From assembly GCF_020382885.2 (NCBI RefSeq), contig NC_058494.1:13844001-13908000 (forward strand): DNA of 64,000 bases. Reading direction: 5' to 3'. The position numbers were made by a program, and so were the translations under genes. Within the stretch, counting starts at the first letter, position 1; the number at the start of each line of letters is the position of its first letter. Shown here one piece after another: positions 1-64,000 of this stretch. The notes beneath the pieces were generated by a model that ran no database searches, was not told where the DNA came from, and saw only the letters and a list, made by a program, of their open reading frames with translations. The stretch comes from Scatophagus argus (lineage: Eukaryota; Chordata; Actinopteri; Scatophagidae).

Positions 1-52
1 TTCATGTACTTTATGTATACACTCATGCCTGCACATACAAACCGTCTTTTCA

Positions 53-54
<2 letters not shown>

Positions 55-102
<48 letters not shown>
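55..102. repeat. (CA)n microsatellite
   Basis: About 24 uninterrupted AC dinucleotides. Confidence 0.98.
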
Positions 103-105
<3 letters not shown>

Positions 106-1308
106 CTCACATGCACAGTGTGCTATATGGCCAAACTTGGCTTTGCAGCTTTTGGCAGGCGTCCAACTCTCTCCTGGTCTCCACTATCGCTTGCTAGCTG
201 ATGCAGTGTTTACATGAGCTGCCAGTCACAACCAAATCAAAAGCTTTTCCCTCTGAGCAAAGAACAGTTGGGGGCCGAGGAGGTATGCTGTAGTCGGTAT
301 GTTAATACTGATTTGACTATAGCATTTTTGAGGGCTGAATGTAGCCATTTGTATAAGTGCTGCTGCTCTGCCCTCTTGAAGCAAGGTCATGAAAACTGGT
401 CCTCTTCAGAGTGGAAATGCAAGAGTGCAAGAGTCTTGACACTCCTTGAAAGTTCTCTGGGCAGATTGCAGATACTTGATTTTTTTTACATAATCAAAAT
501 AGTAAACCACACAAAGAGGAAATTTTTCAGTGGCTTCAGTAATGTGCAAATTACTGAAGCCTTGTTGATTTGAGTAGTGTATTATTGATTATTGAATTAT
601 TTTGTGTCTTAATCCTTCTTACATCTGGTCTTGACAAAACAACCATTCATACTCAGAATGAACCCTGTGAACCTTCGGGTACGTAAGCCTGTTATAAGGT
701 TATGTAACATATTATGGTGGCTGCACCAGGCATTACATCACTGGTTAGATTACAGGGGATCAGGTCTACTCACACAACCTCTGCCCCACCACACACACAT
801 TGCTTCCCATTTTATAGCTCTATATAGTGTGGATTAAAGCTTGCACATGTGTTTGTTGAATTCTTCTCATTTGATGGAGAGAACAATAAACAGTGCTATT
901 AATGTTTTGTTTATGTTTCTGTTGTTGTGTTCTGTGTCAGAATCCAAAGTGACTATCAGATGTGTTTTTGGGAATCCTCTACCAATATATGTTTTGACAA
1001 ACTTTGGATGTGGGTTATTCTAACTTCAACTGATTATGGCCATAGGCTGAAGCTAAGCAAGGCACTAATATGGATTAACTATACAGCACAGTCAGATACG
1101 ATGGTCCAGTTGCCATGTGGCCAGTCAGTTATTGTGTGTGTGTGTAGTTTAGCTGAGGCTGTGTTAGTACAAGGATCATGTGTGGGGTGATTGTGATAAG
1201 GAGGTGAATTAGATTTAAAATTAGAATTAGTGACGAGACGTTAAGCGGGATGGGCTTACAGGATAAGCGCTGTTAGATGGTGGGGGATGTGTTCTTATAT
1301 AAAGACTA

Positions 1309-1309
<1 letters not shown>

Positions 1310-1343
<34 letters not shown>
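1310..1343. repeat. (CA)n microsatellite
   Basis: About 17 uninterrupted CA units. Confidence 0.97.
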
Positions 1344-1344
<1 letters not shown>

Positions 1345-4300
1345 AAATGCATAGCAAGATCAATAAATAGCTGAATGTCTCCAATGCCTGGTCTCCATGT
1401 GGACACACATATCTATAGCCAGATAACAAGAGAAAAGGGAAGGAGAAACAGGAAGAAATGGCTGAATGGGGCAGACAAATGAGGACAGACACCCACACAC
1501 ACATTCAAATGTTCAGTGTGTTGTGTTTTTATGACTTGTTGCTCTGTGGGTACACACATGATTTGTCTGTGATCCAAACTCTAAAAAGACTGTAGGCCTC
1601 TGTTGTCTGGCAAAAGCCTTGGTGTTGCCTGCTGTCTTCTTCCTGGACTGAGCGCTCTTTTCTAGGAACAGAGTCAGGATGGCAAATGATTATGAGAGGA
1701 AAATGTGTGTGTGTGTGTGTGTGTGCATATGAATATGCTGATCATAAACATACACCTCTGGTATATGTCACATAGACACACACACACATGCCCGTATTTA
1801 CCCTATGTGGCGGCAATGCAGTTCCCCAGTGAGTGCCTATACCACCAGACAGATGGTGGTCTGCTTTACTGTACATCTACATTCTGAATGGTTTATCTAC
1901 TTGTCTGTGTTGGTGCCATCATTCTCTGGTCCGGCCTCCAAGCTGTTCACAGCTTTTCTAGCTGCGAGGGTTACCACCATCGCCATTTGTTGGATTAGTT
2001 TGTTGACAATGTTTTTTGCAACAACTGACCTTTTCCTATACATGTTAAACTATCTGGCAATCTGTCTCCTCCTCAAGCACTAATGCTCTATTTTACTTTA
2101 TTAATACTTGTGTCGGTCTGTATGTGTGAGTGTGACGTTTGCGGTCTTGGAACCCATCGACTATCATCTGATGACGATTTAAACTTCTGGGAGCAACGGC
2201 CTATATATCAGGATCAGTGGATATCAAGATAATAGATATCCAGGCAAAGACTTCCTCTTCTATGCACCGTTCATTGTTTACATTCTGATTAGAAACCTGA
2301 GACACGAGATTGGACTTGAGACAACATGTCTCTCTTTAAACTGATATTTGCATATGCATATACATTAATAATAAAAAAATCAAATACAAAGCTGAATTGT
2401 CTTCTGGCCAATGGCCAATGGGTTCTGAGCATGTGTTTTGGCCAATGCGTCCATCTCTTTTGTTGTCCACATGGACCACTCACACTTGATTTGTCAGTAC
2501 TACTGACTTTGCATTGATATACAGATATCTCTTTATGGAAATTTTCATGTGTGTACATTAGATGCAGTGTGAACATGTTCCTACATGTGCCTGTTAATGT
2601 TTATGAAGTCAACATCACTATTCATCTCATTTACATATGTCTTTTTTGGGATTTTGTTTGTAAATATTTTATCATTTTGCCCTGTTTAATAATGGTATTT
2701 ATTCTGTCACCTGTGTTTGGGTGACACAGTTAGAAGGAATTTCCTGGTTGAATGTTTTGCTGAGGGTCCTCCAGCCAGATGTTGATTCATGGGCTACAGA
2801 ACCACGGCCGCGTTTTGTTCATTTTCTCCACATCCATGCACACACGACATTCCCCCATTTTGCCTGAGCTGAATTAAAGATAAAGTCCAAAGGCACACAG
2901 ACACTCAAGCACTTCCTTGCAGGGTTACGCACTGGTGATGTTGGGTTGACTTCAGGCTGACCGTCGCGCCTGGCTCCAGCTCCCTCACATGACCTCACCC
3001 AAATGCCCTCACCAGGCCACACAATAGACAAAGAATGCCTCAAGAGTGTGCGAGTGTGCTTATGCAAAAGTGTGTCAACATTATCAAGTGACATGTTGTG
3101 TCTTTTTAAGCATATATTTGGGTTCCCATGTAAATGGAAAGGTCTGAAAAAATATAGAATTTTATTTTATCTTGATACATACGGAAAGAAGAAAAGAGGA
3201 TATGGAAAAATATTTGTAAACTATACCAAATCTAGACATCCAGGACCAAATGACCTTGAAAGAAAATGCAGTAATGTCTTTGAACTGTACATATAGCATC
3301 ACAAATACCAAATATTAAGGTTGTTTGAACATTTAGGAGTTATGCAGTAATGTAACTTTCAAAAATAGATAAAATATTTTCTTTATAAGGAAATTATGTG
3401 AAATTTTGAAATGGACAATGTGCAGGAACCCTATTATATTGTTTTTTTTTTTGTGTGATTGAAGTGTGTGCACAATGAACCAGACTTGACAAGATGGCAG
3501 TTCAGCTCTTGACCTGCCACTCAAGGGCACAAGTTCACAATGTGCCTTTTTTGCCATTTACCTGCCCAGACTTCTCCTCTGCCTTGCTTCCTATATTCCG
3601 CTGCCCCTCCACATTCTTCCTTCAGGATCTTCAGTCCTCATTCTGTGTAGAAACACTCAAACGCACACAGACACACCAACAAACTGATCCAAATGCACGA
3701 CACATATTGACATGGCACAAAATGAGCGATCATCAACCCTTGTCAACCTCATCAAACTTTGCTTTCGTTGGCTCATACGATCTGACTTGGTGGCTGTGAT
3801 TGGCCAGTGTGTGTCCACACCCCAGTGTACACACAAACACACTTGCGCATGCACACATAAGCACATTCAAACACACTGTTTGCTCTACTTCCTGCTTTGA
3901 GCTGTCTGGCTGGCATCATCTTTAGCTGCAGTGCCAAAGGGTTAAAGGTGACCACCGCTTGGCAGCACTAGCTCCATGTCTTTCCGCTCCTCTGTGGGAA
4001 TGTGTGTGTATATGTGAGTGTGTGTTGTCAATGTGACAGCGTGACCTCTTTGATCAAGTTTGCTCTCCTGGAGTTTTCCTCCATGTATATACACAATATG
4101 ATAAACCTTTATGTCCTTCACTGTTTTCACTCTCCTCCTCTCCTTGCCAACAGCTCCTTTCCTTCTCTCCTGCTAGCATCTCCGCTCCTCCTTTTCTTTT
4201 GATTTCCCCCATCCACCTCCCACAGCCCTCTTACTTTCTGCCTCCCACCCTCCCTCTGTCCTCTTGGCACAGATTGACAGGATTGAGTCACTTGGATTGT

Positions 4301-6884
4301 TCCTACTTCCCAGTGAGACACATATTGTGTCAGTGTCCAGCCCACTGAGTGTTGCACTGTATGTGTACAACCCAGCAGAGAGCAATAGTGTCTAATACCT
4401 ACTGTATATAACTGCCTGTGTCACTGTGTACACAACACTGAAATTACACTGTTGCAATGAAATATAGGTCTTAATTTTTATTATGTAGATTTTTTTTTCC
4501 AGCAGAAAATAATTTTGATTATAGCTTTTGTGGATTCCCAACAGAACAGTCATTATTTTCAAATGCATTCAAATGGGATGGATTCTTTCTTTACTTTCAT
4601 CATTGCATTTCTCATGAGCACAGAACTTAAGAGATCCTCTGTAATTGGGTCTCTTGCTTTCCAGCGCAGCACATTCACCCAGCTGACTTTTTGACGTATT
4701 GTTATGTTCATAAAGTGGCACATTTGCTCTGAATTTTCATTGAAGTGTTCCTCAGGAGAAAAAGACTTGGCTGCAGCAAGAATGTTTGTTATCACTGTTA
4801 TCTCAGTGGTGCTTTTGGAGGAGTTGGCAACCTTGCTCAGTATCACTTTGTGGGTGTGTGTGCTTTTGTGTGTGTCTGTGTTGAGGATGTTTTCTCACTC
4901 TTATCGATGTGTCCTTGGCTGTGCAAGTGCTCCGGCGTTCTACTAGTATAATTTACTTTCTTTTATGTGTCTTGTAAAGAAATTTGCCGAGCTTTTGAGA
5001 TAAACTTGAGGAAGAGAGTGCCAGTATAATAGACATGTAAAAATAACACTCAAAAACAAAAATACTGTCAAAAAGGGAAGGACTTGGGCATAAAGCAGGT
5101 GGTGTAAGTTAAATAAATAAATAAATTTAACTGAATGCTGTGTTTTAATGAGACAGATTAATAAAGCGTAAATATGAAGAGTAATACAGGAAGAGAGAGT
5201 AATAGAGAGAAAGACAGGTCCAATGCAGAGGCTTACCTTAAAGCACCCCTCTGCTGGCCAGACAGGAAGTGTGTGTAACAGCCTCAGCACAAAGACCCAC
5301 AGTGTGTATCTGGGCCAGCAGGAAGAGGGACCGAAGGAGGAGAAATTTCAAGTCTCAACACAGGCTTTTCCCTCACTCTCCAGCTCTATATTCAGTTCTG
5401 TACCACGCTTTCTCTGTGACATATCCAAGTTTTCTTTGTGCAAAGTTGCACTTAACTGTTCTGCATTGTACTGGTTTACTTCACTCCACTCTGTCTTATA
5501 TTGATCTGTAGTAGATGGTGTAGATACTGCAAAGCTTAACCTATAGTAAAACACCGCTGTACAGTGTCACATTACTGCACAGTTTTGTAATCTTCAGTCT
5601 TGTTTTCATACATTCTCCCAGACTCCCTTGGAATTTATTTTTTCTCTGCTTTCTTTCGGAAAGTTTTCTCATTCTTTTTTGCTGTTCTCTTATGCCGCAA
5701 ATGCTTTCTCTCACAGTGCTGTTTCTTTCCTTCTTTCTTTTTCCTTTTATTCATTTTCTGACCATGTTCTGTTCCCTTGCAAATCGTTATTCCCTGGGAT
5801 TGCATATCTGTTTGTCTCTTCACTTTCTGATAGGTTTGCTCGTCTCTAACAGCCTCTTTGTCTAACAGCCCTTAGCTCCTGATGCTGGAGAGCGTAAGGC
5901 ATTTTAATTTGAAACACTTTATTTGAACGCGATAGTATGTATGCACCCTGTCTGTTGGATCCTGCTATCTAAGGGCAAAACGCAGGAGGGATAAGCTCCT
6001 ACTCACATCTCAATAATATTCACAGCTCTGTATTTCACTTTGATTTTATTCACATCACATCTCTCTCCCTTTTCATCTCTTTGTCTGCCTTTCTCTCCAT
6101 TCCGGGCCTGTTTCTCCCTACAGTCTAGAGAGTGAAGTCTGAGCTCGCTGAGACGCCTGGCCCAAGGCCTTGTTGCTTTATTTGCATTTCACCATGCTCA
6201 CTGTGTGCCAGGAAAATGCCACCTGGTGGTGATAACCCCCAAACGCAGCCACGCATTCACTGTCTGTTTGCTTGTGTTTTGTGAGAGCCGAGTAGGTAGT
6301 GGTGAGAGTAAAGTGTGGCCCCACTGCCCCCCCTTCTTCCTCCTTCCTCTGCCCCCCCGCTGCCCCCCCCAGTTGTTCCCCTTCTCTTTCCCTTTCCGGC
6401 CTTTGTGCAGCTGTATTTATTTGGGCTGGAGCAGGGCTATGCAGAGACACTGGTCCTGACCACACTTGGGCCCCCGCCCCGGTTGACGCCTTTAAGCTGA
6501 GTAGAGATGGAGGTTGACAGGGTAATAATGCTGGTGTCAACACCACTTACAGGACAGTTATATCAGTATCAGCTCAGCAGGGGGACGTTCACACTCTGTT
6601 AGGCTGGGTCGTGAACCGTGCTGGGGGCCCCCAGCCTCAGCCACACACACACGCACACACACACATTTTAATCGGGCCTCTGCTAATGAAACAGTTTAGA
6701 CATACATGATTGCGGTGCTTTTCTTTTAATTATATTCATGTTCACATAGTTAAATGTAAGTGTTACATATTATACTAATTTTTGTATGAGATCTGTAAAA
6801 TTCAAACTGAATCCACTCAGATGGATACAGTTCACATCAGAGTATTGTGTGCGTTCTCTCCCTGACACGTGTCAGCAGGAAGAG

Positions 6885-6888
<4 letters not shown>

Positions 6889-6917
<29 letters not shown>
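6889..6917. repeat. (GT)n microsatellite
   Basis: A GT run of about 14 units within the large nfix intron. Confidence 0.95.
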
Positions 6918-6920
<3 letters not shown>

Positions 6921-9900
6921 AGACTGTGTGTCTTCTTGTGATTCTTGCTCCTGTAGCCCTAGCGCTCCTTCAGGACTTTGACTGGCTGTTCAGAAGCAAG
7001 CCTTGACAGCAGGACTCCACAGCACAGATTCCCATTTCTACTCAATGATTTTTATTAATTACCAGTACTGTATTTGAGGCTTCTCTGAATCATCTATATT
7101 ATTGCTTAACTAAGTGTTTTAGATACCTAAAGAAATTCCAACATATACAATACGTGGTAGGGTTTTGTCTTCTTTGACATGGAACTCCTGAATGAAGTCC
7201 AGGTTTGCATTTTTGCATTTTTCTCTCTGTCTCTGGATACACTTGGATACGCGGATTACGAACGCAGTGGTCCAGATGGATGGTTTCAAGTTTATTCCTA
7301 TACATCTATCTTCGCACAAATTCAAGCTATCCCTCCTTTAAAAATTATCATGTGTCAAATGTATATAGAAGTTAAGAAAGAGACAATACAATACATGGAT
7401 ATGCTTACTTCAGACAGTCAGGTCAAAATGACTGAGTGACAGTCGAAAAATGTATCACGATAAAATAGTTCATTTCAGTCAATATTGATAATTATTGATA
7501 AATTTTGATGACTAATTTTTTAATTAAATTTAAGAGTGTACAGACTTGCAAATTTGTTGTCTGTTTTCATAGTGATTTTCTAAATTACGTTAATTATGTT
7601 AATTCTGCCTGTAATACAATCCCTAGAAACTATCTTTGCATGATTATGAAATTACTAAATGCTAACTTACATACTTACTTACTTAATAGCTGAATGCAAA
7701 TGGGAAAAAGTGAAAACATTGCAGCCAAGTCCAAGTCCAGTAGCTTTCATTATATTTGCCTAGACTCCATAGACCTGCCATACTGGCGAGCTAGTCCTTG
7801 CATAGCCAAATTAATCTCCATACATTTTTGGTGCTGTGCCGACCTGTCCTGTCCTACAATTTCCACACCGTCTGCACTGTGTTTGGCCATGACACATATA
7901 ATGCATCCTCCTTTGCAGAGGATGACAGACTCGACTCATTTAGTCAGCTTTGCAGGTTTTTTTTTAGCATAATAAAGATAACTGACTGCCTTTTTGAGCT
8001 ATAATAACAATTACTCATTCACTGCCATAGCTGTGAATGTTAGCATTGCTAATTTGTTGTCATCTGTGCCCTCAGAGTCAAGTGTGACCTCTGCCTTCTC
8101 TCTTAACCTTTTGAGCAGAAGCAATCACTCACGCAGATCATTTGGTGTCACTTTTGCCCACACTTTGCAGTTTGCTTGCATCATGATCGCGGAGCTTCTC
8201 AGATCCAGTCAGATATTACACATAATGTTAAACCGTGGTAAAAGAAACGGATCTAACCCGGGTCTACCTGACCTTACAACACGTAGATCCAAACCCATAC
8301 AGCTTTCACTATTGTGCGTATTTAACGCATTTAAGTGAAACTACCCAACTTTTTATGGAACAGTTTACTTATTGCTGTTCAGTAAGTGTCTATCACTGAT
8401 ATATATTGCTGTCATTTTGTCAACCAGGCCCAAACATGAGTTAAGCCTTTAAGCTTTAAGATTTTTATCCAGAGTGGCAAGAGTTTTAAACATTTAAACT
8501 TTTGATTAAAAAAAATGTGCCACCACAAATATAAGATAAGAAAAGATAAGAGTGGGTGGGGGGTGTTGGGTTGCAATCACAATCTCAAAATAATCACAGT
8601 ATAATTTTTTTTTTTTGCATCTCATTCACCTTCAATATACATAGAATAAGCTGACAAGCCCTTAAATACCAGCTTTCTTAACATAATGCATTATTTTTAC
8701 CTCCTCTGATTCAAGGAAACAAGCCATGGCACATATGCGGATAATATGTGCATGATTCATTTGCAGCTCAATGCAGCAAAAATGTTAAGCCTTGATAAAC
8801 TGCTTTTAACTGCTTTTTGTGTCAAATGTATATGCAAGTTAATAAAATGAAACTGATCTAGTGGTGGGCGTTGAGCATCAAACTTAAATTCTGAACAATG
8901 TTGATGTCATGGCAACAGACACCCTGAAGTAGAAGAACCCAATGAGTAATGTAACCCAATGTACAAAAACAGGATTTTATACAAACATGAAACCAGGCTG
9001 AATTCATACACACATGAGAGTCAGTCCACACATCTTGACTTAAGTTCATAACTCGCAGGGCTGGGCATTTTACACCCTTGATATGCTGATCATATCCGTT
9101 CAGATTTAAATCTTTCAGCTGCTTTTATTTGCCTTTTATACCTCGGTTATGAAGGACTTTAAAATGGTGTAATTGGTATACATTTGTTTTTTGTTCTTAC
9201 TGTTGGAATTTCAGAAAATTGATTCTTATAGGCCACTGGGTAGGCTAATTTAATATAATCTACTCCATTTGGGAATATTACCTCTAGGCCTACATCCTAA
9301 TAATTAGCCTAGCTTATATTGTAGCAGCTTGGGAATACCCTGGTGACTTTACAAAGCCAATATCTTTGGATAAAACGTGTCTCAAGAAACAGTTGGGGAC
9401 CACATTTTAGGAGGCCCATATAACCCACTGTTGGGTCCTAACCCAAGAAAGGAGGAACGTTACAGAAAACTGTGTAGCTGTGTCACACAGGTCCTCAGTA
9501 ATCTGCTCTGATGGTGCCAAGAGGTGATGCTGGGGTGAGGATAAGAGGATGAATGGAGAGAGGGAGAAACAATGGGAAGGAGTGAAGGCGATAAAGAAGG
9601 AGGGGGGTATGTGTGGGCATGTAGCCAGCCACATAGCCCCCCCCAAACCTCCACTCGGTACCCTTCCCTCTCACAATCACCCACTCCACCCTTTTCCTGC
9701 GAGTTCATGCATACTCTAGAACCATAACCCCCTCCCTTTACATCTCCCACTTTCTTTTGCTCCGTTCCTTGTCCTCCATGCTCCCAACGTCCTCTCCCTC
9801 CATCCTTAGCCCTCGCTTTCTCCTCCCCTCTTCCTCCTCCTCCTCCTCCTTGTCCTCCTCCTACCCTCCATCTATCGCTTTCTTTCCATCCCTCCCCTCA

Positions 9901-10032
9901 TCTCTCAGCATCCCTCTCTCCTGGGTCTTCTTGCCGTGGTGTGGTGCTGTTGGCAGAGCGTGGGCGCAGGCGGCACACAGACGGGAGCACAGATGGGCAG
10001 CAAGCTGCGCAGGGCGGCCAGGCACACCTGCT

Positions 10033-10033
<1 letters not shown>

Positions 10034-10073
<40 letters not shown>
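10034..10073. repeat. (CA)n microsatellite
   Basis: About 20 uninterrupted CA units. Confidence 0.97.
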
Positions 10074-10076
<3 letters not shown>

Positions 10077-13000
10077 CCCTACTCTGCCACCTCGCCACAC
10101 AGCCTGCCTGCCTGGCGCAGTGATACATGGACACAAACACAAATACGCACAGACACACGTGCATACATACAGTACATACATACTTACATACATTCATTTG
10201 CAGCAAATACATGCATACAATACAAACGTCCATGCACATAGATTTGTATGTGTATTTGTAGTGGATACACTCTGCAAACAGTGATTTCTATACACAAGCA
10301 AAACCTCATTTCACCATAGAACATTTTGGTTTCTTCTGACATTTTAATTCTCTTATGAATCTTTAAGATTTCAAGTTTCACTTCCAAGTTTTTGCTTTGA
10401 ACAGAGTAGACATTTGAAAAGGTCACATTCACACTTCTGGTGCACCACATGGGGATCTGGTTAGCACTTTTTGGACAAAAGCATTACTGCACTCACACAC
10501 ACAAACACACATGAATACACTTAACAGTAGCAGTAATAAAGACTTCTTAGCACTGAAACAGAAATATACCCTCATATGACACAGACTTAAATAATTAAAA
10601 AATAAAGCAGAGAAAAAAATATATAAATAAATAAAGAAAAAAATAATAAAATAACATCCAATAAAAGAGCTGAGTGAACATCTGTGTGGGATAGCCAGGG
10701 GGATTAGGAGGGTTTGGAACATTTTAAGCGCATTAAGGATTAAAAAAAGGTCAGAATGTTTAGCAACATACCGATAAACCTCTTAAGCGAAACCCAATTG
10801 GGAGGCTGTACCACGTTATCCTGTGTTTTGGGGAGGAGAAGAGAGGAGAGGAGAGGGGGAGAGTAGGGTTGACATTTGTTCCAACAAGGAGGGGAATCTC
10901 TGTGAACCAACAGTCTGCGCACATACATGCAATTACACACATATCCTGCACATATGGACACACACTGGTTTGATGTGGCTACAGAGTACATTAGCTCACA
11001 TGTTGGTTTGTATGTTGATTTTAGGAGTGAGCTTGTCTGTACTGCACAGAACTCACAAATGACCAGTATTGTTTATGCATCTGTCAAGCAGTGGTGTCCC
11101 ACTGCAGAGCCCACGTGTCACTTCCTCTCAGTTATTCCGACCTTGACATTTACTATGATGTTATCCCAAATTTACTATGATCAACTTGGAGGCAACACAA
11201 TTTGAGTATTTTCAGTTTTGTATGTTACGGTACTGTGCAAGGTACTTTTAGGTGTTCATGTTTCAATGTGTTTTTAATCTGGGCTTTTTTCAACTGAGCT
11301 TTAGTTGTGCCTGACCCCTATGACCAGTCGGTCAACAGTACAATCCAACAGTTCACTGAGCCAAAACCTAATTAATCGGCAACTGGTAGATGGAGGGTGG
11401 GTTTGTTGATTGGAGGAACGAATAATGGACAGATCACCAGTCTGTGATTTGTTCATTTTTAACGGGGGGTGGATGGTATAAATCCTCACTGGACATAATA
11501 TTAGCCCTATTATAAAAATTATATAGAATATTATGGGCATATTGTTGTGTCTCTGTGATCTGCTCTTCTGCAACTGACTATGTAGGCTAATGTAGTACAG
11601 AAACGAGTTTTATTTATAGTTAAATGTTACAGAGAATGTTATAGAGTTAAGGCGAAACTGGCAGAAGTTGGGGGCTTAGAGGAAAAAGGCACAATTAAAA
11701 ATGCATCTGCTGCTTCAGCACCATGGACAGCACCATTTATTAATACACAGCGCAATTAGGCTACTGATATTTCAGAGCCGTGAACAAACCCATATATTCA
11801 AACTTGCACAAACTTGAGTCAATAAAGGATCAAGGAGTCAGAAAGACTAGACTAACATATTCAGCTAAAAATCAGAGATGGGATGGCAGGTTGACAAGGG
11901 AGAGTGCATTTTTGATCATTCTTCTCTTAAAGACGATAGCATTTAACCCCACCCCTCTTCAAATTGCCTACCAAGACAGACAGAACAGGGATCAAAAGTG
12001 TAGCTTATAATCAGAGGGTAAATAGTAGAATGATGAAGAGGATGAATGGACGGACATGTGGAGGAGGGATGACAATGATTAGTTGGGTAGTTTGGGGATG
12101 GAGGTGTTCATAGAGTGGAAAACCAGACCAGGATGTCACATTTGACATGTGCTGGATGTCAGAGAGATGATCAGATTTTACCCACACAGTGAAAGATGCA
12201 TTCGTTCAGTGCTGTTTGAGAAGACCTTTATGACCCTAGTTATGTTGATCGTGGTGAGGGTCGTGAGATTTACCCTGGAGCCTGCAAGGGAAATTCTGCA
12301 ATCAGCAACCAATGGCAGCAGCCATCATCATTCTGCGCCCACAAAGAACAGCTACAAACTCGTCACAACAAGTCTCATCATGTGCTAAAGGTTTAATATG
12401 TTAGCAAACTTTTAGGCATCTTTCTTGCGACATCTCATTTAAGGTGCCGTATAGGTACGGTAACCTATCAAATATCCCCATCTTTTCATCCTCCTGTTAC
12501 TGGATCAGGCACTCATTTACTTTGGCTCCAGAATACACAACAAGATTCAGTTGTGAAAATGCAGGAAATTTATTTCTGATTATTTGTTGAAAATTGCTTA
12601 GAAATACATGGATACATGCGTAATGTTTCTGGTTAGTTTCACCGTGGTAAAATCAATTGATTGAATTGAGTATAAAGCATAATTGTTAATTGGTATTGCA
12701 CATCCAATTTTAAAATCTGACTTGAATATTTTCAAATAAGTTGGCAGGGAGTTTCTGCTCTTGATTGTAGCTCCCCATTGTCCCTGTTAACTGTTAGATC
12801 AAGATTGCCTCATGCACTGAACCATATGGAATCAAGTGGGACTGGGGCTTCAAGATTTATAAAACCAGCTGAAACAGGTAGGGATGACATATGCACCAAA
12901 TCAGGCTCTAAGGACAAAAGCTTTCTATGGAGAGAAAGCCCTTTGGTGTGATTTTTACTGTGGTTATTTGGTTTTATTTACAATGACTGTCAGACATATT

Positions 13001-14676
13001 TGGTCATCCAAAAATAAGCACATCTTTAACAGTCCTAAATATGCTCTTATGCACACATTATCACGTCACACTGTACGCTTTTTATCTGTGTAGTTTTTCT
13101 GTTTTTAAATTTGCTGGTTTGAGGGGGCTGCAGCGTAGACTGAAAGGTTCGAGGTTAGAGATGGGGTTGCTGTTGGTGAAGGGGGTGGGGGGCTGCAGGA
13201 CTATGATTGGGGTTGCTGAAGGGAGGGCTTTGGGGGGCTGCGGTGGGAAGATAAGGGGCTGGATGTGTGGTTAGGAGGCTGAGAGGGGGGAAAAGGGGGT
13301 TGCGGCTGCTGTTGTAGGCTGCAGCTGGCAGGGCTGTGATAACCAGCAACTAGACTTCCTCTGACTTACCTCCCTCTCCTTCTGTCCTCCTCACTTCTAT
13401 ACCCAGCTATATGATGCACTGTTGAACTCAGCAGTGGCACTGATTTCCAATGAATGGTGTTGTGCTGCATTGAAACCACAGTGTTAGATGGCTAAGGAGC
13501 CTGATCACAGCAACCTAGAGCCCGAATTCTTGAAAGCTGCATTATCTAGATAGGTCATCTTATTGTACAGTGTCCAGGAGAGCTTTTCAGGAGTTGAATG
13601 ACCTCTTTCTCTGTAGTCATGCATATTAACAAATGTCTTCTCTTAGAATGAAAAAGAATTTAGAAAGAAAAAATAGGATTCCTGCTATCAGCTGTAAATC
13701 TACCACATGTATCCTTCTGTCTTCCTGATGAGTTGATGTTCGAAGCCTCAGGGTGATGTTGAAGGCAGCTATCGGTGTCCCTACCACCGCAGATATCTGA
13801 CGGCCTCTTATCTACTCTGAGCCTCAGTTTTCACTCTTGGTCTTTCACACCTCGGTAACAGCATAACATGATGGGGTCATGACAGGCCTACAATAGTCGA
13901 TTAAAGAAACATTGAGAACAGGGTTTCCAAGTGTAGGGTTTTTCCAAAATGTGATATGTCCGCATTGAAAAACAATTGTTCTCTGTTACTTAGTAAAATG
14001 TACAGTACATGATATCTTAGTAGGGGATATTATTGTATTCTAAACCAAGGCCTCCAAATAGGGATATAGTGAGATAGCAGTGCTGTGGTGTCAGTTACAT
14101 GGTTCTCCATAGTGTCAATCCAGTATTGTAGGATGGCCCAAAACCTGTTCTTTTAGTTCAAAAAATATAACCTCAAATCATTTCGGTCTCCTTTATATTG
14201 CAGAATTTTGTACACAGCAGAAAAGCAGGCTTTGCTCAATTCACTTTGAAACTTCTTAACTGTACCTTGAAATTCCATCTGTGTATATTCCCTTGTAGTC
14301 TTGGGAAGGTTTGTGGCAGCAAAGCACACCTTTACACATTGGGCACATATCACATATCGCTCAGGCATACTGTACATACAGCGAGGTGACTGTGTATGGT
14401 GTGAGAAACAGAGTGTTTACAATATTGTAGAGCCCTGTGGTGAAATACTACACGACGGTAAAAAGTCCAGTGAAGTCAGGTTGTTTTTTTCAACAGCTTT
14501 CATTGGCCATCATATATGTTTACTCTCAGTGTGTACCTCAATGTTTGTCCATGTATGAGTGTGTGTGTGTGTGTGTGTGTTTGAATGTGTCTGGGTGCGT
14601 GCACAGCGGGGGCGCAGCCTCGTATGTTTGGAGTGAGTGCCGTCAGTTAGCTGGAATGTGGCGCTACCGCCAATGT

Positions 14677-14709
14677 TAAGATGGCTGCCAAGCTCTAAGA
14701 TGGCTGCCA
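14677..14709 (+). promoter_or_regulatory. paired YY1-like sites in the nfix intron
   Basis: TAAGATGGCTGCCA occurs twice, at 14677-14690 and 14696-14709, 19 bases apart. AAGATGGC(G/T)GC is the YY1 core. A single related site, AAAATGGCTGCCAT, lies at 25420-25433. Function is inferred from motif only. Confidence 0.4.
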
Positions 14710-15444
14710 GGATTACACCCAGCCAGTGAGACACAGAGAGGAGCAAGAGATTCTGCATGAAAAAGAGAGGAAAAAGAAGCTCTCTTTCATTGCAGTGCTC
14801 TTTCTGTCTTTCCTTCTCACTCTCCGTCCGTCTCGCTCCTCTCTCTGTGGATAAGCAGTGCTTCGTAGGCAGCAAGACAGGTCTGTTATTGTTTCTGCTC
14901 AGTAATCTCTGGCTTAGTGTGGCTGCAAGGCAAGTGCTGCTGGCAGGAGTCTGTGTGCTCTGTTATCACCTACAGCCTGCAGATAAACACCTCCTTTAGC
15001 TAGTTTGCTAGCTAGCTACAGCCTAGCTAGGCCTGAATGAATGGCCGCTCGAGCTCGGTCTTACTGGTGGTCACAGAGATCAAGGAAAAGTGTAGCTGCG
15101 CAGCCTGTGTTATATATCCAATGCATAGACATATCTGACATCTTTTTCCACAGACTGGACGAGAGCGCACCATCTTTAGACCAACTTTTCTCAGTGCTCA
15201 TGTTACAAAACCTCATAATTGTAGCCCTTTGTTGCCAAGCCTTGGCATGTTTGTGTCTGCTCATGTGAGTGAAGCACCAGTACTTTCATAGACCAGTCAT
15301 AACAGGTGTGTGCATGTGTTTGCTCTGTTGTCATTTAATCCCAGAAGGAAGGGTTTTGCTTCAACTTTAACATACTCTCTCAAATCCCTCAGGTCACCCA
15401 CACTGACATGGTCAGCCTTTTCACAGGCTGTGTTTATGTATTCA

Positions 15445-15451
15445 TGTGTGT

Positions 15452-15501
<50 letters not shown>
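15445..15501. repeat. (GT)n microsatellite with one interruption
   Basis: A GT run of more than 25 units interrupted once by 'at'. Confidence 0.97.
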
Positions 15502-15502
<1 letters not shown>

Positions 15503-16072
15503 TCCATACAAGACTTAAAGCATATGCAGCTAGTTTGAAACAAAAAATAAGGAAAGAAACAGATTGAGAGAGATGTGCATGCATGTGTGGGTGTGTGTTC
15601 ATATATGAGTATGTGTGTGTGTGTGTGTATGTGTAAGGTGCTCTGTTTACGCAGACTAAATCCCTACCAGCAAGAAGGTATTAAATAGGATTAGGGCGAG
15701 GGATATGATTGCGTGGTAAGATACTAAATGGCATAGCAGCACACTGTAAATCATTGCACCTTAAGTCAGGAGGGACAGAGAGAGACAAGAGAGAACATTC
15801 TTAGATACAAGACTGTCACACAAAAATGTGTGAATTCACACACACATACATTCGCAAGATGTATACCATACCCCAGCACATACTGCAAGTCCCTCTTATT
15901 CCCTCTCACACCTTAAATATCACATTCTTGGCAGCATGAATACATAGCTGTGATTCACCAAGACATTCTACACTTACCAGTATGTTTTTGATTGCTTTAT
16001 TTTATCATGCAAACCAGACCCTAACCATTTGTATTTCTCTACTCTCCCCTCCCTGTTTCTGTTTCTGTGCAG

Positions 16073-34157
<18,085 letters not shown>

Positions 34158-35666
34158 CAAGGCCCCTCAGAATCGAAAGCTAAAATCGTGTCATGAGTAT
34201 TGGAAATTTGAATAACAAACACATCACCGCTGATTAAGAACAGACTGCTGACACTAAAAGGTCTTTCTTTCTCACCAACACTATTCAAAGTACTACTACA
34301 GAGCCCACCCTCCCCCAACCCATCTCAAGAGGATTGTCAATCCAACACAATTTGAACAGGAACGTTTGTTCCCCCTTTATGCTGGAGGCTTCAATGAGTT
34401 TGAGTGGACAGACTTCAGAATGCAAGGAGGAGGACGAGGAAGATGAGGAACTGTCTCACACACATCAAGAAATGTCAGAAAGGAAACACAATATGGCACC
34501 CTAACAAATGACCAATTATACATTTGTTGTTTCTTTTTTTATGATTTTTTTTGTTTTGTTTTGATTTTTTTTCATTTAGTTGTCTCCACAATGAAACTCC
34601 ATGCATTGGCTGGGAGATCCAAAAAAAAAGAACAAGTAGTGGTAAATGGTGAAATTGGATGTGCAAGTTGAAAAGATCATTACACAAATTTCACGCCTCC
34701 ATATCTGTGTATTTTTCCACGTACCTCTCCTCCAAGTGCGTGGTCCCACCTGACCCATAACCCCCCCACCGTACCACCACCACCACCACCACCACCCCTC
34801 CTGCAGCTCACTGCTGCCCAGGGTCCAGACTGTAACCACAGCCGCACACCCGCATGTCGCCACACTCTGCCGCTTCATTCGCTCAGCCCTGAGCCTCTTT
34901 TCATTTCTGATTGGCCAATCGTGGTGACACCATCTGATGGTGTGACATATATGCACTAAGTGGCTGGTCTTTGTTTACCTGTCAAAGTATCAGGGCATCC
35001 TGCCTGTCTGAGAAGTGATAGCCATGAGGCGAGTGCAAGCGAGTGAACATATGACAGTCATAACACTAACTCTACATGTGCTCGTTCGTCCCCTCACCTA
35101 TGCACTATTAATTTTTAATAAGGGATGAACATTATCGCACATCCGTGGTCAGATGAGCAATCAGAGAAGTGAGTCGAGATCGGCTGCCACTGCAGGTATG
35201 TGGCTGTGATGACATTCAAGTCGAGGCCCGCAGCGCACACGCAGCGCACACACTCACAGACACGCACGCTTGCATACAGCACACACAGACCATTTTGTTC
35301 AGAATAGTCTGTCACACAACCACTCATTATATCATCTTGTTATTATTCATAGACATGGAATTTAATTTACAGTAATGCACACGCAGCATCAGCTTCATAT
35401 TATTAGCTTTCATTTTGTTTGTAGGTGTTTTCTTGCGATTTCCTATTTTTGCCAGATTTGGTTTTGGTTTTGTCTCACTTGGATTGTTTTAACCTTCTCT
35501 TGCATGCCATAACACCTTTTCTTTAGTTTGCAGTAGCACTTAAGTATCATGCACAAGTTCTTGCGAAACAGTAACAGCAGTTTCTCAAATCTCTCACATA
35601 TGGACAGCACAGTAACAGCAGCTCATCACATGCATCCCTTGCATTGCTTCACCCTGTATCCCTTAG

Positions 35667-35701
<35 letters not shown>

Positions 35702-37726
35702 TGCGCACATACACAATAAATCTAAAATACACACCACCAACAACCTGACATAAAATAATAAAGGGAAGCCTTTATATTTGGTTCTCCAAACTGCCTTTGT
35801 TAATGGTTTTTCATTTACTTAAGATTTGTCTTTTTAATTTGAGATATTTTTTCTATGTAAATGTTCACATTGAAATTGCTATTGGTATTACCTTCATCAT
35901 GACACAATCCAACAAAAGCCGACCTCACAAAATAACTGGACTGCCTAGCTGTTGGTTCTATTTTGCAGGGATAGTAAACGGGGCTGAGGCCCTGTTCTCA
36001 GCGTCTCTAGTAACATTAGCTCTATGTACTAAAACCATATATCAAGACTATAACAATATATAAAAGTGCCTCTGTATTCCCTTCATGCAATTAGTAATAA
36101 ACTTGACTTCAGGTTCTCTTCCCACATATAAGCTAAAGCTACAGGGAATGGTAGCGTTGGTGCATGTGGAAACCATTGGCCTAGGACAGATCTTTATAGA
36201 GGACTGCAAACTTTTTTTGTAAAGACAGAGAGAGAGAGATCTTATACATATATATTTATGATATATGCTCCTTTTTAACTTTTACTACATGAGCTGGTTG
36301 GCAGTCTAGTTATTTTCTGACACCCACCCTCCCTCCCAAATAAATAAGAAAAAAAAAACCAACCCAACCCCGTTCCAGTAACATCACCTTACTGTTACCA
36401 GTACGGATCAAACGACACATGCCATCGCCATCTGCAGCGCAGCATTATAACACGTAGATGAAAATGTCAAAAATCGACAGTAGGTTTGAAGAAAAAAAGT
36501 GTTTGTTTTTTTGATGGAAAGTATTATTATTGAAAAATATGTGTCGATTGAGCCACGTGCAATGCATTGGGTAGATCATTGTGTTTGTCTGTTAGAGATT
36601 TTTAAGAAAGCTACGAGAAAAGAGAAAAAAAATGTATTTGTTTCAAGTCCGTCAGCTCCGGGACTCTAAACTAGAGGGCCATGAAAAATCCTAGTCTTTG
36701 TAAGTTGGGGGTATTTGTTTTTATTTCCTTTGTCTCTTTTTTAATGTTTTATGTGTAATCAGTTGTTTATAAAAATGTGGAAGGGGTGAAGGAAAAAAAA
36801 TTCTACACAACTTGAGAAGAAAAAAATTCTCTATCATCAGATAAAAACTGGTGCTTTAACACTATAAAGTACATTCAGAACTATTGTAAATGAATGGTAA
36901 TGAACAAAAATAACAGAACATTTAGGAAACAGCATTATTCCTCTCTCTATTTTTATTCTTCTTCTATTTGTATTGAGTGGGGGGGAGAGGTTCCGATTCC
37001 TTAAGGTTGTGACACAAAAGGCATTTTGGTTCAACTTTTAGAAAAAGAAAACAAATCAAACCTGTACTGTCAAGCCTAAGAAACTCTTCAGATAACTTAC
37101 CCATGCACTGCCCAAAACTCACCAGCAAAAAAACAAAATATCCCTCCCAATTTAACTGATTTTTTTACCACATAACATGTTGGCATGAATACATGACAAG
37201 GTCCTTCCTGTTCTGCGGGTGGTGCTTCACATCCAGAAATCTTTCAGTTCCCATGATCATCTTGATTTGTTTCTGAATCTTGAGCTGGATAAAATTCAGC
37301 AGATTGTGTTGAGACCCACATGTGATGGTTAGACCTTGTGTCTCCTGCACGGATAGCAGAAATAGAAAAGGGGCAAAAATATGAGGTCCAAACCATTCAT
37401 GAAGCAGACAACAAGGTGAGCCTCTCCCCTGGTCCACCCCCCTCCTCTGTAAATGACTCTTATAGTGCTTGTGCTGTAGTGTATAGTTTCCCAGCAGTTA
37501 AAGGTTGTCCCTTAAAAGTGCCTTTTGTTCACAGACTCCATTTTGTAATCCAGATCGCCCCTTTTTTTCTGAAATGGCTCAAGGTAGAAAGTTGCCCCTG
37601 AGCGCTGCAAGGAGGCAAAAGGTCGCCGCCCATTCGGCGCTCTGGGACAACCTTCTCTTCCTCCGCCTTTGAAATGAATCCCTTCCATTGTACCTCCCCT
37701 ATATCCTCTCTTCCTTTTCAAAGCCG

Positions 37727-37730
37727 TATA

Positions 37731-37762
<32 letters not shown>
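37727..37762. repeat. (TA)n repeat in the nfix 3' UTR
   Basis: A TA dinucleotide run with one 'ca' interruption, within the predicted 3' UTR. Confidence 0.95.
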
Positions 37763-38974
37763 GTACAAAAGGAAACTGGTGTGAATTAGTTCTTTACTTT
37801 TTATTGATAAATGATGACAAAAAAAATTTTTGAAAAGGCAAAAAAACTTGTTCTCGTTCAGCTCTTGCTTTTCTCTTCCCCTCTGTCTCCACTGTCTGTT
37901 TTCTCTTAGACACTGGAGTAGTCTGTAACTGTGTGTCCGTCACTCTCCGTCTCGCTCTCTCTCTCTCTCTCTCTCTCTCCTGCCCTCTCTGCTGTTGGGA
38001 GAGTGAAAAAAAATTGCCGAAAAAGTTTTGTCTGAGCAGAATGCAGTTAGCTCACATGTTATTCTTGTCTGTATGCTTCACATTGTATTACCATACCCAT
38101 CTTCTTCAGCTTCTCCATTCAACAGCTAATGTAAGTGAACAAATTACGCTGACGGGCTTTTGGGGGTGTCCTTGGGTGGGTTAGGAAGGGATGACAGGGG
38201 TTCAGGGGTTTGGGTTTACGGAGAAGATTTAACGGGGTCAAGAGGGCTGGATGAACTGCTTTGGGCTGTTGGAAAGGGGCTGCTTTGACTAGGATAAGAG
38301 TTTGCTCTTTTGTTTTAGCTATTTATTTTTGGCTTTGTTTTATCCACCCTCCTCCTTTTTTTTTTTTGTTTTCTTTTAATTTGGATTTCTTGTTATGCTG
38401 TCAGGGTATGCTGTCGTTTAGGCTCTCTTTGAGGATGCCTTGGACTGTAAATGAAAGCTACAAGCACCTTATAACCGGACTTGTCCTGCACGAGGCTGAA
38501 AGAGGGGGGTTGCATTTCCAGGACATATCCCACATTCATTCACACCAATCTTTCAAAGTCAAGTATTATTGTTCGTGGTGGGCTTCACACAGTGAAACCC
38601 TCAGCAGTATTAGCCATTTACAACATACCAACCAGATCGATTAAAAGCCAGCGTGAACCTGATCTCTCACATTTTTGAGGATTCAGGGAAGTCCCTCCAT
38701 TTTCTCCTCTGACCACCTCATGCTGGACTGTTCCGTGTCTTTGTTCTGTTGTTTAGTTTGTTCTTTATCTTCTTAAGCGTGTATGGTTATTGGTGTAATA
38801 GGCAGCACCTTAGGCCCCCTGACTCCCAGCTCTTTACGCCTCTGTCTACGCCCTCAGTGCAGCACCACTTCTTTGTGAGAACACCCCCAGAGCTCTAGGT
38901 GAAATGCATGTGTTAATTACAGTTTCTTTTCCATAAGAAGAAAAACACAGTTTGAGAAGAGCAGCACCTGATTG

Positions 38975-39049
38975 AATAAAAAGGATGTTCTTGACTGTAC
39001 CATCTTGCTGTGCCATGTCTTTCTTTCCATAAACTGGTGACTCAATAAA
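38975..39049 (+). promoter_or_regulatory. nfix: candidate nfix polyadenylation signals
   Basis: Two AATAAA hexamers lie at 38975-38980 and 39044-39049, at the end of the long AT-rich region after the stop. A third, at 39195-39200, is possible. Confidence 0.45.
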
Positions 39050-39369
39050 GAATCAGCTTTGGAGCTGCATCATGTCATTCTGCTTATCTTCATGTCACTA
39101 GTGTAGGATTGTTTGTTTAAGTCATTCTAATGCAATTTTCTGTCCGTAGGGCAATCCTCTTGAAAATTGGTGTGGTCTGTGTTAAAGTTGCCACAATAAA
39201 AGCACTGTAAACTTCAAAACAACAGTTCAAATTCAGAGAGGTTTACTCACACAAACACAGTATCAACACGGGTTCGACTGAGCAGTGAAATACTTGTGAG
39301 AAGGCAGGCAAGCAACTTCAAGCAGAAGTAAAATAAATAAATAACTAAAAACCTAAATAAATTAGTAAA

Positions 39370-39700
39370 ATAGAAATGGCTGAGGGGAAGAAAGTGTACG
39401 TCTGGTAGTCTGAGCCCAGATGTGGGATCTTTGATGATCTTTTCTGAGGCACTGTGTGCTGAACAGGCTGTGCAGACAACCAGTGATGCATTCTGCCATC
39501 TTCACCACCTGCTCGAGAGACTTGCGGTCCCCAGCGGAGTAGTGGACCACAAGTCCACCAGGTGTCAGACGGCTCTCAGTGGTGCTCCTGTAGAAGGTGC
39601 AGAGGACAGTGGTGTTGATGGGAGTGGTCCAACAGAGATCCTCGCTGATGTGTACACCAAGTTTGAGTTTGAAACAGGCGACCCCCTCCGTTTCTGAACA
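39370..39700 (-). mobile_element. decayed LINE reverse-transcriptase C-terminal fragment
   Basis: Read on the minus strand, broken frames give LGVHISEDL then WTTP, CTFYRSTTESRLTPGGL, VVHYSAGDRKSLEQVVKMAE, CITGCLHSLFSTQCLRK and WAQTTRRT. The order matches the end of fish L2/jockey-type LINE ORF2 proteins (LGVHISEDLSWT... FYR... DRKALQRVVKTAQ... CLRKA). It is truncated, with internal deletions and frame changes, so it is a dead remnant. The exact clade cannot be fixed by eye. Confidence 0.7.
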
Positions 39701-40054
39701 TCCCCCACCTGACCTCCACCTTTAGACTTCCTCAATACCAGTACAATGCCAGTATATAAAATAATACTCAATACCTTGTTTGATAATACAGGAAAAAAAA
39801 GGTCCTTGGTGCACAAAATGAGAAAACTTATTTCTTTATTAACAACCTGCACACAGTGCTGGTACAGAAAAAGTCACACAGACCAGCACATTTGCAATAA
39901 TGCTAATATCTCTACATCTTCAGGTTGAAAATTTGACTACTGTATTGAAAATTTGTATTGTTTTAAATACATAGTGTCATAATTAAGTATTGCTACTTAA
40001 TTTAATTTCTTACTTGTCCATAAAAAAGATTGAAACGAAAATGATCAAGTTCAT

Positions 40055-40355
40055 ATTTTTGGTTTGGACAGAAATGTCTCAGAAACTGTTGGATGGACTG
40101 AAATGCAGTTTGGTACACAGATTGGTGGTTTCATGGTTCCAAAGGGATGAATAACTTTGGGGATTTAGTGACTTTTCATCTGGTGCCATCATCAGGCTAA
40201 AATTTTAATCTGTCTGGTACTTTGGTTCATGACCAAATAAACCAATTAAGTTATGGCAAAATTAGTGGCATTCCCATGAGCCTCAGCTGCATTTTGTGTT
40301 TAGTGCTTATTTTCATGACAACATAATCCCTTAAAATGCAACATGTTAACAGTAT
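40055..40355. repeat. teleost interspersed repeat copy
   Basis: The text around 'cagaaactgttggatggac', 'ggtttcatggttccaaaggg', 'tggtgccatcatcaggc' and 'cattcccatgagcctcagct' resembles a common repeat I remember from percomorph fish genomes. There is no coding capacity. Class is uncertain and the borders are approximate. Confidence 0.5.
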
Positions 40356-40455
40356 CAGGTCACAGAGTTTCAGTGCGGTCCAGAACTCCACTTTTCAACT
40401 ACTGCTACATGTAGTTCTTAGTTGTAGTAGTAGTTACTGAAGTACTTCATAGCAA

Positions 40456-42083
40456 TTAGTCCTCAGCTGGGTCCACCTGAATGGCTGCTTCTTGTTGCTG
40501 CTCAGTTATCTTTAGACAGAAACAAATAAGTTATTCCTTATGTGATATGCAAAATAAAAAAATTGTATCTATTTAGAGATGATCTACCTGTGGACTGATA
40601 GGTGCCTGTGCTGCAGGGTTAGTTTCCTGCACTGGCCCGGTTTTCTCTACACTATCATGGGGATTTTCTTCCAGTCCTTGTGGCACTGGAAACAGAAGTG
40701 GGAGTGGTGGTGTTGCTGGTGCATCCTGGATGTTGGGAGATTTCAGAGTACAATATTTTAGAAATCTCACGCCAACATAATATCAGATTGCAGATGAGCC
40801 ACTTACCTCAAGTAGAGCCTCTAGTGAAGGAGCCGTCTCTTGGATGGCAAGGCTGTCACAATACGGTACTGCAGCATGTGCAGGGCACGGTGCAGACCTG
40901 ATTCTAACAGGCTGGCTTCTGCAGGGTGGAGGAGGGGGTGGTGGTGGAGGGACTGCGGCCTAAATGAATAAAGACTGACATTAGGGAAAAGTAAAAGTCC
41001 CACTTTGTTCCACTAACCTGACAGTGCCTTTCTGGTTGCATCTCTCCGAAAAAGAAACACAGTGAGGAATTTTAAAATTTTATTGGATGTTTTTTTTTTC
41101 TGGAGCAAATAAATAAATTTAAAAAATAATAATAATTTAAAAAAAAAACACCTCCGCATCCACCAGCAGATTTTGACTTTAGACCCACGGAAGATAGCTG
41201 TTATCATCACTCCCCAACCTCAAGCTGCATGCATTATGGTGCTATAGGGAGTGACAGAGCAAAGATAAATAAACTTCTATATATAAGGTGAGTGACTAAA
41301 ATATGTTAAATTAAAATGACTGAATTATCGTCTATGCCTGCAACTAATCACTATCTTCATTAACGATTTTCACGATTAATCGTTTAATCCGCTGGTATGT
41401 CAAAGGTGAAAACTGTTCAACACAATTTTGGGAGGAGGTCTTCAAATCGCTCCTGTCCAACCAACAGTCCAAAACCAAAAGTGACTTCATTTACTATCAT
41501 GAATGACAAGGCAGCAGATCCTTACATTTAAGAAGTTCGAACCAAAGCAAATGTTTGACATTTTTACTTGAAAAATGACTGAAACCATGATTATAAATAA
41601 AAAAATAAAAATCATCGACTCATTGCTGCAGCGCTTATCTATCTACTTACATACCTGACACCACATCATAATGCAGGGAGACAAAAATTTACATAAAACA
41701 CTATTTCTTTCTTTATTCTTATAATCAAAAAAATGAGCAGAGTTTGGCTGGTGGCTGGTCAGACATGTTGTTGCACTGGGGAGTTTAGACTCCTTTTTCC
41801 CTGCTAAAGCTACTTACTCATTTCTAAAAGTTGAGCTGCTCTTCCGCGCGTGCGTGGGTGAAAATTAATGAATTTTAGTGGCAAGAGGCAAAGAAAAAGG
41901 CCCCGCACACACTCAAAACACACTGCAGAAATTAGCAAATTAGCTATGAACGCCCAAAGTTTAATGACAGTAAATGATTTTATGTCGTTATACATAACTT
42001 ACAGGCATATAAATAAATAGTACAAAACCGTAACTTTTAGGCACGTCATACGCACAGGTCATGCGCTGTGTCTTCCTCTTACC
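40456..42083 (-). CDS. unrecognised small proline-rich protein gene
   Basis: On the minus strand four coding pieces join without a stop: 41041-41018 (ATG, MQPERHCQ), 40959-40807, 40725-40588 and 40509-40456 (TAA stop). All three introns are phase 0 with AG/GT borders (donors gttagt, gtaagt, gtagat). A 5' leader exon ending at 42083 with GTAAGA is likely. The 122-residue protein starts with a nine-proline run (AAVPPPPPPPPPCRSQ) and continues AVPYCDSLAIQETAPSLEAL, PLPLLFPVPQGLEEN and ITEQQQEAAIQVDPAED. There is no signal peptide or membrane segment, and I recognise no domain. If translation began in the leader ATG at 42085-42083, a different frame giving a 54-residue product would be used, so the frame is not settled. 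A noncoding transcript is also possible. Confidence 0.5.
41325..41650. repeat. decayed MITE-like teleost repeat
   Basis: The left part reads 'tgcaactaatcactatc' with 'cacgattaatcgtttaatcc', the middle 'caacagtccaaaaccaaaag' and 'catttaagaagttcgaacc', and the right 'aaaaatgactgaaacc' ending 'gctgcagcgctt'. This order matches an abundant non-autonomous element of spiny-rayed fish genomes that I remember as starting 'tgcaactaacgatta'. The copy is diverged. Borders are approximate. Confidence 0.55.
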
Positions 42084-43355
42084 ATCAGTTCTTGAGATTT
42101 CTCTCAACCAAAAACCAAAAAGCAGCACTGGACGAAGGCGGAGCAGGACGAGACAGAGACAGAGTCGTAAAAAAAACAGCTCGACTAACAATGTACAAAA
42201 ACAAAGTAACTAACAACGGAAAAAAAAACAAATAATAGTGTCAGTTTCATCCTTTCATATGCTCTCTGTAACATACTGTAATGTAGGGTCCAGACGTGTT
42301 CTGCCCCCGCAGCAACGCAGGAAACTAATCCGGAATTCCCCATTCACAATAAAAGCATAAGCAGAAAAGTTCGTATGTATGTATACACATAAAATACGAA
42401 CATTTTCCCCATATATTACATAACAAGTGTAAAGTACATGTCAAGGTGAGTATTTTGACACATAATCCATGCTTTCAAAGAGCGCCCACTGTAAGTCCTT
42501 TTTTCTATTAATTTTTGACACAGAATAGGAATCTCTTGACCCCTAGGGATGAGCCCCTGTTTGAAGTGACTGTTAACATTTCTTGTTGGAAAGTAACATA
42601 GTTCAGTCAAAATTAGGGATTTCCTTTCCTTCCTAAAACTCTGACAGCCAAGCTCTTTCCTTCATGCTACAGCTACACATAAGATGGAGACTATAAAAGC
42701 GTTCCATTTAAATACCTGAATACTGGTAAAGCAGAATAGTTATATTTGAAGACAACTTGCATCTAAGGTTTTCTTTAATGCTTCCCTATAGCTTTATACT
42801 GTGCTGTAGTATTATGCATAAATACCATGGAATAATACAAGTACAAGTGTGTGTTAACCCTGGGCCTTATTGTTTCATAATCTGTCACTGAATGTGTTGA
42901 TTAAATATCTAATTAAAGGAGTTAATAAATAAATCTTTTTAAATTTTAAAAGCGTCTGCTTTTATTTTGAATGAGGGAATCATCAGTAAACTCGGAAGTC
43001 TGATGTTTTGCAAACTTCCTGATGACGATATTCCGGTTTTTGTTTTTTGTAAACAGAAGAAGCCAACATCCAAGCAGATACATAAAATCACCTCTTTGTG
43101 ACGGTTAAAATCTGTGTCACTAATTATGTTTGCAGGCTCCGCATAGCTGAACTTCTACTCCGTCAAGAGAGCCGTGTCGCTCCTCCTGTCGATTTTCCAT
43201 CACGCTCTTCGTGGAATGACAAGTTATCAGCTAGCTCAGCTAACGTGAAGCAGAATCGTTCAAACGTTAGCTAGTTAGCTTAGCTCCAGCTGCCGCTTGC
43301 TAAGTGTTTGTCACCCCCCGAACGGAGAGGACACTCTCATGGTGGTCCCAGCTTA
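42084..43355. other. intergenic region between divergent genes
   Basis: This 1.2-kb stretch separates the 5' end of the minus-strand proline-rich gene from the rnf11-like start and must carry both promoters. No TATA box is evident next to the rnf11 start. The last 250 bases hold several 'gctagct' and 'gttagc' runs and probably include the 5' UTR. No exon-like sequence was seen. Confidence 0.5.
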
Positions 43356-44703
43356 ATGGGGAACTGTCTGTTTTCACAAGGTGCGGACGATCTGTCTCTT
43401 CTGAACGAGTCCGAGGGGGGCAGCCTGCCCGGAGAGCCTCCGCCGCCCTACCAGGTGAACTGATGGGGCTCACCTTAAATGCACTCCGGGGGGCTTCACT
43501 GCATAAAGCGATGTATGTGCCGAGCCAGACACTATGAGGCTGTTTTCAGATTCATTGCTTAAAGTTTATACAGTAAAGTGCTCACTGAAAATCTGATTTT
43601 CAAGAGTCAGAGCCTACGACCATGAGCGAGTTATGAGCCAAATATGGTCCAATATTAATGTCCTAATATTAAGTTATTCAGTTATTATCTAAGGTTTAAG
43701 TTATTGTCACACTGTGCTGTTCATAAGGAAAATTGGATGTATGTGTAATCATAATGCATTCATCATAGACGGTATATCTTGAAATATTATGACATTCAAA
43801 ATCACAGACTTTACCATGATATTATTATTTATATCACTTATATCATGTTTTGTTGCTCTCCCAGAGTTGACAGAAGCATTGCCTGTTGTCCTCCCAACGA
43901 CTGTTAAAACATACCAAATTGATATGATAAGTTTTACAAATATCACTAACAGTTTCATCTTTTGAAATTCAGTATCTGTAAGCCTCTGAAGCAAAGAGAA
44001 CATCAGCATATCTTATGCAAAATATCTTCTGTTTCTCCTTATCCAGGAGCGCACCCAGCCGCTGCCGGTGTACCATCCCACCCCAGGTGAGAGTCGTCTG
44101 GCTTGCCAGCTGACTGAAGAGGAGCAGGTCCGCATTGCACAGCGAATCGGTCTAATCCAGCACTTGCCCAGAGGCGTCTATGACCCAGGCTCAGACCCAT
44201 CTGAGAAGAAAGTGAAAGAGTGAGTGTAAAACAGCCAAAATTCATCACATTATTTGTTTTTTTGTATTGTTCCTTTGTTTTATTTACATGTTGCTTTGAT
44301 AGAATATGAGAAAGTGGGTTCATTTTAGTACTGTTTTTAAACAAAGCTATAATCTGAGCTTTTAGATCAATAGATCGGGGTGGGTTCATGTCGTATCTTG
44401 TGGACGTTGTATTTTATTCTGTGCCGTATATTGTATCATAGTCTGTGTGTGTTTGAACATCTGTACAAGCCATCACCCTGACCTAATTTTATATACGCTG
44501 TCTTTATACTTCCTGTTTCTCTCTGCTCCAGGTGCGTGATCTGCATGATGGATTTTGAGTACAGTGATCCCATTCGGTTCTTACCCTGCCTTCACATCTA
44601 CCACGTCGATTGCATTGACCCCTGGCTGATGCGCTCCTTCACCTGCCCCTCCTGCATGGAGCCGGTGGATGCGGCCCTGCTGTCCTCCTATGAAACCAAC
44701 TGA
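43356..44703 (+). CDS. rnf11: RING finger protein 11-like E3 ubiquitin ligase
   Basis: RNF11 is a small membrane-associated RING-H2 E3/adaptor that partners with HECT ligases (NEDD4/ITCH type) and the A20 complex. Three exons, 43356-43454, 44047-44219 and 44532-44703, give 147 residues against 154 in human. The N-terminus MGNCLFSQ has a myristoylation Gly2 and palmitoylatable Cys4. A PPPY WW-ligand motif lies at 29-32. RING-H2 ligands are C92, C95, C110, H112, H115, C118, C129 and C132. The C-terminus SCMEPVDAALLSSYETN is identical to human RNF11 as I remember it. The linker between the N-terminus and PPPY is about seven residues shorter than human. Divergence such as SEGGSLPGEPPPPYQ suggests one of two rnf11 paralogs. 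The start was chosen for the MGNC signature. Confidence 0.95.
43455..44046 (+). other. rnf11: rnf11-like intron 1
   Basis: An AT-rich intron lies between CAG|gtgaac and the acceptor ttatccag. I see no other feature in it. Confidence 0.8.
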
Positions 44704-44909
44704 GCAGACCCATGATGGCTGCTCCTGCCTAAAAGTAACCGCACCTTTGTAGCCAAAACTGTCCTAGCTGTCCAAACAGGAAGCCAAGGTGATGTAACTT
44801 TATGCAGATGTTTGAGGGGTGCGTTAAGATGCCCTACAGTACATTGCTAAGGTCAGAACCTATTCGGGCTTTGTAAACTCTTTGCCTTTTACAGTAGTAC
44901 AACGTGCCA

Positions 44910-44915
44910 AATAAA
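44910..44915 (+). promoter_or_regulatory. rnf11: candidate rnf11-like poly(A) signal
   Basis: AATAAA lies about 200 bases after the stop. Alternative signals farther on would give a longer 3' UTR. Confidence 0.4.
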
Positions 44916-46280
44916 GCTAGATGAAGAATATGGAAAGTTGTACACGTAGCAAAATATTAGTGCAAAGTCATTTCACTTTTGTATTACTGACAGTCTGTCT
45001 TGATTTGTGATTTTTATGGTAATTGGATGCATGTCCCCAGTGCAGTTTACTTACCTTTTCAAGACGCATTGTGCAATATGTTACATCGATGGAAAAAATG
45101 CAGAAAATTTGTTTTGGCGTCATTGTTTGTCTGAAAGTCCAGTGAAAACATGATGTTTACTTACTGTGTTTTTTCAAATGAACTGACCCATGGCCTTGAA
45201 TGTCACAAAAACACAGTCTCTCTATATGCAATGTAATCATCAAAGCACAGAAAATTAACAGATGTTTCCTGAACAAAGATGTTCTCTGAGGTCCCTCGAT
45301 CATTCATGTCTACAGCACCATGAGGTAAATGGTGTCATTTTAGCTTTTGAAAACATTTGAAGATCGGATCTGTTTCATTTGATTAGGATCTTTTTATCTG
45401 CACTGTAGTTCTTTTCCTGTGAAGCTGCTTTCCACAATATGGATCCTGTCCTTTGCTTTGCCTTGAGTTTATGCTCGCTGTTTTGTTTCAAAAATGTGTG
45501 TCCTTTTCATTGTTTACTGTGGGTGACATTTACCAAGTCAGGATATGCTGTGCAGTCCCCCTTAAAGCACCTTGGGATACCCCTCATATGGCACTCAGTA
45601 GCTTGTAGATTTCCTAGATGATTGTGAGTTTGTGTATGTTTGATTTGATTTTTTTTTTTTTTTTTTTTTTGGAGGGGATTGTTGTTAGGGATTGTCGAGA
45701 TAATATTGTGAAATAGCCCTGTCTATCCGTAGTTAGGTCTCTTTTTTTCTGTTGAGTTTTGTGTTGTGTTGATGGCCTTCTTACAGCAAGTGATGCATTT
45801 CCAGATCTCATTATGCTTTTACCTTTTGGTATTAGACGTGTGCTATCTGATACAGGCTGCATAATAAAACAGTAGGAAGGAATGCATCTTGAATGTAAAG
45901 CGTTATTTCAGCTTTTAAAGATTTGGACAGTATAGGTGACAGTAGGATGGCATTTCTGATTTACCCAGGCTGCTGTGCCTTTTCAGGTTGAGGTAAGCCA
46001 GTTCCTGTGAAGTACAATCATTTCTGAAATTTCTTTTGGTTTTCCTTTAGTTGTCCTCTAGGGGGAGACAGATACCAGCACTTGCACTGATTTGTGTTGC
46101 TATGAAATAGGCCTAGAATGAAGCCAGAAATTTGCTGTGGCTGCCGTTAACAATCATTTTGTGTTATAATTTATAATGTGTGCCACCTGGTACACATGTT
46201 TTAGGAAAATCATGAAACCACAATAAAAATGGATACCAGATTTTACAAAAGTATAATGTGTTTTCTTTTCATTATGTGTT

Positions 46281-46425
46281 AGAAGAAGAAGAATCGGCTT
46301 TATTGGCAGTATATTTTTAAATACACTGAGTTTTTCCTCTGCATTTAATCCATCCTTGAGCACACATGCAGCAAATTACATGCAGTGAACACACACACAT
46401 ACAGGAGCAGTGGGCTGTCATGTCA
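46281..46425 (-). mobile_element. SINE 3' tail fragment, reverse orientation
   Basis: The reverse complement reads 'cagcccactgctcctgtatg', 'ttcactgcatg', 'gtgtgctcaaggatgg', 'ttaaatgcagagg', 'aaaaatatactg' and ends in TTC repeats. The same words occur in the same order in the 3' half of the SINE at 60285-60575, so these are two copies of one family. The 5' tRNA-like half is absent here. Confidence 0.65.
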
Positions 46426-47070
46426 AGATGTAAAAGTCACTGTGGTGAAAGTAAAACATGCTATCTTTTTGCTGGGCTGGATCATAGTTCCTTCTTATCT
46501 GATAAGAAATCTCACACTGATTTCTGTGTTAACTGACTGGACACAGTCATTCATTAGCTTGGAACACTGTTTGGTGACTCCAGCAGATGACAGGCGCTGA
46601 ACGTGTTCAATGAAATGACTGACAACTTATGTGTAGTAACTTACTGCACGGTGGGAACCTGAGACTGTTGTATATGTAGAGTGTGGTGGTTGAATTCCCT
46701 TTGCATGAAGAGATGAATCAATGATGAAAACAGTCCTTAGTAACAGGATCATTTCAGAAGGTGCCAGCCCGATGAAGGGAAGGAGAAAATAATTCTGAAT
46801 GACCCTGATTGATGTGAATGATCTATCAGCAATTGTGCAATTCAGCTGCATAAAATGGGAATTTTGCCAGGAGTTTTCTAACACCAAGGACTGAATAAAC
46901 AGTAGGCACATGTTCAGGTGCCAGAACATTAGTGCAAATATCAACCAGCTGGACTCTCAACATGAGCACGGTCATATCCATTACGAGAAAACACTGTGCA
47001 TGAGCAGTGCCAACTAAAGCACAGAAAAAAACATTACAAAATTGCAAGAGAAAGTCTTTTAGCAAAGGAT

Positions 47071-47120
47071 TTTATTAAAAAAAAAGATGACATATTTACA
47101 ATATTAAAGGCACATTTATT
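47071..47120 (-). promoter_or_regulatory. hmox1: candidate hmox1 poly(A) signals
   Basis: AATAAA on the minus strand occurs at 47120-47115 and 47076-47071, about 215 and 260 bases past the hmox1 stop. Confidence 0.5.
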
Positions 47121-47334
47121 GCACATCTTAATGCATACTGGATAACCGTGTTAAAAATTACACTCAGCTTTCAAGGATGCATATTATAAATAGTTCAGAA
47201 ACATTATACAGTATTTTGTTACTGACAGTGATCTTACATTATAATCAGGTAAGAGTATTTAAGAATTGCACAGTACAAAAGTAAAGATTTTAAATCCTAA
47301 AGAGAAAATATAAGGTATTTCGTGTGTAGCTCCT

Positions 47335-49020
47335 CTAAAGAACATAGATTCCCATGCTGACTGTGGCCAGAGCCACAACAAGTCCCAGGACCATCCTGAG
47401 GAGTGGAGCACTTTTCATAATGGTTCCATTAATCAGGAGTGTTTCTACTGGTTTGGAGCGTGTTGAACAATTCAGCAACTTGTTTCCAGTGCCGGTCAGC
47501 ATCTTCTGTAAATCCTCAAACACCTGCAATTTTTTAACAAAAGAACAACAAAAAAAAAAACATCCATCAGCTGCTTCTGGCAGAAAAACACAACTGCAAG
47601 AGTAAAGATTAATCGTGTAAACTCAGCTGCCCTCACTCAGGCCACTCATCGTCGCTCTGTACCTGAATGTTGAACTCGAATGCTCTGACAGCCTCCTCGA
47701 GCACGGCGTTCCTCTCCTCCTCCGTCAGCTCCACGCTATTCATCCGGCTGCGATATAGCTGTTTGAAGAGGTTGGGGCTGGACACACCAGGGAAGGCAAA
47801 GAACGACAGACCCTCGCTGCCCTTCAGCCCCATGGATTTCTGGGCGATTCGACCAAGGACCTGACCTCCTGACAGGTCGCCTAGATAACGGGTGTACGCA
47901 TGGGCTACCAAAAATTCAGGGTTTTCCCTACCAATCTGAAAAGAAGGAGGGAGATGAAGAGTGTTATTTCAGTATCAGACAGCAGAGAAACCGAATGCAG
48001 TATATGCATGATTCAACAAAACGTACTTGTCTCAGTCTGTGGCAGTATCTTTTAGTGGCTGCTGGGACAACAATCTTCTCTCTCCAGTCCTGGCCATAGA
48101 AGTACTCCAGGTCTTTCTCAATGGCCCCCAGCCTGGCCAGTTCAGTAGGGAAGTAAATGGGAGCGACCCCAGGGTGGTTGGAGTTCCTGTCCAGCTCTTC
48201 CTCCAGGGCTTGGTAGATTTCATACAGTGAGCACAAGAGGAGCTGAAGAGGAAGAGGAGGAGGGGGAGAAGAGGTGATGTCAGATAAAAAGATCATGAAA
48301 AGGTAGGAAAAATGTGAGATTATCTGATAAAAATATATATATTGGGCTGTTCTATATTACCTTGTACTGCTGCAGGGTGACTTGTCCCCTCTGGAAGCTC
48401 AGCATCAGTTGTGTGTTTTCTGCCCTGACGTGACTCTCCTTCGTCACCTTTTTGATTTGTTCTGACAAATCTCTGCAGAAAGAAATCAAATCATATTCAG
48501 CGCAGCCCAGTTGACCTCCGCTGTGTTAAAAACAGGTCCTTTCTGACCACTTTGGTCACCTGCAGGGTTGACATTAGTGGCATAAAAGAGCAAAGGGTAG
48601 GAGAAGTACGCATGACATAAACGTAAAGAACGTATATGAGACTCCAAAGTACAGAGAACACATTGTGGGAATTACTGCAACGCATCTGGATTTTTATCTA
48701 ATGTAGGCAACACAAAGCTGATAAACCACCACAAGCACAAAGGGAAAGTCAGCACATTACAGCACCACAAACCTGCTTTTGGATACTGCAGCATTAATGC
48801 AGATATGGTCATCCTAACTCAGTCAGAGTTTAATGTCTTCTAAGATATTTACAGTTTGAACACAATATTGTAGGAGGCTTTCATGGGACGAGCAATGCAA
48901 TGCCTAATGGTGACATGTGATCGAGTTAAAAGATGTGAAGATAAAATGAATCATAGTAGCTCATTCTTACCCGTCACACATCTGTTCTGCTGCTGTCTGA
49001 GTCTTCTTCTCTGTCTCCAT
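47335..49020 (-). CDS. hmox1: heme oxygenase 1
   Basis: Heme oxygenase 1 oxidises heme to biliverdin, CO and Fe2+ with electrons from cytochrome P450 reductase on the ER membrane. Five coding exons on the minus strand, 49020-48971, 48472-48361, 48242-48027, 47935-47663 and 47523-47335, give 279 residues (human 288). All junctions are in phase with AG/GT. The proximal heme-ligand His is H31 in [17 protein letters not shown]. The signature [20 protein letters not shown] carries the distal-helix GDLSGG with its catalytic Asp. [18 protein letters not shown] is also typical. A C-terminal hydrophobic anchor ([20 protein letters not shown] then IYVL) marks a tail-anchored ER protein, as in HMOX1. 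The exon with the ATG carries only seven untranslated bases before an acceptor, so a noncoding first exon exists upstream. Teleosts have hmox1a and hmox1b; which one this is cannot be decided. Confidence 0.97.
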
Positions 49021-49201
49021 CGTGGCCCTGAAATAAAGGGAGGATGTCAGAGATGTGCTTCTGCAGAACATAAAACATCTTCCCGCATGACCACCAACCT
49101 TGTATAGGGATTCACAAGGTATCAGAACAAACATCAGAAAAGAGTTGATAAGCTTCAAAGTATCACAAAAAACGACTATGCCAATATTGCATTTTACTCA
49201 C

Positions 49202-49265
49202 TAGTTCGGATGAAGCCCTGTAGGTTTTGTAGTTTGGTCAAGTGGTTCAGTTCTCTCTCTCTGGA
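49202..49265 (-). other. hmox1: hmox1 noncoding first exon (predicted)
   Basis: On the minus strand, sequence just downstream of a TATA box runs to CATCCGAACTA|GTGAGT at 49202, a consensus donor. It can be joined to the acceptor ttatttcag before the ATG exon (from 49027). The 5' end near 49265 is inferred from TATA spacing. Confidence 0.6.
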
Positions 49266-49290
49266 TGTCTAAGCCAGCAGACTTCTCTCC

Positions 49291-49298
49291 CTTTTATA
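49291..49298 (-). promoter_or_regulatory. hmox1: hmox1 TATA box
   Basis: TATAAAAG on the minus strand sits about 30 bases upstream of the predicted first exon. HMOX1 promoters are TATA-type and stress-inducible. Confidence 0.65.
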
Positions 49299-49365
49299 TG
49301 ATCCTCCTCTGTCTCCTCCCTCGCACAGCTAAACCAAAACAGGAACTCAGGCTCACAAAGCCTCA

Positions 49366-50221
49366 GCTAAACATGATATGGCAACTTCAGCAGAAAAAAA
49401 AAGGACGGGAGGAGGGAACAAGAGTTAACATGATTCAGCAACTATGACAGCAACTTGGAAAAGACTTGGGGGAGGGACTATGAGTCCTGAGCATGAGTTG
49501 GGAAGTTTTAGCACAGCCCCTGAAAAGCAGAGGGAGGATGGCAGACTGCTAAACATGACAGTGCAGCTTTGGAGTTCTGAAGTTGAACCAGACTGTAGGA
49601 GGAGCTGACGCTAAACATGACTGTGTGAGTTTCTGCAGTCAGGGGGGGAAGTGTTGAAACACTGAAACAGTGACTCATGGTACAGAGAAAACAGTCACAT
49701 GGTTGTCAGCACAAATACGCCAGCAGTTCATCAGAAGCATGAACAGGTTCAACCACGTTACTAAATTACTGATTTGTTCAGATGAAAAGATAGAGTTTCC
49801 ATAGCACAAGAGGGAGGCTACAATTATATTAAGAGATATGGTGAAACAGCAGAGAACTGTATTTTTTAGCTATCATATTTTTTATATATATAATTATGTA
49901 ATGATTCTCCTCACGCTAAATCAATTACACGTGATATAGTAATGCAGAAACGAATGGTGTCTAATGTAAACAAATCAGTAAAGCAGCGAAAATCCTCATT
50001 TTTAAACTTCTAAACATCTAAAAACAACAGCTGGATGATTTTACGTGAAAAATGTGTCACAGAACCCAAGTTCACCGGTTTGCTCAGCCAGCTGTGGGGA
50101 GACATGATAATTGGTCATGTATTAAATCAGTTAGCGCTCACTCAAGCTTAGCATGAATCAGCGGACAGGACGAGAGGGAGGAACAGCGGGACAAGGGAAG
50201 CGCTAAACGTGAGTCAGCAGC
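49366..50221. promoter_or_regulatory. hmox1: cluster of stress-response / Maf-AP-1-like elements upstream of hmox1
   Basis: A recurring motif of the form GCTAAACATGAnTCAGCA appears in several degenerate copies: 49366-49376, 49424-49440 (TGATTCAGCA), 49548-49565 (TGACAGTGCA, an antioxidant-response core TGACnnnGC), 49610-49625, 50146-50162 (TGAATCAGC) and 50202-50221 (GCTAAACGTGAGTCAGCAGC). AP-1 type TGACTCA lies at 49671-49677 and TGAGTC at 49480-49485. NRF2-small Maf/BACH1 bind TGA(G/C)TCAGCA elements at HMOX1 enhancers, so these are likely inducible elements. The assignment is by motif only. Confidence 0.6.
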
Positions 50222-51613
50222 TTTTTTCCTCAACACGCCACGGTTCACACCGACCTGAAGCTGTGGGCGAACTACACGTCTGTTGTTTGACGTTGTTTGA
50301 TACACATTCGCTAACTATTCAATGGACAGAGTCGTCCTGGTCAAAAGTTTAAATTAATGGTAAGCTTGTTTGTCCTGCAAGGTAACGTTTGTTCCAACTG
50401 TCGATGTCGTAAGCTGAAAATGTCTCAGTTGGAACTTTAAATTCACAACCTCGGGACGTTTAACTAAGTAACGTTTAACTAAGTAACTCGCAGCCTTATC
50501 CGTGAGTCTCATTTGCTTTGGAGCAACACGGACTCGACAGTTGGAAAGCCTAACGTTTTGAAGAGAAAATCCCAAGTTCACTCTTTATTGGCAGCAATAA
50601 AGCCCGAGTGTCATGTAGCGTTAGCTTGGTTTCTGCAAAAGCAAGCCCCCCACTGAGCCAAACACCTAGCTTAGCATTAGCTAGCTGCTTCCTCTCTGTC
50701 TCACCTGTAGGAGCCAGTGGTGAGAGAATAGTATTCAGGTCGTTGTGTTGATACCGCATTATGAATGTACTTTGCGGGTCGTTACTTGAAGTAAAGGTAC
50801 GTCAGTATTATCTGTAAAAATAAACATATCAAGTATCAAGTGAAGAAGCTCGTTTCTGTTTTGCTATTTTATATGATGTTTTGGGTTTAATATCACACAT
50901 CCGCTGATGTGTAATGTTGTACATTGTTGAATTTGAGCTAAATTAACTACTTCATGTGATGTTGGGTAGTTAAATCTGCAGGAGCACAACGTATTCTGTA
51001 AGGTCATCATATAGGATCACAGTCCTGTGAGGTATACAGGTATCTCTAAAAACATTCAGCTTTTAATGTCAGAAAAACGGCCATTCCCTGCTTTGTATCA
51101 GTGCAGTTTCTAGATATTTCAGTGAGATTTTTGACTGCTTAACAAGTAGGAGGATTTTCTAAAACCATAAAGGAACACTTCATTCTTCAGCTTAGCAGGA
51201 AACAAAACAACAGATGCGTGCAGTGAACAGTAAAGATGTGAAAAATCATAATGCTGAAAGCAGTAACTAAAGCTGTTTAGTGGAGTAAAATGTCCAGTTC
51301 AATCTAGACATCAGTACTGCACCTCCAAAAGCCTACAACACACACACCAGATTCATCTAGAGGGATAAATGGCACTACAAGTAAGAGGGAAGTGTGTGTT
51401 TCTAATTTGGAGGTGAACCTTTAATGATTAAATCACTCCACACATACTGAATTAGGGCACGTTTGGTTTAACAGTAAATTCAAATAGTGCCCCATGTAGC
51501 ATCAGAATGAAGTACTTTTACAAGTTTCACTGTGTTCTCCGCCACCTCTGTGTCGCTTGGAGCTCATACTTCGGTGACATTACTGACCGTCACTCTCGTC
51601 CCTGACTGTGTAG
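50222..51613 (+). other. 5' region of the hmgxb4-like gene
   Basis: This holds the promoter and leader of the plus-strand hmgxb4-like gene, head-to-head with hmox1. A possible upstream coding start lies at 50761: ATG plus 11 codons (NVLCGSLLEVK) end at 50796 before gtacgt and would join in frame to the exon at 51614. No other feature was found. Confidence 0.4.
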
Positions 51614-54270
51614 ATGGATGGTGAAGCAGGCCGCAGACAGAAGAAAAGTTCCTACAGAGACTTAATGATGGATGAGGAGGAGCTGGAGGAGCCCGATTTG
51701 GAGTATGAGAAATGTAGCACCAAGAGGCTTTGCAAGGTGGACTGCACTGATAGTTAGAGGAAAGTTGGAGAATTTGTTGTTAAGTTTTAAGAAACAGCAG
51801 CTGTGATTAGTGGTGTGACAAGTAATAGATGACATACTGTCTTGGCATATGTTATTAATACACTGGCATCAATATTATACGCAATGTCAGAATGACATGC
51901 TGAATTGCAGACAACGAACTGGTTGCACAGCAGACATTCTGACATGTCATAATAGGAAACTCACAGGTGCATTAATGATTGCTGTATTCCACTTGGAGGA
52001 GAACCTGCTGTAATGCCTGCTGGCTCAAAGTCACTGTTACTGGGACGCTTAATGGAACCGTGCTATTCTTGCAGTTGTTTATTTAGCTTGTGTGTTTTTC
52101 TGCCTGTAGCAAGTTGAAATGTCTGCTGTACAACCAGTCCGTTGAGCTCAGAACTGTTCTGCTTTGTGGCAGCCTTAAATAAGTTAATGTCTGTGTGTGT
52201 GAAATAACGACGCTCACTGTGCAGTTTGGCACACACTGGCAGCTTGTATAATGCAGTAAATGAATACAGCGTATGATCGATTGAATATTGATCCCTGACG
52301 TTAGCTGTATGTTTTCCTGATTAGTTGCACAGCTATTGTTGCACGCTACAGACGGCTGTCTTGGAGTTATCTCGTTATTTTCGTATGTTGTGATTCGCTT
52401 TAATTGCTAGCTCCAGCTGTGACATCTTATTGCACGCTTCTTTTCAGGAACCGAATGTTTTGCTCAACAACAGAAGACGACCATCTGGTGAGGTACTTTT
52501 AACGTTGGCTGTGTGCGTTAACCATGTGTCACCTGTGCAGGTAGCTGAAGGTCTTTTTATATTGTAGCTCGCATATCCATCATAATACAGTATGTCTCGG
52601 TAGTAAATAATGAGCAAACTTCTCTGAAATTGTCACCTTTCATAATCACATGGCAATCATGATCACAGTATCATCATCTATCATAACTGTCATACATAAT
52701 ACACTGTAATACATGACATTGCAGGCAAGAGTGGAACAGAGCCTGAACTTCATGGAGCGGACTCCTCCAGTCTCCACCCTGCGTATACGATCTGTGTGCC
52801 ACAAGATAAATTGGGAATAAGAGGAGGAGAAAAGGTGAGAGAATAGATGGGCTCTATAAATAACATAGGATTAAATGCATTTTACTCTTTAAAGTTAAGT
52901 TTGTCTGTGGATGTTAGGATTCTAAAAACATCGATACTTTCATCCCTTCCACATTTGCTCATGATTTATGGTATATGTAAACTCGTCCTTGCAGGATAAC
53001 CGAGACAAGTTGTTATTTTCATGTTGCACAGCAGAGGGCAGCATTGATCAGGTAATTATCCTGTGTGTTATTCAAGGCTTTCTTACCCTTTCACTTCTAC
53101 TCATCATCATTTTTCTACCTTTCTCGTGCTCCCAGGCAAATTCAAGCTCCATGTTGAAGTACTGGGTTTATGTAGATAACCAGCACAGTGTGACAGACTG
53201 TCCCGTTAGCAGAGCTATCACCCCTCCTGCCACTCCAGGAACCCATGGGGCTTGTCCGTTCATACCTGTTCCACATCCAGTGACAGCTTCTATAATGAGC
53301 TCTGCAGTTAATCCCATGATGTATAGCCCCGTGACTGACACCTGCAGTCCCATTAGTTCTAAGTGCAGTCCCCCTGGTTCAGCCTGGGACACTCTCAGAT
53401 CCTCATCCAGGAGTATTGGCTGCTCTGACTGGGGTCCTGTCAGTACTGCAGCTCATCTACACCTGTTGGGGGAATCCTTGTCCCTGATTGGACAACATCT
53501 TCAGGAGACAAATGTGAGTGGATTCTAAAAGTGTAGAACTCATAGTGCTCCTGAGCAAGCTATATGGCACTGAATACAACTCACCGTACCTGGCATCCAA
53601 TCTAAATTACTGTTCATGAATTTGGGGTGGGACAATGATACATTTTGTGATGGATAAAGTGTATTGTAGAGTTGAAAATTGTACAAACAAAAGTGACAGG
53701 GGCCAAGTTAATCACGTAAATTTGTCTTACAAGACAGCAGCAGCCTTGGTTAGTTGATCCATACAAGCTGACCTGCCCAATAAGAAGACCACAGGCAAAG
53801 AAATAATCTTAAAAAATGACATCTTGAAATCTGTGAAAACTGCGAGGTTGACTGATGGGTCTGCTCCAGTTTTGACACAGACATGTGCCTCTACACGACT
53901 ACAACCGACTACATGATCAATAATGGCACGGTTCATTTAGCCTAAAGAGGACATGACTGCACTGAGGGATGATAATTGCCTTCCTTTGTGTCTCTGCAGA
54001 AAATGGTGAATATGTCAAGCAGCTTGTCTCTTCTCTTGGACTCTCTGCTGTGTGCCTTAGCTCCTCTAATCTGCCTCACTGTTGAGATACCCGAACTGAG
54101 AAGCTGTACACAACACACACTGGTGAGACATGCAGCCCCTTAACAGAGCATTCACACCACTCTGGTTTTATGCGCATGAGTGAAATGAACAACCTTTTTT
54201 TTTTTTTAAATCAATCCTTTGTCAGGCCTCCACTCTGGAAAACATTGCCTATCTGATGCCAGGGATGTGA
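51614..54270 (+). CDS. hmgxb4: HMGXB4-like protein lacking a recognisable HMG box
   Basis: HMGXB4 (HMG2L1) is a nuclear HMG-box protein linked to Wnt repression and NURF. Seven exons, 51614-51736, 52448-52487, 52725-52834, 52995-53051, 53136-53513, 54000-54122 and 54226-54270, join in frame to about 291 residues; human has about 600. The N-terminus [20 protein letters not shown] matches SQREKKRSYKDFLREEEEI. The C-terminus [20 protein letters not shown] then [20 protein letters not shown] and [13 protein letters not shown] matches the human [20 protein letters not shown]...LDNIAYIMPGL closely. Between them are only about 170 residues, with no Lys-rich region and no HMG box. DNRDKLLF at 92-99 faintly recalls EKDKLIW of the box's last helix. 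The start at 51614 follows an acceptor directly; a 12-codon upstream extension is possible. An unseen exon could restore the box, but phases already match without one. Confidence 0.8.
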
Positions 54271-55997
54271 GTGATGATGAAGACTCCACTAGCAGTACAC
54301 AGCACGTTCTAATATGCTGACAGACACTCTAGGTTAGTTTACACTTGAAACTTAAAATAAATATAATGTCTATTTTGTTCTAAAAGAATTTGTGTTGTTT
54401 TTGTTTGCAATCTTAAAGTGATTTTTGTTCTATCGCAAATATGCACATTTCCTTTAATATGCCAAGTCTTTTCTTTTTGTTCAATTAAAAGGTGTGTGTG
54501 AAGACTGGATTATGTAGTTTTCTTTTGCTGAATAGATACCTTCTGTCTGTGTCACTGGCCAGATTTAAGTTTGTCAGTTTTATTTATTTATGGCTATATA
54601 GTGGCTTTGATTTTTTTTGTATATAGACTCATACATGTTAATTTAAGCAGTAGATACAGTATTTAATTTCTCTGAAAAGTCAGTGTGCATAGTTTATACA
54701 CTATGCAATATGCATCTCCTCCATCCACGGTTACTCCACCGGCGTTCAAGGCTCCATAGTACACCTGCTTGTAGATTTGAAAATAAAACTCAGTGATGTT
54801 GCAGTTACTTTACCTTCACACTTTATTCTTGCTTTTTCCTTTCTCTTTGTGTCCTTTGGCTCTGTATTCTTTTCATTGTCTCCCTTCTTTGTTTCTTCTC
54901 CTCTCTTCACTTTTCATTCTATCTATTCTTTCATTGTTTATGCCTGCTTGTCTCTTCTCTTTTTCCGTTGTTTCTTCTCTTTTCTCAAGTCAACCATTTT
55001 TCTGATTTTTTTTTTTTTTCCTCCTGTCCCCACCCTTACATACACCACCTTTCATTACTGAGACAGCATCATGCTAATTCTTTATTAAATGTCTGAATAT
55101 TTTAACACTCAGAAAGACAATATTTTGCATAATTCATACCTTTACTTGTGATGTTATTACCTTTTCTGTTAACCTGCAGATCAGATAAGAGGATTTGTTT
55201 CTCATTTCATATCTGAGAAAAAAAAGATTCAGGGAAAAGTGTTGTGTACTTTGGTGTTTGACCATTAGATGAGCCTCCTGAACAGCTTCAGTGCCACTTC
55301 TCATAGCTTCAGCTTCTCCAAATCTGTGAAACTCATTTGGTATTTTGATGGTGGAGAATGAGAACCATAACTGTTCAGCTGGGTTAAGATTTTGTGACTT
55401 TGACTGAAAGCCTCAACATGTAATTTTGTCAAACCTGTATGGAAGCATCTAAATATATATCTTTGAGTTTCTTGGCTTTTTTAAATTATTATTTGTTACC
55501 TGTCTGTGGACAAGAAATATGAATAACACTACACATAATAGAATATCAATAACATCTCCATTCGCAAATATGAAAATGAGCACTATATCATTTTTCATTT
55601 TTATTTTTATGATTTATTGTTTTGATTAGGCAAGCTAAATCAACAATATGAATTAAAAATAACAGCTGCAGGTCTTCTGATAAGAACAGTTATCAGTGCT
55701 CCCTAACTGACAACAAACTTCACCAGTGCCTTCGGATTGGGTTGACATCTTATGCACCATCACAACATCACAGATCTTGTGCAAAACAAAAAATGCCACT
55801 TCTCACACTGAAGGCAGCAGTGGGCTAATGTTCTGTTCAGTAGCCTAATAAGCAATGAGAAATGTTGATAAATGTTGAAATTTTTGTTTGTTTTAAATAA
55901 AGGGCACAATAAAGAGTGTTGTTCAAGTGAATTTTGATTAGGCCTCTTCAATGTTGGATTGAAATGAAATAGAATATAGACATTTTTTATTTTGGCG

Positions 55998-56023
55998 TAA
56001 TAATAATAATAATAATAATAATA
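55998..56023. repeat. (TAA)n trinucleotide repeat
   Basis: About eight TAA units, followed by a short GATA repeat. Confidence 0.95.
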
Positions 56024-56305
56024 GTAATAAATAGATAGATAATCGGCTGTGCCACTTGTTAGTGACCTCGGAGAACTTGTGGCCCAGCTCAAGCTCTTGG
56101 ATTCAAAATGCGGCCCTGAAGGAAAACTAATTGAATAGCCCTGCTGTAGGCTGTTGGTTCGTGCTCTGAAAGATAAATCTTTTCCTCTAAAATGATAACA
56201 CTTTTTTGTGATGTTTATTAAGTGGGTGCATCTACGGTGAAACATTGTTAAGTGATGGGTGTAGTAAAGTTCCTCTGTGTCAGTAACCGTCTCCTCTCCA
56301 CACAG

Positions 56306-56478
56306 AGGCAGGTCTGGCTTCTCTGCGTCAGAAGGGGGAGCTGTTGCTTGAGCAGATGTGCAGCCAGCAGTCATGGTCTCTGGAGGATACCAGAAGTCCA
56401 GCCGGAGAACAGCAGGACAACGTCAAATTTTATTTCGATCATACTTGTACTAATAGAAAGAGCACTATCTGTACCTGA
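56306..56478 (+). pseudogene. exon-like remnant of unknown origin
   Basis: After the acceptor-like tctccacacag the sequence is open for 56 codons and reads GLASLRQKGELLLEQMCSQQ followed by SWSLEDTRSPAGEQQ. This looks like a helical, coding-derived segment. No donor follows the conserved-looking part, and no partner exon was seen nearby. I do not recognise the family. It could be a relic exon, a terminal exon or chance. Confidence 0.25.
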
Positions 56479-58590
56479 TACTCATTTCACCTGAGTACTC
56501 AACTCACCGTACCTTCACCGTGTGCACTATGGAGAATTAAATTTGTTGATGCTGTTAAAATGGACTCCCCTTTTTCCCAGCTCCCAAGGAGGACCAGTGC
56601 AGATTAACAGCAGAGTGCAGTCCAAAACAAAGAAGATTTATTTTTCTTATTAATAATAAACCAACAAAGGTGTGAGGGTGAGCATGGCCCAAAATAACAA
56701 ACAAAACAGTACTGAAATAACCTAAACTAGCTTTGCTTGCTCACAGATCGAACAAAAGAAAATACAACCAGCTTACCTAAAGTCCCTGACTAAAAAAAGG
56801 ATAAAAACATTGCAAAAAAAAGGAGAAAAGGAGAATTAATGAAAAGGACTTCCCACCCCTACAGTTACTTAGACCGCTTGTTTGGTCAGGACTGTATTCA
56901 ATATTTACAGAAAGGAGCAAGCTCTAAGCAATCTGTAGCAGCACACATCACTCATCAGTACAGCAGAGGTCAGTATTGGCAGAGTCAGGCTGGGAGTCAG
57001 CCTGCCAGCTGACACGGTCAGTGCCATTTTAAAAGAGGTACCATTAGTCTCCCTTCCAATCAGCAGTCACTTCCTGCAGTTCAGAAATAAGGCAAGAAAA
57101 ACTCAACAGAAAAGAGAGAACCGCCTCTTTGCAGAAGGGATACCAAGAATACCTTAAAGAACTTTGCAGTACAAATTATGACTCAGGGTCATAACAATGC
57201 CCATCTGTAGGACCTTGTGAAGTTGTCAGATCTGGTCTGTGAGATGCCCTCATTCCTGATAAGAGAAGGCAGCTGTAGCATATCAGAATAGCATGTCAGG
57301 CGTGTTTAAATGGCTGTCAGCCTGCACGCCTGTAAAACCTGAGCTCATCCATGAGTTTTGACACTTAATGAGCGTGATTAAATAAGAGTAGAATGATTCA
57401 CATGTTCCTCAGGATGCACCTCCTCCACCCCATCTCGGAATGCTTAGCAGCCTGCAGACAAAAGAAACCTGTTGTGCACGCAAAAATATATTCATCAGTG
57501 TGTTCATGTGTGCATGTGTTCAGAACTGGGAGTGGTGAGACTGGCAGCTCCCTGAACCTCGCCTGCAACAGGACATGTACTGAAGTTGTCTGACTGAGAA
57601 ACAACAGAGCACACAGAGGAGGCAGTACATGAACATAGCTTCAACAACCTCAAACTGTTGAGTAAGTATGTTTTGTTTTTGTTTTAATTTTAGTAATATG
57701 TTTATAAAACTAAGGCGTTCATGTTATCTTAGTGTTATGGTGGGTGTAAATGAAGCAGTAAATTGTATCTAGTTAATGATCTTTCAGATTTCTTTGCCTT
57801 ATTTCTATCTCTATGTAACAACAGCAGTGTAGGGTTTTCATGCCACCTGTGTGTATGTCTGAGAAAAAGGCTGTTTTATTTGAACTGTGAGAAGACAGTA
57901 GACTGCACTCTGTCATCTGGTTATACGCATTACTTAAAGGACTGTGCTGATGCAAAGTTAACATTTCACCACTGCTAAAAGTCTGCAGTGTTAGCATGCT
58001 ATTGCTCTTTAGTGTGGTGCAGTATGTTCAGTTGTTGCATTTGAAGCGTTTTGTGTGTGTGTATGCATATCAGTATGAATTAAGTTCAAATAGAATGTGG
58101 TCGGACAGGACCGGCGAGATGTGGCGCACCCTCAGGGCACCCTGAGAAAAAAAGGGATGCGGTTACAAAGGGAGGAAGAATTCCAGTAAAAAGAAAGTTG
58201 CATTTAAGAGCATAGCTGTTACTAGTTCTCTCAGTTCTCGTTCACTCAAGGTGACGGGATGGAGTTAATATTTAGAAAATGAAATTCTCAAATTCTCTTT
58301 TGATTCTCAAAGGAAATTAAATAATCAAACTGTTCTTTTGCCTGTTGGACATACAGTCAGAGGATTGAGGCAATCATACACATGTCACATAAGAAGCAGA
58401 CAAGACTTACGTTACAACCTTCATGCTTACGTTACATTACATGAATTAACTAACTAAACTTGTAGTCCAACCTCAGTTTTAAATGCAAGTGGTTTCATTT
58501 TAATTTCAGTCTATTGACAAACGTTAGGGTAAACCCATAAATATGAACACACTCTCACAACACACCTTTGTTTTTGTTTGCTGTCCAGCT

Positions 58591-61500
58591 ATGAGTGAAC
58601 GCTTTAGAGAAAGCTACTCCGGGTCCTCGCCCCCACAGCTCAGACTTGTTCTTTTGGGAAACATTGGCTGTGGAAAGACTTCATCAGCAGACACCATACT
58701 GGGCCAGCTGTCCCCTGTCTCCCCCAGTGCTTCCAGGAGCTGTCAGCTGCGACAGGGCACCTGTAATGGCAGGAATGTCACTCTGGTGGAGGCACCGAGA
58801 TGGTACTGGACTGGTGGGAAGATGGAGGACAGCGTCAGGAAGGAGACGGAGCGAGCGATGAGGCTAGTAGCACCGGGCCCACATGCTCTTTTGCTGCTGG
58901 TGCCTGTTAACCAGTTCACAGAGGTTGGTTGTGACCCCACTTGTGTTTTCAAATTGTTTCTCATTATTGATGTCAATTATTAATTTTAAAAGTAAAAGCT
59001 TTGATTTGCGCTTCTCTCATTCCCAATGCATTAGATGGAGGGTCGGGTACCTGCAGAGCTGAAGGAGGTGTTTGGGGAGGAGGCACTGGATCACGCCCTG
59101 GTCTTGCTGACCTGTGGGGACTACTTGATGGGAAGAAAAGTGGAGGTATGAGTATCCAGTCTGTACTCATCAGCTTCTGTTTGTAAGAGCAGCAGAGATG
59201 CAGTCCATAACAAATCTGAATTGTTTTCCACAGGAATACCTGCAGACAGAACACCCAGGCCTGAGGCAGATGATTGAGCACTGTGGAGGGAGGTACCATG
59301 TCATAAATAACCGTCAGCGGCAGAACAGAGACCAGGTCCATGAGCTTCTGGAGAAGGTAAGAAGTTAAATTAACAAAAAAATGAACAAAAAAGCCCCAAG
59401 AGCAGAGGCTGCACACACATTCTGCAATATGTATTGTAAACAGCTTCTTTGTTTTCACATTATTTAGTCACAATAATCACAATCACGTTATTGGTCTCAC
59501 CTCACAGTTTAGTCAACTTTGATGAGTACAAAAAATATTTTGCTGTTGTGCAACAGCTCTTTGTTTTAACTGTGTTGTGTTTTGTAATATTTTTTCCTTA
59601 GCAACTCACTCCCTGTTAGGCACAATCACACCCAGTCATAATCAGGTCCAGTTTGGGTATTAACGATCAGGCTGATGACATATAACCCCGACAGCCATGG
59701 AATTAATACCACAGTGGAGATGAACAGCAGGAATTTCTGTGAATGCTGGAACCCTTCACATCAATTCATTACACTGCATTCACACCACAGTTTATTTAGA
59801 AATTGCCTCTCTAGTTATGAAATATCACACTGTAATCGTAAATGTGAGCATTTGGGGCATTCCTGAAATGTTTTTTTTAAAAATGCATTTATTTATGCAA
59901 CAGGTGGACCACATGGTGAGGAAACATGGGGTTTATTATATGAAAACAGCCGAGGAGAGAGAGCTGGAGAAACGAGTGAAAGACAGAAAGCGAGAACTTA
60001 TGGAAAATTACAGAGCTCAAAAGGAGGAGAGAAAAGAGATGATCGCTTCAAAGCACATCCCAAACACAGAAACACAGAGGAGCAGTGATGGAGGAGAGGA
60101 GTACAGCACCACTTTGGAGAGGAGGAGAAGAGAAGAGACAGATGTGGTGGAGGGAAGAGTCGGTGTGAGCGAAGTGTCAAATGGACTTCATTCACCTCCA
60201 GCACCAGAGCCTCATGATGTCAGGCAAGAGAAGAGGACACCCAGTTTCAGACTAAATGCAGGTAAAAGCCATTGGAATTAGGTTCTGGGGGGGTTAGCTG
60301 TGGCCTAGACGTTGGAGAAATGGCTTGTGACCGGAAGGTCGCTGGTTCGATTCCCCCCTGGAGTGACAGGTGTGGTGGAGTGATTAATCAGTCCTCCCCG
60401 ATGTACCCTTGAGCAAGGCACTTAACCCCCCAGTTTGCTCCCTGGGCGCCTGAAATGGCAGCCCACTGCTCCTGTATGTTTCACTGCATGTTGCATGTGT
60501 GTGCTCAATCAGTGATGGGTTAAATACAGAGAAGAATTTCGATATATGTAAAAATATACTGACGATAAAGGTTTGAAGTTTGAATTCGAAAAACGAATGT
60601 GAGCTGAAAATGAACAGTTTTCATATGTCCTGTTTTTGCTCTGTAGATGGAGCCATACTCTCACAAATGTCTGAGGAGAAATCATCTCCAAAAGTGATCA
60701 GCATGTGTAAGTCAGAGGACCTCACTGACTCATGTTAGGTCACAGTTCACTTCTATGATGTTTTATGTTGAGAATGAATTGTCATTTTTTCTTTTCCATA
60801 CTATACATATCTCCATATTTCACCTCAATCTTCTCAGTTCACCATAGAATCAACAGCTTTGAAAATCGATCCCCTGAGCCATCTCCGACCTCCACTTCTC
60901 ATTCGCCCGTCTTCTCCTCCTCACCCCCCCACTCTCCAAACCTTGCCTCCTCTCCCACCTCCACCTCCTCATTCCCCTCATCCGCCTCATCCTCCTCATC
61001 CCCCTCATCCTCTCCGGAGCTACGCCTGGTGCTGCTTGGGCGATCTGGAGCTGGGAAGAGTGCAGCTGGCAACGCCATACTGGGACGGGAGGAGTTTGAG
61101 TCACGGCCAGAAAGCCTCACAGCGATCACTAAGGAGTGTGAGAAAAAGAAAGGCCTGACTGAAGGAAGACAGGTAAGTTATTAAAATCTTAATTGCTTTC
61201 ATGTTTTCATTCATGCATGTGCCTTTACTAAAACCGCCAAATAGCTAATCTTTGACACTCTCTTCTTGTTTTGTGTCATGAAACAATGCAAACTGGCTGA
61301 TTTCCCATGAAGCAACTCTTTATATTGCTGTAAGTGTCTCCTCTCTCACCTGCAGGTGGCAGTGGTGGACACCCCAGACTGGTTTAATTCAGAGCAAACT
61401 CCAGATGAAGTGCGAGCTCAGATCTCCACCTGTGTTACTTTGTCCAGTCCTGGTCCTCATGCCTTCCTCCTGTGTGTGCCATTAGACCAGCCAGCAAAGA

Positions 61501-62936
61501 CAGAGCTGCAGGCTCTCGGAGCGCTTGAGTCTGTTTTTGGCCCAGAGGCAGTCCAGAAACACACTCTGGTCCTCTTTACTTATGCAGATAGACTGAAGGA
61601 GAGCGGGAAGGCTGTAAACGACAGCGTGGAGGCATACATTGCTGGTCAGCGAGGAGATTTGTTAAAGCTTGTGGAGAAATGTGGGGACAGGTTTCATGTG
61701 ATGGAGACGGAAGGAGGTTGGAGGAAGAAGAAGAATGTGGCAGAGCTTCTAGAGAAGGTGGAGCGGACAGTGAAGGAGGCTGGAGGACAGTGTTACTCTT
61801 GTCCTGCTTTTCAAGAGGCGGAGAACAGAGTGAGGCAGAGACAGGTGGAGATAGCAAGGGAGAGAAAGGGAACAAAACTAGAGAAAGAAAGACAAGGAGA
61901 TGTTAGTCAGCCCAGCTCTGAGAGGAGGGTACTTTATCCCTACATGCAGACTGTGGCTGAGGCAGAAGAGGAAGTGAGAGAGGATGAGATTGAGAAAACA
62001 AGGGATGAGGCAGAGATGAGTGTAAGAACTGTGAATATCGAGAGCCTTCCTCCTGTTACGCTATCCACCATGTCTCCTTCACTCCTCCGTTCCATAATGG
62101 AGAAAATGGAGTCTAGTGCAAAGAATTTACCCAAGCTGCTGGCAGACAGCTCTGTGTGGGTCGGCGAGGGAGCAAAGAAGGTGAAAAGTAGTCCGGTGTG
62201 GGGGACAGTCAGTGGTGGAGCGCAAAATGTCCAGAAGATGGTGGTTGATAGTTCTGTGTGGGGGAAGGTGGGAGCTAGTGCCGGACATGTGTCCAAGCTA
62301 GTAGGGGATAGAGTTCCCAAGGTAGTGGTGGATGGTTCTGCATGGGTGGGATCTGGGGCAAAGGCAGCGGCAGCGAGTCCCGTGTGGGAAAAAGTTGGTT
62401 CAGGGGCCAAACTAATGGCGGACAGCTCAGTGCGTGTCGGAGCCGGGATTGGAACCGGGGCAAAGAATTTGGCGCAGAGTCCTGTGTGGGGGAAAGTAGG
62501 ATCTGGGGCCAAGACTGGAGCTAAACTGGTGGCTGAAAGCTCCGTGCGAGTTGGAGCTGGAATTGGTGCCGGTGCGAAGAAGGTGGCACAGAGTCCAGTC
62601 TGGGGGAAGGTGGGCTCTGGGGCCAAAGCAGGGGCCAAAATGGTGACTGAGAGCTCAGTATGGGAGAAAATTGGGACTACTGCTAAACAGGTGCCCATGG
62701 TAGTCATATTGGGTGCATTGCTGGGTCTGGTACTTGGCGTGTTTTTGGGGGGGGTAATTGGCGGAGCTGTTGGGGCAGCTGCTGGATCTGCTGTAAGTGA
62801 AGTGGGCAGACGAAAATTCCGCAACAAATCCATGTTAGAAAGGACAGATGAATCTGCAAAAAATTTGGAAGCAACAGTGAATGATAGCGTGGACTCTCTG
62901 ATAAAACAAGGAGAGAAGGTGCTGAAAACTGAATGA
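58591..62936 (+). CDS. GIMAP-like (AIG1) GTPase with two G domains, repeat tail and membrane anchor
   Basis: AIG1/GIMAP proteins are septin-like GTPases on intracellular membranes, linked to immune cells and expanded in fish. Seven exons, 58591-58923, 59035-59145, 59234-59356, 59904-60261, 60647-60706, 60838-61172 and 61356-62936, join in frame to 966 residues. Domain 1 (about 15-215) has P-loop GNIGCGKT (23-30) and G4-like TCGD, but EAPR where the DTPG of G3 is expected. A charged coiled coil follows (AEERELEKRVKDRKREL). After a Ser/Pro linker, domain 2 (about 390-610) has P-loop GRSGAGKS (396-403), G3-like DTPD (445-448) and G4 TYAD. From about 705 to 885 come ten units starting SSV or SPVW, rich in Val-Gly-Ala-Lys. 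A glycine-zipper hydrophobic segment (VVILGALLGLVLGVFLGG, about 889-917) and a 45-residue charged tail end the protein. The start ATG lies two bases after an acceptor, so a leader exon is expected upstream. Function is inferred from family only. Confidence 0.88.
59357..59903 (+). other. intron of the GIMAP-like gene
   Basis: An AT-rich intron lies between GAGAAG|gtaaga and the acceptor tatgcaacag. Nothing else was identified. Confidence 0.75.
60285..60575 (+). mobile_element. tRNA-derived SINE in an intron of the GIMAP-like gene
   Basis: The 5' part has an A-box-like 'tggcctagacgttgg' and a B box 'ggtcgctggttcgattccc', as in tRNA-derived SINEs. The body has 'cccttgagcaaggcacttaa', common in fish SINEs. 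The 3' tail matches the fragment at 46281-46425. It is intact-looking, inserted in the sense orientation between the exons ending at 60261 and starting at 60647. Confidence 0.8.
62376..62705 (+). repeat. tandem coding repeat in the GIMAP-like tail
   Basis: SPVW units start at 62376, 62478 and 62592. The last two are exactly 114 bases (38 codons) apart and encode nearly identical peptides (SPVWGKVGSGAK then SSVRVGAGIGAGAKKVAQ). The spacing before that is 102 bases (34 codons). This is a recent in-frame tandem duplication within a longer, older repeat array that starts near 62148. Confidence 0.85.
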
Positions 62937-64000
62937 TGGGCTGAATGTATATAAAATTTATAACAAATGTAATTCCTTTTGGATTAGTACTGTGTATAGT
63001 GTGAAAACTGTGGTCAGTTTATTTTCCTTTTCATGTTGACAGTTTCATTCTTTTAAGGCTTTCTTCCATTCATTTGTTTTTGTTTCTTTCTTTTTGCATT
63101 CATTCATATGAATGATGATAAACTGATCTAAATCAAGCTAAATTAATTTGTTAGGACAAATATTCAAGTGTTTGTCTTCTATACTGTGTGAAAGGTGTCA
63201 ACTTCTGTATGAAAATAAAGACGAAATTAATTTTTCCACCAGTTGCCTTACTTCTCTTTGGGTGCTGCCACCTTCTGGCCAGTCAAGGTAGCAACCCCTG
63301 AAATAGGCAATGATCAAGTCATGCAACTGCTGAATTAGAGTACTGGCACCTTTTTAGTCCAGTTCAGGCACTGATTAAAAAAATGCAAACTAAAGCTACT
63401 TCAGGACCAGCATGTCCACTCCTCATGTGAGATGTGCAGGTGTAGTATGTAAACGAGTGGTTAAATGGAGCTAGTGGTACTTCTGTGTGAAAATGGGTGG
63501 GACTCTGGTGGCAGCAGGGGCACAGCGAAGGGGTGGAGGCAAGGACATTATCTCTAAGTTCCAGGCTGGCCAGAATTACCCTTCTTGGCCTCCTGTATCA
63601 GAGGATGGAGGGAAGGTTAACACCCCAGCTAAAAGGTTTAATTTTCTTGACCTACTGTATGCCATTGCAATATTAAATAAAATATTTCAGCGGGGCAGTT
63701 TTCAATATTTAAGCGGTGATAGTTGAATTTAAGTAAATTCATCCCAGTCAGGGGAAGACATAAGAGTATTGGTTTAAGATGGACTGGGAAAACAGGATTC
63801 AATTAAAAAAAAATGAGAAAGAGTTTCAAGAGTTAATATTTCTGGACTCAAATGCTCAAAAGTGGGGATCTAAAAATAACCCTGCCAAGTTTGAAGGTGT
63901 GAACGGAATTTAGAGCAAAGTTTAGAGGTGGCACAATTACACATAAAGTTAATGCCAAGATGTTAGTGGATACAAACAGTTGGATTCACATTTGGAAAAG
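62937..64000 (+). other. 3' UTR of the GIMAP-like gene and downstream sequence
   Basis: AATAAA at 63214-63219 is the likely poly(A) signal, about 280 bases after the stop. Beyond it I see no supported gene. A 79-codon open stretch at 63487-63726 has no recognisable features. Confidence 0.5.
63214..63219 (+). promoter_or_regulatory. poly(A) signal of the GIMAP-like gene
   Basis: AATAAA lies in the sequence gaaaataaagacg, within the AT-rich region after the stop. Confidence 0.55.

Follow-up and report, generated by a model that had tools for sequence, protein, structure and literature searches.

A GIMAP-type protein of Scatophagus argus joins two AIG1 domains to a ten-unit repeat array and a glycine-zipper membrane segment

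Within a 64,000-nucleotide stretch of Scatophagus argus DNA (the window), one gene encodes a protein in which two AIG1-type G domains are followed by an array of ten related units, a hydrophobic segment with regularly spaced glycines, and a C-terminal helix. The sequence gives good support for reading it as a GIMAP-type GTPase anchored in a membrane: it carries AIG1 domains, its anchor is kept in a diverged paralogue, and that paralogue has a Trp-rich juxtamembrane segment. To this extent, the original prediction of a membrane-acting GTPase stands, and the protein may also have the suggested immune role. We further propose that it serves as a GTP-loaded scaffold at a membrane, with its weakly amphipathic units resting on the surface of that membrane or of a lipid droplet, a proposal for which we consider the chances evenly balanced.

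The spliced model (58591 to 62936, forward strand; Table 1) has seven coding exons, stays open through 2901 bases with no internal stops, and shows a GT donor and an AG acceptor at all six introns separating coding exons, which bears out the 966-residue protein put forward earlier. The candidate 5′ exon is directly followed by a GTAAGT donor at 57662, with an AG acceptor ending at 58588. The Ser/Pro-rich linker of exon 6 is partly encoded by a 9/18/27-base tandem repeat (60946 to 61010). In the gene model, the array is joined to the G domains as predicted: since one exon and one frame hold the second half of domain 2 together with the array and the anchor, the objection that the repeat might be unjoined fails. 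The window contains 15 copies of an interferon-response pattern, GAAANNGAAA, versus 4.2 expected, and 3 of these fall within or close to the gene (58275, 61142, and 63023); the pattern is too unspecific to use.

Table 1. Positions of gene and protein features in the window
Feature	Position	Strand	Remarks
Candidate 5′ non-coding exon	57590..57661	+	57590 arbitrary, true start not known; sequence read by eye
Coding exon 1: start codon, G domain 1 (G1 GNIGCGKT, degenerate G3 VEAPR, conserved box Q for R)	58591..58923	+	
Coding exon 2: G domain 1, G4 region TCGD	59035..59145	+	
Coding exon 3: G domain 1, G5/IAN region CGGRYHVINN	59234..59356	+	
Coding exon 4: G domain 1 end, charged segment, linker	59904..60261	+	
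Coding exon 5: linker	60647..60706	+	
Coding exon 6: Ser/Pro-rich linker, G domain 2 start (GRSGAGKS)	60838..61172	+	
Coding exon 7: G domain 2 remainder, charged helical segment, array, membrane segment, C-terminal helix, stop	61356..62936	+	Single open frame
Strongly amphipathic pre-array segment, aa 683-700	62082..62135	+	Hydrophobic moment 0.59
Ten-unit repeat array, aa 705-887	62148..62696	+	
Two aligned 38-residue supra-repeats, aa 797-834 and 835-872	62424..62651	+	
Glycine-zipper membrane segment, aa 888-921	62697..62798	+	
C-terminal helix, aa 929-965	62820..62930	+	Amphipathic part aa 947-965 (moment 0.57)
AATAAA poly(A) signal, probable gene end	63214..63219	+	Sequence read by eye

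Pfam AIG1 matches fall in two stretches (292.5 bits against a cut-off of 27; whole-protein E = 1.9e-87), confirming the two predicted AIG1-type G domains, and solved relatives were found for these domains in GIMAP7, 4, 5, 2, and 1. Read in the translation, both carry the P-loop GxxGxGK[ST] (GNIGCGKT in domain 1, GRSGAGKS in domain 2). By alignment, G3 is VDTPD in domain 2 and VEAPR, without the Asp, in domain 1. Alignment to solved GIMAPs places the conserved box at GPHALLLLVPV in domain 1 and GPHAFLLCVPL in domain 2, and G5/IAN at CGGRYHVINN and CGDRFHV (without NN), respectively. The aligned position of the catalytic Arg of GIMAP7, which we take to be Arg103, holds Gln in both domains; to our knowledge, this Arg is not a defining feature of the AIG1/GIMAP family as a whole. 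Where GIMAPs can carry a coiled coil, charged segments follow both G domains by eye, and there is a helix after domain 2 in a low-confidence AlphaFold model. In a tree of 48 G domains (46 others, from aligned matches of at least 150 residues, with near-duplicates dropped and the C16 relative L034 left out), neither domain paired with any other, nor the two together, with starred support.

The predicted GxxxG glycine zipper was likewise recovered, as a membrane-length stretch of 34 residues free of D, E, K, R, N, Q, H, and P, with seven Gly at i+4 spacing (reached by 10 of 100,000 shuffles). Both this anchor and the C-terminal helix are predicted as helix by AlphaFold at low confidence. In Pfam, the anchor resembles DUF456, DUF1269, and Romo1, and its C16 counterpart DUF456, Gly-zipper, and C19orf12-like; all of these matches lie below curated cut-offs and were read as shared glycine spacing. 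Gly-spaced hydrophobic C termini are also present in other GIMAPs of the S. argus genome; the zipper is therefore not special to this gene, and the array is.

A search of the 570-Mb genome with the tail returned one relative, the GIMAP L034 on C16, and no second repeat array was found in that genome. The two loci have a common upstream neighbor gene and a shared exon layout. The C16 copy is 48% identical to the G domain 2 exon over 187 positions and 45% identical to the last unit plus zipper over 53 positions, and its G domain 2 and anchor likewise lie in one open frame. It has one G domain, with Gln at the GIMAP7-Arg position; G domain 1 was not found in the DNA up to the neighbor gene. Its single Trp-rich unit, versus ten here, keeps WEK and is amphipathic (moments 0.33 to 0.60 in 16 windows). 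Of residues 897 to 917, the C16 copy retains 8 of 8 Gly and 2 of the 13 that are not Gly (Fisher p = 2.2e-4, for a core picked after the alignment had been seen). Another GIMAP, L024, with a 396-residue Gly/Ala-rich tail, was set aside as a relative of the array because the likeness is mainly one of composition: its E of 6.8e-6 was obtained without composition correction, and with correction only a 21-residue piece matched (pair E = 0.007; score reached by 3 of 300 shuffles). Look-alike, possibly homologous anchors occur in three C23 GIMAP frames (L028) and in one at L029, GALLGxF being present in two; from 2 to 23 of 300 shuffles reached their scores. Among viral contigs, none of the 17 pattern matches to exon 7 was confirmed as a relative, and the three loci found with the tail have a single 19-residue stretch in common; the one inspected is otherwise unlike the tail, and we took all three as chance. 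Among prokaryote contigs, 78 pattern matches yielded none that was confirmed.

The ten-unit tail of about 180 residues described in the original prediction is real by self-comparison: the best ungapped self-match of residues 697 to 888 scored 208, far above shuffles (mean 37, maximum 58; n = 200). Units start at residues 705, 719, 739, 767, 781, 797, 815, 835, 853, and 873, with spacings of 14, 20, 28, 14, 16, 18, 20, 18, and 20 and hence no fixed period. They belong to two types, S-S-V-R/W and S-P-V-W-x-K-V-G-S-G-A-K, which mostly alternate and pair into blocks of about 30 to 38 residues; one 28-residue unit stands alone. Trp occupies unit position 4 in 8 of the 10 units, and 4 of the 10 start with Ser-Pro. 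Residues 697 to 888 contain 25 K/R against 10 D/E (net charge +15). No Pfam match to the tail exceeded a curated cut-off, and phmmer found no solved structure matching the tail at E ≤ 10.

The amphipathicity of the units is modest yet exceeds controls. Across ten 18-mers, the mean hydrophobic moment was 0.309, versus 0.186 with one common permutation (23 of 2000 permutations reached the observed value), and the charge-weighted D exceeded 0.68 in 8 of 10 units (15 of 2000 reached 8). D together with a run of three bulky residues, the two criteria applied from a septin study, was found in 5 of 10 units (67 of 2000 reached 5). Tested per unit, the moment had p < 0.05 in 4 of 10; with units pooled by type and permuted alike, p was 0.043 across the six 13-residue S-S/G-S cores and 0.066 across the four 16-residue S-P cores. 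Periodicity at 100 degrees was absent over the whole array (z = 0.29; peaks at 75 and 105 degrees) because unit spacing varies. Glycine, at 16% of the array, disfavors helix in water. The length-weighted mean moment per unit was 0.31 and the mean hydrophobicity 0.298; HeliQuest moments of 0.257 for Plin4 and 0.35 for Plin3 are given in the available part of PMC5889406. The perilipin analogy drawn earlier survives as a compositional likeness only, extending to weak amphipathicity, low hydrophobicity, and positive charge and failing for the 11-residue period. One continuous 3-11 helix is not expected, given the irregularity of the units, their eight Trp, and the Ser-Pro start of 4 of the 10.

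Purifying selection appears to act on the array peptide, strongly only in the last two repeat pairs. Between the supra-repeats, 24 codons differ, 18 of them silently (dN = 0.075, dS = 1.35), and 32 of 38 residues are kept despite 25 base differences, 20 of which fall at third positions; neutral simulations (n = 5000) kept a mean of 22.1 and a maximum of 29 residues. Older unit cores have fewer silent changes than the last two pairs. An antisense ORF over the array was set aside, the changes in the last two pairs sitting at third positions of the sense frame.

The array might instead be a flexible spacer, an elastin-like disordered tether that does not bind lipid and either keeps the G domains away from the membrane or condenses. 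Its composition (V 17%, G 16%, A 14%, S 12%, and K 11.5%, with Trp at 4.3%) resembles that of elastin, its unit spacing is irregular, and single-sequence AlphaFold models of low confidence (mean pLDDT, 40.7 and 54.2) render it mostly as coil. A spacer, however, has no need for such residue conservation between the supra-repeats or for the recurrent Trp at position 4; the amphipathicity exceeds a control that keeps the relatedness of the units, and the one-unit C16 copy has its Trp-rich amphipathic segment at the equivalent place. We regard the spacer as unlikely. The least variable unit positions, S-P-V-W and K-V-G-S-G-A-K, have a motif-like constancy, and WEK is kept in the C16 unit, as might be expected if Ser-(Ser/Pro)-Val-Trp short linear motifs recruited a partner with many-fold avidity and the anchor alone contacted the membrane; the units are also amphipathically ordered, however, and we find such docking quite improbable. 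Tandem Repeats Finder detects 2.3 copies of a 114-base repeat (62401 to 62659), but a drifting coding minisatellite without function, or a gene-model artefact with the array unjoined, is extremely improbable given the exon and frame shared with half of G domain 2, the predominance of silent changes in the last two pairs, and the single open frame of G domain 2 and anchor in the C16 copy.

In the GTP-loaded scaffold that we prefer, one glycine-ridged helix would fix a septin-like GTPase in an intracellular membrane, with both G domains cytosolic. Because both domains lack the Arg used by GIMAP7 for catalysis, domain 2 would bind and hold GTP and dimerize or assemble rather than turn it over fast, with domain 1 as its degenerate partner. 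The Gly ridge may pack anchors side by side, so that cytosolic and membrane assembly would reinforce each other. The units, unfolded in solution, would then form short helices begun by Ser-Ser or Ser-Pro and spread over the surface of the membrane or lipid droplet, Val, Trp, and Ala facing down and Lys up, providing multivalent, weak, positively charged contacts and, as the outcome, a GTP-gated membrane coat. The array may have grown through tandem duplication from one juxtamembrane unit resembling that of the C16 copy, or may have been lost in the C16 copy. Taken as a whole, it is possible, though doubtful, that a fish GIMAP lineage older than its chromosome-block duplication has equipped one copy with a tandem-built, GTP-gated perilipin-like coat composed of ten amphipathic units, a self-packing glycine-ridge anchor, and two non-catalytic G domains. 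We know of no other GIMAP in which such a coat is made from a juxtamembrane unit.

What GIMAPs do is poorly understood; the available parts of PMC8201404 and PMC9881219 name GIMAP2 as the member on lipid droplets. The natural pair of paralogues, with ten units and one unit next to related anchors, makes the role of a juxtamembrane repeat directly testable, and the gene may illustrate how tandem duplication turns a single unit into a long membrane-binding strip. No GIMAP with a repeat array was described among the literature matches listed, which comprised titles and abstract beginnings with thin coverage of subscription journals. Human GIMAP2 resembles the present protein in its AIG1 domain and membrane-anchoring C terminus and is reported to reach lipid droplets via a double hydrophobic segment; it differs in having one G domain in the solved chains and Arg rather than Gln at the conserved-box position, and no repeat array is described in the available parts of the same two papers. 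Mammalian GIMAP8, with three G domains (PMC8201404, available part), and multidomain fish GIMAPs share the presence of more than one AIG1 domain per chain, and several open frames of the S. argus genome hold two or three AIG1-matching stretches; unlike here, the G domains of the fish frames lie in one exon, and none of those examined has the array. Septins are related GTPases that combine an amphipathic helix, a coiled coil, and sometimes a membrane segment, and loss of their Arg finger has been linked to hetero-oligomers (PMC11238149, available part); they have a septin domain in place of AIG1, and nothing in the present analysis points to filaments. Perilipin 4 and synuclein-type repeats are likewise weakly amphipathic, contain Val, Gly, and Lys, and have similar moments (PMC5889406, available part), but they are strict 11/33-residue repeats nearly free of aromatic residues, in contrast to the irregular units of 14 to 28 residues with 4.3% Trp found here.

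The window, whose genes resemble those of a fish, occupies positions 13844001-13908000 of contig C2, in a genome of 570,666,677 bases and 48 contigs. Spliced translation of the GIMAP-type gene (58591-62936, plus strand) upheld the original prediction of its structure: 7 coding exons, GT-AG at all introns between them, and a protein of 966 residues ending in a single stop. Pfam matched AIG1 in two stretches of this protein. Because the repeat array shares one exon and frame with half of G domain 2 (see table), joining the array to the G domain needs no splice. A 9/18/27-base tandem repeat at 60946-61010, encoding part of the Ser/Pro linker ahead of G domain 2, is likely a length-variable site. 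An antisense open frame of 347 codons spans the array (61940-62983, minus strand) and is probably a by-product of array composition.

Features located in the window and at the C16 locus L034
Feature	Position	Strand	Remarks
Candidate 5' non-coding exon	end at 57661	+	sequence read by eye
Last coding exon	61356-62936	+	single frame: G domain 2 second half, charged stretch, array, membrane segment, C-terminal helix
AATAAA signal	63214	+	sequence read by eye
CTF/NF-I family exons	17892-18311; 28143-28592	+	Pfam PF00859
Heme oxygenase exons	47633-48356	-	Pfam PF01126
C16 GIMAP open frame	L034:1495-2370	-	291 codons

The array contains ten unit starts (aa 705 to 873) of two types, S-S-V-(W/R) (in one case G-S-A-W) and S-P-V-W, which are mostly paired. 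The final two pairs, of 38 residues each, align without gaps and differ at 25 of 114 bases (5, 0, and 20 by codon position); 18 of their 24 differing codons are silent (dN = 0.075, dS = 1.35), and 32 of 38 residues are kept, versus a mean of 22.1 and a maximum of 29 in 5000 runs of a neutral simulation. These pairs are therefore under strong constraint. Ten comparisons among 12-residue cores, four of them S-P-V-W and the fifth S-S-V-W, gave 73 differing codons, of which 39 were silent. Constraint on the first units is only suggested, because older units are less similar to one another than the final pairs and show fewer silent changes (3 of 9 differing codons when the aa 705 core is compared with that at aa 767, each 13 residues long). 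Gene conversion could also keep the units similar, yet would do so without preference for third positions.

On a helical wheel, the S-P-V-W unit places K6, K12, K16, S9, T19, and E20 on one face and V3, W4, V7, A11, A15, M17, and V18 on the opposite face. AlphaFold without an alignment returned the array mostly as coil (pLDDT about 25 to 45), with a helix of 11 residues in the short model, a prediction we regard as uninformative rather than negative. The mean hydrophobic moment of ten 18-mers was 0.309, compared with 0.186 in a control that preserved the relatedness of the units by permuting all of them identically (0.309 reached in 23 of 2000). At 100 degrees, P fell below 0.05 for 4 of 10 units taken individually. 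When units were pooled by type, the same-permutation control gave P = 0.043 for six cores and 0.066 for the other four, and the whole array gave no periodicity signal at 100 degrees (z = 0.29). By the first two amphipathicity criteria of a septin study (PMC11238149), 8 of 10 units qualified on the first and 5 of 10 on both jointly. In PMC5889406 the mean moment of Plin4, whose role as a lipid-droplet coat is proven, is 0.257, so the low moment of the array is compatible with membrane binding; the Plin4 helix, too, is unfolded in solution.

The sole membrane-like stretch is aa 888-921 (best 19-residue Kyte-Doolittle mean 2.74, versus 1.23 elsewhere), with glycines at 893, 897, 901, 905, 909, 913, and 917 that form a ridge; when the segment was shuffled 100,000 times, a run of seven was attained 10 times. 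The short AlphaFold model has a single helix at aa 885-965, and the longer model has two, at aa 888-915 and aa 929-965. For comparison we took AIG1-bearing open frames, 37 of them distinct, from 28 loci of the same genome (L004-L031; certain loci overlap or are near-identical copies); these loci cover part of the places of the 89 exon-level AIG1 matches scored. A hydrophobic C-terminal stretch (Kyte-Doolittle > 1.6) was present in 8 of the 37, and GIMAP frames in three loci (L024, L028, and L029) carried runs of at least four glycines spaced every four residues; a hydrophobic, often Gly-rich anchor thus recurs among GIMAPs of this genome. No frame in L004-L031 held three or more copies of the array motif, and neither these frames nor the tail search, which covered the whole genome, yielded a second array. 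The clustered GIMAPs of L028 and L029 (C23:12216000-12239000) have hydrophobic, Gly-spaced C termini (two contain GALLGxF) that may represent the same type of anchor. A 691-codon GIMAP frame (L024:3995-6067, minus strand, inside C16:6879000-6888000) has a 396-residue Gly/Ala-rich C-terminal extension, a second odd GIMAP tail of the same genome.

Searching the genome with aa 671-966, in which the tool's first look limits the places scored, returned two candidates, the query locus and C16:6063621-6063794 (E = 3.2e-6). The C16 frame runs from part of G domain 2 (48% identity over 187 aligned positions) through a short stretch that contains a single Trp-rich unit (SSFLWGLWEKVTGWVRWLP) to the anchor (unit plus anchor, 45% identity over 53 positions). 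Across aa 897-917, Gly was kept at 8 of 8 positions and other residues at 2 of 13 (Fisher P = 2.2e-4, for a single paralogue and a core picked after the alignment had been viewed). Two exons of a neighbour gene (52965-53525 and 53976-54140), presumably HMGXB4, recur upstream on C16 (E = 2.5e-9 and 4.1e-7) with strand and order unchanged, so the C2 and C16 loci are copies of one chromosome block; the frames of the neighbour gene had no Pfam match. The simplest origin of the two copies would be the teleost genome duplication. G domain 1 was not found in the C16 DNA between neighbour gene and GIMAP copy. The region C16:6062121-6068900 (L034, L035) holds a one-G-domain, one-unit copy adjoining the same neighbour gene; with degenerate P-loop (GAGKR) and G3 (SSPAW) motifs, it may be unable to bind GTP.

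The gene product is a GIMAP with an unusual juxtamembrane array, selected and tandem-built. The best-supported reading is a possible membrane coat, for which the evidence is modest amphipathicity, composition, and one paralogue; the units would lie as amphipathic helices on a membrane or lipid-droplet surface. Orthologues are probably present in public fish databases under automatic names.

Aligned to GIMAP7, 5, 4, and 2, both G domains have Gln at the conserved-box Arg (LGRYT in GIMAP7), which we take to be the GIMAP7 arginine finger; the C16 copy has Gln there too. G domain 1 also reads VEAPR where VDTPG is expected. GIMAP7 supplies a catalytic arginine finger, according to PMC8066113. From the Gln substitution, plus VEAPR in G domain 1, we infer that GTP turnover would be slow or absent. 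In a 48-domain tree with the C16 relative left out, neither domain grouped with others at starred support. Whereas the best 25 of the 89 exon-level AIG1 matches scored in the genome cover the domain in one stretch, from position 1 or 2 to at least 201, introns here split G domain 1 across four exons and G domain 2 across two.
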